This document shows positions 1-64,000 of a stretch of DNA of 64,000 bases, in pieces. Numbering within the stretch: the first letter of the stretch is position 1; each line of letters starts with the position of its first letter. The notes beneath the pieces are model-generated. The model did not search any database, had not been told where the DNA came from, and saw nothing but the letters and a program-made list of their open reading frames with translations. Made by a program: the position numbers and the translations under genes. Where the stretch lies: positions 1 through 64,000 of the forward strand of contig NZ_RQJO01000011.1 in NCBI RefSeq assembly GCF_003858635.1, given 5' to 3'. The stretch comes from Larkinella rosea. GTDB taxonomy: Bacteria; Bacteroidota; Bacteroidia; Cytophagales; Spirosomataceae.

Positions 1-134
1 CCTAAGGAATCATTGTTATCCTCAACAAAATCTAAGTTGTAGTTAGTCAGTAGTAAACTCATATAGAAGCCGTAATAAAGAAACTGTTTTAAATATAGCT
101 GAATCTCCGCTGAGGAGCGATTTTTACCTGCTAA

Positions 135-164
135 ACCTACTAATTCTTATAACGATTAGTAGGT
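135..164. repeat. 10-bp inverted repeat in the left intergenic stretch
   Basis: ACCTACTAAT (135-144) and ATTAGTAGGT (155-164) are exact reverse complements around a 10-nt loop. The dyad lies downstream of the minus-strand lipoprotein gene. It could act as a transcript end, but no T-run follows directly on the minus strand. I see nothing else in 1-215. Confidence 0.5.
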
Positions 165-215
165 ATTATAAAACTAACGTCCGTTTATAATTATTGACGT
201 AAATCTATTAGGTGG

Positions 216-590
216 TCATTTGCTTTTCCTATAAAGCAATTCCAACGAGCCATCGGCTAAGGGCGTATAAATCTCATTATTCTGATTGCGGATTACATAT
301 TGTCCACTGGTCTTAATGGCAATTGAGTCGTTAGCAACTTTTGTTACTGTCCATGTATCACTGACTGGACTCGTTCCATAGGGGAAGGTTGTTTCTGCAT
401 GTACCGTGCTAGCCGTCAACCTGGTGACCGTAATTGTTGATTTGTAGTTACCGGTAATATCAAATCCCATGTATTTCACTTTAACTACCTCATATTTTCC
501 AGCTATCATCGTGGCGGCATCTGGTTCAACGTTACGATTGCAACTTGTCATTAACCTTACCAAAAAATAGAGAGTGAGTAGCTTTCTCAT
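216..590 (-). CDS. small lipoprotein of unknown function
   Basis: 124 aa. The N-terminus is a short hydrophobic signal ending in a lipobox-like LMTSC, so the protein is probably lipidated on the cysteine and held in the outer membrane or periplasm. The rest (KYEVVKVKYMGFDITGNYKS and onward) is rich in Thr, Val and Tyr and looks like a small beta-rich lipocalin-like fold of the kind common in Bacteroidota. That fold is inference and I recognise no named family. The gene is AT-richer than the operon to its right and sits with other small accessory genes. Confidence 0.6.
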   Translation of the reverse strand: MRKLLTLYFLVRLMTSCNRNVEPDAATMIAGKYEVVKVKYMGFDITGNYKSTITVTRLTASTVHAETTFPYGTSPVSDTWTVTKVANDSIAIKTSGQYVIRNQNNEIYTPLADGSLELLYRKSK

Positions 591-685
591 TCGGATTCAG
601 ATTAAATGTTAATGTAATCATAAAGACAAAATGAATGTTAATCATATAATTGTTTCCAAAACCTCTGGTTTATGAGTGATTCAAT

Positions 686-924
686 TTAATTATGGCGCAA
701 ACATGCCTCACACTCGGCGAGAGTTTCGAATGGCACAACTCCCCACAACCACCCCATACAAAGGATTTGCATACCTTTCTGGATGGATCATAATAATATT
801 TGGTAAAGGCCGCGAAGCATGGTCCACTTTCCGGTTTGAGTTCGCATCGGGGTGATTTTATACTATTCTTCTCACAACCACCTAGAGAGAAAGCAATTAT
901 TACAAAGGCAGTTATTGGTTTCAT
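686..924 (-). pseudogene. Kunitz/BPTI-type protease inhibitor lipoprotein, frameshifted
   Basis: The intact start reads MKPITAFVIIAFSLGGC, a signal peptide with lipobox SLGGC. The Kunitz pattern follows: Cys-x8-Cys (ELKPESGP), Cys-x15-Cys containing KYYYDP, Cys-x7-Cys (KSFVWGG). After GGCG the frame shifts at a run of four C on the plus strand (741-744, GGGG in the coding strand). The uncorrected frame runs on to 670 with an unrelated tail. One extra G restores GGCGG-VVPFETLAECEACLRHN and a stop at 686-688. FETLAEC is the usual end of a Kunitz domain, although its last Cys spacings are one residue shorter than in BPTI. Either the gene is inactive or the read has a homopolymer error. Confidence 0.75.
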
Positions 925-985
925 AATGGTAATAAGCAAAGAGTAGTTTTCCTTTTAGAGTCTTTTCAAGTGTCCAGGGTTGTAA

Positions 986-1192
986 ATGGGAAAGAAAAAA
1001 CCAAGTCTTACAAACGTCCGAATGGAAAATAGAAAGATTGGCTGGTACGGGCAGTATTATTGGTCTGGCCAGTACTGGTATATAGCCAAGACTGTCAACA
1101 CTGGGAAGCGCGGCCGAAACCTGCATTTTGTTGGTGCGGGTGTTACCCAGCAGGAAGCATTAAGGGATTTGTACGCAGAAATGAAAATCTAA
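986..1192 (+). CDS. small hypothetical protein
   Basis: 68 aa, basic and aromatic-rich (IGWYGQYYWSGQYWYIAK), with no signal peptide or membrane segment. The C-terminus (TQQEALRDLYAEMKI) resembles the last helix of small phage- or plasmid-type proteins in which a short beta-sheet packs on one helix. I do not recognise a family. It stands alone between divergent minus-strand genes, and composition and length are compatible with a real accessory gene. Confidence 0.45.
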   Translation: MGKKKPSLTNVRMENRKIGWYGQYYWSGQYWYIAKTVNTGKRGRNLHFVGAGVTQQEALRDLYAEMKI

Positions 1193-1321
1193 TTAACGTC
1201 CCATTTACAAACCACGCTATTGTTACATAGACAAATCGAGTCTAAAAAATAGCAGCAGCCGTTAACAGATGGCGTATAGCGGTTTACCGGAAAAACCATT
1301 ACCAACTTTAAAAGGCAATTA

Positions 1322-1816
1322 CTATTCATCCGGACCATTAAAATGCGGGTCGGAGTTGTCCGACTCGGGCGGGGTATCCCAATCGTCGGGTTGGTGGTCC
1401 GGTTCCGGGGAAGGGTGATGAACGTCCAGGTCATCCTGAACCGCCACTTCGATGTGTGAGGTCGGATCGTCCGAAGCGGTTTTCGGTTCGGAGGTTACAA
1501 AAACTTCCGGTTCGTCGTGCTCCGCGTGCGGATGCGCTGGGTGTTCCGAGGAACTGTGCGATGGCTCAACCGCTTCCACCCAGAGATCGTCAAATTCGAG
1601 CAATCCCTGCTCTTCGAGCTGGCCGTGCATTTCCTGAAAATATTCCACCGCCACCGGTACCTGCAGCCCTTCCCAGATCACCCGGTGTTCGTCGACGGCC
1701 TGTTGCAGGTCGGGATCGGCGGCTAGTTCTGCTTCCAACTGGCGTTGTTCGTCGGGCGAGAGCGTGCCTTCCAGGTAAGCTTCGATTCGGTCGTATTCGG
1801 ATTCAGTTAAAGCCAT
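1322..1816 (-). CDS. acidic anti-sigma-factor-like protein
   Basis: 164 aa. The first ~50 residues (YDRIEAYLEGTLSPDEQ, then ELAADPDLQQAVDEHR) match the helical start of bacterial anti-sigma factors, where a short helix is followed by a helix ending in DPxL. The usual HxxxCxxC zinc motif and transmembrane helix are absent. Residues ~75-164 are a low-complexity tail of Asp, Glu, His, Pro and Ser. It starts 7 bp after the stop of the ECF sigma gene, so the two are almost certainly co-translated. The inferred role is a soluble partner or inhibitor of that sigma factor. The tail could bind metal or be cut by the caspase-like protease of the same operon. Confidence 0.6.
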   Translation of the reverse strand: MALTESEYDRIEAYLEGTLSPDEQRQLEAELAADPDLQQAVDEHRVIWEGLQVPVAVEYFQEMHGQLEEQGLLEFDDLWVEAVEPSHSSSEHPAHPHAEHDEPEVFVTSEPKTASDDPTSHIEVAVQDDLDVHHPSPEPDHQPDDWDTPPESDNSDPHFNGPDE

Positions 1817-1823
1817 GATCGTA

Positions 1824-2411
1824 CTAGTTTAATGGGCCTCTGCCCCAGAACAGCTTCTTCAGTTGTTCGGTACATTCATACCGCTTGGTGCGGGCGGTTT
1901 GGGGCGTGTAATTCATGATGTGGGCAATCTCGACGAGCGGTTTTCCCTGAATATAAAACAGGTCGATCACGCGCTGGCAATTCTCGCCCATCCGCTGGAG
2001 CAACTGGTTGACTTTGCTGACATTTTCGGAAAAAGTCATCAGTGCATCCGTCGGGTCGTCGTCAGATCGGTCAACGTACACATCCAGCGGTTGCGTATGG
2101 CGGTGACGGGCACTTTGCAATTCGTTGATCCACTTGCGTTTGCAAAATTCAAAAAGAACACTTTTCAATCGGGCCGAGGGCGACAACTGATAGCGTCCGG
2201 ATTTTACGGCAACGTAGAACTCCGCCATCCCTTGTTGAAACGCGTCCTGCGCGTGTTCCATCGATCCCTGATTGGTTTGCACATAATGGGCGAACGAGCG
2301 GAATGTTTGGGCGTAGAGACAAGCGTAGGCCCGGTCGTCGCTGTTTTTTAAACCGGCAAAAAGCAGTTCATCGGTGGGAAAGGCACTGCACGGATTGGGT
2401 GGCAGAATCAT
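1824..2411 (-). CDS. ECF-type RNA polymerase sigma factor
   Basis: 195 aa. Region 2 is visible around residues 25-95 (YACLYAQTFRSFAHYVQ, then QDAFQQGMAEFYVAV and LKSVLFEFCKRKWINEL). Region 4 lies around 135-190 (NCQRVIDLFYIQGKPLVEIA, then YTPQTARTKRYECTEQLKKL), the helix-turn-helix that binds the -35 element. The length fits ECF factors without extra domains. It is the seventh gene of the kinase/phosphatase/caspase run, 47 bp after the caspase gene, and is followed directly by an anti-sigma-like gene. It is therefore the probable transcriptional output of that pathway; its targets are unknown. Confidence 0.85.
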   Translation of the reverse strand: MILPPNPCSAFPTDELLFAGLKNSDDRAYACLYAQTFRSFAHYVQTNQGSMEHAQDAFQQGMAEFYVAVKSGRYQLSPSARLKSVLFEFCKRKWINELQSARHRHTQPLDVYVDRSDDDPTDALMTFSENVSKVNQLLQRMGENCQRVIDLFYIQGKPLVEIAHIMNYTPQTARTKRYECTEQLKKLFWGRGPLN

Positions 2412-2458
2412 AATCGTTGATTAACAAAAATCTTCTCAATATACAGGGAACAAACGCC

Positions 2459-3211
2459 TTATAAAATCGTGACGGGGGTTGAATCGGAAAATTTGCCGTA
2501 GATGATCGGAATTTGCTGGTTATGCGTGGTTTGCCGAACCCCGTTGCTGACGTATTTAAAATGTTCGCGGATGGTCACGATCCGGTTTCGGTCACTATCG
2601 GCGGCTCCCTCGGCTCCTTTCACCAGATAATACGTGAAAGCACCCTGCCGCAACGAATTATACTCGCCGGATTTCTGACTCGAGCGCGACGACGCCATGA
2701 CGACGACGTTGAGCGACGGATCATTCAGTTGCTTGTAGGTTTGGTGAGAAGCCGTGCGGGCGTTGGACTTCCGCCTGATGCTGCCCGAATGGCAGGCATC
2801 CGCCCAGACAATCTTGGTGTTGGCCGCCGACTGCCGGAAGGCGGTTTTTACTTCGGCGTGCAGGAGTTCCTGGCCATCGGCGGTGAAAAATGTGCCATCG
2901 GCGCCGTGCCCGGAAAAGAAAATAATCACCCGGTCATTGCGTTGGGCGCGCTGAAATAGCTGGAGTGCCCGCATGATGTTGGCGTGGCTGGCTTGTTGAT
3001 TCACCAACGTCACGATATTCGCGGCCGGAACGCTGCCGCCTTTCGGGCCGCGCAAAAACCGGGTGACCAGCGTGGCGTCGTCATCGGCATACTGCAGGTC
3101 GTTGACCGTGCCCACGTAATCAGCCACCCCGATGACGATGGCGTAGGTTTGCTGGGCAAATGTATTAATAATTGTCACCAGCGTCAGAATAGTTGCTAAA
3201 TACCATTTCAT
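2459..3211 (-). CDS. secreted caspase-like (C14) cysteine peptidase
   Basis: 250 aa. A signal peptide (residues 1-19, ending TFAQ) is followed by a caspase p20-like fold: YAIVIGVADY as first strand, FFSGHGADG with the catalytic His at 102, and VWADACHSGS with the catalytic Cys at 140. The His-Gly and Asp-Ala-Cys-His-Ser-Gly signatures are those of bacterial metacaspase/orthocaspase proteins, which cut after basic residues. There is no extra C-terminal domain. The start codon overlaps the stop of the PP2C gene by 4 bp (ATGA), so protease and phosphatase are translationally coupled. The signal peptide implies a periplasmic or envelope site, on the other side of the membrane from the kinase domain. 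Confidence 0.88.
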   Translation of the reverse strand: MKWYLATILTLVTIINTFAQQTYAIVIGVADYVGTVNDLQYADDDATLVTRFLRGPKGGSVPAANIVTLVNQQASHANIMRALQLFQRAQRNDRVIIFFSGHGADGTFFTADGQELLHAEVKTAFRQSAANTKIVWADACHSGSIRRKSNARTASHQTYKQLNDPSLNVVVMASSRSSQKSGEYNSLRQGAFTYYLVKGAEGAADSDRNRIVTIREHFKYVSNGVRQTTHNQQIPIIYGKFSDSTPVTIL

Positions 3212-4821
3212 GAGCGTATCTTATTGAAGATGAATATTTTAGTTGGTTGGAAGGAGGCCGCTATTGGGTCGATTTTTAAAACGGCCGTTTGCTGGCCGGG
3301 CGTCGATTCAACGGGTTGTGCAACCTGCCCGGATTTATTGATGTAGTATTCCTGGCCGTCTTTGGAAACCAGCGCCCGGCCTTCGGCAAAATTGGCAGCT
3401 TTGTCAAACTGGCATCGGATTTTTATTTGGCCATCCAGATTGATGTAGCCCCATTTGTTGTCTTTCCGTACGGTAATGAAATCATCGCTGGCTTTTCCGA
3501 TTTCATCGTACGACTTGGTCTTACGTTTTTTCTCCCCCTTTTCGTCTACCAGAATCCAGCCGTCTTCGGTCTGTTTTTTATAAAGCTTTCCGGTGATTAG
3601 AACCGGTGCTTTTCCGGCACTGATGACCGCCTGACTAACACTTTCGGTGTCATCCAGCGGCTGATCCGGTTTGGTATTCGGCGGCAAAACATCAATTTTC
3701 GGGTTCTGTCTCGTTGGTTTGTGTGCGGTTCCTGCCCCCTGAACCTGACCCGTTTCGTCGGATTTCGCCCATTTGTAAGTCATCACGCCACCCAGTGTCA
3801 ATACGGCGGCAATCAGGGCGACGGTCAGCAGGCGGGGAAGTGAATCGGAATCCGGAAAAAGGTTGTCTTTCGGGGCTGGTTGTTCAACGCTGCGCTTGGG
3901 AACGGGATTCGGTCGCGGTTCCGGAATAATACGCGGAGGAACTTTATTTTCGACCGGAGCCGGGGTGGTCCGGACGGAATCAACCGCCACCACGGCCACG
4001 GTTTCATCGGCCACGGTTTCCGGATGGGCATAAACCGGAGCGGAAAACCGGTATTCGTCGGAGACTTCGCCACTAACGGTTTCAATCTGAACCAGATACG
4101 CCGAGAAGTTATCCTTGGTTTTTCCGGTACAGCAATCGATCAGCGTTTGTTTTTTCTGTTCATTGGATGCCGCTGTGCCCAATACATTCTCCAGCAGTTC
4201 ATCGCTGACCCGTTCCAGAACGCCGTCGGTACAAAGGAAAAAATAGTCGCCGGGCCGAACGTCATTGAGCACCTGAACGTCGATTTTGACCGGTTTGGTA
4301 TTGCCCTGAATGGCTCGTTCGATGACGTTCCGCTGGGGATGTTCACGCGCTTCTTCGCGGGAAATGACTCCGGCTTTCAGCAATTGATTCACCAGCGAAT
4401 GATCTTCGGTTCGCCAGACCACCTTGCCATCGCGGAGGTGGTAGACCCGGCTGTCGCCAATGTGAGCCACGCTGGCTCCGGCTTCGTGCAGATAGAGCAT
4501 GGTCAGGGTGGTCGCCATTCCGTTGCCTTCCGGGTGCCACGCCAGGTAGTCGTCGAACCGAGCCTGGACGTGATCCAGCGCCGTTTGCAGATAAACCGGC
4601 GTGGCCACCGGTTCCGGATTCCGGACGAAGTAGTCGTTAAAACCCTCAACGGCGATGTGGCTGGCGATTTCGCCCCGGGCGGCTCCGCCCACGCCGTCGC
4701 ACACCATAAACCACGGCTGTTGCTGCGTAGCGTCGTCGGCCTGTGGGAAAATAGTATCTTCGTTATTGCTGCGTCCACCCTGAAAGGAATACCCCAAAGG
4801 CGGGTGAATGGTTAATTTCAT
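3208..4821 (-). CDS. PP2C-type Ser/Thr phosphatase with transmembrane helix and WG repeats
   Basis: 537 aa. The PP2C domain occupies ~1-250 with the metal-binding signatures SNNED (near 20), VCDGVGG, MATTLTMLYL, HIGDSRVYHLRDG, FLCTDGVLE and KDNFSAYLV. A Pro-rich linker leads to one membrane helix (~330-350, LLTVALIAAVLTLGGVMTYKW). Outside it lie WG/KWG-type repeats (KWGYINLDGQIKI, EYYINKSGQ). The topology suggests a cytoplasmic phosphatase with an external sensor. It probably reverses phosphorylation by the kinase at 8035-9897. It lies 20 bp downstream of an FHA gene and overlaps the caspase gene by 4 bp. Confidence 0.9.
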   Translation of the reverse strand: MKLTIHPPLGYSFQGGRSNNEDTIFPQADDATQQQPWFMVCDGVGGAARGEIASHIAVEGFNDYFVRNPEPVATPVYLQTALDHVQARFDDYLAWHPEGNGMATTLTMLYLHEAGASVAHIGDSRVYHLRDGKVVWRTEDHSLVNQLLKAGVISREEAREHPQRNVIERAIQGNTKPVKIDVQVLNDVRPGDYFFLCTDGVLERVSDELLENVLGTAASNEQKKQTLIDCCTGKTKDNFSAYLVQIETVSGEVSDEYRFSAPVYAHPETVADETVAVVAVDSVRTTPAPVENKVPPRIIPEPRPNPVPKRSVEQPAPKDNLFPDSDSLPRLLTVALIAAVLTLGGVMTYKWAKSDETGQVQGAGTAHKPTRQNPKIDVLPPNTKPDQPLDDTESVSQAVISAGKAPVLITGKLYKKQTEDGWILVDEKGEKKRKTKSYDEIGKASDDFITVRKDNKWGYINLDGQIKIRCQFDKAANFAEGRALVSKDGQEYYINKSGQVAQPVESTPGQQTAVLKIDPIAASFQPTKIFIFNKIRS

Positions 4822-4841
4822 GGGAAGTGGGCCGGTTGGTA

Positions 4842-5540
4842 CTAGTTGAAGGATAAAATGGTGCGGGTATAGTCAGTTCCCTCCACCTGACGGTGCGCTT
4901 TCTGGAGGGACTCGGACATCTGATACGTTTTCAGCACCACTTTGGTTTCGCCGATCTGAACGGTGTCACCGTCTTTCAGGTAGATTTGTTCCGAAGGATG
5001 CAGCGCCGGTTCCTGGCCATTCAGGAAAGTGCCGTTCTGGCTTTTTTTCCGGGTGCCGTCGGGCTGGCGGGCACCGTCCTGAAGCACGTAATCCACCTGC
5101 CCCATTTTGTTGATCTTTACTTCAATCGTGCAATGCGGGCGGCTCATGTACCGATCCTCCGTTTGAATCATCAGATCAGACGGTGATTTCCGGGAAATCC
5201 GCCCGACTGTGTTGAGCCCTTTTTTCAGATTGAACGTCTGCGACGCCGTTTTTTCATCATGAACGATCAGCCAGCCGAGCACTTCCGGCAGCGCCGGTTT
5301 GGTCTTTCCCTCGCCTTGTATCCACGTTTTTTCGTTGTCGTTCTCCTTGATCAGCGTTTCTTCATCCGAAGCCGCCGGGACCGGTTTGTCGGGTGCCGAC
5401 AAATTCGCGGGTAAAGGATTTAAGTAACCACATTTCGGGCATTTGACTTCTTTGGCCTGCGTGGGGACTTTGACCCGAACGGTAAGACCAGCGCGGCAGG
5501 CCGGATTTCCGCAAGTGAGAGTGAGTTCCTGAACGTTCAT
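4842..5540 (-). CDS. zinc-ribbon and FHA-domain phosphothreonine-binding protein
   Basis: 232 aa with the chosen ATG (MNVQELTLTC); an in-frame start 21 bp upstream is possible. An N-terminal zinc ribbon (CGNPAC ... VKCPKCGYL) is followed by an acidic linker and a C-terminal FHA domain (~85-200): GLNTVGRISR, then MSRPHCTIEV carrying the conserved Arg/Ser/His, then NGTFLNGQ. FHA domains bind phosphothreonine, so this is a likely adaptor recruiting substrates phosphorylated by the operon kinase. No membrane segment. It lies between the calcium-loop protein and the phosphatase. Confidence 0.88.
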   Translation of the reverse strand: MNVQELTLTCGNPACRAGLTVRVKVPTQAKEVKCPKCGYLNPLPANLSAPDKPVPAASDEETLIKENDNEKTWIQGEGKTKPALPEVLGWLIVHDEKTASQTFNLKKGLNTVGRISRKSPSDLMIQTEDRYMSRPHCTIEVKINKMGQVDYVLQDGARQPDGTRKKSQNGTFLNGQEPALHPSEQIYLKDGDTVQIGETKVVLKTYQMSESLQKAHRQVEGTDYTRTILSFN

Positions 5541-5590
5541 GATGATTTCGGCGAAAAGCAATTTACGGAGTGAATACGAACAAAACCGGC

Positions 5591-7057
5591 TTACGCGACC
5601 CAGTCGCTGACGTCGGCGTTGTTATCATAATCGTTGCTGGCCATCCGATTTTCATCGGACGAAAAACTATCCATCGTTGGTGCTTCAATCGGGTGTTCCA
5701 GGGGTGCAGCGGACAACACTTCGCCGGTGTTCATATCAACCTGAGCAACCGTGTCGAACTGGTGATCCCCGTCTGCATCGAAAACGGTTTTTCCATCTTC
5801 CAGCATCACAATATCTACATAGCCATCGTGGTTAGAATCGCCCATTGTAACCTCGTGTCCATCTTGATTGACGGTTACAACTTCCACTTCCGGAGTCGTG
5901 TCGTTCGCGGGCGTCGTCTGATTTTGAGAGGTGCCAAAGTCGCTCAGCGCGGGTGCATTGTAGACTTCCGTCATCGGAGCCGAAGCAATCACTTCGTGCG
6001 AGTTGGGATCCAACTCAATCCGGGTTTCCAAAATACCGTCGTTGTCAGTATCCACCGCGCCGGAAGTTCCATCGACAATTACCACTTCGGCATCGCCATC
6101 GTGGTCCGTGTCACCGGCGACAATCGTGTGTCCCTGGTATTCAGTCGTGACAACCACCGGTTTGGTTTCCGGCGTAGTTTCGTTCGAAACCGGTCGGTTG
6201 TTGAAAGAATCCAGATCGCTCAATTTCGGTGCTGCGAAAGTGGTTGCCAGTGGAGCTTCGGCCGTAATTGTATGCGTTTCTGGATCCAGCTCCACGCGGG
6301 TGTCCATGATGCCGTCGTTGTCGCGGTCAATGATGCCGGTTTTTCCGTCGCTGAAAACAATCGCTTCCGCATCGCCATCGTGGTCTCCATCGCCCAGTGC
6401 CACGGTTTGTCCGTTGTATTCACCGATTTTGACGTCAGCCCTGCTGGTATTGTCGCTCGCCGAATGAGTTGATTCCGACCTGGTTTCGTCATTCAGTGAA
6501 GCGGCATAGTCTTCCCGCTGTTTTTCGCTCATGGCTTCCCATTCTTCTTTGTAGTAGGTGTTGTAGAGGTGATCGTTCCATTCAAAATAACCACCGGGGC
6601 CAACTTCTGCGCGGGCGGTTTTGAAAGCGTCTTCGAAAGACATGTCGTCGGTAACGTGGGTAGCCACCATGGGTTCGTGAGGAGTAGGCGTTTCGCTGGT
6701 TTCTGAAGGAGTGGTGTGGGAGGAGGTGGCATTTGGCGCTACTTCCGGGCGGGGACTGGTGCTGACGTGCGTGCTGTCGGAAGGCGTTTCGGTCGACGGT
6801 TTGGGTTCTTCCACTTTGGTAGGCGTTTCCGCAGCCGGTTTGGTTTCCGGGTGATTGTTGTTGGCTTTGCCATCTTCTTCGCTCATACCCCAGGCCAGGG
6901 CGCTGCCACCGGCGATGGCGGCTGCCCCGCCCAAACCGGCGAAGAGGACGGCTTTTTGTTTGCCGGTCAGTTTTTTACCACCGGTTTTGGCTACTGGCGT
7001 GGCCTGATCGTTTCCTGTTTGCGTTGGCTGATCGAAGGAGTCGGAAGTCGGGAGCAT
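5591..7057 (-). CDS. membrane-anchored acidic protein with three paired calcium-loop-like repeats
   Basis: 488 aa. A short basic N-terminus precedes one membrane helix (~35-58, AVLFAGLGGAAAIAGGSALAW) and a Thr/Glu/Pro-rich stretch. Three repeats of ~90 residues follow, each with two loops of DxDxDG type: GDGDHDGDAEA with DRDNDGIMDTR, GDTDHDGDAEV with DTDNDGILETR, and GDSNHDGYVDI with DADGDHQFDT. Each unit ends with a motif like APKLSDL(D/G). Such loops bind Ca2+ in EF-hand, dockerin and thrombospondin type 3 proteins; calcium binding here is inferred. It sits between the two FHA genes. The Thr-rich region would suit phosphorylation by the operon kinase. No named family recognised. Confidence 0.75.
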   Translation of the reverse strand: MLPTSDSFDQPTQTGNDQATPVAKTGGKKLTGKQKAVLFAGLGGAAAIAGGSALAWGMSEEDGKANNNHPETKPAAETPTKVEEPKPSTETPSDSTHVSTSPRPEVAPNATSSHTTPSETSETPTPHEPMVATHVTDDMSFEDAFKTARAEVGPGGYFEWNDHLYNTYYKEEWEAMSEKQREDYAASLNDETRSESTHSASDNTSRADVKIGEYNGQTVALGDGDHDGDAEAIVFSDGKTGIIDRDNDGIMDTRVELDPETHTITAEAPLATTFAAPKLSDLDSFNNRPVSNETTPETKPVVVTTEYQGHTIVAGDTDHDGDAEVVIVDGTSGAVDTDNDGILETRIELDPNSHEVIASAPMTEVYNAPALSDFGTSQNQTTPANDTTPEVEVVTVNQDGHEVTMGDSNHDGYVDIVMLEDGKTVFDADGDHQFDTVAQVDMNTGEVLSAAPLEHPIEAPTMDSFSSDENRMASNDYDNNADVSDWVA

Positions 7058-7182
7058 GGTCGGAATGATTTAGTATGTGAGCTGTTTTTTGAATCGCCTT
7101 GTTGCGGTTTCTACTTCTTTATCCGGGCCACTTTCGGAATGTCAGTGCCTGAGTGAAAAATTTTTCAAACTTTTTTCGGTGA

Positions 7183-7890
7183 TCAGACCCACAGGCATTT
7201 GCAATACCGGCATTGCCGTTGCCGCACCAGTTCGCCGTAGGGAACATAGCCCAAAAACTGCTGACAGGCGGGGTTCGGGCATTTGTAATCGCGCCGGAAC
7301 GCTTCGTCCAGCACCTGAACCCGTTCGCTGGTATTGAAAACATAGGCGTCGATCAAAGCCGCCAGTGGAAAACCGGCATACGGCACCCAGCCGATTGCCA
7401 CCCGAATCCAGGCTTTTTTCTTCGGATCGCCGGTCAGGATTTCCTGTTTCGCCATCACATACTGTTCATAATGCCAGCTCAGTCGGGACAATTCTTCGGC
7501 AAAATTGCCGCCTGGGGGCGTCAGTTGCGGGATGGGTCCGGGTGTTAGCCCCGGTATTGGTCCCGCCCCCGGTTTGGGGATCGGCGGAGGGGGAGGTGGT
7601 TGAAGCTGGGGGCGGACCTTCTCAAAAAGCGTTTTCACGTCCAGTTTGGCGATGGTTCCCAGCACCACGTTGCTGCTCGGCGTAATCATTTTCTGCACAA
7701 TCCGACGCCCATCGACCTCGGTTCCGTACGTGGAGTCGAGGTCTTCAAGCAAACCCAGAAAATCGGTATACAACGTCAGTCGGGCGTGGTACCGACTGAT
7801 GCCCGGTTTTTCGAGCACCAGGTCATTGTCTTTATTTTTTCCGATCCGGATCACGCGCAAAGCGGTCGGCCGGGAAGCATCGGGTGTCAT
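7183..7890 (-). CDS. FHA-domain protein with C-terminal zinc ribbon
   Basis: 235 aa. N-terminal FHA domain (~12-80): RVIRIGKNKDNDLVLEKPG, ISRYHARL with conserved Ser/His, and STYGTEVDG. A Pro-rich linker with PPPPPPIPKPGAGPIPG follows. Next is a mostly helical region with a hydrophobic stretch (VAIGWVPYAGFPLAALIDAYVF) and a terminal zinc ribbon (CPNPAC ... CRYCKC). The order is the reverse of the other FHA protein, where the ribbon comes first. It is probably a second phosphothreonine reader for the kinase encoded upstream. The 144-bp gap to the kinase gene holds an inverted-repeat element. Confidence 0.85.
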   Translation of the reverse strand: MTPDASRPTALRVIRIGKNKDNDLVLEKPGISRYHARLTLYTDFLGLLEDLDSTYGTEVDGRRIVQKMITPSSNVVLGTIAKLDVKTLFEKVRPQLQPPPPPPIPKPGAGPIPGLTPGPIPQLTPPGGNFAEELSRLSWHYEQYVMAKQEILTGDPKKKAWIRVAIGWVPYAGFPLAALIDAYVFNTSERVQVLDEAFRRDYKCPNPACQQFLGYVPYGELVRQRQCRYCKCLWV

Positions 7891-7928
7891 GGTGTTCAGG
7901 TTTGAGGGTTTAAGGTTTGATAGTTTAC

Positions 7929-8031
7929 GGTTTACGGTATTCAGTTTACGGTGACTGACGCATGCTTACTGCCGCGTTCTTGTTGGAGCATGCGCCAGCC
8001 ACCGTAAACCGAATACTGAAAACCGTAAACC
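7929..8031. repeat. large imperfect inverted repeat built of GTTTACGG units
   Basis: Left arm core 7944-7965 and right arm core 7988-8009 pair at 20 of 22 positions (GTTTACGGTGACTGACGCAT against the complement of GCGCCAGCCACCGTAAAC). The flanks continue with further GGTTTACGG copies paired to CCGTAAACC. The resulting hairpin lies between the kinase stop and the next gene of the operon. It could be an interspersed palindromic element that stabilises or attenuates the operon transcript. There is no T-run, so a simple terminator is unlikely. Confidence 0.7.
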
Positions 8032-8034
8032 GAT

Positions 8035-9897
8035 TTACCAGCGTATCGAATACTGGTTCAACCGTTTCTGGGCGTCAGCGGAACCCAACCGGGCGGCTCG
8101 TTTGTAATAATCGACAGCGATTGTCCAGTTTTGGGTGACACCCTGCCCGTAATCGTGCAGGTAGCCCAGATTATAGAGTGAATAGATGTTGTTCTGCTCA
8201 GCCGCTTTCAGGTACCAGAACCGGGCCGTTGCGTAATCGGCGCCATTGCCGCCGATATACCCCTTGTAATAAAGCGCACCAATTGAATTCTGTGCTTCCG
8301 CATAGTTCTGGCTGGCGGCTTTCCGGTACCAATATTCGGCCTGCGAATAGTCACTGCTAACGCCGTTGCCATACTGGTAACACAATCCCAGTTTATACTG
8401 GGCACCGGCATCACCACCTTCGGCACCTTCGCGGTAATAACGGACCGCTTCGTAATAGTTACGGTTCACGCCGTTGCCGTTGTAATACAGTTCGCCCAGA
8501 TTGTATTTTGCCTTTGCGATACCGCCCATTGCGGCTTTTTCGTAATAATCCCGGGCTTTCGGAAGATCGACGGCCACGCCCATTCCAAATTGATACATCG
8601 CACCGATGTTGCTCAAACTCAGCAGGTAACCCTGGTCGGCCGCTTTCCAGTACCAGCGCAGTGCTTCGCTGTAATCCCGTTGCGTACCCGTGCCAGTATT
8701 GTACATGTAACCCAGATGATGAATCGCTTCGGGCGTCATGAAGGGCGAATCCCGGTGTTTGTAAAGCAGAAAAAACGCTTCGGTATATTGCCCTTTGTTC
8801 GCCAGTTCCACGCCTTTCGTAATGTCGCCTTTGACAACATACGTCCAGAATGCGAACAGCCCACCACCCAGCACCAGCAGCACAACGAAGCCGATGATCA
8901 CATTGCGGAGCGTGTGGGATTTCTTTTCGGCCTGTTTCTTCGAACCATCGTCCGGTTTTTTCGGGTCAAGAATTACCTCTTTCACCTCTTCCGGTTTCGC
9001 CATCTCTTTTTTTCGAACATCTTCCGGCAGATTAAACAGATGCTGGTTCGGATTCCGGATCAGCGTTTTGTCGTCATCATTGCCCACAAAAACCGGTTGC
9101 GGTTCTGCCAGAGCCTCTCTGAAGGCCGCACAACTCTGAAAACGATCGGCGGGATTTTTGCTGGTCGCTTTCTGAATGGCCGCGTTGACGCGCTGCGAAA
9201 CACCCGGAATAAACGGAAGCGGTTTTTTAACAATCTCGGCCTGAACCGTGTAGGCCGAACCATACGAATCGTCATACGGTTTTTTGCCCGTCAACAGGGC
9301 GAAGAGCGTCACGCCCAGCGAATAAATATCGGTGCGGTAATCGATGGATTTGGGTGTGGTAATCTGCTCCGGACTCATGTACTGGGGTGAGCCGATGTTG
9401 GTGTGGGTTTCGGTCAGTTCCAGGTTGGCGTTGACGATCTTGGCAATGCCGAAGTCCATCACCTTGATCGAACCGTTGCGGGTCAGGAACAGATTCGTGG
9501 GCTTGATGTCGCGATGGACGTAATTCTTCTGGTGTACATAGCCCACCGCATCCAGAATGTCGTTGAACCAGTTGAGGGCCTGCTTTTCGGAAACCGGCCC
9601 GTGTTCGATCAGATACCGCCCCAGGTCTTCACCTTCCAGATACTCCATAATGATTGCCATCGTGCTCGCATCTTCGTGGTAATCAATTACCTGGCGAATA
9701 TGCGGATGTTCCAGACTGACCATCATTTTGGCTTCCAGCCGGAAACGCTCGGCCAGTTTTTCCTTGAGTTCCATCCCCGGCTTCAGTACTTTGATCGCGA
9801 AGCGTTTTCCGAGCGCATTCTCGGCGTACCAGACGGTGGCCATTCCGCCTTCACCTAATTTCCGGCTTAATGTGTAGGTAAGAAGTTGCGTTTGCAT
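8035..9897 (-). CDS. transmembrane Ser/Thr protein kinase with Sel1-like repeats
   Basis: 620 aa. Hanks-type kinase domain at 1-265: Gly loop GEGGMATVW (15-23), Lys36 in FAIKVLK, HRDIKPTN with catalytic Asp130, DFG at 148-150, and SPEQ. A linker with charged repeats leads to one membrane helix (~332-354). The outer part (~395-610) holds about six Sel1/TPR-like units of the form GxxYxxGxGVxxDYxxAxxWYxKAA. It is a PknB-like receptor kinase whose Sel1 solenoid would sense or dock a partner. It is the first gene of the minus-strand run and presumably phosphorylates proteins read by the two FHA adaptors and reset by the PP2C enzyme. Confidence 0.92.
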   Translation of the reverse strand: MQTQLLTYTLSRKLGEGGMATVWYAENALGKRFAIKVLKPGMELKEKLAERFRLEAKMMVSLEHPHIRQVIDYHEDASTMAIIMEYLEGEDLGRYLIEHGPVSEKQALNWFNDILDAVGYVHQKNYVHRDIKPTNLFLTRNGSIKVMDFGIAKIVNANLELTETHTNIGSPQYMSPEQITTPKSIDYRTDIYSLGVTLFALLTGKKPYDDSYGSAYTVQAEIVKKPLPFIPGVSQRVNAAIQKATSKNPADRFQSCAAFREALAEPQPVFVGNDDDKTLIRNPNQHLFNLPEDVRKKEMAKPEEVKEVILDPKKPDDGSKKQAEKKSHTLRNVIIGFVVLLVLGGGLFAFWTYVVKGDITKGVELANKGQYTEAFFLLYKHRDSPFMTPEAIHHLGYMYNTGTGTQRDYSEALRWYWKAADQGYLLSLSNIGAMYQFGMGVAVDLPKARDYYEKAAMGGIAKAKYNLGELYYNGNGVNRNYYEAVRYYREGAEGGDAGAQYKLGLCYQYGNGVSSDYSQAEYWYRKAASQNYAEAQNSIGALYYKGYIGGNGADYATARFWYLKAAEQNNIYSLYNLGYLHDYGQGVTQNWTIAVDYYKRAARLGSADAQKRLNQYSIRW

Positions 9898-10400
9898 AAA
9901 ACTCTGAAGTAAAGGTTATGAAGGCTGCGAAAGAGCCGCCCCGTTCGTTGTCCGTGATTTCATCAATCTTACCGGGTTAATGTCAGCGGTTTTTCAGGAA
10001 AAGCGTATAAGTATTTTTTCGACTTCTTGATTATCAATCAGATGTGGTTGGGAAAAGGTGAATTTTCTCTCAATTTAAGAGAATTCAGGCGTAAAATAAG
10101 GCGTTGTCAAATGGGAAAACCGGCCTATCGAAACCCGCCCAATTTCGATGCTTATCCCTAACTATTCAATAGTTACTACTAACGATTTTAGGTTACGGGA
10201 GCGGTTTCAGAAAACTGCCCGTTGGCAGATTGGGAAAGATCGGGAGGAACTTATCGCAGCAATTGTTAACTTGCTATAGTAAGACAAAAGAAGAAAGAGA
10301 ATAGAGGAACGACTATTGACTTTAACATGGATGAGTTAATCTCGCTTCTTTTCTCTTTTGTCGGATTGTCTGCTGTATAAGAATTTAAGCCGTATTCATT
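9898..10400. other. intergenic region between the divergent kinase operon and priA
   Basis: About 500 bp without a convincing gene. The left half should hold the promoter of the kinase operon, but I could not fix a clear TANNTTTG box. The right part carries one copy of a dispersed repeat with GACAAAAG (10283-10290) and CTTTTGTC (10355-10362) at its ends. priA starts at a GTG at 10401 with no obvious ribosome binding site, usual for this phylum. Confidence 0.6.
10271..10362. repeat. dispersed intergenic repeat, copy 1
   Basis: 10320-10352 matches 24329-24361 at 30 of 33 positions (shared core GTTAATCTCGCTTCTTTT). Both copies also carry GAGAATAGA upstream of the core and a TTGCTATAG box, placed on the left here (10271-10279) and on the right in copy 2. 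Outer arms GACAAAAG/CTTTTGTC can pair. No coding capacity. It may be a small non-autonomous mobile or palindromic element. Confidence 0.6.
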
Positions 10401-12905
10401 GTGCAATCGCTGCCCCAACTCGTTGCTTTCGACGAAGAAACCACCTTTTTTGCTGACCTGATCATCCCTGTTCCGATTCCGAAACTGTTTACCTATCGCG
10501 TCCCGCGCGATATGGTGGAACGGCTGAAAGTGGGGGCGCGGGTGATTGTTCCGTTTGGCAAAAACCGGGTGTATACGGCGGTCGTGGGGCGCATTCACCA
10601 CCAGCCACCGAATACGTATCAGGCCAAATACATCCTTGAACTACTGGATGAATATCCGTTGGTTACCGGCTATCAGCTGGAGCTATTTAGCTGGATGGCA
10701 GAATATTACCTCTGCAACATCGGCGATGTGCTGAACGTGGCCCTGCCGTCGGGTTTGAAGATTACGAGCCAGTCGAAGGTGCAGTACAACCCGGATTTCG
10801 ATTACCCCGAACTGCTGACCGACGACGAAGTGCGCTTGCTGGACGAACTCAAAAAGCACTCGGCGCTGTCGTACGAAGAATTGGGCCGACTGGTCGGAGA
10901 AACCAACGTGCCAACGACCATCAAATCGCTGGTGGGCAAACGGGCGGTAATTGTGTTCGACGAAGTGCGGGAAAAGTACGTGCCGAAAATGGTGCGGAAA
11001 GTCCGGCTGACGGCCCATTACGAAAACCGGGAGCAGATTCTGGCCTTAATTAACGGACTGGAAAAGCTGCCGAAACAGCAGGAGGTGATCATGAAATACC
11101 TGAGCTACATTCCGGTACTGAACAATCCGGCGCTGAACCGCAAGGGGCTCGATAAAACCATTCTGAACCAGGACGATGAACTCTCGCAATCGTCGCTGCA
11201 AACCCTGATCAAGAATCAGATTTTTGAAACCTTCGAGGTCATTGTTCCCCGGTTTGGTGACGAGGATATGCAAAGCGTTGAGGTGAAACTAACTGAGATT
11301 CAGCAACGGGCTTGTAATCAGGTACTCAGTGCGTTCACCGAAAAAGACATTGTGTTGCTGCACGGTATTACCGGAAGCGGCAAAACGGAGGTCTACATTA
11401 ACCTCATTCAGAATGCGCTGGAAAGCGGCTCCCAGGTGTTGTACCTGCTGCCCGAAATTGCGCTGACCACCCAGATTGTGGTTCGCCTGCGAAAAGTCTT
11501 TGGCGACAAAATGGGAATTTACCATTCAAAATTCTCGGACAACGAACGCGTCGAAGTCTGGAAGGGAATTGTGGACGGACAATACCAGTTTGTGGTAGGT
11601 GTTCGCTCGGCGGTTTTTCTGCCGTTCGACAACCTGGGGCTGATTATCGTGGACGAAGAACACGAAACGTCGTATAAACAGCACGACCCGGCTCCGCGCT
11701 ACCACGCCCGCGACGTGGCCATGATGATTGCCCACTGGCAGAAGGCCAAGGTACTGCTGGGATCGGCAACACCTTCCATTGAAAGTTATTACCACGCCCA
11801 GCAGGGGCGCTACGGTTTTGTGGAACTGCTCGAACGTTACGGCGACGCCATGCTGCCCGACATTGTGCTGGTGAATACGCGTTTGGAAAAACAGCAGCGG
11901 AAGATGAAAAACGAGTTTTCATCGGTCTTGCTCGACCAGTTGCAGCAGAATCTGGAGCGCGGGGAGCAGAGCATCCTGTTTCAAAACCGGCGCGGGTATT
12001 CGCCGTATTTGCAGTGTGAAGACTGCGAATGGACGGGACGCTGTCCCAATTGCGACGTCAGCCTGACCTACCACATGCGCGACGCCGAATTGCGCTGTCA
12101 CTATTGTGGTCACAAAGATCCGGTGCCGAAAAGTTGCCCGGCCTGTGGGTCGTACAAGGTTCGGACGATCGGTTTCGGGACCGAAAAGCTGGAGGATCAA
12201 CTCCAGATTGTGTTCCCCGAAGCCCGGATTCAGCGGATGGATCTGGACACGACGCGGGCTAAAAATGCGTATCAGCAGATTATTTCGGAGTTTGAGGGTG
12301 GCAACGTCGATATTCTCGTCGGAACGCAGATGATCAGCAAAGGACTGGATTTTGGGAACGTGAGTCTGGTGGGGATTTTTGACTCCGACCGGATGATTCA
12401 CTACCCGGAATTTCGGGCCATCGAGCGGGCCTTTCAGATGATTACGCAGGTCAGCGGTCGGGCGGGCCGGCGCGCCGACCGACGCGGTAAAGTGCTGATT
12501 CAGACCAGTAATCCGCAGCAGGCGGTTTTACAGAAAATTCTGGAAAATGATTACAAAGGACTGTTTGAGGAAGAGATCGTTGAGCGGGAAAACTACAATT
12601 ATCCGCCGTTCTCGCGGCTCATCAAACTGACGGTTCGGCATGCCGAGCAGCGGGTCAGCCAACAGGCAGCCGAGCGGCTGGTGGCCCAACTGACCGAAAA
12701 GCTGGGCGAAGCGCGGGTGCTGGGACCGGAAGTTCCGCTGGTGGAACGCATCCGAAACCAGTATCTGTATACGGTTTTGATCAAACTCGAACGCAGCATC
12801 AGCCCGAAAGCCGCCAAGGTTTTTATCCTCGAAAAAATCAACGAACTGCTGAGTGATAAAGGTTTGAAAGCCGTCACGGTGGTAGCGGATGTGGATTGTT
12901 TGTAG
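10401..12905 (+). CDS. priA: primosomal protein N' (PriA), replication-restart helicase
   Basis: 834 aa, normal for PriA. The N-terminal 3'-DNA-binding domain starts FFADLIIPVPIPKLFTYRVP. Next come helicase motifs: Walker A GITGSGKTEVY, Walker B IIVDEEHETSYKQ, LLGSATPSIESYYHA, and VGTQMISKGLDFGNVSLVGI. The inserted zinc-binding region has four Cys pairs (CEDC, CPNC, CHYC, CPAC). PriA reloads the replisome at collapsed forks. GTG start chosen; the conserved protein begins about 20 residues in, so a later start is possible. The last 63 bp are repeated 682 bp downstream, after a toxin-antitoxin module. Confidence 0.95.
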   Translation: MQSLPQLVAFDEETTFFADLIIPVPIPKLFTYRVPRDMVERLKVGARVIVPFGKNRVYTAVVGRIHHQPPNTYQAKYILELLDEYPLVTGYQLELFSWMAEYYLCNIGDVLNVALPSGLKITSQSKVQYNPDFDYPELLTDDEVRLLDELKKHSALSYEELGRLVGETNVPTTIKSLVGKRAVIVFDEVREKYVPKMVRKVRLTAHYENREQILALINGLEKLPKQQEVIMKYLSYIPVLNNPALNRKGLDKTILNQDDELSQSSLQTLIKNQIFETFEVIVPRFGDEDMQSVEVKLTEIQQRACNQVLSAFTEKDIVLLHGITGSGKTEVYINLIQNALESGSQVLYLLPEIALTTQIVVRLRKVFGDKMGIYHSKFSDNERVEVWKGIVDGQYQFVVGVRSAVFLPFDNLGLIIVDEEHETSYKQHDPAPRYHARDVAMMIAHWQKAKVLLGSATPSIESYYHAQQGRYGFVELLERYGDAMLPDIVLVNTRLEKQQRKMKNEFSSVLLDQLQQNLERGEQSILFQNRRGYSPYLQCEDCEWTGRCPNCDVSLTYHMRDAELRCHYCGHKDPVPKSCPACGSYKVRTIGFGTEKLEDQLQIVFPEARIQRMDLDTTRAKNAYQQIISEFEGGNVDILVGTQMISKGLDFGNVSLVGIFDSDRMIHYPEFRAIERAFQMITQVSGRAGRRADRRGKVLIQTSNPQQAVLQKILENDYKGLFEEEIVERENYNYPPFSRLIKLTVRHAEQRVSQQAAERLVAQLTEKLGEARVLGPEVPLVERIRNQYLYTVLIKLERSISPKAAKVFILEKINELLSDKGLKAVTVVADVDCL
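12843..12905 (+). repeat. direct repeat copy 1: 3' end of priA
   Basis: This 63-bp stretch encodes ELLSDKGLKAVTVVADVDCL and the stop of priA. It matches 13587-13649 at 59 of 63 positions. The four differences are transitions, three at synonymous codon positions (Leu CTG/TTG, Val GTG/GTA, Leu TTG/TTA) and one in the stop (TAG/TAA). The two copies bracket a toxin-antitoxin module. Confidence 0.9.
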
Positions 12906-12952
12906 CCGGAACCAGACCAAAGCAAAATCAGTTTTCTCTAAAAAACAGGATT

Positions 12953-13180
12953 ATGAGTACGTTAACTATAACGCTGACCGACGAGCAGGCTGCCCGTTAT
13001 GGTTTGCAGTCTGACTCAATGACGCTTGATCAGTTGGTGGATAAGATCAAAACGGAAGTGGCTCGTGATGCGTTGCACAAGTGTCAGTCTATTGCCGAAA
13101 CGAATGGCCTGTCTGGAATGTCGTCAGACGAAATAAACGCGGAAATTGAGGCTGTTCGGAATGCAAAAACTGGTCATTGA
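12953..13180 (+). CDS. antitoxin of a PIN-type toxin-antitoxin module
   Basis: 75 aa with the chosen ATG (MSTLTITLTDEQAARYGLQS), preceded by an A-rich leader AAAAAACAGGATT; a longer reading begins inside the priA tail and is unlikely. Predicted ribbon-helix-helix-like or helical small protein. The C-terminal part (SSDEINAEIEAVRNAK) is the helical segment typical of antitoxins of COG1569 PIN toxins. Its 3' end overlaps the toxin start (13161). Its first residues resemble those of the second antitoxin at 55142 (VSDEMVARYG), so the two modules are probably related. Its toxin partner is frameshifted. Confidence 0.75.
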   Translation: MSTLTITLTDEQAARYGLQSDSMTLDQLVDKIKTEVARDALHKCQSIAETNGLSGMSSDEINAEIEAVRNAKTGH

Positions 13181-13579
13181 TACGAACGTTCTGATTTCCG
13201 CCCTGATCGCCCGAAGTTATCCCGCCTTACTTGTAGAAGAAATTATATTGGCACGGAAAGCGCAGCTTATCCTGTCAGAGGCTATTTGGGAGGAATATCT
13301 CGAAGTTCTCAACCGAGCCAAATTTGCCCGATTCACCCATTTTAAGAGGAATGCTGAAATCCTGTTGCTGCGACTGGACGAATTAGCCGAAAAATAGAAC
13401 CCACTGAACGGGTTTTGTTGATAAAAGATCTCGACGATAATAAGTTTTTAGAAGCTGCCATAGTTGCGAACGCTCATTTCATTATTACGGGCAATTCGAA
13501 CGATTTTACATTTGATCGGATTCGGTCAACTCGAATCGTGTCACCTAAAGAATACTGGGAGAATCACAGAGCTGAGTAA
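13161..13579 (+). pseudogene. PIN-domain toxin (COG1569-like), frameshifted
   Basis: It starts MQKLVIDTNVLISALIARSYP, the first PIN strand with its catalytic Asp, followed by LSEAIWEEYLEVLNRAKF. The frame hits a stop at 13395-13397 after ELAEK. One extra A in the A5 run at 13390-13394 reads on as IEPTERVLLIKDLDDNKFLE, then AAIVANAHFIITGNSNDF and RIVSPKEYW, ending at 13579. This is the canonical second half of the family (DxDDNKFLE, ITGN, RIVSPxE). As sequenced, the ribonuclease lacks its last two acidic residues and should be inactive. Either a true disabling mutation or a homopolymer error. Confidence 0.85.
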
Positions 13580-13586
13580 TAGCTAT

Positions 13587-13649
13587 GAATTGCTGAGTGA
13601 TAAAGGTTTGAAAGCCGTCACGGTGGTAGCGGATGTAGATTGTTTATAA
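13587..13649 (+). repeat. direct repeat copy 2: orphan priA 3' end
   Basis: Second copy of the priA tail, with no priA body in front of it. It begins 7 bp after the end of the restored toxin frame and ends with TAA. The copy keeps the priA amino acid sequence exactly, so it was split off recently or kept similar by recombination. It could be the original gene end displaced by the inserted module, with copy 1 supplied by the incoming DNA. Confidence 0.9.
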
Positions 13650-13730
13650 ATTTTTCAAGCGGTTTTCCGCGACTCCGAGTTTAAAGGTATATTGAAGACC
13701 GAAAAACCGGTCAATATATTCCTTTCCCTA

Positions 13731-15038
13731 ATGGCACACAACCGCCGAGACTTCGTAAAAAAAATGGCTGCCGCGGGCAGCGCCTTTTCGCTCAATAGCC
13801 TGTTTAACGTCACCCACGCGGCCGATTTTGCCGCAGCCAACCAGCGCGTGCAGCACCTCAGTCCGCTGGAAGTAGCGGCTGACGAAACCTACTGGAGCAC
13901 GATCCAGCAGGGCTATACGGCTTCGTCGTCCAGCATCATCATTCTCAACAACGGGGGCGTGTCGCCGTCTCCGCTGGTGGTGCAGCAGGCGGTGGAACGC
14001 TACAATCAGATGGTCAATCAGGGGCCGTCGTACTACATGTGGCGCATTCTGGATCAGGGGCGCGAACCCGTGCGCGAAAAACTGGCGTTGCTGGCGGGGA
14101 CGCTGCCCGACGAAATTGCCATCAACCGCAATGCCACCGAAGCGCTCAATACCGTGATCTATGGACTCGATCTGGCCAAAGGAGACGAAGTGATCGGGAC
14201 GCTTCAGGATTACCCCAACATCATTCAGGCTTACCGGCAACGCGCGCAGCGGGAAGGCATCGTGTATAAACAGCTCAGTTTCAAATTCCCGATTGAGGAT
14301 GACGAGCAGATTGTCCGCGAGTACGAGAAGGCCATTACGCCCCGCACCAAAATCATTCACGTCACCCACGTGATCAACTGGGTGGGCCAGATCATGCCGG
14401 TGCAGAAAATTTGCCAGATGGCGAAAAAACACGGCATTGAAGTGGTTGTCGACGGCGCGCATTCCTTCGGATTGCTGGACTTCAAAATTCCGGAGCTGGG
14501 CTGCGATTATTTCGGCACGAGCCTGCACAAATTCCTGTCGGCGCCCGTCGGCACCGGCATGCTGTGGATCAAAAAAGAGAAAATATCCAAAATCTGGCCC
14601 CTGCTCTGCAACAGTCAACCCAAAAGCGACGACATCCGCAAATTCGAAACGCTGGGCACGCGCAGTTTCCCCATCGAACAGGGCATTGGCGAAGCCATCA
14701 ATTTCCACAACGCCATCGGCGGCAAACGCAAGGAGGAACGGGTACGGTTTTTGAAAAACTACTGGGCCGAAAAGGTGCTGAAGTTTCCCGGTGTCAAATT
14801 GTCGACCTCACTCAAACCCCAGTTCTCGTGTGGCATCTGCGGAGTAAGCATCGACGGCATGACGCCGGGCGAAGTGGAAGGCAAGCTCATGGCCAAATAC
14901 AAAATCAATACGTCGCCCACCGTTTGGGAAAACATCAGCTGCGTTCGGGTAACTCCGCACGTTTATACGACGCTGGCGGAGCTGGATAAACTCGTAAAAT
15001 CCATCGGCGAAATTGCCGCTGAGAAAAAGAAAGCGTAA
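13731..15038 (+). CDS. aminotransferase class V-fold PLP-dependent enzyme with Tat-type signal
   Basis: 435 aa from the ATG at 13731 (MAHNRRDFVKK); a TTG 39 bp upstream is less likely. The N-terminal RRDFVKKMAAAGSAF resembles a twin-arginine signal, so it is probably exported folded. The class V fold is seen in NRNATEALNTV, HVTHVINWVGQ, VVVDGAHSFG and GTSLHKFLSAPVGTG, where the Lys should bind pyridoxal phosphate. The closest known types are isopenicillin N epimerase-like and cysteine desulfurase-like enzymes; the substrate is unknown. It lies 390 bp upstream of a SusC/SusD pair on the same strand and may act on what that pair imports. Confidence 0.85.
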   Translation: MAHNRRDFVKKMAAAGSAFSLNSLFNVTHAADFAAANQRVQHLSPLEVAADETYWSTIQQGYTASSSSIIILNNGGVSPSPLVVQQAVERYNQMVNQGPSYYMWRILDQGREPVREKLALLAGTLPDEIAINRNATEALNTVIYGLDLAKGDEVIGTLQDYPNIIQAYRQRAQREGIVYKQLSFKFPIEDDEQIVREYEKAITPRTKIIHVTHVINWVGQIMPVQKICQMAKKHGIEVVVDGAHSFGLLDFKIPELGCDYFGTSLHKFLSAPVGTGMLWIKKEKISKIWPLLCNSQPKSDDIRKFETLGTRSFPIEQGIGEAINFHNAIGGKRKEERVRFLKNYWAEKVLKFPGVKLSTSLKPQFSCGICGVSIDGMTPGEVEGKLMAKYKINTSPTVWENISCVRVTPHVYTTLAELDKLVKSIGEIAAEKKKA

Positions 15039-15428
15039 GAACTCAATACGGAAACGGGGCGGTTCCGTCGCTCCAAAACCGCTTTCCTACCCGGCCTTTT
15101 CGGACTCCCAAACGCCACGAAACGGCTCGTCTTTTACCATCCGATGGTTTCACTTTGTTCTTGATTCGGACAAAGTGTAACCTTATTGGGTGTATTTCCA
15201 CTTTCTTCCCGGCGTATTTTTTTTCAGTATCCTTCCGGATTCGATAAAAATTTTCTTTTCCGTTGAATACGACTAACGAGCTATAAGCTAATTACTTACA
15301 AAAGTAAAATCGGCCGGCTGATTTCTTCGCAAATGGTTCGTCGATCAAACTCATTATAATGACTTTATCTTTTCATTTAAATATGTGTAATTACCAATTA
15401 ATCTTGAAATTTTATATAAATCGTATCC
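15039..15428. other. 390-bp leader region of the susCD pair
   Basis: No gene. AT-rich toward the SusC start. It contains an exact dyad CACTTTGT (15151-15158) / ACAAAGTG (15170-15177) with an 11-nt loop. No T-run follows, so it fits an operator better than a terminator. The long leader is typical for SusC genes and probably carries the promoter. Confidence 0.5.
15151..15177. promoter_or_regulatory. 8-bp dyad upstream of susC-like gene
   Basis: CACTTTGT and ACAAAGTG pair exactly across 11 nt, about 250 bp before the SusC start. Candidate regulator site or transcript-end hairpin of the PLP enzyme gene; function not shown by the sequence. Confidence 0.4.
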
Positions 15429-18400
15429 ATGAAAAGAAAGTTACGCAATTGCGTTCTGTTGTTGCTCGGACTTGTTATCTGGACCATCGAGGTTCAGGCC
15501 CAAAACCGGCAGGTGGCCGGCAAAGTGATTGATGAAACCGGGGCTGCGGTGCCCGGTGCCAACGTTGTAGCAAAAGGAACTACCATCGGAACCAATACCG
15601 ACGGAGCGGGCAATTTTACCATTTCGGTACCGGCCGGAAACCGGACTTTAATCGTTTCGTCCATTGGCTTTAAAACCCAGGAAATCGACGTTTCACCCGG
15701 CATGTCGAAGGTAACCGTCAAGCTTCTGCCGGACGTTAAAAGTCTGTCGGAGGTCGTAGTAACGGCCCTCGGGGTTCAGCGGGATACCCGAAATGTGGGG
15801 TACGCCGTTCAGCAGATTGACGGCAAAAATATTCAGGAAGCCCGCGAGGTCAATTTTATCAACTCGCTGCAGGGCAAGCTGGCGGGGGTGCAGATCGGCG
15901 GCAACAGCGGTTCGATGGGCGGTTCGTCACGGGTTACTATTCGTGGTTTGAAATCTATTTCCGGTAACAACAACGCGCTGTTTATTGTGGACGGCGTGCC
16001 GATGGCGAACATGAACCTCAATTCTTACGGCGTAACGGGCGGGCAGGGAACCGGTGGCGGTGGTTACGATTACGGCAACCCGGCGCAGTTGATCAACCCG
16101 AATGACGTGGAAAATATTTCGGTTCTGAAAGGAGCGGCCGCCACCGCCCTGTACGGAAGCCGGGGGCAGAACGGGGTCATTTACATCACGACCAAATCGG
16201 GAAAAGGCTCGGGCAACATTTCGATCAATTACGACCTCAACATGCAGGTCGATCAGGTTTCCCTGCTGCCCAAGCTCCAGAATTCGTACGGGGGAGGAGG
16301 GAGCTCTACGTTTACCAAATTGTACGTCAATCAGAATCCAAGCGGTTTTTTGCCCGGCGGAGGCACGTTTGACGACAACGACGGCAAAGGAAAATACGAC
16401 CTGATTCCCGACTACGCGACCGACGAATCCTGGGGCCCAAAACTGGACGGAACGCTGGTGCGGCATTACTGGTCGTGGGACCAGGACCGGAACAATCCGA
16501 ACTTCGGAAAAACCGCCCCCTGGAGCGCTCATCCCAACAATGCGAAGGATTTCTTCAAAACCGGTTTTACGTTTTCCAACAATTTGTCGGTCGCCAGCAG
16601 CACCGACAAAGGCTCCATCCGGTTTTCGCTGGGGCAAACGAAGCAGAACTTTATTTATCCCGGCAGTAAGCTGAATCGTTACTTTATCAGCCTGAATACG
16701 ACTTACAAGTTTACCGACAAATTCACGTTCAGCGGGGGAATCAATTACGTGCACGACGACTCCAAGGGGCGGCCCGGCACCGGTTTTTTCGGCAACAATC
16801 CCATGCTGTTTTACGTCATGTACGGCCAGCGGCAGATCGACGATGCGTACCTGAAAGAGTATAAATATGCGGACGGCACGGAGCAGTCGTGGAACCGGAC
16901 GGCCTGGAATATCCAAAAACCGGCCTTTACGCAAAATCCGTACTGGAATCAGTATGAGAGCTTTAATACCGACCAGAACAACCGGTATTTCGGCAATGCC
17001 GGATTGACGTACAAAATCACCGACTGGCTTTCGGCTGACGTCCGCATGTTTTCGGATTACCTGAATCACCTCGACGAAGTCAGAAGTGCGAAAGGGTTTT
17101 TCGTCGGATCGTACGCCAAACGGGTGGCCGTCAACAGCGAAACGAACTACCAGGGTACACTGAATCTCAACAAATCGTTTCTGGATTCCAAACTCACGCT
17201 GGAAGCCGTGGCGGGTGGAAACATCCTGAGCATCAAATCGAGTGTGGATGCGGGCACGACGAACGGCGGCCTTCAGAATCCGCTGGTATATGTGTTGCAA
17301 AATTCGGCTACACCGGCCACGATTACGAATAACTACGGCAATCGGCAAACCAATTCCATTTTTGCTTCGGCCACGCTGGGGTACAAAAAATACCTGTACC
17401 TGACGGTAACGGGGCGAAACGACTGGGCTTCGACCCTGCAGCAGACTGGCAACTACTCTTATTTTTACCCATCCCTGGCCGGCTCGTTTATCTTCTCGGA
17501 TGTGCTGCCCAAAAGCAACTGGCTGACTCTCGGCAAAGCGCGTTTGTCGTATGCGCAGGTCGGCAATGACGCCATTCCGTACAGCGTTTCCCGTTATTAT
17601 GATTACGTAGCTCCGTTCAATACATTTCCGCTGCAAAGTACCTCCGACAAATTATTCAATAACAAATTAAAACCAGAGCTTTCGTCGGAAATCGAAGGCG
17701 GTTTTGACTTCAAATTTTTCGGCGATCTGATCGGAATCAATGCGACCTATTACGACCGCCGGACCAAGAACCAGATCTGGGATATACAGACTCCGGCCGA
17801 AAGTGGGTTTACGACCAAGGTTGTTAACGGCGGTACCGTACAGAATAAGGGGATTGAACTGACACTTTCGGTCGCTCCCGTTACCACGCGGAGCTTTAGC
17901 TGGAGAACCGCTCTGAATTTTTCGAAAAACAAAAATACCGTTCTCGACCTGAACACGGACAACATCCAGGGCATCGAACGGTTTGTTATTGGTACGGAAA
18001 GACGCACGAACAAAGTGTCGATGGTGGCGCAGAAAGGCATGTCGCTGGGCACCATGCTGGGCACCGATTTTGTCTACGATGCCAAAGGAAATAAGATTGT
18101 TGGCGCCAATGGGACGTACGATGTAACACCGGCACCGGTTATCATCGGCGATGCCAATCCGGACTTCATCGGCGGTTTCTCCAACACGTTTAGTTTCAAA
18201 AACCTGTATCTTTCGGCTTTAATTGACTTTCAAAAAGGGGGCGATTTTTTCTCGTACACCAATTTGTACGGCTATAAATCCGGGATGCTAAAAGAAACCG
18301 CCGAGGGGGACATTCGGGAAAAGGGACTGATCAATCCGGGCGTAAAAGCTGACGGAACGCCGAATGATGTGGTCGTTACGGCCCGGACGCACTTCAACGC

Positions 18401-18686
18401 CGACGGCGGAAACCGCATCAGCAGCGCCAATCTGTACGACGGCAGCTACATCTACTTACGCGAAGTTCGGCTGGGCTGGAATTTCCCGGATGCCGTCGCC
18501 AAAAAGATCCGGATGCAGGCACTGCGATTCACGCTGACGGGGCGCAATCTGTGGCTCATCAAAAGCAGCGCACCGAATGTGGACCCGGCCAATATTACCA
18601 ATTCCATCAGCAACCAGATTGGTTTTGAAGGCGGTGCGTTGCCCCCCGTGCGCAGTTACGGCTTTAACATCAACATGACTTTCTAA
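15429..18686 (+). CDS. SusC/RagA-family TonB-dependent outer-membrane transporter
   Basis: 1085 aa. Signal peptide (1-25), then a carboxypeptidase-regulatory-like beta sandwich (~28-105: VAGKVIDETGAAVPGANVVA, LIVSSIGFKTQEI), then a linker with SLSEVVVTALG. The plug domain (~115-230) has NALFIVDGVPM, NPNDVENISVLKG and ALYGSRGQNGVI. The rest is a 22-strand barrel ending in VRSYGFNINMTF with a terminal aromatic. It imports glycans or peptides with TonB energy together with the SusD partner downstream. No enzyme gene of a polysaccharide locus is directly adjacent, so the substrate cannot be named. Confidence 0.95.
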   Translation: MKRKLRNCVLLLLGLVIWTIEVQAQNRQVAGKVIDETGAAVPGANVVAKGTTIGTNTDGAGNFTISVPAGNRTLIVSSIGFKTQEIDVSPGMSKVTVKLLPDVKSLSEVVVTALGVQRDTRNVGYAVQQIDGKNIQEAREVNFINSLQGKLAGVQIGGNSGSMGGSSRVTIRGLKSISGNNNALFIVDGVPMANMNLNSYGVTGGQGTGGGGYDYGNPAQLINPNDVENISVLKGAAATALYGSRGQNGVIYITTKSGKGSGNISINYDLNMQVDQVSLLPKLQNSYGGGGSSTFTKLYVNQNPSGFLPGGGTFDDNDGKGKYDLIPDYATDESWGPKLDGTLVRHYWSWDQDRNNPNFGKTAPWSAHPNNAKDFFKTGFTFSNNLSVASSTDKGSIRFSLGQTKQNFIYPGSKLNRYFISLNTTYKFTDKFTFSGGINYVHDDSKGRPGTGFFGNNPMLFYVMYGQRQIDDAYLKEYKYADGTEQSWNRTAWNIQKPAFTQNPYWNQYESFNTDQNNRYFGNAGLTYKITDWLSADVRMFSDYLNHLDEVRSAKGFFVGSYAKRVAVNSETNYQGTLNLNKSFLDSKLTLEAVAGGNILSIKSSVDAGTTNGGLQNPLVYVLQNSATPATITNNYGNRQTNSIFASATLGYKKYLYLTVTGRNDWASTLQQTGNYSYFYPSLAGSFIFSDVLPKSNWLTLGKARLSYAQVGNDAIPYSVSRYYDYVAPFNTFPLQSTSDKLFNNKLKPELSSEIEGGFDFKFFGDLIGINATYYDRRTKNQIWDIQTPAESGFTTKVVNGGTVQNKGIELTLSVAPVTTRSFSWRTALNFSKNKNTVLDLNTDNIQGIERFVIGTERRTNKVSMVAQKGMSLGTMLGTDFVYDAKGNKIVGANGTYDVTPAPVIIGDANPDFIGGFSNTFSFKNLYLSALIDFQKGGDFFSYTNLYGYKSGMLKETAEGDIREKGLINPGVKADGTPNDVVVTARTHFNADGGNRISSANLYDGSYIYLREVRLGWNFPDAVAKKIRMQALRFTLTGRNLWLIKSSAPNVDPANITNSISNQIGFEGGALPPVRSYGFNINMTF

Positions 18687-18723
18687 GACCGGTTCGGGAA
18701 CTCCAACTGATAACATTATCGCC

Positions 18724-20166
18724 ATGAAATTCAATACCATTTTCCTGTTGGCGGCTCTGCTCGTCGCTTTTTCAGGATGTCAAAACTTCGAGGAATTAAA
18801 TACCGATCCGGCGCGATCCAGCGAAACCCAACCGGAATTTTTACTGTCTAGTGCCCAGAAACGAGCGTCGGACCTGATGTATGACACGTATTTAAACGGA
18901 CGAATCGGCATGGAAGTGTCGCAATACTGGACAGGAACCGACAAAACTTCCGACGCGCGGTTTTTGTTCACCAACGACGGTTTGTGGACGGGTCTGTATT
19001 CCGGCCCGCTGATGGATTTGCAGGAAATTCAGAATTATTACAACCGGCATCCGGAAGAAAGCAATCCGCATACACTGGCTGTCGCCGAAATCCTGAAAGC
19101 CTGGCTGTTTCACGTTTTGACCGATGCCTACATCGACATTCCGTATTCACAGGCGCTCAAAGGTGACGACATTCCGCAGCCGGTTTTTGACAAAGGCAAA
19201 GATGTGTATGCCGGGATTCTGGCATCGCTGAAAAAACAGATAGATGTTCTGGGGGCGCCTTCCAACCCTATTCGGGGCGATATTATTGCCAATGGCGACG
19301 CCAAACAGTGGGTCCGGATTGCCAACGCGCTCCGCATCCGAATTGCTTTACGGGCCGCCGATGTTCAGCCTGCCGAATCGAAAGCGGTGATTGAAGAAGC
19401 GGTGAAGAATACCTTTACCGGTATTAATCAGGATGCCTTTTTCCCGTATAACCTAACCGCAACAACCAGCCGGTTTCCATACAATGACGTCGAACGGCCG
19501 TTGGTCGAATTCGCGGTTACCTCCACGCTGGTTGATTATTTGAAATCCATTAACGATCCCCGTTTGCCGATTTACGCCCGGCCTGACGACACCAAAGGAA
19601 CGTATATCGGAAAGGTGTATGGTACCGAAGCCAATTCGCCACTCATGACTATGTTGTCGAAACCGGGCGTGGTTGCCTTCAGCGGTTCGGCCAAGGGATA
19701 TATGATCACTTACGCCGAAATTGCGTTTGCCAAAGCCGAAGCAGCCGCCCGTGGCATGAATGTCGGAACCGGCACGGCGGAAGATTTGTACAAGGAAGCC
19801 GTGACCGCTTCCCTGGCGCAATGGGGTGTGGTGGATGCGAAAGTGGTGGCGACCTACCTGGAAAGCGTGCCGTATAAAGCGGGAAACTGGAAAAACGTGA
19901 TTGGTACCCAAAAGTGGCTGGCGCTCTATATGCAGGGCTTACAGGCCTGGATGGAACGGCTGCGGCTGGATATTAAAAAACCGAACGGCGACATCCTGTT
20001 TATCGATCCGGCATCCGGCAGTCTGGACCCGGATATAAAAGATGTGCCCAAACGGTTGAAATACCCGAGCAGCAGCCGGGTGAGCAATACCGTCAATAGC
20101 GCGGCAGCCGCCAAAAACATTGGCGGTGATACGCAGGCCGTCAAAAACTGGTGGGATACCTTGTAG
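18724..20166 (+). CDS. SusD/RagB-family nutrient-binding lipoprotein (SusD_2 type)
   Basis: 480 aa. Signal peptide with lipobox (LLVAFSGCQ, Cys20), then the conserved FEELNTDPARS start and a helical TPR-like body. It contains the features of the shorter SusD-like_2 group: EFLLSSAQKR near 38, YWTGTDKT, LKAWLFHVLTDAYIDIPYSQAL, and NALRIRIALRAADV. It caps the SusC barrel and captures substrate at the cell surface. It starts 37 bp after the SusC stop and ends 30 bp before a strong terminator. Confidence 0.93.
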   Translation: MKFNTIFLLAALLVAFSGCQNFEELNTDPARSSETQPEFLLSSAQKRASDLMYDTYLNGRIGMEVSQYWTGTDKTSDARFLFTNDGLWTGLYSGPLMDLQEIQNYYNRHPEESNPHTLAVAEILKAWLFHVLTDAYIDIPYSQALKGDDIPQPVFDKGKDVYAGILASLKKQIDVLGAPSNPIRGDIIANGDAKQWVRIANALRIRIALRAADVQPAESKAVIEEAVKNTFTGINQDAFFPYNLTATTSRFPYNDVERPLVEFAVTSTLVDYLKSINDPRLPIYARPDDTKGTYIGKVYGTEANSPLMTMLSKPGVVAFSGSAKGYMITYAEIAFAKAEAAARGMNVGTGTAEDLYKEAVTASLAQWGVVDAKVVATYLESVPYKAGNWKNVIGTQKWLALYMQGLQAWMERLRLDIKKPNGDILFIDPASGSLDPDIKDVPKRLKYPSSSRVSNTVNSAAAAKNIGGDTQAVKNWWDTL

Positions 20167-20195
20167 ATCAGAAGCTCGGATAACTGAAATAAGAT

Positions 20196-20234
20196 GCCCG
20201 CTTTGAAAACCGATTTTCAAAGCGGGCTTTTTTT
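20196..20234 (+). terminator. Rho-independent terminator of the susCD operon
   Basis: A perfect stem, GCCCGCTTTGAAAA (20196-20209) pairing with TTTTCAAAGCGGGC (20214-20227), is followed by seven T. It closes the plus-strand operon just before the convergent minus-strand gene group. Confidence 0.92.
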
Positions 20235-20239
20235 ACAGT

Positions 20240-20434
20240 TCATTCTCGTCGGTAAAGCCGGAAAGGATGGCCCTGACGATAGAGAAACAGTTGAATAAGT
20301 ACGCCCAATCGAATGCTGATGGCGTAACAGAATAGTCTGAAAACCACCAGCGGTTTATTCTGGAAAACGATCAGCAGGAGAATTTTAAACGCCATGACGA
20401 GGGTAATGGATGCGGATTGGAGAAAAGATGCCAT
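20240..20434 (-). CDS. putative small membrane protein at the end of the PARP gene group
   Basis: 64 aa with two hydrophobic stretches (ITLVMAFKILLLIVF and FRLFCYAISIRLGVLIQLFLY) and a basic tail. It begins 4 bp after the stop of the gene at 20439-20900, so it may be translated with it. The ORF ends against the terminator of the opposite operon. No family recognised; a chance ORF is possible. Confidence 0.4.
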   Translation of the reverse strand: MASFLQSASITLVMAFKILLLIVFQNKPLVVFRLFCYAISIRLGVLIQLFLYRQGHPFRLYRRE

Positions 20435-20438
20435 CGGT

Positions 20439-20900
20439 TTAGGCCAGTGCTTTCCGAAACAATTCTTCCCGATTGCGCAGATTGCTCCGGCTTACTTCCG
20501 ACCCGCAACTCCCCGCGCTGTGTTCGCAAAAGGCCCGCAGACTGGTTGGCAACGAATCGTATTTTGCCAGGGCCGTCAGCCAGACCGCCCGGTCCTGATA
20601 CGGAGCCAGCAGGGCGCGGGCGCGGTTTAAATACCGGTGCTGGCGCGGTTTCCAGACCGGACGATCTCCATAAACCGCTCCCTCACCGTTCAGGAGGTTG
20701 GGCAGGGCCTGGGGCGGAGCCATGGGCAACAGCTCCGCCAGCAGAAAAAGCCCCAGTTCGACATTCAGCAAGCGGTTGGCCAACTGCCCCGGCAATTCGT
20801 ACTGAAACCGGAGTTGCGTCGCCAGCGGTTCCTGCCAGTGCAGCGAAAACGGGCTCAACTGGCGGGCAATCAGAATGTCGGAAATGGGTAGCGCGTTCAT
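20439..20900 (-). CDS. uncharacterised protein, paralogue of the gene at 22670-23098
   Basis: 153 aa, no signal peptide or membrane helix. It aligns with the protein at 22670-23098: LLNVELGLFLLAELLP against LFDVELGLFLLSELMP, then PxALPxLL, then W(K/T)PRQH(R/K) and LALL/ALLAPY. The fold should be all-helical. It has its own upstream region with a 17-bp dyad (20962-20978) identical to that upstream of the paralogue, so both belong to one regulon. No function known to me; association with a PARP enzyme suggests a target, inhibitor or partner. Confidence 0.7.
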   Translation of the reverse strand: MNALPISDILIARQLSPFSLHWQEPLATQLRFQYELPGQLANRLLNVELGLFLLAELLPMAPPQALPNLLNGEGAVYGDRPVWKPRQHRYLNRARALLAPYQDRAVWLTALAKYDSLPTSLRAFCEHSAGSCGSEVSRSNLRNREELFRKALA

Positions 20901-20961
20901 AAGTATGTTGTTTACTGTCGGTCAGTTCGACGTTTAACCTGAACAAAAATAAACCCACTAG

Positions 20962-20978
20962 AACGTAATCTTTTTACG
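20962..20978. promoter_or_regulatory. candidate WYL-regulator operator, site 1
   Basis: AACGTAATCTTTTTACG contains the dyad CGTAA-N5-TTACG. The identical 17 bp occur at 23188-23204 in front of the divergent WYL regulator. This copy lies 62 bp upstream of the start of the 20439-20900 gene and just after the stop of the preceding gene. Confidence 0.7.
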
Positions 20979-20981
20979 TTG

Positions 20982-21269
20982 TCAGAAAATTCTTGAATTA
21001 TTTTTGGGCAGATTGAGCCTATAATTTGGCAGGGCCGTCAGGTTGGGGAAATAATAAACCCGGTACGTTCCGTTGTCATTCATGGCCCAGTTTTCCCCTT
21101 GCGCTACCGCGAACAACAAATCCGATACGTCGGATTGGTAAGCCTGATAACCCCGTTTGCGGAGGTGGATTTTGACGTCCAGCGTCGTGGTACTGCCTTC
21201 GGCCAGAATCAGGGTAGTAGCGGCCATGCGCACGGCCTGCTGGTTGATTTTCTTCGCTCCTGCGTTCAT
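20982..21269 (-). CDS. small winged-helix-like protein coupled to the PARP gene
   Basis: 95 aa. The middle (TTTLDVKIHLRKRGYQAYQS, then DVSDLLFAVAQGENWAMNDN and TYRVYYF) reads like a compact winged helix: helices with LRKRGY and DVSDLL followed by a two-strand wing ending in Tyr. DNA binding is inference. It starts 2 bp after the PARP stop, so translational coupling is very likely. No catalytic motif. I cannot name a family. Confidence 0.65.
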   Translation of the reverse strand: MNAGAKKINQQAVRMAATTLILAEGSTTTLDVKIHLRKRGYQAYQSDVSDLLFAVAQGENWAMNDNGTYRVYYFPNLTALPNYRLNLPKNNSRIF

Positions 21270-21271
21270 CG

Positions 21272-22627
21272 TTAGCGTTTAATTCGGACCATATACCGCA
21301 CCGTACACTGGGCGGAATTATATACGATAAATTCATTTTTGAGCAGGCTGACACCCCGTTGAGCAAACACCGAGTCATATTTGGGGTCAATGTTTTTCAG
21401 GGCATTGCCGTCCAGCTGCATGTGCCAGGCATCGTGTTGGGTCAATTTCAGCTGTTCGCCCACATGCACCTCGTAAATTCCCAGGTAGCCTTCTTGCTGC
21501 TTTCCATTGGCCCAGACGGCACCGTGTAACGAGGTATAATTGAGTGATTTACTGAATTGATCGGCGAAATAAATCCCGTATCCGAACATTTTGCCCGTAA
21601 TGACGGCGTTGGCGGGGCGGAGCAACAAACCGGTTTTTAAAATCGACAGCCAGTTTTCGCTGCGGCTACCGTGCCAGAGCAACTGGGTTTTGCGGTTTGA
21701 ACGACTGCGGGTGTAGGTATCAAACGCGGTTTGGGTGTCCGTCTGGCAAATGCTGAAAGCGGCATCGAACTTGTCGGCATCGTTCCCCATCATTCGCTTG
21801 ATCAGCGTCAGAACGCGTTTATCGGTGACGGGCTGCACCTCGAGCTTCATCATTTCGAGTAAATTGGCGGACGGATGATCAGGCGTTTCGTTCGACTGAT
21901 TCAATTCAACCTGCCCCCGCATGACGTCGAGCGTATCCTGTTCGGCGGCCAGCTGATCGCGCAAAAGCTGGATGTCTTCGGGCGTTTCCGGCGATTTGGC
22001 CAACAGATGCCGGCCCACTTTCCCCATCTTCCGGGGAATGACCTTGAATAAATCCAGCAGCTTCGGATTGTAAGCGTCTATGGCTACGCCGGGTGCCACC
22101 AGTTCCGCCAGTTCATTGAGAAGGTGCTGGGCGGTTTCGACCTGTTTGCGCGTTACCTCCTGCGCCGTTACAACGTAGTTCTGGTAAATGGATTGATTGG
22201 CAAATTCCATCAACCGGCTCATCAGACCGCGCACCTCGGCATCGGAAATGGTGTTGGGATCGGCCGTTGCCGTTTTTTCGGCGTACAGATGGGTTTGATC
22301 CAAATAGCCTTTGGCTACTTTCTCCCGAATTTTTCGTTCCCATTGGGCCATCGGATACGTAGTGACGCTTTTTGAACCGCCAACCCGTCCGTAATGAACG
22401 GTAAAGGTGTCGTCCGGCTGCTCCCGCATTTCATAGTATTTGTTGTTGTTTTCGGCGGTTACCATGATCAGTTTCACGGTACGAAGTTTTTTTGCGGGAG
22501 CAGCAGACGGTTTTGCGGAGGAATCTGTTTGAACGGGTGAATTGGGATTGACCGGTGCGGGCACCGTTTTAAGCAAGGTGGCAGGAGCAATGAAATGGGT
22601 TATGTGCCGGAGCAGTTGATTCAGCAT
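21272..22627 (-). CDS. poly(ADP-ribose) polymerase with WGR domain
   Basis: 451 aa. A Pro/Ala-rich start precedes a WGR domain (~52-112; YYEMREQPDDTFTVHYGRVG, QWERKIREKVAKGY), the DNA-end-sensing module of PARP1-3. Residues ~128-250 are helical like the PARP regulatory domain (LMEFANQSIYQN, LLNELAELV). The ADP-ribosyltransferase fold is at ~265-450: LLWHGSRSENW (His319), FGYGIYFADQFSKSLNY (Tyr353) and LKNEFIVYNSAQ (Glu432). The intact H-Y-E triad predicts genuine poly- rather than mono-ADP-ribosylation from NAD+, probably switched on by broken DNA. PARPs are rare in bacteria. It lies between an unknown gene and a small winged-helix-like gene. Confidence 0.9.
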   Translation of the reverse strand: MLNQLLRHITHFIAPATLLKTVPAPVNPNSPVQTDSSAKPSAAPAKKLRTVKLIMVTAENNNKYYEMREQPDDTFTVHYGRVGGSKSVTTYPMAQWERKIREKVAKGYLDQTHLYAEKTATADPNTISDAEVRGLMSRLMEFANQSIYQNYVVTAQEVTRKQVETAQHLLNELAELVAPGVAIDAYNPKLLDLFKVIPRKMGKVGRHLLAKSPETPEDIQLLRDQLAAEQDTLDVMRGQVELNQSNETPDHPSANLLEMMKLEVQPVTDKRVLTLIKRMMGNDADKFDAAFSICQTDTQTAFDTYTRSRSNRKTQLLWHGSRSENWLSILKTGLLLRPANAVITGKMFGYGIYFADQFSKSLNYTSLHGAVWANGKQQEGYLGIYEVHVGEQLKLTQHDAWHMQLDGNALKNIDPKYDSVFAQRGVSLLKNEFIVYNSAQCTVRYMVRIKR

Positions 22628-22669
22628 GTCCGTAAAGAATGAAGGTAAGACAGAGAAAAGGGTAAAAAG

Positions 22670-23098
22670 TCAGCTCAGCACTTTCCGCAGCACACTTAAT
22701 CGATTCCGCGAAAAACCGACGGTTTTCAACCGGAAAGAGCTATAGTCGCGGCTGATGTCGTAGGCTTGCAGATGAACCGGAACGGCCATGTAGGTCTCCA
22801 GCAAATCCCGCCAGTGTGTATACTGGGAAAAGTGGGTCAGCAGGGCCAGCCCGCGGCTCCGTAATTTGTGCTGCCGGGGTGTCCAGGCCGAATCGGTGGT
22901 ACTCAGCAAACCGGGCAGGGCGTCGGGCGAGGCCGAGGGCATCAGTTCCGAGAGCAGGAACAGACCGAGTTCAACATCGAAAAGCTGGCGGGCCGACAGT
23001 CTGGGGAGTCGGCGACCGGGACGCTGGCTGGTCAAACCAGTGTTGGCAGTCGTTGAGTGGCGGTAGAAGGCCGGGGCGAGGGAAGCAAGTGTGTTCAT
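22670..23098 (-). CDS. uncharacterised protein upstream of PARP, paralogue of 20439-20900
   Basis: 142 aa, cytosolic, mostly helical. It shares the core (D/N)VELGLFLL(S/A)EL, ALP(G/N)LL and W(T/K)PRQH(K/R) with the protein at 20439-20900. Its C-terminus differs (RDYSSFRLKTVGFSRNRLSV, basic). First gene of the PARP transcript, 42 bp before the PARP start; its start lies 90 bp from the operator-like dyad shared with the divergent WYL regulator. Function unknown. Confidence 0.75.
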   Translation of the reverse strand: MNTLASLAPAFYRHSTTANTGLTSQRPGRRLPRLSARQLFDVELGLFLLSELMPSASPDALPGLLSTTDSAWTPRQHKLRSRGLALLTHFSQYTHWRDLLETYMAVPVHLQAYDISRDYSSFRLKTVGFSRNRLSVLRKVLS

Positions 23099-23187
23099 GG
23101 CAAAAGGTGTTCAGTAGTACGTTGATCCGGCGATGCGGTTTTTAGACCTGATCTCCGGTTTGGACGATACAAAATTGATCCGGCCAA

Positions 23188-23204
23188 AACGTAATCTTTT
23201 TACG
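23188..23204. promoter_or_regulatory. candidate WYL-regulator operator, site 2
   Basis: Identical 17 bp to 20962-20978 (AACGTAATCTTTTTACG, dyad CGTAA-N5-TTACG). It lies in the 164-bp divergent region, 59 bp from the WYL regulator start and 90 bp from the PARP-operon start, well placed to control both directions. Confidence 0.72.
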
Positions 23205-23262
23205 GCCTTCTGTTTTTTTGAAATAATTTTCCCCTTTTTTGTCGGGACAAAAAACCGGATCT

Positions 23263-24285
23263 ATGCCCATCACCCGTTCCGCTTTCCAACGGTACCGCCT
23301 GATCGATGAAGTCATCAGTCGCTATCCCCGCCGGTATTCCAAACAGCAACTCTTTGACTTACTGCACGATCGCTGCGGGATTCGCTCGGTTTCGTCACTG
23401 GAAAAAGACATTCAGCGGCTCCGCGAAGACCATGATGCGCCCATTGCCTACGACAAACGCTGCAACGGCTATTATTACACCGATCCGCAGTTCCGGCTTC
23501 TGCGGCTCATGCTTACGCCCGACGACATGGAAGCCCTCGACTACGCCCGCGAAGTGCTGGCGGCTACCCAGGGGGCGTCGGTAGTGGCCGAACTGACCAA
23601 CGCCCTCCAGAAAGTGCGGCAGAGCCTGGATATAGTCCGCGAAGTGCGGCCCGAAGATGGCAATGCGGTGGGGCCGGGCCGGAAAGTGGTGTATGTCGAA
23701 GAGAAAGTGCTCGGCGGAAACCGGCAACACGTACCGGTTTTGATTCGGGCCGTCAACCAGAACCGGCAGGTGTCGTTTCACTACCGCAAGCACGTCGATG
23801 CGCTACCCGAATCGGCCGATCGCCCACGTACGCTGCATCCGATTTTGCTGCGCGAAGTGGCCGATAGCTGGTATGTGATCGGGTACGATGACACCAGCGG
23901 GAAGGAAAAAACCTACGCCCTGGATCGGATGAGCGACCTGGAAATTCTGGACGAACCCTGCGCCGTGCCACCTGCGGTTTTGGCGTATGTGGCGGAATTA
24001 TTCGACCATATTTACGGGATTACGGACACCACCGATCCGGTGGAAGAAATTGTGCTGTCGTTTTCGCCCCTGTTTGGCTATTACGTGAAAGCCAAACCCA
24101 TTCATCAGACGCAGGTGGTGTTGCGCGACGACGATACCGAGTGTGTTGTTCAACTGCGACTGGCTCCCAATCGCGACCTGTTGATGCACCTCCGCAGCTA
24201 CGGCGAACACGTGAAAGTGCTGAAACCGGCGAGTCTGGCACAAACAATCGTGACATCGTTGCGGGAGACGCTGGGGCGGTATTGA
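23263..24285 (+). CDS. WYL-domain transcriptional regulator
   Basis: 340 aa from ATG 23263 (MPITRSAFQRYRLIDEVISR). N-terminal winged helix-turn-helix (~10-75; YSKQQLFDLLHDRC, SVSSLEKDIQRLRED). The central WYL fold (~165-225) has VLIRAVNQNRQVSFHYRKH and LHPILLREVADSWYVIGYD, and a C-terminal WCX-like domain (~270-335) follows. WYL regulators sense nucleic acid or nucleotide ligands and control DNA-damage and phage-defence genes. Its position divergent to a PARP operon, with a shared dyad, makes it the likely local regulator and autoregulator. Confidence 0.9.
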   Translation: MPITRSAFQRYRLIDEVISRYPRRYSKQQLFDLLHDRCGIRSVSSLEKDIQRLREDHDAPIAYDKRCNGYYYTDPQFRLLRLMLTPDDMEALDYAREVLAATQGASVVAELTNALQKVRQSLDIVREVRPEDGNAVGPGRKVVYVEEKVLGGNRQHVPVLIRAVNQNRQVSFHYRKHVDALPESADRPRTLHPILLREVADSWYVIGYDDTSGKEKTYALDRMSDLEILDEPCAVPPAVLAYVAELFDHIYGITDTTDPVEEIVLSFSPLFGYYVKAKPIHQTQVVLRDDDTECVVQLRLAPNRDLLMHLRSYGEHVKVLKPASLAQTIVTSLRETLGRY

Positions 24286-24291
24286 GATTCA

Positions 24292-24383
24292 GAACAAAGA
24301 GAAAAGAGAATAGACAAGAGACGAATCGCTTTAAAATGAATGCGTTAATCTCGCTTCTTTTATCTAACGAGTTGCTATAGAAA
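24292..24383. repeat. dispersed intergenic repeat, copy 2
   Basis: 24329-24361 matches 10320-10352 at 30 of 33 positions. GAGAATAGA (24306 on) and TTGCTATAG (24372-24380) are also shared. It lies directly after the WYL regulator stop. Confidence 0.6.
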
Positions 24384-24388
24384 GAAAA

Positions 24389-24427
24389 AAACCGGTATGG
24401 GGTAACGTCTGCGCCCCATACCGGTTT
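24389..24427 (-). terminator. Rho-independent terminator of the carboxylesterase gene
   Basis: A perfect 14-bp stem (AAACCGGTATGGGG, 24389-24402, with CCCCATACCGGTTT, 24414-24427) is followed on the minus strand by TTTTTTCTTT, and lies 8 bp beyond the esterase stop. It may also end the convergent regulator transcript. Confidence 0.88.
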
Positions 24428-24435
24428 ATTGAGTA

Positions 24436-26094
24436 TTACGCCAGGGATTTCCGGGCTTCCCGGTCCGGGTCGTTGACCAGCATGGACGTGTCGTCAAGCA
24501 CCATCGTTTCACCGTTTTCAATGGAATAGGGCTTCCAGCTGGGCAAACCACCGCCGTTGGGATTGCCGGTTTTGATAAAATTGAGGAAGGATTTGGCCAT
24601 CTTTTCCGATAATGCTCTGGGCCGTTTGCCACCGCCCGTATGGGTCAGCATCAGATCCGTATTGTAGAACCAGAAGCAGATATCGTCGCAGTGGAAGGCC
24701 CGCATCCGGCCGTCGAACAGGGGCGGTTGCCAGCCAAACCAGGCCACATAAACGGGGGCTTTCTGCTGTGATGCCTTCGCATTGGCGGCCGCAATGGCGT
24801 TTTTTCGGTTGGAAACTACCAACGCCCAGATTTCGACGGGACGCGCCTTCGGGAAGTTTTTAGCGTAGGCATCGATGATCTCACCGGATTTTTCGCCAAA
24901 ACGTGGTTTGAGTTTTTCCTTGACTTCCGCCAGCGAAACCTTTTCCAGGGCCGAATCGGTCCGGCTGGGATTTTGCTCATGGAAGGTCGAGCAGATGAGC
25001 AGGGGAATATCGGCCGAGAAATGAGTGGGATCACTGAAAAAAGCACCGCCATTCATCGACGTACCGTCGGCCACCGGGGTAAAACCGCCCCGTTGAAGGT
25101 TGAGCCGTTTGGCTTCATCGGTCATTTTTTCCATCGCCCGGTTCGCGATGTCGATGTACTGGCGCCACGGAATCTGCTGGAGTTTGTCAATTTCGCCGGG
25201 CTTCAAACCAGCCTCTTCCAGCACTTTCAATCCTAATTTTTCGGCGTATTCCTTATTGACGCCGGTCAGCGAACTGCCGCTCAGGGCAACCGCCTTATGG
25301 AACAACCCTTTCGCCGATGGCATATTCATCAGCGTGGTCACTTTAGCACCCCCGCCGGACTGACCGATGATGGTGACGTTGTTCGGATCTCCGCCAAAAT
25401 GGGCGATGTTGTTTTTGACCCATTCGAGGGCCGCCACCAGGTCCATGTTCCCGACATTACCGGAAGACGGATGGCCTCCGGCGGCTTTCAAATGCGTATA
25501 CCCCAAGGCACCAAGCCGGTGATTGGGTGAGCAAAAGACGACGTTGCCAAACCGGGCCAGGTTTTCGCCCTTATACCCGTCCTGTTCAATCGCATTTCCG
25601 TTGACGAAGCCACCCCCGTGCAACCAGACGACGACCGGCCGTTTCTGGTTATCCAGCGCCGGTGTCCACACGTTCAGTTTCAGGCAATCTTCCGACACAT
25701 CGTCGTAATTCCAGTGATCGACGAACGAAGAGTACGGATTGGCGTATCGCTTTTCCATGATCTGGGGTGCCGAATTTCCCCACCAGAGCGTGGGCCGGAT
25801 TTCGGTCCAGGGCGTGGGTTTTTGTGGAGGCATAAACCGGTTTTTCCCCGATGTATCGGCCCCGTAAGGTACGCCCAGGAAGTGATGGATGCCCCGGAGA
25901 ATATACCCCCGAACTTTTCCGTATTCGGTGTTGGCAATGGCGATGTCGTCGCCCACAAACAGAACCTGCTCATCGCCCGCCGGTTTCAGGGCTTTAGGTG
26001 GTCGCGACTCCGCTGCGGCAGACTCCTGAACCAGGCCCAAACCAGCCATGCTCACACCCAGTGAGTGCAGGAAATTACGTCTTGACGGTTTCAT
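24436..26094 (-). CDS. type B carboxylesterase, Tat-exported
   Basis: 552 aa from MKPSRRNFLHSLG; an upstream in-frame start adds 16 unlikely residues. Twin-arginine signal SRRNFLHSLGVSMAGLG. Alpha/beta-hydrolase of the cholinesterase/carboxylesterase group: IHHFLGVPYGAD near the start, EDCLKLNVWTP, oxyanion-hole VVWLHGGGFVNG, nucleophile elbow IGQSGGGAKV (Ser), and a late His in RMRAFHCDDICFWF. It hydrolyses ester bonds in the periplasm; substrate not deducible. Single-gene unit with its own terminator. Confidence 0.9.
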   Translation of the reverse strand: MKPSRRNFLHSLGVSMAGLGLVQESAAAESRPPKALKPAGDEQVLFVGDDIAIANTEYGKVRGYILRGIHHFLGVPYGADTSGKNRFMPPQKPTPWTEIRPTLWWGNSAPQIMEKRYANPYSSFVDHWNYDDVSEDCLKLNVWTPALDNQKRPVVVWLHGGGFVNGNAIEQDGYKGENLARFGNVVFCSPNHRLGALGYTHLKAAGGHPSSGNVGNMDLVAALEWVKNNIAHFGGDPNNVTIIGQSGGGAKVTTLMNMPSAKGLFHKAVALSGSSLTGVNKEYAEKLGLKVLEEAGLKPGEIDKLQQIPWRQYIDIANRAMEKMTDEAKRLNLQRGGFTPVADGTSMNGGAFFSDPTHFSADIPLLICSTFHEQNPSRTDSALEKVSLAEVKEKLKPRFGEKSGEIIDAYAKNFPKARPVEIWALVVSNRKNAIAAANAKASQQKAPVYVAWFGWQPPLFDGRMRAFHCDDICFWFYNTDLMLTHTGGGKRPRALSEKMAKSFLNFIKTGNPNGGGLPSWKPYSIENGETMVLDDTSMLVNDPDREARKSLA

Positions 26095-26304
26095 GGTAGA
26101 AGTATAGGTTGACGGTTTAAGGAAGTGAAAACCGGGTACCAAAGCGGTTTTGACCGGTTTTGTGGAATTAATGTAACAATTTATTAAAAAAGTACATACG
26201 GTGAACCATCGGCTTCAACAATTAACCGACAGAGGGCATTGGTGCTTATTTGACCGCGGGTAGGGCCTCAAACCGGAAAGCATGTATTTCTGCCACCAAT
26301 GTTG

Positions 26305-26312
26305 TAAATTTG
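26305..26312 (+). promoter_or_regulatory. Bacteroidota -7 box upstream of the Uma2 gene
   Basis: TAAATTTG fits the phylum's TANNTTTG -7 consensus and lies 23 bp before the ATG at 26336. No clear TTTG -33 box seen. Confidence 0.4.
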
Positions 26313-26335
26313 GATAGACACAACAATGAACCGTT

Positions 26336-26899
26336 ATGATAGCCACGCCAACTACACTTACCTTGCCAACTCACCTGCAAACCGTTGACGAGTTTGAAGC
26401 GTGGGAGCGGACCTATCACCACGAGGGAAATTACGAGTTTGTGCGCGGACAAATCATACCAAAGCCCGCCATGAAACAGGAAGAATTTTACATCGCCGAC
26501 TTTTTAGTACGCCAATTTATCCACACAGCGGTTTTTCAACAAGGACACAGCTTGATGCCGGAAGGAGATTCTTATGTAGATAACGCCAGAAAGCGGATTC
26601 CTGATTTAATATACATTACAGCCGAACAGCATCAGGCCATTCGTCGGAAAGAACGAATCAGTGCGCTTTTCGCCATTGAAATTCTGTCGGATTCGGAATC
26701 GTATGAAGACGTGCTGGACAACTTGCAGGATTATTTCGACGGTGGGGCTCAATTGGTGTGGTACATCGCCCCCAAACGCCGGAAAATCTTCGCGTACAGC
26801 TCACCCGATGAGTCAAAAACCTACAAAGACCAGGATGTTATCTCAACTGCTCCCGTTGTGCCGGATTTGCAGTTTGTGGTCGCGGAGATGTTTGCGTGA
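26336..26899 (+). CDS. Uma2-family putative endonuclease (DUF820)
   Basis: 187 aa. PD-(D/E)XK-like core of the Uma2 family: an N-terminal helical segment (TVDEFEAWERTYHHEGNYEF and VRGQII), then RIPDLIYIT, then FAIEILSDSESYEDVLDNLQ, and GGAQLVWYIAPKRRKI. The Asp in PDL and Glu in IEIL are the expected metal ligands, although the usual Lys two residues on is replaced. Biological role of the family is unclear; copies are many in cyanobacteria and Cytophagales. Confidence 0.85.
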   Translation: MIATPTTLTLPTHLQTVDEFEAWERTYHHEGNYEFVRGQIIPKPAMKQEEFYIADFLVRQFIHTAVFQQGHSLMPEGDSYVDNARKRIPDLIYITAEQHQAIRRKERISALFAIEILSDSESYEDVLDNLQDYFDGGAQLVWYIAPKRRKIFAYSSPDESKTYKDQDVISTAPVVPDLQFVVAEMFA

Positions 26900-27024
26900 G
26901 CAGCGCCCTGGCGTTGATTGGACGGTTTTTATTCGTAAAGTTCAATATTTTAAATTTTTTAAAAATAGTTGGCGAACTTCGCGTACGATGCGCTATTTTT
27001 AGGGATGACGCTCCCTACATACGC

Positions 27025-27963
27025 ATGAAAAAAAACTACTCCGCCGGCTTGCCTTCCTTTCTGATTAGTATTCTTGGTTTGTTCTTCTTTCAGGGTTCGG
27101 TGTTGCAACTTCCCTTTCGCGCGACCGATCAGACAACTGCCGATACAACCGGCTGGGCGTTTCCCTGTAATAAAAATACCATCGAACGGTATACCGCCTA
27201 CCGAACCCCAAAACCGCCCGTCATCGATGGAAAATTAGACGAAGAAATCTGGGCCAAAATACCGCGCTCTCCCCGGTTTGTCGATCTGGTGTCGGCGGAG
27301 CCAACGATTCACGACACGCGGGCGGCTGTCTGTTGGGATGCCGACAATCTGTACATCGCCTTCTGGGTGGAAGAACCGCAGATCACCGGCAAACTGACGA
27401 AGCAAAACGACCCGATTTATACCGATAATGATGTTGAGGTGTTTATCGCTGGGAAAGATACCTATTACGAGTTCGAAATCAACGCCTTAGGGACGCGCTA
27501 CGAAGTGTTTTTTGTGTGGCAGGAAGCCTACGAAAATGGCGGTTTTAGTGCTGATCCGATCTTTGCGCTCACGAATCCGAACGTCCGGAAATTTAATGGC
27601 GTTGGTTTCAAAAAACACCCCCGCGGACTGCGGATCGGGTCCTGGGATTTCCGGTTTCCGGGCCTGCAAAGTGCGGTTTCCATCGACGGCACGCTGAACG
27701 ACAACCGCGACCGCGACCGCCGGTGGACCGTGGAACTGGCGTTTCCCTGGAAAGGCATGGACTGGCTCGCGAAAGCCGACCACCGCGCGCTGCCACCGAA
27801 AAACAACGACCAGTGGCGGATTGATTTCTCGCGCTTCAACACCTACAAGGAAGCCGCTCCGGCCACCGACCACGGCGGCTGGGCCTGGAACGCTCACCGC
27901 GTCTGGGATTCCCACGTGCCGGAATGCTTTCCGATCATTACGTTTTCGGGGAAGACGTTGTAG
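27025..27963 (+). CDS. CBM9-like carbohydrate-binding protein
   Basis: 312 aa from MKKNYSAGLPSFL; the longer upstream reading overlaps the preceding gene and is not expected. Signal peptide ~1-25. A CBM9-like beta sandwich starts with PPVIDGKLDEEIWAKIP and has DADNLYIAFWVEEP, DNDVEVFIAGKDTYYEFEIN and a final NDQWRIDFSRF. Such proteins often accompany carbohydrate-active enzymes in Bacteroidota and are periplasmic or surface-bound. No catalytic domain visible. Confidence 0.85.
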   Translation: MKKNYSAGLPSFLISILGLFFFQGSVLQLPFRATDQTTADTTGWAFPCNKNTIERYTAYRTPKPPVIDGKLDEEIWAKIPRSPRFVDLVSAEPTIHDTRAAVCWDADNLYIAFWVEEPQITGKLTKQNDPIYTDNDVEVFIAGKDTYYEFEINALGTRYEVFFVWQEAYENGGFSADPIFALTNPNVRKFNGVGFKKHPRGLRIGSWDFRFPGLQSAVSIDGTLNDNRDRDRRWTVELAFPWKGMDWLAKADHRALPPKNNDQWRIDFSRFNTYKEAAPATDHGGWAWNAHRVWDSHVPECFPIITFSGKTL

Positions 27964-28192
27964 GCGGTTTCAATTGGGATTATTCAGGGCTTCGGCGGTT
28001 TAATAAGCGGTGGTAGTTGGCGGGCAGTGTAAAATTGGCCGGAATGCTTCATGACCCAAGAAAACAGTTTCTGCGTTGTGATTGAAGGAACCCTAGAAGG
28101 CAAAATTCCGGATTGAATCGCTTGTTTTACAGTTTGTCGCAAACCACCCCAACAATGTCATTTTTCCCCTCCTGCAGTTACCAAGCCGTCCG

Positions 28193-28200
28193 CTACCTTT
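28193..28200 (+). promoter_or_regulatory. Bacteroidota -7 box upstream of the PhnB-like gene
   Basis: TACCTTTG matches TANNTTTG and lies 31 bp before the ATG at 28232. Confidence 0.45.
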
Positions 28201-28231
28201 GCCTTAGTCATTCACCAATCCGGTAAACAAC

Positions 28232-28696
28232 ATGCAAAAAATCACCACATTTCTGACCTTCAACGACCAGGCCGAAGAAGCCGCTCAACTGTATACGTCG
28301 GTTTTCAAAAACTCGAAAATTACCAGCGTCAGCCGCTACGGCGAAGGCGCCCCGATCCCCGCCGGAACCGTGATGTCCGTGACGTTTGAGCTGGATGGCC
28401 AGCCGTTTTCGGCGCTGAACGGCGGTTCGCATTTCAAGTTTTCCGAAGGCATTTCGCTGTTCGTCAATTGCGAGACGCAGGCAGAAATCGATGCGTATTG
28501 GGAAAAACTGACCGCCGATGGGGGAGAACCGGGGCGGTGTGGCTGGCTGAAAGACAAGTTCGGCGTCTCCTGGCAGATTATTCCTTCCAATTTAGGGAAA
28601 TTGCTGCAGGACAAAGATCCCGAAAAAGCCAAACGTAAGATGCAGGCCATGATGAAAATGTCGAAGCTGGATATGGCAACGTTGGAACAGGCGTAG
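28232..28696 (+). CDS. VOC-family (PhnB/DUF1338-like glyoxalase) protein
   Basis: 154 aa. Typical 3-demethylubiquinone methyltransferase-like/PhnB start (ITTFLTFNDQAEEAAQLYTS) and VMSVTFELDGQPFSALNGG, then SLFVNCETQAEIDAYWEKL, GRCGWLKDKFGVSWQIIP and a helical end. These are members of the vicinal-oxygen-chelate superfamily; the annotation as methyltransferase is historical and the true reaction is unknown. Monocistronic with its own -7 box. Confidence 0.9.
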   Translation: MQKITTFLTFNDQAEEAAQLYTSVFKNSKITSVSRYGEGAPIPAGTVMSVTFELDGQPFSALNGGSHFKFSEGISLFVNCETQAEIDAYWEKLTADGGEPGRCGWLKDKFGVSWQIIPSNLGKLLQDKDPEKAKRKMQAMMKMSKLDMATLEQA

Positions 28697-28746
28697 GCCG
28701 GAGCGGTTTTCGCGTAAGTTCCTCAGGCAAAAAGCGGGCGAATGTT

Positions 28747-28791
28747 ACCGCCAGAATCTGGTTCCGAACACATGGACCTGGTTCTGGCGGT
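28747..28791. terminator. hairpin downstream of the PhnB-like gene
   Basis: ACCGCCAGAA (28747-28756) pairs with TTCTGGCGGT (28782-28791), with further partial pairing inside. Only a weak T-rich stretch follows (CATTGCTTTCTT), so termination is likely but not certain. Confidence 0.5.
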
Positions 28792-28932
28792 CATTGCTTT
28801 CTTACCGGGCAAAACCGCATCACCGGCGAACCGGCGTAGCATTTTTTCGTGAACAGGACAGATTGAAAGAGGTTCGCGTTTGATTTTGGCAAGATATTGA
28901 CCTAATTTTCAAACGAAAATGAAATTAATCGC

Positions 28933-30732
28933 ATGAACATTCCGACCCCTTTCGCCAACTCATTCCCCTCAACGTACTTCTCTTTCAAGAAACGCATTGT
29001 TCTCCGGGCTTTGGTGCTCATTAGTTTGTCGATTCAATCGTACGGGCAGCAAACCGCTAAACCGCAGTCCAGTGCAAAACCGGTCGTGCCGGCCAACCCG
29101 GCCTATTCAACCGACAAGGCGGTTTTGGCCAAAGGTCAGCAGTTGTTCCAGCAGAATTGCACGGCCTGCCATAATTTTCTGCAGAAAGGCATCGGGCCCA
29201 ATCTGGCGACGGTAACGCTGGAAGTTCCGGCGGCCTGGCTGAAAACGTTTATTCACAACGCGCCGGAAGTGATCAAAAGTGGCGACGCCCGGGCGTACGC
29301 GCTTTTTGAGGAATACAAGCAGACGATGCCGCCGTTCACCCACCTGAGCGATGGCGACGTGGAAGCGCTAATGGCCTTTATTCACTCGAAACGGAAAGTA
29401 TCGAACGTCGATGTCGGCAGCGAAAAGCTGGGGGCTGAACTGAAAGATCCGATTCCAACCAAAATACCGCAATCCGGTTTGCACCTCGAATTGCAGGAAG
29501 TGGCCACGGCTCCGGCCAGCGCCGAGAAGGTCCCGCTGGCCCGCATCAACAAAATGCAGGTGTTGCCCGGAAAAAAAGACCGGCTTTTTCTGGAAGATTT
29601 GCGGGGAACGTTTTACGAAATGGAGGGAAATTCGCTGCGGGTTTTCATGGATTTCGCGAAAGAACGACCCAATTTCATTCACACGCCCGGTCTGGCAACC
29701 GGTCTCGGTAGTTACGCATTTCACCCGGATTTTCAGACGAACGGTCTGTTTTATACGACGCATACCGAAAAAGCCAATACCGCACCCGCCGATTTTGCCT
29801 ACGCCGATTCGATCAAGGTGACGCTGCAATGGGTGCTGACCGAGTGGAAAGTGAACGACCCGGCTGCGAAGGAGTTTGCCGGAACGGGTCGGGAACTGTT
29901 TCGGATCAACATGGTGAGTCCGATTCACGGCGTTCAGGAAATTACGTTTAATCCGCTGGCCAAACCCGGAACGCCGGATTACGGCCTGTTATACATCGGC
30001 ATCGGTGACGGTGGCGCGACGGAAAACGGTTTTTATTTTATCTGCAAGGACAAAAACCGCCCCTGGGGTAAGGTGCTGCGCATTGATCCGAAAGGCAATA
30101 ACAGCAAAAATGGCAAGTACGGCATTCCAGCCCGCAACCCGTTTGCGGGCAATAAGGCGTATCTGGGGGAAATTTTTTGCCAGGGATTCCGCAATCCAAA
30201 CCGGATTACCTGGGCGCAAGACGGAAAAATGCTGATTTCGGACATTGGTCAGGCGCAGGCCGAAGAACTGAATCTGGGCGTTGCCGGGGCCGATTATGGC
30301 TGGCCGGAGCGGGAAGGGACGTTTGTGATCAACCACCGGGGGCGCATGGACCGGGTGTATGCCCTGCCCGCCGACGATGCCAAGTTCAAATACACCTATC
30401 CGGTTGTTCAGTACGACCACGACGAAGGGAACGCCTTTTCGGCCGGTTTTGTCTACGAAAGCAAAGCCATTCCGGCGCTGATGGGGAAATACATTTTCGG
30501 CGACATTGTCAGCGGTCGGGTTTTCTTCGTGGAAAGCAGCCAGCTTAAGCTGGGGAAACAGGCTCCGATTCAGGAATTTACATTACAGGTGGCCGGAAAA
30601 ACCGCTAACCTCCAGACGCTCAGCGGCAGCAAAAAAACCGATCTGCGGTTTGGCCTGGGCCTGAATCAGGATTTCTACATTTATACCAAAGCTGACGGCC
30701 GGATTTATAAAGTAACGGGGGCCGGGAAGTAA
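28933..30732 (+). CDS. cytochrome c / PQQ-dependent sugar dehydrogenase fusion
   Basis: 599 aa. Signal peptide (to ~38, SIQSYGQ), then a class I cytochrome c domain (~60-155) with heme motif CTACH and axial Met in QTMPPF. From ~185 a six-bladed glucose/sorbosone dehydrogenase propeller follows: LEDLRGTFYEM, LGSYAFHPDFQTNGLFYTTH, LLYIGIGDGGA, KVLRIDPKGNN, FCQGFRNPNRITW, ISDIGQAQAEELN and ADYGWPEREG. It oxidises sugars or alcohols in the periplasm and passes electrons to the attached heme. It ends 7 bp from the convergent membrane-protein gene. Confidence 0.9.
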   Translation: MNIPTPFANSFPSTYFSFKKRIVLRALVLISLSIQSYGQQTAKPQSSAKPVVPANPAYSTDKAVLAKGQQLFQQNCTACHNFLQKGIGPNLATVTLEVPAAWLKTFIHNAPEVIKSGDARAYALFEEYKQTMPPFTHLSDGDVEALMAFIHSKRKVSNVDVGSEKLGAELKDPIPTKIPQSGLHLELQEVATAPASAEKVPLARINKMQVLPGKKDRLFLEDLRGTFYEMEGNSLRVFMDFAKERPNFIHTPGLATGLGSYAFHPDFQTNGLFYTTHTEKANTAPADFAYADSIKVTLQWVLTEWKVNDPAAKEFAGTGRELFRINMVSPIHGVQEITFNPLAKPGTPDYGLLYIGIGDGGATENGFYFICKDKNRPWGKVLRIDPKGNNSKNGKYGIPARNPFAGNKAYLGEIFCQGFRNPNRITWAQDGKMLISDIGQAQAEELNLGVAGADYGWPEREGTFVINHRGRMDRVYALPADDAKFKYTYPVVQYDHDEGNAFSAGFVYESKAIPALMGKYIFGDIVSGRVFFVESSQLKLGKQAPIQEFTLQVAGKTANLQTLSGSKKTDLRFGLGLNQDFYIYTKADGRIYKVTGAGK

Positions 30733-30739
30733 AGCGGTT

Positions 30740-32461
30740 TCAATAGTTAGTAGTGCTTTGTCGGTAGGGTATTTCGATCCGTGAACTAAGTTGCTGAATC
30801 GTTTGCTGTCCTTCATCAAATAAAAACGCCTGATACCTACCAGCCGGTAATACAAAATTGGGTATGTACCGGCTGATATGGGCATATCCTGCCTGGCCGA
30901 CGACAGCTTGCTTTCGCAAAATTGTTCGGGGAGTATTGATTTTATTGATAAAAGGAAAGTAAAAGTCGTTTTTGGAATTCCGAAGAATAATGAAAGCGTC
31001 TCTTAAATAAGGAATCTTTTGCGTTGAATCGGTCAACGCAATGGTGAGGCCGTCGGGGATCTCATTTACGTTGGCGGCAAGTACGCCCGGAATGATGCGG
31101 GATTTGACAGGTGCTGGAGGAAGGGCAATCAGGTGTTTCGTATAAGACAGCACCATTTCGTTTGTGACCGTCTTCCTGGCTTGATCCCCATCAATGGGTG
31201 GAAAGAACAGAATGGATCGGCTTGCTTTATAATTGTATGCATCAGCACGTAAGGATAGCGTATAAAAACGCAGTTCCTGATGAATGTATAAATAAGAAAA
31301 TACATTGATCATAATGGCTACAGAAGTACAGACAATCAGGTAAATCCATGATACGCGCGGTCTTGAAATAAGTAAAAGACCCACTACATAGCAAAAACAC
31401 AGCGCGAACGAGGAGTATTGTCGGTAATGGGGGGCAATATTGTTTTGCGTGGCAATACCATTAAATCGCTTGTAGGTTAATAAGAGGCAGGTAAACAGGA
31501 TGAATCCTAACATACAAATGGCCGTTAGGATGAGATGGCGTCTGGCGTCGGCAGGCTTTGCTACCGGGCTTATGTACCAATGCCGCCAGTCAACTTGCTG
31601 CATTTGGTTCACAATAGCCCAGCTAATAAACGATAGTACGAGTAAGCCGAGTCCAACCGCCACTGCATGGCCATAAACCAGACTTGTATTTGAAACCGCC
31701 CCCAGCATTTCCACTAAAAATAGAAAAGACTGAAAAATCCGGTTTTGGGTATGTGCATCATTGATTGTACCGGCATTCCACTGATAATTACCCAGAAAAT
31801 AAGTCCCAAAAGCAAGTACCGTAAACAGTCCATATACGAAGGCGGCCCGGAAACGATGGGTCAGGCTATATAATACCGCCAGGATTGGCAATACGAGTAA
31901 GCCATTGGTATTGGTCAAAACGCAGGCAAGTGCCGCCAGTCCCGTTAGAATATAGGCAAGCTGGTCGGTTTTCCAGACATAAAAAAAAGCAAAGTAGAGA
32001 AATAATAGAATTCCGAGTGTCTGCAGTCCGTAGGAAAAAACAGCCGTGTAGGGCAAAAATTGATAGAGTATGAACACGCAGGGGGCGGCAAACAGCCAAA
32101 ACCGGGTGACCCGATAAAGAGTGACCACCAGATGGGCCGAAAATAAAAAAAAGATGCCGTTGGTGAGCAGGATTGGCCATCGGAAATCAAAAGGCCCCAG
32201 AGCCGCCATCAGTAATGCACTACCTTTTAAAAGGATAAGCCGATGATCACTGTGTTGCTTGATAATTAATTGAAGCTGGGTCAGAAATGGTTGGTTATGG
32301 GCTTGAAGAATAAGCTTATTATACCAGAAAAAATCATCGTAGAATGGGAAATTGACCAACGATTGTATAAAGACAGAGCCATAGAATGCGACAGGAAGAA
32401 ATAGAATAAGTATAGATACCCATTTACACCAGGTGGAGTTCTTAAAAAACTGATTTTTCAT
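30740..32461 (-). CDS. polytopic membrane protein, possibly a GT-C-like glycosyltransferase
   Basis: 573 aa with about ten membrane helices in residues 1-390 and a soluble tail. The first helix is followed by an acidic periplasmic motif YDDFFWYN. Asp pairs after TM1 and a C-terminal periplasmic domain are common in GT-C glycosyltransferases using lipid-linked sugars, but I see no family signature strong enough to name it. Base composition is clearly AT-richer than the flanking genes, and the upstream 400 bp are more so, which suggests horizontal gain. Confidence 0.75.
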   Translation of the reverse strand: MKNQFFKNSTWCKWVSILILFLPVAFYGSVFIQSLVNFPFYDDFFWYNKLILQAHNQPFLTQLQLIIKQHSDHRLILLKGSALLMAALGPFDFRWPILLTNGIFFLFSAHLVVTLYRVTRFWLFAAPCVFILYQFLPYTAVFSYGLQTLGILLFLYFAFFYVWKTDQLAYILTGLAALACVLTNTNGLLVLPILAVLYSLTHRFRAAFVYGLFTVLAFGTYFLGNYQWNAGTINDAHTQNRIFQSFLFLVEMLGAVSNTSLVYGHAVAVGLGLLVLSFISWAIVNQMQQVDWRHWYISPVAKPADARRHLILTAICMLGFILFTCLLLTYKRFNGIATQNNIAPHYRQYSSFALCFCYVVGLLLISRPRVSWIYLIVCTSVAIMINVFSYLYIHQELRFYTLSLRADAYNYKASRSILFFPPIDGDQARKTVTNEMVLSYTKHLIALPPAPVKSRIIPGVLAANVNEIPDGLTIALTDSTQKIPYLRDAFIILRNSKNDFYFPFINKINTPRTILRKQAVVGQAGYAHISRYIPNFVLPAGRYQAFLFDEGQQTIQQLSSRIEIPYRQSTTNY

Positions 32462-32996
32462 TGCACGTATAAGGTGGAAGTAAGCTACTATTTTTAGTAC
32501 GTCGAAGCAGATATATTGCCGGGAATAGGTGCGTAATGATACCGGTCTAAATCAACTCATTAGGTTTCAAGCCTAATGCTATTTTATTGAAGTAATTGGT
32601 TACAAAAATCAACGTTACCGGAAGTGATTTGGATAGAAGATTTCAATTATGTTCATTGTATTGAAGATTTTGTAAAGTTATTGTTTACAAAAAAAGATGA
32701 TCGGTAACATATGAATGTTTCTTGATACAATATTGCAATGTATTGAAATTTTCGTTTATGCGATGTCCCCAAAAAACTTTTTTATGACTGCGGAAATAGA
32801 AAAATGGGGGTGTGTTGACAAACAAGGCTGAAGCGAACAACCCAATCAGGTGGCAGTAGGGATTGGGGTACTATTCGGCTGTAATGAGGAGTACTGTCTT
32901 CAAACAAGCCACCTTATCCCGGCAATCCAACCCAAAATAGTTTTCGCCGAGTTGGTGCGTCGTGGAGATGTAAGCGATCAACGGGAAATCCGATTC
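32462..32996. other. 535-bp AT-rich gene-free region
   Basis: No supported gene: the plus-strand frame reaching in from 32850 is an antisense reading of the histidine kinase. It holds the promoter region of the membrane protein and a small dyad CATTAGG (32558-32564) / CCTAATG (32572-32578). The rest shows nothing recognisable. Confidence 0.5.
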
Positions 32997-34673
32997 CTAA
33001 ACCGCCACCCGCTGCGGCAGGTAAACCGTAAACGTAGCGCCCTGGCCGGGATGAGATTGGGCCGCAATGGTTCCGCCGTGCATCTCGGCCACTTTCTTGC
33101 AGATGGTCAGGCCAATGCCCGTACCAGCGTACTGATCCTTCCCGTGGAGTCGCTGGAAAAGCTGAAAAATCCGGTTATGATACCGCTCGTCGAACCCGAT
33201 GCCGTTGTCTTCCACACTGATAGCCAGATAAGCCGGTTCACGGTTGCGAACCGGCGTCGGAATGTCGAAAATGGTGACTTCGCGGGCAAAGATGTGGATT
33301 TGCAGGCTACGATCCGGAGCCGAAAATTTCAGGGCGTTCGAGAGCAGATTCTGGAACAACTGCCGCAGTTGCAGCGGATTCCCGTACAGACTGGGAAGCG
33401 GTTCTACCCCGATCCGGGCTTTTTTCTCGCCGATATTGACTTCCAGATCTCCCAACACCTCCTGCACCAGCACATTGAGATCGATCGGCCGGAACGCCTG
33501 GTGTTGCGTATTTAAGCGGGAATAGGTCAGAATATCTTTGATCAGGACGTGCATGCGCTCGGCGGCCTGGTGCATTCGCTGAACCAGGTCCTGCGCCGGA
33601 GGGCTCAACTCGTTTCGAAACTGCTCGACCAGCACCGTGCCAAACGACTGAATTTTTCGCAGCGGTTCCTGCAGGTCGTGGGACGCTACATACGCAAACT
33701 CCGCCAGTTCCTGATTGCTGCGGTTCAGTTCGCCGATGTTGAGCTTCAGTTCGTGCTGGTATTTTTCCAGTTTCTGTTTGGTTTCCATCAGCTCCAGGTT
33801 GTCTTTCAGCGTCCGATCCACCATTTTCTGCGCCTGGACATCCACCAGAAAACCGCTCCAGAACAGAACGCCTTTTTCATCCCGAAGTGCTTTGACGGTT
33901 GCCAGGTGCCAGATATAGACATCCGCTTCGGCATGTTTGATTCGGACCTCGGCCCGGAATGTGTTTCCGTTCGAAGGTGTTTCGGCCCAGTTACTCCACC
34001 AGATGGCCGCATCGTCGTCGTGAATGACGGTTGCCCAGTTTGTTTCATTGAGCGACGCAACCGAGTGACCGGTATATTTCTTCAGCCAGTCGTTGGCGTA
34101 GAGGAGTTTTCCGTCAATCGCGGCCGTAAAAATCATCAGCGGCAGCGAATCGGTCAGCGCCTGATACTTTTTTTCACTGGTACGGAGTCGCTCGGCGAGC
34201 TCCTGCAACTGGCTGTTTTTGCGCTTGATTTCGTCCGATGGCGACTCGGTCGGTTCAGTAGTAAACTGTTTTTTCCACCACTCGATTGGGGCATCGTTGA
34301 AACACAAACCGGCGGGAAACCGCACGCCAAGCTGCACTTCCGACCCCATTTCGGACGTTGAAATCGTAAAGGTATCGACCAGGTGACGAGCCGAATCAAT
34401 ATGCGGGTTTTTTTGTCTGATAATTAAATGGCGACGATCGTTGATTTTCGCGACGATGCCGCATTCGGATTCTGGCTCGGGATTGATTCCGAGGGTCAGG
34501 GAAGCATCGACGCCATCCTGGATAGCGTCCCGCGAAACTTCGGAAACAGCCGTTGCAAAACTCGTCTGGGCAACCAGCGAAAGCCCCGCCAATTCGCCCA
34601 GCTTCATGGTGCGTTTGTGCGCTAAAACCAGACTTTGCTCGTTGTTTAGCGGTATTTTGGCCAACTCGTACAT
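32997..34673 (-). CDS. PAS-domain sensor histidine kinase with RsbT-like N-terminus
   Basis: 558 aa, no membrane helix. The N-terminus (~5-125; IPLNNEQSLVLAHKRTMKLG, FATAVSEVSRDAIQDG) resembles anti-sigma/RsbT-type GHKL ATPase folds. A coiled coil, a PAS domain (~175-290; YQALTDSLPLMIFTA) and a second coiled coil follow. The kinase core has FAYVASHDLQEPLRKIQSFG (phosphoacceptor His), then NLLSNALKFS, VEDNGIGF, and GTGIGLTICKKVAEMHGG. No receiver or partner regulator is adjacent, so it is an orphan kinase. Divergent from the GH43-like gene. Confidence 0.9.
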   Translation of the reverse strand: MYELAKIPLNNEQSLVLAHKRTMKLGELAGLSLVAQTSFATAVSEVSRDAIQDGVDASLTLGINPEPESECGIVAKINDRRHLIIRQKNPHIDSARHLVDTFTISTSEMGSEVQLGVRFPAGLCFNDAPIEWWKKQFTTEPTESPSDEIKRKNSQLQELAERLRTSEKKYQALTDSLPLMIFTAAIDGKLLYANDWLKKYTGHSVASLNETNWATVIHDDDAAIWWSNWAETPSNGNTFRAEVRIKHAEADVYIWHLATVKALRDEKGVLFWSGFLVDVQAQKMVDRTLKDNLELMETKQKLEKYQHELKLNIGELNRSNQELAEFAYVASHDLQEPLRKIQSFGTVLVEQFRNELSPPAQDLVQRMHQAAERMHVLIKDILTYSRLNTQHQAFRPIDLNVLVQEVLGDLEVNIGEKKARIGVEPLPSLYGNPLQLRQLFQNLLSNALKFSAPDRSLQIHIFAREVTIFDIPTPVRNREPAYLAISVEDNGIGFDERYHNRIFQLFQRLHGKDQYAGTGIGLTICKKVAEMHGGTIAAQSHPGQGATFTVYLPQRVAV

Positions 34674-34997
34674 AACACCAGTGAATACGGTTTATGGCTA
34701 CTGAACACGGGTTTGTTCAACGGAGAACGCCGGTTAAGAATGCGAATGTCAGAAGCTCTAAGCATACCAAATTGGGAAAAGATAGGAGACTATTTCCTGA
34801 ACGGAATGAACGGTATGGTGTTCGGTCTTCGTCTGTTAAAACTCTTGTAACCTCATTTTGTTCTATCGGCCACACGGACATCACCATTGATTTGGTAAGG
34901 ATCGTTAAGGTAGAATAAAAATGAGAGCGGTTTTTTGTACCATTAGGCAATGGTTGAGCCTGGGAAAAGACCCGGAAACCGGTAAAAGAAAATTGAT
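34674..34997. other. divergent intergenic region between sensor kinase and GH43-like gene
   Basis: 324 bp. Two short frames exist here on opposite strands, but neither has family resemblance or a plausible start, so I treat it as promoter region. No clear dyad or -7 box picked out. Confidence 0.4.
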
Positions 34998-36773
34998 ATG
35001 GAAAAAAACCTGCTGAAAACCGCCTTCTTCCTCGGTCTTTTGTTTTTCGGAACAGCATCCGGGTTTGCCCAGCAGCGGACCTACTGCAACCCGATGGACA
35101 TCAGCTACCGGTACAATTTCGAACAGCTGAACGAGCGGATTTCCTACCGCTCCGGCGCTGACCCGGTGATTGTCAACCACAAAGGAGAATACTTCTTGTT
35201 TGTAACCATTTCGGGCGGCTGGTGGAAATCGAAGGATCTGGTCAATTGGCAGTTTGTCGTACCGGACAAATGGCCGATGGAAGATATGTGTGCCCCGGCG
35301 GCTTTGTCGGTGCGCGATACGCTGTTTTTGTTCCAATCGACGTTCGAACAGCGACCTATTTTTTATTCTACCGAACCGGAAAACGGCAAACTGAAATTTT
35401 ACAACCGCTGGTTGCCGCGTCTGCCCAAAGACATCGGTCCCTGGGATCCGGCACTTTTTCACGACCCCGATACCGACAAGTGGTTTATGTACTGGGGTTC
35501 TTCAAACGTATACCCCATTTTCGGGGCTGAACTCGACCACCGTCGCCGACTTACCTACCTGAATCCCGAACCGTCGAAAGCCTACCAGCCGATGTTCTGG
35601 CTCGATCCGTGGCAGCACGGCTGGGAACGCTTCGGGCCGAACCATTCCGATCCCATCAAGCCGTTTACGGAAGGCGCCTGGATGACCAAATACAACGGGA
35701 AATACTACCTGCAATACGGGGCGCCGGGAACCGAATACAACGTGTATGCCAACGGCACCTACGTTGGCAAAGACCCGCTGGGGCCGTTTGAATACGCGCC
35801 CTATAACCCGATTGCCTACAAACCGGGCGGTTATGCCACCGGTACCGGGCATGGCAATACGTTTCAGGATAATTTCGGAAACTACTGGAATACCGGCACC
35901 ACCTGGCTGGGCATTGTCTGGGGCATGGAACGGCGGATTGTGATGCACCCCGCCGGTTTTGATAAAGATGATCAGCTGTACGCCAATACGCGTTTCGGCG
36001 ATTTTCCGCACCGTCTTTCCACGAAAAAATGGACGAACAGCAACGAACTGTTTAGCGGCTGGATGTTGCTGAATTATAAAAAACCGGTCAGGGCCTCATC
36101 GACACTGGATACGTTGCGCGCTGAGTTAACCGTAGACGAAAACCCGCGGACATTCTGGGTGCCGACGAAGAATAAACCGGGTGAAACGCTGACTTCCGAC
36201 CTCGGTGCCGACCACGACGTTCGGGCCATTCAGGTCAATTACGTCGACTATAAGAATACGGTTTTCGATAGTGACTCTACGGTTTATACCCAATTCCGGT
36301 TGTATGCTTCCCGCGATGGGAAGAAGTGGGATAAAGTGGCCGATCTGACTCAACAACCGAAACGCGACCGGGCCTGTGCCTATGTCGAATTACCCGCACC
36401 GGTTCGCGCCCGGTACGTACGTTATGAACATGTGTATACGGCCGGGCCGTACGTCGCCATCAACGGTTTTCGGGTGTTTGGAAATGGACTCGGAAAAGCA
36501 CCGGCGACGCCCGCGAAATTGTCGGTTGTGCGGCAAAAAGACCAGCGGAATGCCGATATTTCGTGGGAGAAAGTTCCCGGTGCGGTCGGCTACAACATTC
36601 TGTGGGGGATTGCCAAAGACAAACTCTACCAAACGTACCAGATCTGGAACGATCAGCCGAACAGACTGGAGTTGAGGGCGTTGAATGTGGGCGTGCCGTA
36701 TTATTTTGCGATTGAGAGCTTCAACGAAAACGGGGTTTCGGCGGTGAGTGAGGTGATTGGAGTAACGCAGTAG
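34998..36773 (+). CDS. GH43-like glycoside hydrolase with F5/8-type C and fibronectin III domains
   Basis: 591 aa. Signal peptide 1-25 (GTASGFAQ). Five-bladed propeller (~28-355) of the GH43/62 type: ISYRSGADPVIVNHKGEYFL (Asp as likely general base), WKSKDLVNWQFV, GPWDPALFHDPDTDKWFMYW and GAWMTKYNGKYYLQYG, with ATGTGHGN late. A discoidin-like carbohydrate-binding domain (~360-490; VRASSTLDT, VRAIQVNYVDY, RARYVRYEHVYT) and one FnIII domain (~500-590; ADISWEKVPGAVGYNILWG) follow. Likely acts on arabino- or xylo-containing glycans. Confidence 0.88.
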   Translation: MEKNLLKTAFFLGLLFFGTASGFAQQRTYCNPMDISYRYNFEQLNERISYRSGADPVIVNHKGEYFLFVTISGGWWKSKDLVNWQFVVPDKWPMEDMCAPAALSVRDTLFLFQSTFEQRPIFYSTEPENGKLKFYNRWLPRLPKDIGPWDPALFHDPDTDKWFMYWGSSNVYPIFGAELDHRRRLTYLNPEPSKAYQPMFWLDPWQHGWERFGPNHSDPIKPFTEGAWMTKYNGKYYLQYGAPGTEYNVYANGTYVGKDPLGPFEYAPYNPIAYKPGGYATGTGHGNTFQDNFGNYWNTGTTWLGIVWGMERRIVMHPAGFDKDDQLYANTRFGDFPHRLSTKKWTNSNELFSGWMLLNYKKPVRASSTLDTLRAELTVDENPRTFWVPTKNKPGETLTSDLGADHDVRAIQVNYVDYKNTVFDSDSTVYTQFRLYASRDGKKWDKVADLTQQPKRDRACAYVELPAPVRARYVRYEHVYTAGPYVAINGFRVFGNGLGKAPATPAKLSVVRQKDQRNADISWEKVPGAVGYNILWGIAKDKLYQTYQIWNDQPNRLELRALNVGVPYYFAIESFNENGVSAVSEVIGVTQ

Positions 36774-36917
36774 GCGGTATTCCCACGCATCAGGATTCGA
36801 TAAAGTGACTTCCCAATAAGCTATTCCGGTGAGCGAGCTGTGAACGAGTGTTTACCTATTCGGACAACCAGCAAGTCTGGTGGTAAGACCCAATGCAGTG
36901 GAGGTATCGTTTCAATA

Positions 36918-36985
36918 CCAGACCTCCCGGGCTGGCTGGACTAAACCGTGTTCACAATTTTGTCCGGCCCGACCGGGAGGTCTGG
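36918..36985. repeat. long intergenic inverted repeat
   Basis: CCAGACCTCCCGG (36918-36930) and CCGGGAGGTCTGG (36973-36985) are exact reverse complements. Pairing continues imperfectly inward (GCTGGCTGGAC with GTCCGGCCC). It lies between the GH43-like gene and a convergent minus-strand gene. It resembles an interspersed palindromic element more than a terminator because no T-run follows. Confidence 0.7.
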
Positions 36986-37042
36986 CAATTCTTTCGGTAT
37001 TCACTAGCAAAATTCTAACTCGACACGCTTTAGCGATCGGGT

Positions 37043-37321
37043 CTATTCCACTGGGGCTTCCTCAACATCCAGGTGATTGGCTTTGGCGAAATTATCGCGA
37101 ATGCCCTCAAAATGGGTGAAAATGTCATTCACCGTATCGACGTTGTTGGCAATTTTGATGTGCATTTCGTCCAGTTGTTTATCCAGGTATGCGTCATTCA
37201 GGTTCATGTTGTTGACCTCAATCTGGCTAATCTTCGTAATGAGCGCCGTCTGACTGTTTTGCAGGTCTTCCAGTTCACGAACGATTTTATTCATTAACTC
37301 AAATTTTTGTGCCTTATCCAT
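37043..37321 (-). CDS. small coiled-coil protein of unknown function
   Basis: 92 aa, almost entirely helical with heptad-like spacing of Leu, Ile and Met (MNKIVRELEDLQNSQTALIT, then KISQIEVNNMNLNDAYLDKQ). Acidic end (HLDVEEAPVE). No Cys, signal or membrane segment. Start ATG is conserved with the clear coiled-coil onset. I do not recognise a family; a cytosolic oligomeric adaptor is the best guess. Confidence 0.6.
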   Translation of the reverse strand: MDKAQKFELMNKIVRELEDLQNSQTALITKISQIEVNNMNLNDAYLDKQLDEMHIKIANNVDTVNDIFTHFEGIRDNFAKANHLDVEEAPVE

Positions 37322-37447
37322 CTTTTTCGAACGTTGATTGGTATATAATTAACTTTCAAAAAGCCGGATAGTTTTAGAAAACTTTTCTTTTCTCGGAAAA
37401 GTCTGTCAACTTCGGGTAACTAATCTATTTTGAAACAAATTGATTCC

Positions 37448-38131
37448 ATGAACAAAATTCTCCTGTTTATTGGCTGTTTAGTAACCAGCCTGACGTTTGC
37501 CCAAACCGTTCAGAAACATCCCGATACGTCCGGCAATGACTGGAAACCGCTTTTTGCGGCTGATTTGTCCGATGCCGGTTTTCCGAAAGGCATCTGGAGC
37601 GTCGAAAACGGTGTGTTGACGGCTACGCAGGACATTCCGATCTGGACGAAAAAACCGTATAAAAACTTCATTCTGGACCTGGAATTCAAGAACGCGCCCG
37701 GCACCAACAGTGGCGTTTTCGTTTATTGCAGCGATACGGCCAACTTTATTCCGAATTCGGTGGAGATCCAGATTGCCGACGACTACAGCGACCAGTGGTC
37801 CAAAGCCCCGGCATCGTGGCAATGCGGGGCCTTTTTTGGTCATAAACCCGCCACGCTGCCCAAAGTGGTGAAGTCGGCGGGCGAGTGGAACCGCTACACG
37901 ATCACCTGTCAGGGGAAAAACATTACGGTTTTGTTGAACGGTCAGCTGGTCAATCAGATCGACATGAGCCTGTGGACGTCCGGCAAAAATAACCCCGACG
38001 GCTCGGCCATTCCGAACTGGCTCAACAAACCCTGGGCCGAACTGCCGAACGAAGGCTACGTCGGTTTTCAGGGTAAACACGCGGGGGCACCGATTTACTT
38101 CAAGAATATGAAAATTAAGGAATTGAAGTAA
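37448..38131 (+). CDS. DUF1080 family protein (3-keto-disaccharide hydrolase-like)
   Basis: 227 aa from ATG 37448 (MNKILLFIGCLVTSLTFAQ), with a signal peptide of ~18 residues. Concanavalin-like sandwich of the DUF1080 family: WKPLFAADLSDAGFPKGIWS, VENGVLTAT, DLEFKNAPGTNSGVFVYCSD, WNRYTITCQGKNITVLLNGQ and GYVGFQGKHAGAPIYFKNMKI. Some members hydrolyse 3-keto-glycosides formed by sugar 3-oxidases. Periplasmic. Single gene. Confidence 0.9.
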   Translation: MNKILLFIGCLVTSLTFAQTVQKHPDTSGNDWKPLFAADLSDAGFPKGIWSVENGVLTATQDIPIWTKKPYKNFILDLEFKNAPGTNSGVFVYCSDTANFIPNSVEIQIADDYSDQWSKAPASWQCGAFFGHKPATLPKVVKSAGEWNRYTITCQGKNITVLLNGQLVNQIDMSLWTSGKNNPDGSAIPNWLNKPWAELPNEGYVGFQGKHAGAPIYFKNMKIKELK

Positions 38132-38229
38132 GAAGCGGCAAACGAAAGTCTGCTAACAGTGACTTTATACGGTTTTTGAGGTCAAAAGAGAAATTAACTA
38201 AACCGTTCTCTTAAACTCGAAACTTTCGT

Positions 38230-38922
38230 ATGAAAAAGTCGTTGGCCGAACTCATCGGCACCTTTTCGCTGGTACTCTTTGGGTGCGGAGCCGCCAGTAT
38301 TTCCGGGATTTCTTCCACCGGTCCCGCCGGAATCGGCCTTCTTGGAATTTCATTTGCGTTTGGGCTGGCCGTGGTGGTCATGGCATACACCATCGGCCCG
38401 ATTTCGGGTTGTCACATCAATCCGGCCATTACGATTTCGATGCTGGTGGCCGGAAAAATAAAAGCGGGCGACGCGGTTGGGTACATCATTGCCCAGTTCG
38501 TCGGCGCTACGCTGGGTGCTGGCGTTCTCTATCTGATTCAGGGCGGAGCACCCGGTTTTACGATGGGCGAATGGGCGCTGGGCTCCAACGGCTGGGGAGC
38601 CGGTTACCTCGGAGCGTATAATACAACCGCAGCTTTCATTACGGAAGCGGTCATGACTTTCCTTTTTCTAACGGTCATTTTCAACACCACATCCCGGATC
38701 GGAAACAGCACGATGGCCGGTCTGGCCATTGGGTTGACGTTAGTCCTGATTCATTTGGTAGCCATTCCGGTAACGGGAACGTCGGTCAATCCGGCCCGTA
38801 GTTTTGGACCGGCTATTTTTGCAGGTGGTCTGGCTTTAAAACAACTTTGGTTGTTCATTGTAGCCCCCATCGTCGGCGGTATTGTCGCGGCATTGGTCTA
38901 TAAAGGCATTTTTGAAGATTAA
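38230..38922 (+). CDS. aqpZ: MIP-family aquaporin
   Basis: 230 aa with six membrane helices and two half-helices carrying the NPA boxes: SGCHINPAITISM (~60-72) and GTSVNPARSFGPA (~180-192). The aromatic/Arg filter Arg follows the second NPA. HINP with His before the first box and the short length favour the water-selective AqpZ type over glycerol facilitators. Inner membrane. Monocistronic, convergent with the GntP gene across a stem-loop. Confidence 0.93.
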   Translation: MKKSLAELIGTFSLVLFGCGAASISGISSTGPAGIGLLGISFAFGLAVVVMAYTIGPISGCHINPAITISMLVAGKIKAGDAVGYIIAQFVGATLGAGVLYLIQGGAPGFTMGEWALGSNGWGAGYLGAYNTTAAFITEAVMTFLFLTVIFNTTSRIGNSTMAGLAIGLTLVLIHLVAIPVTGTSVNPARSFGPAIFAGGLALKQLWLFIVAPIVGGIVAALVYKGIFED

Positions 38923-38928
38923 AAAAGG

Positions 38929-39005
38929 GGAGAAGGGAAAAAGGGAGTAAAGGAGAGAAGGAGTAGCCTCACCTTATTTCCCTTATTTCTTTTTTCCCTT
39001 CTTCC
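38929..39005. terminator. bidirectional terminator-like stem-loop between aqpZ and the GntP gene
   Basis: GGAGAAGGGAAAAAGG (38929-38944) pairs, with one bulge, to CTTTTTTCCCTTCTTCC (38989-39005). It lies between convergent stops and is purine-rich on one arm and pyrimidine-rich on the other. Confidence 0.55.
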
Positions 39006-39010
39006 TGTTT

Positions 39011-40405
39011 TTACACAATCCCGAAAAGATAATAGAGGGCAATCACAAAGAAGACGGCTGCGGTTTTAACGAGCGTCAGCAGAAAGATGTCTTTGTAGGC
39101 TTGTTGATGCGTTAAACCGGTGACTGCCAGCAACGTAATCAGCGCCCCGTTGTGCGGCAGCGAATCCATTCCGCCACAGGCCATGGCAGCCACCCGGTGC
39201 AGTACTTCCGGATCAATGCCGAGTCGGGTCGCCTGTTCGAGGTACGTTTTACTCATCAGGGCCAGGCTGATGCTCAGTCCGCCCGAACCCGAGCCGGTAA
39301 TGCCGGCCAATGTGGTGGTCGTCACAGCTTCATTAACCAGGGGATCCTTGAACGCCGATGCAATGGCCGCACTTACTACTTTAAATCCGGGAAGAGCCGC
39401 AATGACCGCCCCAAAACCGTATTCCGATGCGGTATTTAACGTAGCCAGTAATGAACCTCCAATCGCCAGATTAAGCCCCGCAGTAAAACCGGTTTTTATC
39501 GTCCGAAAAGCGAAAATAAGTACGGTCGTTATGCCCAGAACCAATGCCCCTTCAACCGCCCAGACAGCCGTCAGTTTGGAAATATCAATAGCCGGTACTG
39601 CGTCAATTCCAACGCTCGAAAAGTCAAATGCTTTTCCGTAGAATTGCGGAATACGCCACGTAAATACTTTGTTAAAAACCGTCACGATCAGCAGCGGTAA
39701 AACAGCAATCCAGACGGAAGGCAATGTTTTTTCATCGCGTTTTTCCGGCTCGTTGATGTGGTTTTTTCCGTAGCCTTCACCCCGTTTTGCCGCCAGATTC
39801 CGTTGCCATTGTAAATAAAAAAGGGCAATTGAGAAGATGAAGATACTACCGCAGATGCCCAGCCACGGAGCCGCCCACGCATCCGTATTAAAAAAGGTGG
39901 TCGGGATAATATTCTGAATCTGAGGAGTTCCCGGCAAAGCGTCCATCGTAAACGTGAACGCGCCGAGACCAATGGTGGCCGGAATCAGCCGTTTGGGAAT
40001 GTCGCTGGCTTTGAACAGTTCGGCCGCAAACGGATACACCGCAAAGACGACTACGAACAACGAAACGCCCCCGTAACTGAGAATGGCCCCAACCAGCACA
40101 ACCGCCAGAATGGCCCGGTCTTTACCAATTAAACGAATCACCGCCACTGAAATGGATTTGGCATAACCCGCCATTTCGATCAGTTTTCCCAACACCGCTC
40201 CCAGCAAAAAAACCGGAAAATAGAGCTTGATAAAACCGGCCATTTTATCGAGAAAAACACCCGAGAAAAAAGGCAGAACAAGCGCGGGATCGGCCAGTAA
40301 AACGGCCAGCAAAGCCGCAATCGGCGCGAATAAAATGACGTTAAATCCCCGGTAAGCAACAAAAATCAAAAAGGCCAGGGGCAGTAAAACAAGGAGGACA
40401 TCCAT
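39011..40405 (-). CDS. GntP-family permease (gluconate/sugar-acid:H+ symporter type)
   Basis: 464 aa from MDVLLVLLPLAFLIFVAYRG; earlier in-frame starts (to 40438) add 11 polar residues. About 12 membrane helices with GntP signatures: VLVGAILSYGGVSLFVVVFA, then IPKRLIPATIGLGAFTFTMD, ALPGTPQIQNIIP, and late GGMDSLPHNGALITLLAVTGL. The family imports gluconate, D-serine or other small hydroxy acids with protons. No catabolic gene is adjacent, so the substrate is open. It ends against a stem-loop convergent with aqpZ. Confidence 0.9.
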   Translation of the reverse strand: MDVLLVLLPLAFLIFVAYRGFNVILFAPIAALLAVLLADPALVLPFFSGVFLDKMAGFIKLYFPVFLLGAVLGKLIEMAGYAKSISVAVIRLIGKDRAILAVVLVGAILSYGGVSLFVVVFAVYPFAAELFKASDIPKRLIPATIGLGAFTFTMDALPGTPQIQNIIPTTFFNTDAWAAPWLGICGSIFIFSIALFYLQWQRNLAAKRGEGYGKNHINEPEKRDEKTLPSVWIAVLPLLIVTVFNKVFTWRIPQFYGKAFDFSSVGIDAVPAIDISKLTAVWAVEGALVLGITTVLIFAFRTIKTGFTAGLNLAIGGSLLATLNTASEYGFGAVIAALPGFKVVSAAIASAFKDPLVNEAVTTTTLAGITGSGSGGLSISLALMSKTYLEQATRLGIDPEVLHRVAAMACGGMDSLPHNGALITLLAVTGLTHQQAYKDIFLLTLVKTAAVFFVIALYYLFGIV

Positions 40406-40489
40406 CGGTGGGTTTGCTTGACGTAGTACCCCCATCAAAGGACAAAATGCTTGTATTTTACTATCTTTTTTTTGGATTCATCAATGCCA

Positions 40490-42691
40490 TTACAGCGGCA
40501 CGGTTTCGGACGTAAAGTCTTTTAATAAGCCCAGCACTTCGTGAACACCTTCGACGCGGTAGGCGGCACTGGTGGTGCCGGGACCGACTTTGACGGTATA
40601 TTGATTTTCCAGCGTCAGGGCCGAAAACATGTCTTCATCGGTACGGTCATCACCGATGGCCAGTACAAAATCGTAGGGCCGGGCGAGGGACAACTGCTTG
40701 GCTACCTTGCCTTTATCGGTTTCAGTACTTTTGATTTCAACCACGCAATTGCCATCAATGACCCGCAATTGATAGGGCAGCAGATTTTCCAGTGTGTTGA
40801 TCAGCTCACGGGAACGCACAAAACCGGTTTCCGATTCGGCACTGCGGTAATGCCAGGCCAGCGAATGACTCTTTTCTTCGACAAACGAGCCCGGACAGCG
40901 CGTCACAAAATCGATCAAAACCGGGCTGACAATCTGTTTCCAGGAACCGTCGTCCAGAATATCGCGTCGCCACAAGCCCTGCTGTTTGATGTACGAACCG
41001 TGTTCGGCGACCATGTCGATGGGCAGAAAACCGAGCCACTCGTCGAGCGTTTGCTGATCGCGGCCGCTGATAATCACCACGTAATTTTCCCGCCGACTCG
41101 CCAGCCGTCCCAACACGTTAATGACTTCCAGGGGCGGAGCGGCCTGTTCGGGTTTCGTTTTGTAATTCACCAGCGTACCGTCGTAGTCGAGCAGCAGCAA
41201 ACGTGAGCGGGCCTGCGCGTAGCGTTCCTGAAGCGAAAAATTGGTTTCTGATTTTAACAAAGGTGTTGGTTCGATTTGCTGGACACTGTGCATGTTGAGG
41301 AGGGATTCGACAAAACTGGTGGCCCATTTTTTGACATCGTATTCTTTCAGTCGGCGTTGCATGATGGCAATCCGGCGGGCCTGTTCTTCCGGTTCCATCT
41401 CGAGGGCAATCCGCATTTTATCGGCCACGTCGTTTTCGTCAAGCGGATTGATGTGTAAGGCCGTACTGAGTTCATTGGCAGCACCGGTCATCTCGCTGAG
41501 AATCAGTACACCCTGATGATCTTTACGGGAGGCCACGAACTCCTTGGCCACCAGATTCATGCCGTCGCGAATGGGGGTGATCAGCGCCACATCGCAGGCG
41601 GAGTAAAGAGCAACCAGTTGCGGGAACGACACCGAACCGTAACGATACACGATGGGCCGCCAGATCAGCGTGCCGTATTTTCCGTTGATTCGTCCAACCG
41701 CCTGTTCAATCATCACTTTCCGTTCGCCGTACTTCAGAATTTCGTCGCGGGAAGGAACGACCACCAGAATAAAGGTTAGTTTTTCAGTCCACTCGGGGTA
41801 TTTCCGGAAAAAGGCTTCCAGCGCATCGAGTCGCTGCATGACGCCCTTGGTATAGTCCAGCCGGTCGACCGAAAAGATGATTTTATTGTCTTTGTAAGCT
41901 TTTTTCAAAGCCGCCCGCTCCTCCACAACATCAGCGTTGTCGTACGAATCGTGATAAAGCGAATAGTTGATTCCGACCGGAAACGCATCCGACTGAATGA
42001 GCCGGTTTTGGTAATTAACCTTCCAGATTTTGTGCTGAACACCCAGGTTAATCTGGACGGATTGCAGGAAGTGAATGTTGTAATCGTTCGTGTGAAAACC
42101 GATCAGATCGGCCCCTAGCAGGCCCGTTAGCAGGTATTCCTTGCATTTCTGGGGTAAAATGCGGATCAGTTCGTAGGATGGAAACGGGATATGCAGGAAA
42201 AAACCGATGGTTGCGTCAGACTGCTTTTCGCGGATGAGTTTGGGCAACCCCATGAAATGATAATCGTGTACCCAGACAATATCCTGCGGTTTCATCAACT
42301 GTGCGACAGTTTCGCTCACCGCTTCGTTGGCTTTCTGGTAGGCTACAAAATCCTTTTCCTGGTAATCGACGTACGTCGTAAAATAGTGGAAAAGCGGCCA
42401 GATAACCGAATTGGAGAAGCCGTTGTAAAAGTCCTGCTGGATTTTGCGGTCTAAAAAAACCGGTACATACTCAAAATCCTCGTTGACCAGGTGTTTGTTT
42501 TTCTCCCAGGTTCGTCGGGAAAAATCGGCGCAACCGACCCAGACCGGTTTTTCGGTCGCATTGCTAAAATCCAGTGATTTCATAGCCGTTACCAATCCAC
42601 CGGAAGAGGCTTTTACGATCGTGCCGCCATTGACGGTTTCGAAGGCAAATGGTAAACGGTAGGATACGATGATGAGTCGATTGTTCTTCAT
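40490..42691 (-). CDS. bifunctional trehalose-6-phosphate synthase/phosphatase
   Basis: 733 aa. N-terminal GT20 synthase (~1-475, OtsA-like): RLPFAFE, NGGTIVKASSGGLVTAM, VWVHDYHFMGLP, FFLHIPFPSYE and FSVDRLDYTKGVMQRLDALE. C-terminal HAD-type phosphatase (~495-730, OtsB-like): LLLLDYDGTLV with nucleophile Asp, VIISGRDQQTL, AEHGSYI and LAIGDDRTDEDMF. It makes trehalose from UDP-glucose and glucose 6-phosphate in one chain. Head of a minus-strand trehalose pair with treS-mak upstream and trehalase divergent. Confidence 0.95.
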   Translation of the reverse strand: MKNNRLIIVSYRLPFAFETVNGGTIVKASSGGLVTAMKSLDFSNATEKPVWVGCADFSRRTWEKNKHLVNEDFEYVPVFLDRKIQQDFYNGFSNSVIWPLFHYFTTYVDYQEKDFVAYQKANEAVSETVAQLMKPQDIVWVHDYHFMGLPKLIREKQSDATIGFFLHIPFPSYELIRILPQKCKEYLLTGLLGADLIGFHTNDYNIHFLQSVQINLGVQHKIWKVNYQNRLIQSDAFPVGINYSLYHDSYDNADVVEERAALKKAYKDNKIIFSVDRLDYTKGVMQRLDALEAFFRKYPEWTEKLTFILVVVPSRDEILKYGERKVMIEQAVGRINGKYGTLIWRPIVYRYGSVSFPQLVALYSACDVALITPIRDGMNLVAKEFVASRKDHQGVLILSEMTGAANELSTALHINPLDENDVADKMRIALEMEPEEQARRIAIMQRRLKEYDVKKWATSFVESLLNMHSVQQIEPTPLLKSETNFSLQERYAQARSRLLLLDYDGTLVNYKTKPEQAAPPLEVINVLGRLASRRENYVVIISGRDQQTLDEWLGFLPIDMVAEHGSYIKQQGLWRRDILDDGSWKQIVSPVLIDFVTRCPGSFVEEKSHSLAWHYRSAESETGFVRSRELINTLENLLPYQLRVIDGNCVVEIKSTETDKGKVAKQLSLARPYDFVLAIGDDRTDEDMFSALTLENQYTVKVGPGTTSAAYRVEGVHEVLGLLKDFTSETVPL

Positions 42692-42892
42692 AACGTACGA
42701 TTTTATACGAATCAGATTGCGTACTTAAATAAGGCCATTCTGTACGGAATGGTTCGCAAAACCGCGCGATTAGAGAAATTCTAATCGGAGTTTCGATCGT
42801 TGAAAATGCAGGCAGGGAGTAGGGTAATTGATTGGTATCCAGTTATATAAAAAGAGTTTGAATGCTATAACCGGATACCGTACAACAAGCCT

Positions 42893-45800
42893 TTAGTCGA
42901 TAATGGTTTTTATGATCCGTACGGGCGCCAGTACGCGATCGGGGCGATTTTGTAACTCATAATTCAGATCAAAAATAGCCCGTTCCAGCAAATAAGCTTC
43001 CAGCATCACCTGTAGATCGTCTTTGTTTTCCGGGAAAAAACCGCCTTCCTGAACCGTATCGAAATACGCTTTTACAAAGATTTGGCTGAGTTGAAACGCC
43101 CACCAATCGGCATGCGGCAGGAGACTTTCAATGCCGGCGTTCGGTACCTGGCTGGTCGACCGGAATCCTTTGTAGGCCACGTAGTAAAACGACCGGATCA
43201 TGGCGGCCACATCCCGCAACGGCGACCGTTTGATGCGCCGGGTACTGAAACTTCGAAGCGGATTACCGCCAAAGTCCTGAATGGCGAGGTCTTTGCCCGT
43301 CAACAGCACCTGGCCCAAATGGTAATTGCCGTGAATACGGATTTTCAACGCGTCAAATTTATGGTCATAAATCCGCTTCATGGCCGCCAAAACCGCCTGT
43401 TTTTTCCCCAGAATAGCTTCAATTTCCTGCTTGCTGCCGTCCGGCAAATCTTTTAGATTTTTGTTCTGACTCTGGTAGCTTTCCCGAACGAGCGTTTGCA
43501 TGCCGGAAAACAGCGACCGCTGGTAGTGCAGCGAAAACGCTTCAGGCGTAAAATCGGCGTTCGTCTTCGACGCCAGCGCGAGGTGCATCTGAGCGGTTCG
43601 GATGCCTAGTAAGCGAGCCTGTTCCGAGGCCGAACTGCCGAGCAATTCCCGGCTTTCGGTGGTCAGATCGTCAAAACCGAGCGGTTCGATCCAACTGCCC
43701 TGCCGACTGATGGCCGCCAGCGTTTCCTTGCTCCGTGCCAGAATCCGTTCGATGTAATTCTGAATTCGTTCCAGCATGAAGCTGTGGCCGTCGCCGTGGT
43801 TTTCCACCATTTCTTCCATCATTCCCAGCGCAATCGTGCCTTTTTCAGACTGCCATTCGATGGTACCAATGAATGGTGGAACGTTCTCAAAACCGGCTTC
43901 TTCGCTCAAAAACCGGGTTATTTCCACATCCGGATTGATGTTCCAGTCTACTTTCCGGTACATCTTCAGGAAAAACCGGTTGTCGTAGGTGATGGCCGTG
44001 TAATCCCGGTCGGAGGTGTGTATTTTGGATTTGGGTCCGTCGGAAACCGGTTCGTATTTTTTCAGGGCGTCGTTCCCCATAAAAACCAGCCTGCCCTTTT
44101 TGGCCGAAACCGTTTGGCTTGCTGCGAGCTTTGCAAAGAGCATTTGCTGGAGGCTGGCGGTAAAAAATGCATCGCAGAGCAGGCCGTCTTCGTCGCCAAG
44201 TTTTAATTTTGCCAAAACGGCCTGAGGACAACTCTTGGTAAGCTGGCTGGCTCGGTCGCCCTGCACAAACGTCACCGGAACCTGGTACAATTCCGCCAGC
44301 CCTTGTTCGTACGAAACCTCAACCAACAGCAACGTACCGGTTTTATCATCCAGCGCAATAACCGACTGATCGGCAATCGTGAAAGTGTCAATTTCCCGAC
44401 CCTTACCGATAAACCAGGAAGCTTTCGCCAGATAGCCCGGAAGAACGTCGTTTTCGAGTGCCGTTCGGCCTTTGATCGATGTCAGATCTTCCCATTTGGC
44501 CAGCGTCAGCGACGGAATCGTACTTTCCAAATCGGTGTCCGGATGTGCTTTTTGCAGCACAAACCACTGATAGTCATAAGGTGCCAGCGTAAACGGATAG
44601 GTCTCGTTTTCATGAATGACCGGAAACCGGTTTTTGCTGAACACCTCTACGGGTCGGAAGCCCGCGTAAGCATTTAAATCAACTTCTGCCGGTTGCGAAT
44701 GCTTGGACAGATTGACCACAATCAGCAGCGTTTCGTCTTCGTAACTCCGTGTATACGCCAGAACCTTTGGATTTTCGACGTTCAAAAACGTCAGATTACC
44801 CCGTCCAAACGCTTTGTAGCGTTTCCGCATGTTGATCATCCGTTTCGTAAACCACAGCAATGAAGATGTATTTTGCCACTGCGTTTCCACATTGACGGCT
44901 TCATAATGGTAGGCCGGATCGAGAATGACCGGCAAATACAGTTTCTGCGGATTCGTAATCGAAAAGCCGGCATTCCGGTCGGGCGACCATTGCATCGGAG
45001 TCCGAACGCCGTCGCGGTCGCCCAGGTAGACGTTATCGCCCATCCCGATTTCGTCGCCGTAATACAAAACCGGTGTGCCAGCCAGTGAAAACAGCAGACT
45101 GTTCAGCAACTCAATTTTGCGCCGGTCGTTGTCCATGAGCGGAGCCAGCCGGTGCCGAATGCCGAGATTAATGCGCGCTTTCGGATTTTTGGCGTACATT
45201 TTATACATGTAATCCCGCTCGTCGTCGGTCACCATTTCGAGCGTCAGCTCGTCGTGATTGCGGAGAAAAATCGCCCACTGGCAGGTTTCCGGAATCTCGG
45301 GTGTCTGGTCGAAAATGTCGGTGATTGGGTAGCGGTCTTCCATCTGAACGGCCATGAACATGCGCGGCATCACCGGAAAGTGGTAGTTCATGTGGCATTC
45401 GTCGCCGTCGCCGAAGTACGACGCCGAGTCTTCGGGCCACATATTTGCTTCGGCCAGCAGCACGGTTTCGGGATAGGTCTGATCAACGTGCGCCCGCAGT
45501 TTTTTCAGAAACGCGTGGGTTTCCGGCAGGTTCTCGCCGTTCGTGCCTTCCCGTTCAAAGAGGTAGGGAATGGCATCGAGCCGAAAACCGTCGACGCCCA
45601 TTGCGCACCAGTAATCGAGAATTTTGAAAACTTCTTCCTGCACCAGCGGGTTGTCGTAGTTCAGATCGGGCTGGTGGTGAAAAAACCGGTGCCAGTAGTA
45701 TTGTTGCGCTACGGGGTCCCAGGTCCAGTTGGAGGCTTCGTAATCCTGAAAAATAATCCGGACATCCTTATACTGGTTGGGGTCGTCGGTCCAGACGTAA

Positions 45801-46204
45801 TAATTGCGTTCCGGCGATCCTTTCGGCGCTTTGCGGGCCCGCTGAAACCACGGATGCTGATCGGAGGTATGATTGATGACCAGTTCGGTAATGACTTTCA
45901 GGTTGCGGTTGTGGGCTTCCTGGAGAAATTCCTGGAACTGTTCGATGTTACCGTAGGATGGATTGATGCTGTAATAATCGGCGATGTCGTAGCCGTCGTC
46001 GCGCAGGGGAGACGGATAAAAGGGCAGGACCCAAATGGCGGTAACGCCCAAATCCTGCAAATAATCCAGTTTTTCGAGTAATCCCTGGAAGTCGCCTATG
46101 CCGTCGTTGCTACTGTCGCGGAATGCTTTAATATGTAACTCATAAATGACCGCATCTTTGTACCAATGGAGTTTATCGTCCAGAACTTTTTTTTTCGTCA
46201 CCAT
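42893..46204 (-). CDS. treS: trehalose synthase (maltose alpha-D-glucosyltransferase) fused to maltokinase
   Basis: 1103 aa from the ATG at 46204; a GTG seven codons upstream is possible. TreS part (~1-560), GH13: YELHIKAFRDSSNDGIGDFQ, GVDGFRLDAIPYLF with nucleophile Asp, LLAEANMWPED with catalytic Glu, and FLRNHDELTLEM. The second half (~600-1100) is an aminoglycoside-phosphotransferase-like maltokinase (Pep2/Mak): RFFLKMYRKVDWNINPDVEI, RIHGNYHLGQVLLTGKDLAI, then QDFGG. Together they turn trehalose into maltose and maltose 1-phosphate, the entry to the GlgE glucan route; no glgE is in the window. Confidence 0.95.
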   Translation of the reverse strand: MVTKKKVLDDKLHWYKDAVIYELHIKAFRDSSNDGIGDFQGLLEKLDYLQDLGVTAIWVLPFYPSPLRDDGYDIADYYSINPSYGNIEQFQEFLQEAHNRNLKVITELVINHTSDQHPWFQRARKAPKGSPERNYYVWTDDPNQYKDVRIIFQDYEASNWTWDPVAQQYYWHRFFHHQPDLNYDNPLVQEEVFKILDYWCAMGVDGFRLDAIPYLFEREGTNGENLPETHAFLKKLRAHVDQTYPETVLLAEANMWPEDSASYFGDGDECHMNYHFPVMPRMFMAVQMEDRYPITDIFDQTPEIPETCQWAIFLRNHDELTLEMVTDDERDYMYKMYAKNPKARINLGIRHRLAPLMDNDRRKIELLNSLLFSLAGTPVLYYGDEIGMGDNVYLGDRDGVRTPMQWSPDRNAGFSITNPQKLYLPVILDPAYHYEAVNVETQWQNTSSLLWFTKRMINMRKRYKAFGRGNLTFLNVENPKVLAYTRSYEDETLLIVVNLSKHSQPAEVDLNAYAGFRPVEVFSKNRFPVIHENETYPFTLAPYDYQWFVLQKAHPDTDLESTIPSLTLAKWEDLTSIKGRTALENDVLPGYLAKASWFIGKGREIDTFTIADQSVIALDDKTGTLLLVEVSYEQGLAELYQVPVTFVQGDRASQLTKSCPQAVLAKLKLGDEDGLLCDAFFTASLQQMLFAKLAASQTVSAKKGRLVFMGNDALKKYEPVSDGPKSKIHTSDRDYTAITYDNRFFLKMYRKVDWNINPDVEITRFLSEEAGFENVPPFIGTIEWQSEKGTIALGMMEEMVENHGDGHSFMLERIQNYIERILARSKETLAAISRQGSWIEPLGFDDLTTESRELLGSSASEQARLLGIRTAQMHLALASKTNADFTPEAFSLHYQRSLFSGMQTLVRESYQSQNKNLKDLPDGSKQEIEAILGKKQAVLAAMKRIYDHKFDALKIRIHGNYHLGQVLLTGKDLAIQDFGGNPLRSFSTRRIKRSPLRDVAAMIRSFYYVAYKGFRSTSQVPNAGIESLLPHADWWAFQLSQIFVKAYFDTVQEGGFFPENKDDLQVMLEAYLLERAIFDLNYELQNRPDRVLAPVRIIKTIID

Positions 46205-46287
46205 AGTTTTCTCGTCAAGATTCACGGATCAGGTCCTTTAGGTATTAATTCTAACCTATACAGGAGCGAGATGTTTGGGAAAATGCG

Positions 46288-46315
46288 GTAGAGACGCGAT
46301 TAATCGCGTCTCTAC
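46288..46315. repeat. perfect 28-bp palindrome between treS-mak and trehalase
   Basis: Half-site GTAGAGACGCGATT is followed directly by its exact reverse complement, with no loop. Position is the divergent region, 83 bp from the treS start and 32 bp before the trehalase start. From memory, palindromes beginning GTAGAGACG are dispersed in several cyanobacterial and Bacteroidota genomes, so a repeat family is as likely as an operator. Confidence 0.85.
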
Positions 46316-46347
46316 GTGTGGAATGAATCAAATAAAATTGCCATAAA

Positions 46348-47880
46348 ATGCCCTTGAAACCGTATCAAACCGCCCTGGCCCCGGATGACTTATTCGGCGA
46401 TTTTTTCCTTGACGTGCAGTTGAGCCGTATTTTCCCGGATTCCAAAACATTCGTCGATTGCGTTCCGCTGATGGCACCGGAAGCCATTCTGGCCTTGTAT
46501 GAGTCGCAGAGAAACAAGCCGAATTTTTACCTGAAAGCCTTTGTCAATCAGCATTTTACTTCGCCCGAATCACCCGCATCCGGTTATTCCAGCGATGCGA
46601 CCGTTCCAACGACTGTCCACATCAACCAGCTTTGGGACGTGCTGACGCGCTCGCCCGATTTGCCGGTCGAAGGCAGTTCGCGGCTGCCGCTGCCGTACCC
46701 GTACGTGGTGCCGGGTGGACGGTTTCGCGAGATTTTTTACTGGGATAGTTACTTCACCCTACTGGGACTGAAACAGGCGGGTCGGATCAACCTGATTCGG
46801 AATATGGTCGATAATTTTGCGTACCTGATTGATACCTACGGTTTTATTCCGAACGGAAACCGCACGTATTTCCTCAGCCGATCGCAACCGCCGTTTTTTG
46901 CGCTGATGGTGCAGTTGCTGGCCGAACTGGATGGGCCTGGCGTTCTGATGAAGTATTTACCGCATTTGGAGCAGGAATATGCTTTCTGGATGGCCGGACT
47001 CGAACACGTATCCGACGAACATCCGATGAACCAGCGCGTGGTCCGACTGGCAGACGGTTTGGTCCTGAACCGGTATTTTGACGCTACTCCCCGGCCGCGC
47101 CCGGAAGCCTATCTTAAGGAAATTGAGCTGACCGAAGTGGCCAACGCGCTCGGAATAGAGTCCAAGACGCTTTACGGACACATGCGGGCGGCCTGCGAAT
47201 CGGGCTGGGATTTCAGCAGCCGGTGGTTCAGCGACGGCCAATCGCTGGCCACCACGAGTGCAGCTCTGATTTTACCAGTCGATCTGAACTGTCTGTTGTA
47301 TTCGCTCGAACGAATGATAGGCGATGCATACCGGCAAAAAGGTGATCTGGCCGAATCCGGGCGGTTTGAACAACTTTCGGAAAACCGCAAAACCGCCATC
47401 GAACGGATTTTCTGGAACGAACACCGGGGCTTTTACCTGGATTACGATCTGGCAACGAACCGCCCAACCACCTCGTTGACACTGGCAGCCGCTTTTCCGC
47501 TGTTTTTTGGCCTGGCAACGCCCGAACAGTCAACGTGTGTTCACGACCGGTTGCGCGAAAACTTTCTGAAACCGGGCGGCTGGGTAACCACGCTGGTCCG
47601 ATCCGGGCAGCAGTGGGATGCGCCCAACGGCTGGGCACCCCTGCAGTGGATTGTCTACAAAGGATTGATGAACTACGGTTTTTCGGAAACCGCTATCGAA
47701 GGCCGGGATCGCTGGCTGGCGCTCAACGACCGCGTTTTTTGGGGAACCGGCAAGCTGATGGAGAAATACAATGTAGAAGACGACACCCTGACGACGGGCG
47801 GAGGAAACTACCCCAACCAGGACGGTTTTGGCTGGACCAACGGCGTTTATCTGCAATTGATGCGCGAAAAAACCGGTTGA
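46348..47880 (+). CDS. treF: trehalase (GH37), cytoplasmic
   Basis: 510 aa without signal peptide, so a cytosolic TreF-like enzyme. GH37 signatures: PGGRFREIFYWDSYFTLLGL near 132, then PNGNRTYFLSRSQPPFFALM, GWDFSSRWF (catalytic acid region) and GQQWDAPNGWAPLQW, followed by Gly-rich GGGNYPNQDGFGWTNGV. It splits trehalose into two glucoses, opposing the synthase. Divergent from treS-mak, so breakdown and rerouting may be co-regulated through the shared 143-bp region. Confidence 0.93.
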   Translation: MPLKPYQTALAPDDLFGDFFLDVQLSRIFPDSKTFVDCVPLMAPEAILALYESQRNKPNFYLKAFVNQHFTSPESPASGYSSDATVPTTVHINQLWDVLTRSPDLPVEGSSRLPLPYPYVVPGGRFREIFYWDSYFTLLGLKQAGRINLIRNMVDNFAYLIDTYGFIPNGNRTYFLSRSQPPFFALMVQLLAELDGPGVLMKYLPHLEQEYAFWMAGLEHVSDEHPMNQRVVRLADGLVLNRYFDATPRPRPEAYLKEIELTEVANALGIESKTLYGHMRAACESGWDFSSRWFSDGQSLATTSAALILPVDLNCLLYSLERMIGDAYRQKGDLAESGRFEQLSENRKTAIERIFWNEHRGFYLDYDLATNRPTTSLTLAAAFPLFFGLATPEQSTCVHDRLRENFLKPGGWVTTLVRSGQQWDAPNGWAPLQWIVYKGLMNYGFSETAIEGRDRWLALNDRVFWGTGKLMEKYNVEDDTLTTGGGNYPNQDGFGWTNGVYLQLMREKTG

Positions 47881-48024
47881 AAAACAGACGTCTATTCGGT
47901 TTATTTCCCGACATGGTTGACTTTTTTGGCAGGCATTACACAACCTTTACAGAAAATTTGCTGGATTGTCGGAAAGGGTTGCTTATTTTGCACTTGTATG
48001 GTCTACTGACTTCTGTCAAATTCT

Positions 48025-49464
48025 ATGTCATTGAAAAAAACCAAGATTGTTGCCACGGTCGGCCCGGCGTCCGACACCAAAGAAAAACTGCTGGCTTTGG
48101 CCCGCGCCGGTGTGAATGTTTTCCGGTTGAATTTTTCCCACGGTTCCCACGAAGATCACCTGGCGCGCATTCGAAACATTCGGGAAATCAACGAAGAATA
48201 CGGTCTGAACCTCGCCATTTTGCAGGATTTGCAAGGCCCTAAGATCCGGATCGGTAAAGTTGAAGACGAAAATGGCGTCATGATTTACCCCGGTAATAAG
48301 CTGGTATTTACCAATGAGGAGGTCATTGGAACAGCCGAACGCGTCAGTACGCCCTACAAAGGCATGTACCGCGATGTTCGGAACGGCGAGCGCATCCTGC
48401 TGGATGATGGCAAACTGGAAGTAAAAGTGATCGGTACGGACGGCACCGACGTTATTACGGAAGTGGTGTATGGTGGTCCGCTGAAATCGAAAAAGGGCGT
48501 AAACCTGCCGAATACGAAGGTTTCGATGCCTTCCGTAACCGAAAAAGATTTCGAAGACCTGGATTTTGGTCTGGAACACGAAGTCGACTGGATCGCGTTG
48601 TCGTTCGTTCGGCAGGCATCCGAGATTCTGGAGATCAAAGAATACATCCGGGCGCGGGGCAAATCGTGCCGCGTTATCGCGAAACTTGAAAAACCGGAAG
48701 CCATTCTAAACATCGACGAAATCGTTGCCGCGACCGATGGTGTGATGGTTGCCCGTGGGGACCTGGGCGTTGAATTGCCCGCCGAAGAGGTGCCGATGAT
48801 TCAGAAAATGATTGTCGAGAAATCGAACAAGGCGGCCAAACCGGTTATTGTGGCAACGCAGATGCTCGAAAGCATGATCGACTCGCCCCGCCCTACCCGC
48901 GCCGAGGTCAACGACATTGCCAACTCCGTCCTCGACGGTGCCGATGCCGTGATGCTGAGCGCCGAAACAGCCTCGGGTAAATACCCGATTCTGGCGGTCG
49001 AGAACATGTCAAATACCATCCTGAAAGTTGAAGAACTGAGCGATAAAATCTACTACCGCTACCACGCCTTTGTCAATGAACAACCGGGCAAAAACGTCCT
49101 GAACGACAATGTGGTAATGAGTGCGTGCCGGTTGGCGCGTGATACGAGAGCGAAGGCAATCATTGGTATTACTACTTCCGGTTATACGGCTTTCCGGTTG
49201 TCGCATCACCGTCCCAAAGCAGGGTTGTTCGTATTTTCGTCGAATAAGAAGATGATGAACACGCTGGCTTTGTATTGGGGTGTTCAGGTGATTCCCTACG
49301 AACCAAAACCGTCGAATACGGTGGATGAAACGGTTTCTGAAATCAAGGATCTGCTGGTGAAACGCGGTGTGCTGGCGTCGGGCGATATTTTCATCAACAC
49401 GCTCAGCATGCCGTTGATGGAAAACCTGAAAACGAATACAGTGAAGTTGAGCGTGGTAGAGTAG
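48025..49464 (+). CDS. pyk: pyruvate kinase
   Basis: 479 aa, standard length. TIM barrel with B and C domains: KTKIVATVGPASDTKEKL, VFRLNFSHGSHEDH, LQDLQGPKIRIG, VDWIALSFVRQ, the signature around VIAKLEKPEAILNIDEI (active-site Lys), MVARGDLGVELP and KPVIVATQMLESMI. It converts PEP and ADP to pyruvate and ATP, the last step of glycolysis. Monocistronic, with a strong bidirectional terminator after it. Confidence 0.97.
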   Translation: MSLKKTKIVATVGPASDTKEKLLALARAGVNVFRLNFSHGSHEDHLARIRNIREINEEYGLNLAILQDLQGPKIRIGKVEDENGVMIYPGNKLVFTNEEVIGTAERVSTPYKGMYRDVRNGERILLDDGKLEVKVIGTDGTDVITEVVYGGPLKSKKGVNLPNTKVSMPSVTEKDFEDLDFGLEHEVDWIALSFVRQASEILEIKEYIRARGKSCRVIAKLEKPEAILNIDEIVAATDGVMVARGDLGVELPAEEVPMIQKMIVEKSNKAAKPVIVATQMLESMIDSPRPTRAEVNDIANSVLDGADAVMLSAETASGKYPILAVENMSNTILKVEELSDKIYYRYHAFVNEQPGKNVLNDNVVMSACRLARDTRAKAIIGITTSGYTAFRLSHHRPKAGLFVFSSNKKMMNTLALYWGVQVIPYEPKPSNTVDETVSEIKDLLVKRGVLASGDIFINTLSMPLMENLKTNTVKLSVVE

Positions 49465-49498
49465 ATTTTGTTTCGCAGACGGGGCCGCCCGGCAGTTG

Positions 49499-49557
49499 AG
49501 CGGAGTAAAAAAAAGAGTTAAGCAGAGTTTCTGTTTAACTCTTTTTTTTACTCCGCT
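49499..49557. terminator. bidirectional terminator between pyk and the DUF5690 gene
   Basis: A 23-bp perfect stem: AGCGGAGTA8GAGTTAA (49499-49521) pairs with TTAACTCT8ACTCCGCT (49535-49557) around a 13-nt loop. A-tract and T-tract are inside the stem, suitable for both convergent transcripts. Confidence 0.85.
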
Positions 49558-49567
49558 AAGCTCCCTT

Positions 49568-50848
49568 TTACTCTGCTAAACTCCGCGAAACAACTCCATC
49601 ATTATACTTCCGCTGAAAATAACCGAACGAAACGACGATCAGTACACCGTAGACAACAGAAATAACATACGCTGAATACACGAAGAAATCGAGGAAGCTG
49701 ATGTGGGGCTGGCCGAAGTTTTTGTAGAGCGTAACCGCCACGCTGCCCATGTAACCGTAATAATCCGCCAGCGTGACGATGAATCCAACCGTGCTGACGT
49801 ACCGAAACGACGCCACCAATCGCTCGAAATACAACCCGTTACAAGGTACATACGCCCCGTATAAGCCCAGGCCGACGAGCGTAAACCAGGTGCCCGGCGA
49901 CAGCATTCCCTGCTGAAAAAACCAGGTGCTCACCCCAATCAGCGCGGTAGACAGCAGCATCACGATGTTGATCAGCCGGAAAGCCAGAAAGTTGTCTTTT
50001 ACCAGTTGCAACGTCCCCATCACCACCAGAATCCCGACGGCGACGGTGGTTTCTGTTTTTGTAAAAACCGCCGGGTTGGTGATACCGACCGCCGACAGAA
50101 TTTCGGGCGCAAAATTGTCGCGGAAATCACGGAAGGCCGAGAGCAGCACATAGGAAATGATGAGCGTCGTCAGGCCGACGGAAAAGGTTTGCAAAAACTG
50201 ACGGCGTTCGGACTGGTTCATGGGCCGACGCTCGGTTCGGAGGGCTTGGTCTTCGGGCGAGGGCGGAGGCAGCAGCGTCATCATCCAGACCGAGATCAAC
50301 AGCGGAACGACGAACAGCAAACCCGTGACAAACGGCAGCCAGAATTCCGAGATGCCCCAGGCGTTGCGGATGGTCAGGGCAACGGTTTTGACAAATCCCG
50401 ACGCGAAAATGAACGACGCCGTCAGCCCCGCAACGAGCGCATCGGTTTGGCGCCGACCTTCCAGAAAACCGAGCATAATGCCGTAGACCATGCCCAGCGG
50501 CAGGCCGTTCAGGAACAGAAAAACGATGTTGTAGGGCGGGGGCGTGAGCGCGAAACCCAGCAGGGCCAGTTCGGCCAGACCGATGAAAAGCAAAACGTTC
50601 AGGGCCCGTTGGGCCGGTTTCATTTCCGAAACCACTTTCACCCCAATCCGCTTGGAAACCGCATAGCCGAGCACCTGCGCCGTAATGAGCCAGATTTTGT
50701 AGTTGATTCCGGCGTAACTCATCCCGTCGAAAATAACCGCCGTAATTCCTTTCCGGAACGCATACATGCAGGCATACGTGCAAAAAGCTGCAACCGCCCC
50801 AAAAATGACAAAAACGAACGGATTGCGTAAACTAGTTTGGCTGGACAT
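49568..50848 (-). CDS. DUF5690 family MFS-like membrane protein
   Basis: 426 aa with about twelve membrane helices in two halves, as in the major facilitator superfamily. Family-typical start NPFVFVIFGAVAAFCTYACM, then YAFRKGITAVIFDG, and FLNGLPLGMVYGIMLGFLEG; a charged loop PEDQALRTERRPMNQSERRQ separates the halves. Substrate unknown; common in Cytophagales. Convergent with pyk. Confidence 0.85.
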   Translation of the reverse strand: MSSQTSLRNPFVFVIFGAVAAFCTYACMYAFRKGITAVIFDGMSYAGINYKIWLITAQVLGYAVSKRIGVKVVSEMKPAQRALNVLLFIGLAELALLGFALTPPPYNIVFLFLNGLPLGMVYGIMLGFLEGRRQTDALVAGLTASFIFASGFVKTVALTIRNAWGISEFWLPFVTGLLFVVPLLISVWMMTLLPPPSPEDQALRTERRPMNQSERRQFLQTFSVGLTTLIISYVLLSAFRDFRDNFAPEILSAVGITNPAVFTKTETTVAVGILVVMGTLQLVKDNFLAFRLINIVMLLSTALIGVSTWFFQQGMLSPGTWFTLVGLGLYGAYVPCNGLYFERLVASFRYVSTVGFIVTLADYYGYMGSVAVTLYKNFGQPHISFLDFFVYSAYVISVVYGVLIVVSFGYFQRKYNDGVVSRSLAE

Positions 50849-51055
50849 TCGCGTGGGTTTGAGGACAATTTAATCAATTTACGATTCGGATGCCGGATTG
50901 GGCCAAAAAATCAAATTTCGGGAGGGTTCCCGTCAAAGACTGATTTCTGGTATTAAGATTGTGTTATGGAAATAGCGAACACCGTATACCGAAGTGAGGG
51001 AGTCTTTCGTATATATTTTTATATTCACCTTTGCTATAACCTGAATACAACCGAT

Positions 51056-51613
51056 ATGAACTCGCAAAAGATTTCCAATGGCTGCCTGCTGATCGCCGAA
51101 CCGTTTCTGGGCGATCCGAATTTTGAACGAAGTGTCGTGCTGGTGTGCGACCATAACGACGACGGTACCTTTGGCCTCGTCCTGAACCAGATTGCGCAGG
51201 TCAAACTGAACGACGTGCTGACGGATGAGATGTACCACGACTATTCGCTGTACGTGGGCGGGCCCGTTCAGCAAAATACGCTGCATTACATTCACCGGCT
51301 GGGTCATGCGCTGGAAGAATCCATTGCCTTGCCGAACGGACTTTACTGGAGCGGTAATTTCGACCGGTTGCGGCAACTCATTAATGCCGGGGCAGTGAAA
51401 GAAACCGACGTGCGGTTTTTTGTCGGCTATTCCGGCTGGTCGGGCGGGCAACTGGCCGACGAAATGGCCCAAAACGCCTGGATTGTGACCCAGGCCGATT
51501 CAAACTTCATTTTTGATACGCCCTCCGATCAGTTCTGGCGGGGCATTCTGCGCCAGATGGGCGGCCAATACCGGGTACTTTCGCATTATCCGGTCGACCC
51601 GCGCCTGAATTGA
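51056..51613 (+). CDS. YqgE/AlgH family protein
   Basis: 185 aa from ATG 51056 (MNSQKISNGCLLIAEPFLGD); upstream in-frame codons are AT-rich leader. Family signatures: GCLLIAEPFLGDPNFERSVV, GTFGLVLNQ, YVGGPVQQNTLHYIH, LYWSGNFDRL, and FFVGYSGWSGGQL. A small alpha/beta protein of uncertain role, conserved near stress and quorum genes in proteobacteria and as an essential-adjacent gene in Bacteroidota. Confidence 0.92.
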   Translation: MNSQKISNGCLLIAEPFLGDPNFERSVVLVCDHNDDGTFGLVLNQIAQVKLNDVLTDEMYHDYSLYVGGPVQQNTLHYIHRLGHALEESIALPNGLYWSGNFDRLRQLINAGAVKETDVRFFVGYSGWSGGQLADEMAQNAWIVTQADSNFIFDTPSDQFWRGILRQMGGQYRVLSHYPVDPRLN

Positions 51614-51812
51614 AACGGGAAATCAACGATCGACGATCGACAATTGACGATGGTCAATGGTCATTCGTCAATGGTCATTCTCTTAATTTTTGTGAAAATG
51701 CCCCGAAACTTCGGACTCTTGCCGTAAGATAACTGAATTTCTCCCGTTATTTGTCTGCCGGTTCGTCGTCAGGAGGATGGACCGATCCGTTTATTTCCCA
51801 AAAACCGCATAA

Positions 51813-52394
51813 ATGAAAGTCCGACTACTAATACTATTCGCGTTATCGTTCGCTTCGTTTTCTTCGTTTGCTCAGTTTCAGGGGGTCTTTGGTCTTAAAG
51901 TCGGAGCCAATTCGTCGACCACCGCCCAGGAAGGAATTACCCCGTATATTTCGCGTTTTCACACATCATTCCATCTGGGCGGCATTTATCGCCTGCGCTA
52001 CAAGAGTTTCGTTGTGCAGCCGGAACTGTTGTACTCATTAAAAGGCGGAACGTTCAAACGCCTGGGTGTCAATTCGCAGATCATTCGCAATAACTACAAT
52101 TACCTGACAGTTCCGCTGATGCTGGGCTGGATTCCGACCGAAGGCATCGCGATTCAGGCCGGCCCTGAGTTCAGCTACGCCCTCAATACGCCCAAAACGA
52201 ACGGGCCGGGGCAACGCTCGGACACCGGAATTGCCATTGGCATTCACTACGACTTTCTGGATATGGCCGAGAAATTCAGCCTGAACCTGCGTTATATTTA
52301 CGGTTTGAACAACATCTCCGATAATTCCATTGTAAAATACTATAACCGCACGTACCAGGTATCGATCGTATATAACTTTTACAAAAAGAAGTAA
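51813..52394 (+). CDS. PorT-like outer-membrane beta-barrel protein
   Basis: 193 aa. Signal peptide (1-20, SFASFSSFAQ), then alternating strands (FGLKVGANSS, FHLGGIYRLRYKSFVVQPEL, LTVPLMLGW, IAIQAGPEFSYAL) and a final aromatic strand (YQVSIVYNFYKKK) typical of 8-stranded barrels in the phylum (PF13568). Function unknown. Upstream (51630-51681) are short direct repeats of TGGTCAATGGTCATTCG. Confidence 0.85.
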   Translation: MKVRLLILFALSFASFSSFAQFQGVFGLKVGANSSTTAQEGITPYISRFHTSFHLGGIYRLRYKSFVVQPELLYSLKGGTFKRLGVNSQIIRNNYNYLTVPLMLGWIPTEGIAIQAGPEFSYALNTPKTNGPGQRSDTGIAIGIHYDFLDMAEKFSLNLRYIYGLNNISDNSIVKYYNRTYQVSIVYNFYKKK

Positions 52395-52507
52395 CGGGTT
52401 GAACGGATTCGGTTGTTATCGGCCACCCGGTTTTGTCGTTGCCATTTTTCTGCACTTCCAATCCAGAAAACCGTACTGAACTGGAAAAAAACGTATCTTG
52501 CAGAACG

Positions 52508-53038
52508 ATGTTTTCAATTGTTGACGTAGAAACGACGGGGGGAATCGGTGGACAAACCCGTCTGACAGAGGTGGCTATTTTTCGATTCGACGGCGTTGAG
52601 GTGGTCGATCGTTTTCACTCGTTGCTCAATCCCCATTGCCCCATTCCGCCGTTTATTGCCCGCATGACCGGTATTTCGGACGAGATGGTGCAATCGGCCC
52701 CGGATTTTGAGGACGTTGCCCACGAAATTGCCCGCGTCACGGAAGGGGCGGTTTTTGTCGCCCACAATGCGCCCTTCGACTACGGTTTTCTGAAGAAAGA
52801 GTTTTCCTGGATTGGCCTGCCGTTTGAGCGTCACCGGCTCTGCACGGTGCAGCTTAGCCGCCGGATTTTTCCGGGCCTGCCCTCGTATAGCCTCGGCAAG
52901 TTGTGTCGCTCCCTCGAAATCCCGGTCAAAAACCGCCACCGCGCCGATGGCGACGCGGCCGCTACCGTCAAACTTTTTGAACTGCTGCTGACGAACGACC
53001 GGCACGGACTGATCAAGTCCCGGCGGGTGAGCATTTAG
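52508..53038 (+). CDS. DnaQ-like 3'-5' exonuclease (DEDDh)
   Basis: 176 aa from ATG 52508 (MFSIVDVETTGG). Exo I FSIVDVETTG with Asp and Glu, Exo II VFVAHNAPFDYGFL, and Exo III HRADGDAAATVKLF with the His five before the last Asp: the epsilon-subunit type. It lacks the tail that binds the polymerase alpha subunit and any GIY-YIG fusion. A proofreading or repair nuclease; the true replicative epsilon may be elsewhere. Its stop lies 3 bp from the convergent peptidase. Confidence 0.92.
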   Translation: MFSIVDVETTGGIGGQTRLTEVAIFRFDGVEVVDRFHSLLNPHCPIPPFIARMTGISDEMVQSAPDFEDVAHEIARVTEGAVFVAHNAPFDYGFLKKEFSWIGLPFERHRLCTVQLSRRIFPGLPSYSLGKLCRSLEIPVKNRHRADGDAAATVKLFELLLTNDRHGLIKSRRVSI

Positions 53039-53041
53039 GGT

Positions 53042-53698
53042 TCATTCCACAATTTTGTACATCTTTTTGGCCTCGGCCCGCGACAGCGCGTTGAAGTGCC
53101 ACCACTCGGTTTTGAGCGACGAAAAACCGGCTTTCTGCATAACCGAGCGCAGGAGCCGCCGGTTTTCGACCTGTTTTCTGGTCAGCTTCCCCTGTTTCAG
53201 CCATTGGTTTTCTTTTTCGGGATAGGCCAGCTCGCCGAAGTAATCGAATTTCGTGCCCATGTCGAGCGGTTTTCCGTCTTTCGTAGCAATCGTCAGATCG
53301 ACGGCGCAACCGTAGTTATGCACCGAACCGTTGCGCGGGTTGGACACATACTTCCCGCGCTCATTGACCGGCAGATGACTCAGGGTTTTCCACAAATCCC
53401 ACTGTGCCGAACGGGGGCGGGTGGCGTCGTAGACCAGCAGGCGGAATTCCGGATTTTTCTGCTGGAGAAAACCGCTTGCTTTCGCCAGTTTTTTAGCCGA
53501 CATCGGTTGCAGGTACGCCCGTGTCAGATCGTCATAGACGTCTTTGCCGACAAAGTTATCGGTCGTCGAATACTTCAACTCCACCAGAATGGTGCGGTCA
53601 ACCGTCTGAATATCCACCAGGCCCTGCCGGATCATGGCTTGTTCGAGTTTCCCCTGCGCAAAGAGAATATTGGGCAGCAAAAGCAATAAATACTTCAT
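53042..53698 (-). CDS. M15 family D-Ala-D-Ala dipeptidase (VanX/DdpX-like)
   Basis: 218 aa. Signal peptide 1-15 (LLLPNILFAQ). Zinc peptidase signatures: LLVYDATRPRSAQWDLWKTL, SVHNYGCAVDLTIA (His and Asp zinc ligands) and TEWWHFNAL (catalytic Glu and zinc His). Members cut D-Ala-D-Ala or trim peptidoglycan stems. No vanH or vanA neighbour, so a wall-recycling role is more likely than vancomycin resistance. Confidence 0.9.
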   Translation of the reverse strand: MKYLLLLLPNILFAQGKLEQAMIRQGLVDIQTVDRTILVELKYSTTDNFVGKDVYDDLTRAYLQPMSAKKLAKASGFLQQKNPEFRLLVYDATRPRSAQWDLWKTLSHLPVNERGKYVSNPRNGSVHNYGCAVDLTIATKDGKPLDMGTKFDYFGELAYPEKENQWLKQGKLTRKQVENRRLLRSVMQKAGFSSLKTEWWHFNALSRAEAKKMYKIVE

Positions 53699-53710
53699 AA
53701 TAGAATAAAT

Positions 53711-53776
53711 CTCTGATTAACCCTGATGTTCTCCGATTAGCCCTGAGAAACGGGTATTACACAGAGTTAATCAGAG
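53711..53776. repeat. inverted and tandem CTGATTAACCCTGA-type repeats
   Basis: CTCTGATTAACCCTG (53711-53725) pairs with CAGAGTTAATCAGAG (53762-53776) at 14 of 15 positions. Several further CCCTGA/TCAGGG copies follow to ~53800. It lies in the divergent region of the peptidase and SpmAB genes. Confidence 0.6.
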
Positions 53777-53857
53777 TGCATCAGGGTTGATCAGGGTTAG
53801 TGCGTTGCGAAATAACGAAAAACCACCTATTTTGCTATCTAAACGTGTCCCCTTACT

Positions 53858-55093
53858 ATGGCCCTTAACTACATTTGGGTAGCTTTTTTTCTGATTGCCT
53901 TTCTAATTGCGCTCTTTAAACTGATTTTTCTGGGCGATACCGAAATCTTCAAGACCATCGTCGAAGGCTTGTTCGATTCCTCCAAAGTCGCCGTTATGGA
54001 TATTGCCCTGCCGCTGGCGGGCGTGATGACGTTTTTTCTGGGCTTGCTGAACATCGGCGAAAAAGCCGGTGCGATCAATTTTCTGGCCCGGATCATTGGG
54101 CCGTTTTTCAATAAACTCTTCCCGGAAGTCCCGAAAAACCACCCCGCCAACGGACAGATGATCATGAATTTTTCGGCGAACATGCTCGGTCTGGACAACG
54201 CGGCCACGCCTTTTGGTCTGAAAGCCATGCAGAGTTTGCAGGAACTGAATCCGCTGAAAGATACGGCTTCCAACGCCCAGATCATGTTTCTGGTCCTGCA
54301 CACCTCCGGCCTGACGATCATTCCCTTGGGAATTATGGCCCAGCGCGCCATTCTGGGTGCGCAGGACCCCTCCGATATTTTTATCCCCTGCCTCGTCGGA
54401 ACGTATGTCGCGACGGTTTTTAGCATGTTTATTGTAGCGCTCCGGCAACGGATCAATCTGTTTAATGGGCTGGTGATGGGCTGGTTGGGCGGTATTACGG
54501 CTTTTCTGGCGCTGGCGTTATGGTATTTGTCGTCGCTGCCGAAAGAAGAAATCGAGCGGGTGTCCAAGGTGGTCGGCAACGTGACCTTGTTTGTGATCAT
54601 CATTGCCTTTCTGTTGGGCGCCATGCGGAAGAAAGTCGATATTTTCGATGCATTTATCGAAGGGGCCAAAGGCGGTTTTGAAACCTCGGTCCGCATTATT
54701 CCGTATCTGGTCGGGATGCTGGTGGCCATCAGTGCCCTGCGAAATTCCGGGGCGATGGCCTACATTGTCGACGGCATGAAATACGTGATCGGCCTGGTGG
54801 GTATCAACACCGATTTTACGGATGCGCTCCCGGTTGCGCTGATGCGGCCCTTGAGCGGGAGCGCGTCGCGGGCGTTGATGATCGACGCGATGAAGGAATT
54901 CGGGCCGGATTCGTTCGTGGGCCGCTTGTCCTGTATTTTTCAGGGGGCCGCCGACACCACGTTTTACATCGTTGCGCTCTATTTCGGCTCCGTAGGTATC
55001 AAGAAAACCCGGTACGCCATCGTGGCGGGTCTGATCGCCGATCTGGCGGGTGTCGTCGCCGGCATTGCGCTGGGGTACTTCTTTTTTCACTGA
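53858..55093 (+). CDS. SpmA-SpmB fusion, nucleoside-recognition (gate) membrane protein
   Basis: 411 aa, about nine membrane helices. The N-terminal half matches SpmA (IALPLAGVMTFFLGLLNIGE, NFSANMLGLDNAATPFGLKA) and the C-terminal half SpmB (FEGAKGGFETSVRIIPYLVG-like region, ALMRPLSGSASRALMID, GAADTTFYIVALYFGSVG). In Firmicutes these are two sporulation genes; in Bacteroidota the fused form is a transporter-like protein of unknown substrate. Stop followed by a toxin-antitoxin pair. Confidence 0.92.
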   Translation: MALNYIWVAFFLIAFLIALFKLIFLGDTEIFKTIVEGLFDSSKVAVMDIALPLAGVMTFFLGLLNIGEKAGAINFLARIIGPFFNKLFPEVPKNHPANGQMIMNFSANMLGLDNAATPFGLKAMQSLQELNPLKDTASNAQIMFLVLHTSGLTIIPLGIMAQRAILGAQDPSDIFIPCLVGTYVATVFSMFIVALRQRINLFNGLVMGWLGGITAFLALALWYLSSLPKEEIERVSKVVGNVTLFVIIIAFLLGAMRKKVDIFDAFIEGAKGGFETSVRIIPYLVGMLVAISALRNSGAMAYIVDGMKYVIGLVGINTDFTDALPVALMRPLSGSASRALMIDAMKEFGPDSFVGRLSCIFQGAADTTFYIVALYFGSVGIKKTRYAIVAGLIADLAGVVAGIALGYFFFH

Positions 55094-55115
55094 GCAAAAG
55101 CCGCAGGGAATTTGT

Positions 55116-55123
55116 TATCTTTG
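55116..55123 (+). promoter_or_regulatory. -7 box of the second toxin-antitoxin module
   Basis: TATCTTTG matches TANNTTTG, 18 bp before the antitoxin ATG. The module is therefore transcribed on its own, not from the SpmAB gene. Confidence 0.5.
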
Positions 55124-55141
55124 GAAAAACGTTGTTCTGTT

Positions 55142-55387
55142 ATGCAAACAATACAAATTCAAGTCAGCGACGAGATGGTTGCTCGCTATGGCGCACAGGC
55201 ATTAGCGGAACGTCTTGAAAAATTGCTGGCGTGGGAAGATTTAAGTGCACGGGCGAAGGAAATCAGCACAGCGCTACAGGAAGCGGGTATTGATTATGAT
55301 GAAATGGCTAAAGAAGCTAAAAAACGAGCCTGGGAAAAGTATAAGTATACAATTAAAGATAAACTTCCTCCCGAAGCCTTTGAGTAA
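55142..55387 (+). CDS. antitoxin of the intact PIN toxin-antitoxin pair
   Basis: 81 aa from ATG 55142 (MQTIQIQVSDEMVARYGAQA). N-terminal strand and helix, then a long charged helical region (AKEISTALQEAGIDYDEMAK) that should wrap the toxin. Its start resembles the antitoxin at 12953. It ends 12 bp before the toxin. AT-richer than the flanking core genes, which suggests transfer. Confidence 0.75.
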   Translation: MQTIQIQVSDEMVARYGAQALAERLEKLLAWEDLSARAKEISTALQEAGIDYDEMAKEAKKRAWEKYKYTIKDKLPPEAFE

Positions 55388-55399
55388 CAAAAAAGATTG

Positions 55400-55834
55400 A
55401 TGGTTCAACAGCCCGCCTATGATTTTGTGATTGACGCTAATGTGCTTTTTAGCTGTTTGATTAGTGGGCGAAAAGACTATTTAAATCTATTTGTTAATTA
55501 CAACATAGCAACACCGGATTTCGTAGTTGATGAATTACGTGAGCATCAAGACGTTATATTGAAGAAGACGCGGCTTCCTGCAGATCGTTTTCATGAATTT
55601 GCCGCTCGAATATTTAAAGATATTACTATTATTCCCAACTTTCTTATATCGACTCAGTATTACTTTCAGGCTTTCCTCCTGTGCCGCGATATAGATCCAG
55701 ACGATACTTCTTATCTGGCTTTGGCATTGCAGTACGACGTTCCTCTGCTTACCCGAGATAAACTTTTGGTCGATGGGCTTCGCGCCAGAGGGTACACAAA
55801 TGTTATTTTATTGGATGAATTATTCAGTCAATAG
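55400..55834 (+). CDS. PIN-domain ribonuclease toxin
   Basis: 144 aa, intact. All four PIN acidic positions are visible: FVIDANVLFSCLI (Asp), FVVDELREHQD (Glu), DIDPDDTSYLALALQ (Asp) and LLTRDKLLVDGLRARG (Asp). VapC-like toxins cut tRNA or mRNA when the antitoxin is lost. ATG at 55400 chosen; it follows the antitoxin by 12 bp. Unlike the copy at 13161, no frameshift is present, so this module should be active. Confidence 0.85.
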   Translation: MVQQPAYDFVIDANVLFSCLISGRKDYLNLFVNYNIATPDFVVDELREHQDVILKKTRLPADRFHEFAARIFKDITIIPNFLISTQYYFQAFLLCRDIDPDDTSYLALALQYDVPLLTRDKLLVDGLRARGYTNVILLDELFSQ

Positions 55835-55852
55835 ACTGATTCGTAATTACTT

Positions 55853-56023
55853 ATGAACATCGACCAAATCCGTGAACACCTGCACCGGCTAATCGACGAG
55901 GTGGACGATATTTACGTCCTGAACGGTCTTTACCGCAACCTGTCGGCCGAAAAACGCCACCGCGAAGCGTACGAAAAAGAACAGCGGGAGAAAGCGCAGG
56001 CGGCTAAAAACCGGAAGAAGTAG
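55853..56023 (+). CDS. 56-aa charged helical protein
   Basis: A short frame reading MNIDQIREHLHRLIDEVDDI, then YVLNGLYRNLSAEKRHREAY, ending in a Lys/Arg/Glu-rich helix (EKEQREKAQAAKNRKK). It starts 18 bp after the toxin stop and is GC-richer than the toxin genes. Codon positions look protein-coding and the predicted helices are amphipathic. No family recognised; it may be a separate core gene rather than part of the module. Confidence 0.55.
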   Translation: MNIDQIREHLHRLIDEVDDIYVLNGLYRNLSAEKRHREAYEKEQREKAQAAKNRKK

Positions 56024-56158
56024 CGACGAAGGAGCGTTTTAACCGCTGATTTGCCCAATCTGGCGGTATGACCAATCCTTATAATGGATTTGAATTCGGT
56101 TTTTGAGCAGATTAGCCCCTCTTTTTGTTACTTTGTGTAACTAACGAATCTGTTGATT

Positions 56159-59155
56159 ATGCCGTTGTCTGTCCGTCAGCGATTGCTGGCTTGCACTCTG
56201 TCTGTTTTATTTTTCGCTCAAACGGTTCATTCCCAGACCGTTCCCTCGTTTCTGAAAGCCAATCCGCGCTGGGTCGATTCGGTTTTTAATGCCATGACGC
56301 CCGACCAGCGGATTTCGCAGCTCATTATGGTGGCCGGTTTTTCGAACCGGACCCAATCCTACGAAGATTCGCTGATGACGCTGGTGCGAACCTACCAGAT
56401 TGGGGGCATCGTCTTCTTTCAGGGAGGACCGATCCGGCAGGCCCGACTGATCAACCGGCTGCAAACCGTCGCCAAAGTGCCGATGCTCGTAGCGCTCGAC
56501 GGCGAGTGGGGATTGGGCATGCGGCTCGACAGCACGGTGCGGTTTCCGTACCAGATGACGATGGGTGCCATTCAGGGGCGCGACGACCTGATTTATAAAA
56601 TGGGCGCGGCCGTGGCCCGCCAGAGCCGTCGGCTGGGGATTCACGTCAATTTTGCCCCGGTGGCCGACGTCAACAACAATCCGAACAACCCGGTTATCAA
56701 CTTTCGTTCGTTTGGCGAAGACAAGGAAGCCGTGGCCCGCAAGGCGCTGGCGTACATGAAAGGCATGCAGGATAACGGATTACTGACCTCGCTGAAACAC
56801 TTTCCCGGCCACGGAGACACCGGAACGGATTCGCACTATGACTTACCGCTGATTTCGAAAAACCGCGAACAACTGGATCAACTGGAACTGTATCCGTTCC
56901 GGAAACTGATCGACGCGGGCGCTGCGGGCGTGATGATTGCCCACCTGAACATTCCGGCACTGGATTCGACACCCAACCTGCCGAGCACGCTTTCGCGCAA
57001 AGTAGTCACTGATTTGTTGAAAAATGAACTGGGTTTTGGGGGGCTGATTTATTCCGACGCCATGAACATGAAAGGCGTCATGAAGTATTTCCCGTCCGGA
57101 ATTGCCGATCGGATGGGGCTTGAAGCAGGGATGGATGTGCTGGAATACACGCTTGACATTCCGCGGGCCATCGCCGAAGTGAAACAGGCGATCGCCGACG
57201 GACGACTTTCGCAGGCCGACATCGACGCCCGTTGCCGAAAAGTGCTGGCGGCCAAAGCCTGGTCGGGGTTGGATCGCTACAAACCGGTCGATCTGATGAA
57301 CCTCGTTCGGGATCTGAATGAACCGGAATCGAATCTGATCAATCGTTTGCTGACGGAAGAAGCCCTGACCGTTTTGAAAAATGACAGGGAACCGTCGGGC
57401 GAACCGCTGATTCCGTTGCTGAATCTGGGGACCAAGCGAATTGCGTCGGTTTCGCTGGATGCGGCTCAGGAAACGTCGTTTCAGAAAATGCTCGCCAATT
57501 ACACGGCGGTGAAGTCGTTCAATATCGCGGCCAGCACGGCAGATACGACGATTGAGCGGATTCGGAAAGAACTGGAAGGCTACGATGTGCTGCTGGTCGG
57601 GGTGCATCTGAGCAACATTCGTCCGGCGGTGCAATACGGCGTTACGCCCAAAACCGTCGCTTTGCTGAAAGAACTGTGCGAAACCGGGAAAGCCGTGGTG
57701 TCGGTTTTTGGTAATCCGTACGCCCTGAACAAACTCGAAGGGCTGGATAAAGCGCGGGGCCTGATCATGGCGTATCAGTTGACCTCGTTTACGGAAGAAC
57801 TGGCCGCCCAGCTTATTTTTGGCGCTATTCCGGCGAAGGGGAAACTGCCGGTGACGGTGAACGAGCAATTTAAACTGAACGACGGAATTGCCACGTCTTC
57901 GATCAGCCGTCTGAAATACACGATTCCGGAAGAGGTGGGTGTCGATTCGTACTTCCTGACGGCCAAAGTCGATTCGCTCATGCAGGTGGCGCTGGAGCAG
58001 AAAGCAACGCCGGGGGGCGTGGTCGAGATGGCGAAAGACGGCAAGGTGATTTTTCGGAAAGCCTACGGAACGCATACCTACGAAGGACTGACGCCGACCA
58101 AGGAAGACGATTTATTTGATCTGGCGTCCGTTACGAAAGTCAGTACCTCAACCCCGGCGCTGATGCGGCTGGTCGACGAAGGCAAATTTGATTTGAACAA
58201 AACCATGGGCGATTACCTGCCTTCGTTCAAAAATTCCAACAAGGCCGATCTGGTCTGGCGCGATGTGCTGACCCACCAGGCCGGTTTGAAGGCGTCGATT
58301 GCGTTCTGGCTGGATACCAAAAATCCGGATGGCACCTGGAAAGACCATACGTTCAGCGAAGAGAAACACGGCCCGTACAAAGTGGAGATTACGGACCATC
58401 TTTTCATGCATAAAAAATACAGGAAAACCATTTTTGAAACGATCCGGGATTCGCCGGTGAGCACCAAGAAGGATTACGTGTACAGCGATTTGTCGTTCAT
58501 TCTGTACCCGCAAATCGTGGAAAAAATGACCGACCAGAATTTCGAAGATTACCTAAAGAAGAATATCTACGAACCGCTGGGTGCCACAACGCTGACGTTC
58601 AATCCCATGCGGTTTTACCCCCTGCCGCGCATTGTGCCGACGGAGTACGACTCGGTTTTTCGGAAGACGCTGGTGTGGGGCCGGGTACACGACGAAGGGG
58701 CTGCCATGCTCGGTGGTCTTTCGGGTCATGCCGGTTTGTTCGGAACTTCCAATGACCTGCTGAAACTGGCGCAAATGTATTTGCAAAAAGGCTATTATGG
58801 TGGAAAACAGTTTATTAGTCCGCAGACGATAACGGAATTTACGCGGTATCAATTCCCCGAAAAAGGCAGCCGGCGCGGCATCGGTTTTGATAAACCAACC
58901 TTCAAATATTCGGGTAATGCACCCAGAAATGCCAGTCCGCAGAGTTTCGGGCACTCCGGTTTTACAGGAACGTTTATCTGGGTCGATCCGCAGTATAACA
59001 TCTCGTACGTGTTTATGTCGAACCGGGTTTACCCGAGCCGCAGCCATACGAAGCTGATTACGCTGAACATCCGGACCAATGTCGCCGACGCGTTGTACGA
59101 AGGTATTTTGCGGGGGCCGACCTCGAATGTGGCCACCATTCTGGCTACCCCGTAA
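56159..59155 (+). CDS. GH3 beta-N-acetylglucosaminidase fused to a beta-lactamase-family serine hydrolase
   Basis: 998 aa from ATG 56159. Signal peptide 1-24. GH3 domain (~30-380), NagZ-like: LMVALDGEWGLGMRL-type barrel segment, NFAPVADVNNNP, LTSLKHFPGHGDTGTDSHYD (catalytic Asp/His motif of NagZ), then SDAMNMKGV. A linking domain (~400-590) follows, then a serine hydrolase (~610-990): FDLASVTKVSTSTP (SxxK), YSDLSFIL (Tyr), HSGFTGTFIW (HxG). It probably trims peptidoglycan or its fragments with both glycosidase and peptidase/esterase activity. A recurrent Bacteroidota architecture. Confidence 0.93.
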   Translation: MPLSVRQRLLACTLSVLFFAQTVHSQTVPSFLKANPRWVDSVFNAMTPDQRISQLIMVAGFSNRTQSYEDSLMTLVRTYQIGGIVFFQGGPIRQARLINRLQTVAKVPMLVALDGEWGLGMRLDSTVRFPYQMTMGAIQGRDDLIYKMGAAVARQSRRLGIHVNFAPVADVNNNPNNPVINFRSFGEDKEAVARKALAYMKGMQDNGLLTSLKHFPGHGDTGTDSHYDLPLISKNREQLDQLELYPFRKLIDAGAAGVMIAHLNIPALDSTPNLPSTLSRKVVTDLLKNELGFGGLIYSDAMNMKGVMKYFPSGIADRMGLEAGMDVLEYTLDIPRAIAEVKQAIADGRLSQADIDARCRKVLAAKAWSGLDRYKPVDLMNLVRDLNEPESNLINRLLTEEALTVLKNDREPSGEPLIPLLNLGTKRIASVSLDAAQETSFQKMLANYTAVKSFNIAASTADTTIERIRKELEGYDVLLVGVHLSNIRPAVQYGVTPKTVALLKELCETGKAVVSVFGNPYALNKLEGLDKARGLIMAYQLTSFTEELAAQLIFGAIPAKGKLPVTVNEQFKLNDGIATSSISRLKYTIPEEVGVDSYFLTAKVDSLMQVALEQKATPGGVVEMAKDGKVIFRKAYGTHTYEGLTPTKEDDLFDLASVTKVSTSTPALMRLVDEGKFDLNKTMGDYLPSFKNSNKADLVWRDVLTHQAGLKASIAFWLDTKNPDGTWKDHTFSEEKHGPYKVEITDHLFMHKKYRKTIFETIRDSPVSTKKDYVYSDLSFILYPQIVEKMTDQNFEDYLKKNIYEPLGATTLTFNPMRFYPLPRIVPTEYDSVFRKTLVWGRVHDEGAAMLGGLSGHAGLFGTSNDLLKLAQMYLQKGYYGGKQFISPQTITEFTRYQFPEKGSRRGIGFDKPTFKYSGNAPRNASPQSFGHSGFTGTFIWVDPQYNISYVFMSNRVYPSRSHTKLITLNIRTNVADALYEGILRGPTSNVATILATP

Positions 59156-59206
59156 AAACCGGGCGGTTTTGGTAAACTGACAATCGAATCTTTAAATGCT
59201 GGATTG

Positions 59207-59659
59207 ATGAAAAATTACCTGCTGCGCCTGGTCGACTACGAGCAATGGGCCAACCGGGCGATCATTGATGCTTTGGGCAGCGTTGCCAGCCCGCCCCACC
59301 GGGCCGTTGAACTGATGGGGCATGTCCTGTCGGCACAACAGGTCTGGATGTCTCGCCTGACGGGTGAAATCAGTTATGTGGCCATCTGGGAAGATATTCC
59401 GATTGCGTGGATGGGCGAAACTTCTGACCGGAATTTTCAGCGGTTAAAAAGCTTTCTGGAAGGCGAATCCGAGGACAAGCTGACCCAGACGATTGCTTAC
59501 AAAACCTCAACAGGCGAACCTTTTGAAAGCCCGCTGACGGATATTTTGCTGCATCTGAGCCACCACGCGGCTTACCACCGGGGCCAGATCGTTCAGTTGA
59601 TTCGTCCGCAACTAACCGAAGCGCCGAAAACGGATTATATTTTCTGGGCAAGAACGTGA
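59207..59659 (+). CDS. DinB-family metal-binding protein
   Basis: 150 aa. Four-helix bundle of the DinB/YfiT type with three His for a metal: ELMGHVLSAQQVWMSRL (first His) and LLHLSHHAAYHRGQIVQLIR (HxxxH). Start near LRLVDYEQWANRAII is typical. DinB-like proteins act as thiol S-transferases in some bacteria; role here unknown. It stands alone, 8 bp from the convergent sensor kinase stop. Confidence 0.9.
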   Translation: MKNYLLRLVDYEQWANRAIIDALGSVASPPHRAVELMGHVLSAQQVWMSRLTGEISYVAIWEDIPIAWMGETSDRNFQRLKSFLEGESEDKLTQTIAYKTSTGEPFESPLTDILLHLSHHAAYHRGQIVQLIRPQLTEAPKTDYIFWART

Positions 59660-59667
59660 TGGATTAC

Positions 59668-60996
59668 TCAGAAAATCATCGAAAATGTACTGCCTTGTCC
59701 TGGCGTTGACGTTACTTTCAACTGACCGTTGTGGAGTTGCATGATTTGCCGCGAAAGACTCAATCCGATACCGGAACCGGTTTTTTTGGTGGTATAAAAC
59801 GGAATAAAAATCTTCTCGATGGCTTCGGGTTCAATGCCCGGGCCATTGTCGATGACATAGATAATCAAGCGGTTATCCTGCGATTTGACTTCGATTTTGA
59901 GCTTGGGTTTGCGTTCTCCTTCCAGAATCTCCATCGCGTTTTTGATCAGGTTGATCAGCACCATTTCAATTTGCCCGGCGTCGGCAAAAATCATTAGATA
60001 GGAGGGAACGGGTGGAGCCTGCAAAATAATGTGTCGTTGCTGCAACTCGGTTTGCACCAGCGCCAATACGTTCCGGATCAGGTTTTCGACGGAGATTTCG
60101 GCCAGCCGTGGTTGCGGAATGGCCGTGAAATTGCGGTACGCGTCGACAAACCGCATAATGCCGCGCCCCCGGTGCTCGATGGTCGTCAGGGCTTCCCGCA
60201 AATCGTTGACCGATTCTTCCTCCGCGCCCGCCAGTTCGGTGTTGACAATCTGTTGCATCGTACCCACCAGCGAGACAATCGGCGTCACGGAATTCATGAT
60301 TTCGTGGCGCAGCACTTTCGTCAGGTTCTGCCAGGCTTCCAGCTCTTTTTGCTGCAATTCCGTCCGGATGTTCTGAATCGATGCGACCGTCACCGGTCGC
60401 CCGCGCAGACTCACCGTAGCACATCGCACCGAGAGTTCCTGTTCCGAATTGGCCTGGTAAACGGCGGGAGTACTGCTGGGCGTCGTTGTTAAAAGATCAT
60501 ATAAGCCAGCGTGAACGGCCTGTAAATCACTGAGATTTCGAAGCCGGTAAATGCCCAGCAACCGCAAAGCCGCCTGATTACTCATTTCAACATTTCCGGC
60601 CATATCGAACGAAATCAGCCCCACGCTAATTTGTTGAACGATGGTATTCAGGTAGTGCAGATTGGCTTCTTTCTCGGCCCGGGCCTGCCGGAACGCTTCC
60701 AGCACTTCGTTGAATTGTTGGTTCAATTCCTTAAAACTCGGCCCCAGTTCGTTATCAGCTTTGAAGGCAACGGCGAAATCCGAATACCGCACCGACTCCA
60801 TAAATCGGGTCAGTTTACGGTTCAGGCTCGTGATGTACCGGTGCAGATTAGCGGTTTGAACCGTCAGTAAAATAAGACCGACGCCCACCAGCAACGACCG
60901 ACTGGCCGGAACCTTCCACCAGACGTAAGCGATCAGGAGGCAGGTAATCAGAATAATGGCAATCCGTATAAAAAGCCCGGTGGCGAATCGTTTCAT
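59668..60996 (-). CDS. NtrY-like membrane sensor histidine kinase
   Basis: 442 aa. Two membrane helices at the start (IAIILITCLLIAYVWW, LLVGVGLILLTVQTANLHRY) with almost no periplasmic loop, a PAS-like segment (~115-210), then NLTKVLRHEIMNSVTPIVSL with the phosphoacceptor His. The ATPase has INLIKNAMEIL, VIDNGPGIEPEA and GSGIGLSLSRQIMQLHNG. It senses from within the membrane or cytosol and should phosphorylate the NtrC-type regulator at 61600. The two genes would be consecutive in one direction but are separated by an antisense toxin-antitoxin module. Confidence 0.92.
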   Translation of the reverse strand: MKRFATGLFIRIAIILITCLLIAYVWWKVPASRSLLVGVGLILLTVQTANLHRYITSLNRKLTRFMESVRYSDFAVAFKADNELGPSFKELNQQFNEVLEAFRQARAEKEANLHYLNTIVQQISVGLISFDMAGNVEMSNQAALRLLGIYRLRNLSDLQAVHAGLYDLLTTTPSSTPAVYQANSEQELSVRCATVSLRGRPVTVASIQNIRTELQQKELEAWQNLTKVLRHEIMNSVTPIVSLVGTMQQIVNTELAGAEEESVNDLREALTTIEHRGRGIMRFVDAYRNFTAIPQPRLAEISVENLIRNVLALVQTELQQRHIILQAPPVPSYLMIFADAGQIEMVLINLIKNAMEILEGERKPKLKIEVKSQDNRLIIYVIDNGPGIEPEAIEKIFIPFYTTKKTGSGIGLSLSRQIMQLHNGQLKVTSTPGQGSTFSMIF

Positions 60997-61052
60997 TTTT
61001 TAGGTTGTTATTCTACAAGTCAAGTGATAAATTGACCTAAAATTGCGCTACA

Positions 61053-61277
61053 ATGAGAACAATAGAAGTAAATATTCTGGCCGATGATGATGAAGAATTT
61101 GTTATGAATATCTTAAATGCATTAGCCCAAAAACGAATTATTGAGATCAATCTCCATAAAGATGTCATTCGCCCTGGTAAACCAATGACCACTGGCGAAC
61201 TAAACCGACTTATTGACGAAAGCGAACTGAGCCGTTCCTATTCGGTGGAAGAAGCTAAAGCTATGCTTGGACTATGA
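61053..61277 (+). CDS. antitoxin of a ParE-type module
   Basis: 74 aa. Short beta start (RTIEVNILADDDEEFVMNIL) then a helix with MTTGELNRLIDESELSRSYS and VEEAKAMLGL, the toxin-wrapping end common in RelE/ParE antitoxins. It overlaps the toxin start by 4 bp (ATGA). Lower GC than the two-component genes it sits between. Intact, unlike its toxin. Confidence 0.8.
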   Translation: MRTIEVNILADDDEEFVMNILNALAQKRIIEINLHKDVIRPGKPMTTGELNRLIDESELSRSYSVEEAKAMLGL

Positions 61278-61605
61278 TTGTCGAAGGACGCGAGATTGTT
61301 CTCACCAGCCTTTTCATTACCCAATTAGCTGCCATTCAAGAATACTTTAACGAAATAAATCCAAAACAGGGCCGGAAATTGAGCACTGATTTGTTCAACT
61401 TCATAACGGACGTCATTCCACTTCATCCGTATATGTTGGTCGAGTATGATGGAAAGCCAACGCCTGAGCACTCCTATCGACGGGCCATCTACAAGAAAAC
61501 CACCTCATCATCTACAAAGTCACCGATCTTCAGGTTAAGTTTCTAACGATCTACCATTCCAGCCGCAATCCATCTTCCATTGATTTGGGCGAAGAGGAAT
61601 TATAA
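61274..61605 (+). pseudogene. ParE/RelE-type toxin, frameshifted near the C-terminus
   Basis: N-terminal two-thirds typical: VLTSLFITQLAAIQEYFNEI and HPYMLVEYDGKP, then YRRAIYKK. As sequenced it ends early as TTSSSTKSPIFRLSF at 61546. One extra A in the A4 run at 61496-61499 gives IYKKNHLIIYKVTDLQVKFL and TIYHSSRNPSSIDL, the classic ParE end, with a stop at 61603-61605 that overlaps the regulator stop by 6 bp. The truncated protein lacks the last strand and should be inactive, or the base is a read error. Confidence 0.85.
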
Positions 61606-62997
61606 ACCGTATTTCTCCAGCCGCCGGTACAACGCCTGCCGCGACAGTCCCAGCTCCCGGGAAATGTCGGTGATGTTGCCGTGGTATTTCTGCATGGCCT
61701 GCTGAATCATCTTTTTCTCCATATCTTCGATCTGGAGATTCTCCTGGAACGGCAAATTCGCATCCGTGGGAATGGCTGCGGGGGCGTTGGTGCCGAAGTA
61801 AAAATCTTCGGGTTCCAGCACGTTACCCTGCGCCAGAATAACCGCCCGCTCGATGGCGTGCTGCAACTCCCGGATGTTGCCGGGCCAGCGGTATTGCTGC
61901 AATTGCCGCGTTAAGGCCGGGCTGATGGAAGCGACTTTCCGGTTGTATTGCTTGCGGTATTGCTTCAGAAAATGTTCGGCCAGCGGAATGATATCTTCGG
62001 GGCGTTCGCGCAGCGGAGGAATGTGAATTTCGATGGTATTGATCCGGTACAGCAAATCCTGCCGGAACGACCGCTCGCTGACGTGCTGGTAAATCGGTGA
62101 ATTGGTCGCGCAGATCAGCCGGACATCGATGTTTTTTGGTTTGTTCGTACCGAGACGTGTCACTACCCGCTGTTGCAAAACCGTCAGCAGTTTGGCTTGT
62201 TGCGGCAGCGAAATATTGCCGATTTCATCCAGGAAAATCGTGCCACCCTGTGCTTCTTCAAACCGTCCGGTGCGGTCTTCGCGGGCATCGGTAAACGCAC
62301 CTTTGACGTGACCGAACAATTCACTTTCGAACAGGCTATCGCTCAATGCACCCAGATCGACGCTCACGAACGGTTTGTCGCGCCGGAGCGAGCGTTGGTG
62401 TAAGGCTCTGGCTACCACATCTTTTCCGGTTCCGTTTTCCCCTAAAATCAGGACGTTGGCGTCGGTTTCGGCCACGCGCTCCACCGTAGCAAACACCTGG
62501 CGCATGGCGGGACTAACCGCAATGAAATTTGGACTCTGGGCATTGGCTTTGGCGCGTTGCGCCCCTCCGTCCGACTCTTTGCCGAAAGACCCGTTCCCGA
62601 TGCCTTTGGCCCCTTGCCCAATGCTGCCTTCCAGCGCACTTTGCAGCGTCGCCAGTAGTTTGTCGTTTTCCCAGGGTTTCAGGACAAAATCGCGGGCGCC
62701 GGATTTGATAGCCCGAACCGCCATTTCGACGTCGCCGTAGGCCGTAATCAAGACCACGGCCGTGGTGGGTTTGATATCCAGAATGCGGTCGAGCCACAGG
62801 AAACCTTCGCGACCGCTGCTGTTGTCGCGCTGAAAATTCATATCAAGCAGCACGAGGTCGTAATTTCCATTGGTGATCAGAAACGGAATCCGTTCGGGAT
62901 TTTTCTCAATATCAACCTGGGGATAATGGCGTTTGAGCAACAATTTGGCGGCACTCAACACATCGACGTCGTCGTCAATTATCAGAAGTTTCGACAT
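61600..62997 (-). CDS. NtrC-family sigma-54-dependent response regulator
   Basis: 465 aa. Receiver domain (1-125): LLIIDDDVDVLSAAK, LVLLDMNF (phospho-Asp), LITAYGD and LKPWEND. AAA+ domain (~165-395): LGENGTGKDVVARALH (Walker A), ELFGHVKGAFTDA, GGTIFLDEIGN (Walker B) and RWPGNIRELQHAIERAVIL. C-terminal Fis-type HTH (~425-465; HGNITDISRELGLSRQALYR). The sigma-54 contact loop is GAFTDA instead of GAFTGA, a variant I believe is common in this phylum. Divergent from an efflux adaptor gene whose leader holds two activator-like dyads. Confidence 0.93.
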   Translation of the reverse strand: MSKLLIIDDDVDVLSAAKLLLKRHYPQVDIEKNPERIPFLITNGNYDLVLLDMNFQRDNSSGREGFLWLDRILDIKPTTAVVLITAYGDVEMAVRAIKSGARDFVLKPWENDKLLATLQSALEGSIGQGAKGIGNGSFGKESDGGAQRAKANAQSPNFIAVSPAMRQVFATVERVAETDANVLILGENGTGKDVVARALHQRSLRRDKPFVSVDLGALSDSLFESELFGHVKGAFTDAREDRTGRFEEAQGGTIFLDEIGNISLPQQAKLLTVLQQRVVTRLGTNKPKNIDVRLICATNSPIYQHVSERSFRQDLLYRINTIEIHIPPLRERPEDIIPLAEHFLKQYRKQYNRKVASISPALTRQLQQYRWPGNIRELQHAIERAVILAQGNVLEPEDFYFGTNAPAAIPTDANLPFQENLQIEDMEKKMIQQAMQKYHGNITDISRELGLSRQALYRRLEKYGL

Positions 62998-63142
62998 AAA
63001 AGATTTTGAGACAATGCTATCAACAGCACAGATTCATTAGTCAGAATACTCGTTTACCGCCTAAATATAGGGACTCTGGTGGTTCGCTGCAAAGCGGCTT
63101 TTACAGGTGGTATAAAACCCGGAGATACACTAGTTTTGCGCG

Positions 63143-63179
63143 TGTCCGCTTTCGGACAAAACTTGTCCGCATGTGGACA
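63143..63179. promoter_or_regulatory. tandem activator-type dyads (candidate NtrC-family enhancer)
   Basis: TGTCCGCTTTCGGACA (63143-63158) and TGTCCGCATGTGGACA (63164-63179) share the form TGTCCGC-N4-GGACA. Centres are exactly 21 bp apart, two helical turns, so bound dimers would stack on one face. Confidence 0.75.
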
Positions 63180-63233
63180 GAAAAATCAGTTCAAATCATT
63201 GGCAAGTGTTTGATAGTCAGTGGTATTAAATTA

Positions 63234-63252
63234 CTGGCACGTCAATTGGCAT
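63234..63252 (+). promoter_or_regulatory. candidate sigma-54 promoter of the efflux operon
   Basis: CTGGCAC-GTCAA-TTGGCA has a perfect -24 half (TGGCAC) and correct spacing; the -12 half reads TTGG in place of TTGC. It lies about 75 bp downstream of the dyad pair and 78 bp before the adaptor ATG. Confidence 0.5.
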
Positions 63253-63329
63253 TAATGAGAACAGATGAGAATTGCCAGTAAAGTGTTATTCTACCAATCA
63301 ACTATTTAACTAATCAATTTTTAGAAGTA

Positions 63330-64000
63330 ATGGATCGCGTATTACCTAAACGATTTTGGACAAGCCAGCGGATTGCAATTGGAATCGGTGCTGTAGCAGT
63401 ACTTGGATTGCTGGCTTACAACTTTCTATGGGCCGATCACCGTTCGAAATTGAACGTCGAGAAGGATAAAATTACCATTTCAACGGTTTCAACCGGGACT
63501 TTTGATGATTTTATTGTGGTAACCGGTGTGGTTCAGCCCTTGAAAACGATCCGGCTCGATGCCATCGCCGGTGGATATGTAACGGAGAAACTGGTTGAAG
63601 GCGGTGCGATGGTGAAGCAGGGCGAAGTGTTGCTTAAACTGGAAAACCAGAATCTGCGGCTCAACTTCCTCCAGTCAGAAACGGAAGCCAACCGATTGGT
63701 TAACGACCTGCAAAATACCCGTCAACGCTTGCGGGTTGAACGCTATACGCTGCAAAAATCGTTGTCAGACCTTGATTTTCAACTCGATAAAGCCAAAGAT
63801 GCGTTTGATCGTCAGGCTAAATTATTCAAAGATAAAGCGGTTCCCGAGCAGGAGTACCTGACGGCCAAACGGGATTACGACCGGCTGGTTGAGCAACGGA
63901 AAATTGAAGTCGAATCGCAGAAATACCAGCAGGAAAACTCCCTGATTCAGATCAAGCAACTGGAAGAAACGCTGGCACGGACCCAGAAAAACGTGGCGCT
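63330..64000 (+). CDS. HlyD/MacA-family periplasmic efflux adaptor (partial)
   Basis: Open at the window end; 223 codons visible from ATG 63330 (MDRVLPKRFWTSQRIAIGIG). One N-terminal membrane helix (IAIGIGAVAVLGLLAYNFLW), then a lipoyl-like half (FIVVTGVVQPLKTIRLDAIA, GGYVTEKLVEGGAMVKQGEV) and a long coiled coil with VPEQEYLTAKRDYDRLVEQR. This is an adaptor linking an inner-membrane ABC or RND pump to an outer-membrane channel. The following genes, expected to be ABC permeases or ATPase, lie outside. Likely controlled by the divergent NtrC-type regulator. Confidence 0.9.
   Translation, partial: MDRVLPKRFWTSQRIAIGIGAVAVLGLLAYNFLWADHRSKLNVEKDKITISTVSTGTFDDFIVVTGVVQPLKTIRLDAIAGGYVTEKLVEGGAMVKQGEVLLKLENQNLRLNFLQSETEANRLVNDLQNTRQRLRVERYTLQKSLSDLDFQLDKAKDAFDRQAKLFKDKAVPEQEYLTAKRDYDRLVEQRKIEVESQKYQQENSLIQIKQLEETLARTQKNVA

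Follow-up and report, generated by a model that had tools for sequence, protein, structure and literature searches.

A Larkinella rosea gene cassette that may couple kinase, FHA, and PP2C signaling to a probably exported caspase-like protease

What could a Ser/Thr kinase, two FHA proteins, a PP2C phosphatase, a caspase-like protease, and an ECF sigma factor accomplish when they are encoded side by side? The question is posed by eight consecutive genes of Larkinella rosea in the window analyzed here, a stretch of 64,000 nucleotides (contig NZ_RQJO01000011.1, positions 1 to 64,000). A first-pass annotation had reported these genes as one set, and we confirmed that observation: all eight open reading frames are present at the positions in Table 1, all on the minus strand, with domains identified by Pfam. 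From K to Z the intergenic gaps are 144, 125, 50, 20, −4, 47, and 7 nt, P and C being overlapping genes (−4 nt), and dN/dS values for the eight genes are 0.046 to 0.210 against L. terrae (L043) and 0.085 to 0.263 against L. punicea (L044). All eight are genuine genes that share one direction, lie close together, and evolve under purifying selection. Sequence comparison establishes which genes make up the set and that it recurs, the layout of domains and hydrophobic segments, the conservation of catalytic residues, and a close link to one sigma family. Our preferred reading, to which we give a probability of roughly 45%, is that the window carries an enlarged form of a Bacteroidota signaling cassette: A would link a cytosolic kinase/FHA/PP2C arm with a caspase in the periplasm, and a sigma factor dedicated to the cassette would provide the output.

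The stretch before K, with the sequence shown in Table 1, is alike in five aligned full-set loci (the window and L043 to L046), and by eye it is different in L047 and L048. Counts of promoter-like (14 versus 9.4 in shuffles) and terminator-like (16 versus 15.8) sequences were near chance, and the Bacteroidetes promoter pattern matched once, outside the operon, against 1.8 matches expected. We placed the start of F2 at the ATG at 5540; the listed open reading frame begins with TTG at 5561.

Table 1. Features of the eight-gene locus in window coordinates
Feature	Coordinates	Strand	Description	Basis
K	8035..9897	-	Ser/Thr kinase domain (residues 8-258), hydrophobic segment (~333-351), six Sel1 repeats	Pfam, hydropathy
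F1	7183..7890	-	FHA domain, Pro-rich linker, C-terminal four-Cys zinc ribbon	Pfam, alignment
A	5591..7057	-	Putative adaptor: short Thr-bearing N-terminal tail, hydrophobic segment (~36-54), domain (~131-188), Asp-rich beta repeats	
A signature domain	6497..6667	-	Conserved part of A	
F2	4842..5540	-	N-terminal zinc ribbon, Thr-bearing linker (DEETLI, EKTWIQ), FHA domain	Pfam
P	3208..4821	-	PP2C phosphatase, hydrophobic segment (~331-349), C-terminal WG repeats	Pfam, hydropathy
C	2459..3211	-	Predicted caspase-like protease (SGHG ... DACHSG), export-type N-terminus	Pfam, alignment
S	1824..2411	-	ECF sigma factor	TIGR02937, tree, family search, alignment
Z	1322..1816	-	Predicted soluble acidic anti-sigma-like protein; shortened relative of membrane anti-sigma with TPR	
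Candidate promoter region	9898..9992	-	Stretch before K, carries GCTGACAT	Alignment

The phosphorylation proteins have clear domain assignments. K matches Pfam Pkinase at 179.7 bits and has six Sel1 stretches (164.2 bits); against the PASTA kinase model (PknB/Stk1, NF033483) it scores 285.9 bits, below the cut-off of 450, and it carries Sel1 repeats with no PASTA match. Its match to the kinase profile is a generic one, and lineages differ in kinase type and position. F1 and F2 match Pfam FHA at 46.1 and 41.5 bits, the zinc-ribbon matches of F2 lying under cut-off. A strict Ser-Arg-x-His pattern matches 39 of 112 F1 proteins; an alignment of 59 F1 proteins nonetheless keeps the FHA Ser and His, along with the four Cys, at 90% or more, and [SC][RK]xH is present in 115 of 122 F2 proteins. 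A SLATT-like 2TM effector considered in F1 was dropped, the match (L121, 22.2 bits) being below cut-off and found in 1 of 59 F1 proteins. P matches PP2C_2 at 52.6 bits, and its WG repeats match WG_beta_rep at 53.4 bits.

The putative adaptor A has one hydrophobic segment by hydropathy and Asp-rich repeats that score 21.8 bits against FG-GAP_3 (cut-off, 26.9). Its domain of ~58 residues was detected in 58 of 64 caspase loci, the other 6 having no detectable copy. With 10 repeated loci excluded, 131 of 134 A proteins have the hydrophobic segment ahead of the domain, and in 112 of the 134 the net charge just before the segment is positive. AF2 gave pLDDT values of 95 to 98 for residues 131 to 180, within a poor model of the whole protein (mean pLDDT 67.0, pTM 0.32); modeled alone, the domain reached pLDDT 79.0 and pTM 0.59. 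Neither model had a Foldseek match in the PDB at E 0.001, the best VIA-align Z scores were weak (4.4, to TarM, for the whole model and 2.5 for the domain), and no solved relative was found by sequence below E 0.47. DUF7167 scored 18.4 bits in the window, below its Pfam cut-off of 24.4, and reached E ≤ 0.01 in 14 of 81 members; one PHROGs family matched 5 of 81 (best E 0.0014). As far as its sequence goes, the A domain is conserved, with Pfam matches solely below cut-off.

On family score and catalytic dyad, C is a caspase-like protease with predicted proteolytic activity: it scores 71.7 bits against Peptidase_C14 (cut-off, 21.4), and the catalytic His and Cys are kept in 102 of 102 distinct caspases. 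That conservation corrects the impression of inactive caspases given by a motif search, in which 9 and 16 of 112 proteins were without the motifs. Against the EACC1-associated caspase model NF047832, C scores 80.7 bits (cut-off, 140). The first-pass annotation called C secreted; the sole basis for that word is a hydrophobic N-terminus, present in 98 of 102 caspases with an 11-residue window and passing a stricter segment test in 55 of 112, from which C is probably exported. Where C is a separate gene (62 loci), its distance from P is within 2 kb in 57, and two Runella loci encode PP2C-caspase fusions with the former N-terminus, moderately hydrophobic (17-residue mean, 1.3 to 1.5), between the two parts, from which a PP2C inside and a caspase outside would follow. 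The locus set leaves out 16 weaker caspase matches in open reading frames of 729 to 1,288 aa, and a scan of genome contigs using the caspase alone gave no match.

How widely is this set kept? Conservation of the eight-gene order had been proposed as a check, and it held in part: 7 of the 64 caspase loci have the complete order, three in Larkinella genomes and four in genomes of another genus, to which Spirosoma panaciterrae belongs, while 4 of 9 genomes of the window's own genus had no caspase match at E 1e-20 (one of them, G006, has an A-domain match). What recurs across Bacteroidota is kinase, FHA, PP2C, and caspase together; the core of F1, A, F2, and P, often with C and a kinase, is also found in gut Bacteroidales. 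All 52 caspase-selected Spirosomaceae loci that have A and enough flank contain F1, F2, and P, whereas the near-universal presence of C there is no evidence, since the loci were chosen by C. Among 68 de-duplicated named-genome loci selected by A, half of them incomplete, F1 was found in 50, F2 in 59, P in 55, and C in 40. With 10 repeated loci excluded, the order F1-A-F2-P-C occurs in 53 of 126 loci and F1-A-C-F2-P in 26. The alignments used subsets of rows (A3, 46 of 87; A4, 33 of 51; A5, 81 of 86; A7, 59 of 111). When loci were selected by A and the flank was long enough, C was found in 22 of 34. The arrangement F1-A-F2-P with no C was seen in 9 loci, some of which lie on truncated contigs; the caspase is a non-obligatory member. 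Such caspase-free loci, together with the variable kinase type, would suit an ordinary envelope-homeostasis operon whose phosphorylation genes and caspase have unrelated substrates. The PP2C-caspase fusions and the persistent proximity of C to P argue otherwise, and we consider that explanation quite improbable.

The A domain occurs in 65 of 222 genomes of the family and in 5 of 395 drawn from the phylum. One copy of the cassette lies on a Runella rosea plasmid, and a VWA protein is annotated beside that copy. Among the full sets, the window and L044 share one flanking family, and L045/L046 and L047/L048 share several.

This patchy spread and the plasmid copy, with weak PADLOC matches for P (PDC-M21C, 37.1 bits) and C (caspase, 53 bits), are what one might see in a conflict or cell-death system, in which the kinase, FHA, and PP2C proteins would detect damage or an invader and a caspase acting in the periplasm would kill or cripple the cell. 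However, the caspase has an export-type N-terminus, no NTPase, vWA, or nuclease match was found among the eight proteins with Pfam, and the PADLOC kinase matches are those that any such kinase would give. Relatives have some flanking genes in common around the seven full sets, so mobility of those sets is not supported. We regard a conflict role as doubtful.

A dedicated transcriptional output had also been proposed; the association of the sigma family with the cassettes is supported. S scores 60.5 bits against TIGR02937 (cut-off, 42.9), which identifies it as an ECF-type sigma-70 factor, and it falls below the Pfam sigma cut-offs (Sigma70_ECF, 16.9 versus 21.1). Across the 222 family genomes, S has 43 close relatives, 40 of them with a cassette caspase no more than 9 kb away, a count from a profile built on 11 cassette sigmas, which it necessarily recovers. 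In a tree from which 4 short rows were excluded (44 to 40), one supported group holds 32 of 40 cassette sigmas and excludes all 21 other sigmas of the window's genome; the other 8 fall in another group. S was not found in A-selected loci outside Spirosomaceae. The S family is found almost only beside these cassettes.

Could the kinase control S directly, as reported for EcfP and EcfK, with loss of the first Asp of DxxD creating phosphorylation dependence? Region 2.2 of S reads HAQD, compared with DAED in most of the sister group. All 7 sigmas encoded downstream within the operon have His or Gln in place of the first Asp (HAQD/QAQD), which 25 of 25 sister-group sigmas keep; parts of PMC13147305 offer EcfK as a precedent. 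Yet the second Asp is kept in all 7, with no Thr in the motif, and the loss is not diagnostic, because Asp occupies the first position in only 7 of the 21 other sigmas that this genome encodes. Sigma and kinase also share a strand where the sigma is of DAED or another type (e.g., L100 and L092). Direct control is a rather unlikely account of the locus; it is compatible with A coupling the kinase arm to the caspase, though the caspase may form a separate branch.

A departure from the first-pass annotation concerns Z, for which it had suggested that the caspase cuts the acidic anti-sigma-like protein and thereby frees the sigma factor. For Z, the anti-sigma matches all fall under threshold (NF052375, 24.4 bits; cut-off, 100). 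In most relatives the product of the gene after S does have a hydrophobic segment, and an outer part could there be reachable by an exported caspase: in rows not of the window type, the 19-residue mean is at least 1.5 in 23 of 33 and 1.09 to 1.46 in 9 more (6 of 44 rows had no neighbor open reading frame, and L055 seems wrongly picked), and the homologues in L047 and L048 also carry such a segment. By contrast, Z has none past residue 60 in the window and L043 to L046 (5 of 5; best 19-residue mean, −0.08 to 0.48), while C keeps its hydrophobic N-terminus. With the membrane segment of a membrane anti-sigma factor absent, the window's Z should be cytosolic, which makes its cleavage by an exported caspase unlikely. 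We hold the cleavage model as a whole to be very improbable.

These results leave the earlier interpretation partly supported and favor coupling of the phosphorylation arm to the caspase through A, for which we infer the topology, the stimulus, every signaling step, the phosphorylation targets, and the caspase substrates. The membrane kinase K would use its Sel1 repeats to detect a cue from the envelope or from outside and phosphorylate cytosolic threonines, including sites in the linker of F2 and in the short tail of A on the inner side. The FHA domains of F1 and F2 would read these sites, and P would reset them. Because A is predicted to span the inner membrane, the state of its inner tail could be relayed to the outer domain and Asp-rich repeats and onward to the exported caspase, the executioner. 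S, held by Z, would supply the transcriptional output; with Z soluble in this lineage, its release would probably come from inside, through the kinase/FHA arm, and not by outside cleavage. A lead on phosphosites comes from [DE]T[IVL], which appears enriched in named-genome A tails (27 of 68; shuffles, mean 4.3, maximum 18). Two counts speak against it: the motif is absent from Spirosomaceae tails (0 of 53; shuffles, 2.6), and its occurrence in 13 of 60 F2 linkers does not leave the range given by shuffles (mean 5.4, maximum 16). For these counts 12 repeated loci were excluded, and 60 of 121 F2 linkers could be excised.

A bolder version is possible, and we advance it tentatively. The cassette would be a patchy, sometimes plasmid-borne Bacteroidota system in which A, a transmembrane adaptor with a signature domain of its own, places an exported caspase under the control of cytosolic kinase, FHA, and PP2C signaling, accompanied by a sigma family dedicated to it; in Larkinella and Spirosoma the sigma would have become part of the operon and lost an RNA-polymerase-contacting Asp and then, in 5 of 7 loci, its membrane anti-sigma factor, leading to kinase control instead of outside sensing. 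If so, bacteria from gut Prevotella, Bacteroides, and Muribaculaceae to environmental Cytophagales would possess a caspase governed from across a membrane by a Hanks-type kinase circuit. A new signature domain would be defined, the targets of a bacterial caspase and the reason for its export could be asked in a compact genetic system, and a lineage with seemingly changed sigma control would retain an intermediate stage in Spirosoma panaciterrae (L047/L113).

How does the cassette compare with known systems? We found no description of this eight-gene set in the open-access literature searched. The TerY-P triad consists of a TerY vWA protein, a PP2C, and a kinase, and the window shares with it PP2C, kinase, and zinc ribbons. 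This analogy and that with type VI regulation, both drawn earlier, did not hold: no vWA match was found among the eight proteins at E 0.1 with Pfam, VipB (PF05943) was not found in the window's own genome (E. coli control positive), and F2 scores 28.6 bits against the TagH model (cut-off, 120.25). GarA and OdhI are FHA switches with a Thr-containing segment ahead of the FHA domain, an arrangement that F2 resembles; unlike OdhI, F2 has an N-terminal zinc ribbon, and it scores 18.8 bits against that model (cut-off, 200).

Caspase conflict systems, as treated in sections of PMC7159879 and PMC8195603, likewise place a bacterial caspase in a regulated multigene set. They differ from the window, where the caspase has an export-type N-terminus and no match to the MoxR, vWA, or STAND NTPase partners was found among the eight proteins. 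The ECF43 sigmas EcfP and EcfK, paired with the kinases PknT and PknS according to parts of PMC13147305, resemble the window in that a Hanks kinase and an ECF sigma are encoded together and DxxD is altered. In ECF43 the motif becomes uncharged with a conserved Thr; S keeps one Asp, as HAQD or QAQD in 7 of 7 loci, without that Thr, and FHA, PP2C, and caspase genes are added here. In KKP modules, one kinase is fused to a cold-shock domain and one to FHA (PMC11341870, in part), whereas K has Sel1 repeats and no CSD or FHA match in Pfam; a caspase, an A-like adaptor, and a sigma factor go unnamed in that part of the source. Like this cassette, KKP modules have clustered genes, with Ser/Thr kinases opposed by PP2C, and an FHA domain.

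The open reading frame (ORF) listing and domain matches bear out the eight minus-strand genes of the first-pass annotation: a Ser/Thr kinase with Sel1 repeats (K), an FHA-zinc ribbon protein (F1), a membrane adaptor with a signature domain (A), a zinc ribbon-FHA protein (F2), a PP2C phosphatase (P), a caspase-like protease (C), an ECF sigma factor (S) and an acidic anti-sigma-like protein (Z). The genes are closely spaced, with a 4-nt overlap between P and C, and purifying selection acts on all eight. Upstream lies a divergent 834-amino-acid ORF, which we take to be priA; downstream of the operon, after a gap, comes the gene for a small Kunitz/BPTI-domain protein, whose fold is uncommon in bacteria.

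Features with coordinates in the window and in fetched loci
Feature	Position	Strand	Source	Score
Small Kunitz/BPTI-domain protein	window 670-939	-	Larkinella rosea	41.4 bits (cut-off 21)
PP2C-caspase fusion	L062:6375-7943	-	Runella	
PP2C-caspase fusion	L082:11774-13396	+	Runella	

A caspase search across 222 Spirosomaceae genomes gave matches in 60 at an E value of 1e-20, and we studied the 64 best hits (E of 2e-41 or better, ORFs of 253 to 541 amino acids), namely the window and 63 fetched regions. The K-F1-A-F2-P-C-S-Z order was complete in 7 of the 64: the window, L043 (L. terrae) and L044 (L. punicea) from the same genus, and L045 to L048 from genus g33, which includes Spirosoma panaciterrae (L047/L113). 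In L047 and L048 the first kinase is followed by a second. F1, F2 and P were present in all 52 caspase-selected loci with A and enough flank; C, present in these by selection, was a separate gene in 50 and fused to PP2C in 2, both from Runella, where a single ORF has a hydrophobic stretch between the two domains. The 8.17-Mb genome carrying the window has a second, divergent copy (L069) in which F1, A, F2, P and C are accompanied by a kinase and a further protein, each with a weak TPR match, and by a LamG/PKD protein; a sigma/anti-sigma pair follows on the other strand.

The catalytic His and Cys of the caspase are retained in all 102 distinct sequences, 98 of which have a hydrophobic stretch ahead of the caspase domain. 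Adaptor A consists of a short tail, a hydrophobic segment (found in 131 of 134 proteins), the signature domain and Asp-rich repeats. The domain, of about 58 residues, is predicted at pLDDT 95-98 when modelled within the full protein (residues 131-180) and at 86-91 alone, and was detected in 58 of the 64 caspase loci. Some contigs are cut among the remaining six (L049, L087, L091, L093, L099 and L100); the others may encode a diverged adaptor.

Scanning named genomes with the A-domain profile yielded at least 78 loci. Among the matches listed, these were mostly from Prevotella, Bacteroides, Muribaculaceae, Alistipes and other Bacteroidales, with Spirosoma, Larkinella, Runella, Persicitalea, one Saprospiraceae and one contig labelled Clostridium. 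Removing 10 repeats of family loci left 68 among the matches listed, 34 with enough flank; F1 was found in 50 of the 68, F2 in 59, P in 55 and C in 40. Outside Spirosomaceae, the usual order among the matches listed was F1-A-C-F2-P, and no S was found in these A-selected loci. Acidic-Thr motifs were enriched in the A tails of this set (27 of the 68 listed versus 4.3 in shuffles) and occurred in 0 of 53 Spirosomaceae tails; as candidate phosphosites they are a lead, not a finding. The A domain occurred in only 5 of 395 genomes drawn over the phylum, four of them in the window's family, and the system is therefore patchy. One copy lies on a Runella rosea plasmid (L207, NZ_CP030851.1), where the annotation places a PKD protein and a VWA protein directly ahead of the cassette (1-1457). 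A Prevotella locus has an Asp-rich membrane-type protein (inside ORF 6873-8150) and a BspA-type leucine-rich repeat protein between F1 and A (L121:6873-9251). An A domain with 46.9% identity is also encoded at 1791-1982 of MT838606.1, a 5-kb record labelled Bacteriophage sp. that is perhaps a mislabelled Bacteroidales contig.

The S profile gave 43 matches at an E value of 5.1e-45 or better across the 222 genomes, then, after a gap, five at 2e-33 to 1e-31. For 40 of the 43, a cassette caspase lay no more than 9 kb away; two stood on separate contigs in fragmented assemblies (G169 and G206), and the last was at another place in a genome with a cassette (G118). None came from a genome lacking the cassette caspase. 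In the sigma tree, 32 of the 40 cassette sigmas formed one group (support 100/99) that contained the seven in-operon sigmas as a subgroup (100/99) and none of the 21 other sigmas of the window's genome; another group held the remaining 8. Over 44 loci, S was placed in one of three ways: downstream and on the opposite strand (27 loci), upstream and co-directional (10), or downstream and co-directional (7). By eye, several distal sigma starts (L058, L060, L061, L066 and L072; partly L055, L064 and others) are preceded, by about 60 to 100 nt, by a shared element resembling ACTTACCTTTT then CCTATTCATCAATAATTG, possibly a promoter or operator. The in-operon sigmas read HAQD (5) or QAQD (2) where their 25 sisters have DAED (23), DAVD or DAQD. 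Asp occupies the first position in only 7 of the genome's 21 other sigmas, so its loss proves nothing by itself.

The Z proteins of the window and L043 to L046 are acidic, with 24-29% Asp+Glu, and by sequence soluble, their best hydropathy being at most 0.48. In L047 and L048 the counterpart has kept both a hydrophobic segment and a TPR-like part; by eye, its first ~100 residues, with an EPEV stretch among them, are shared with window-type Z. The best reading of the small acidic protein is therefore a membrane anti-sigma in reduced form. Cleavage of the anti-sigma-like protein by the caspase, as first proposed, is thus unlikely in the window, where Z is by sequence soluble and the caspase has an export-type N-terminus; it is possible in the ancestral form.

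In the open-access literature searched, we recognised no description of this gene set. The original observation was right, even understated: the eight genes represent a local elaboration of a more widespread Bacteroidota cassette, of which we likewise found no description. With moderate confidence, we propose as its putative function a phospho-switch in which A would couple cytosolic kinase, FHA and PP2C signalling to a periplasmic caspase, with the sigma factor as output.
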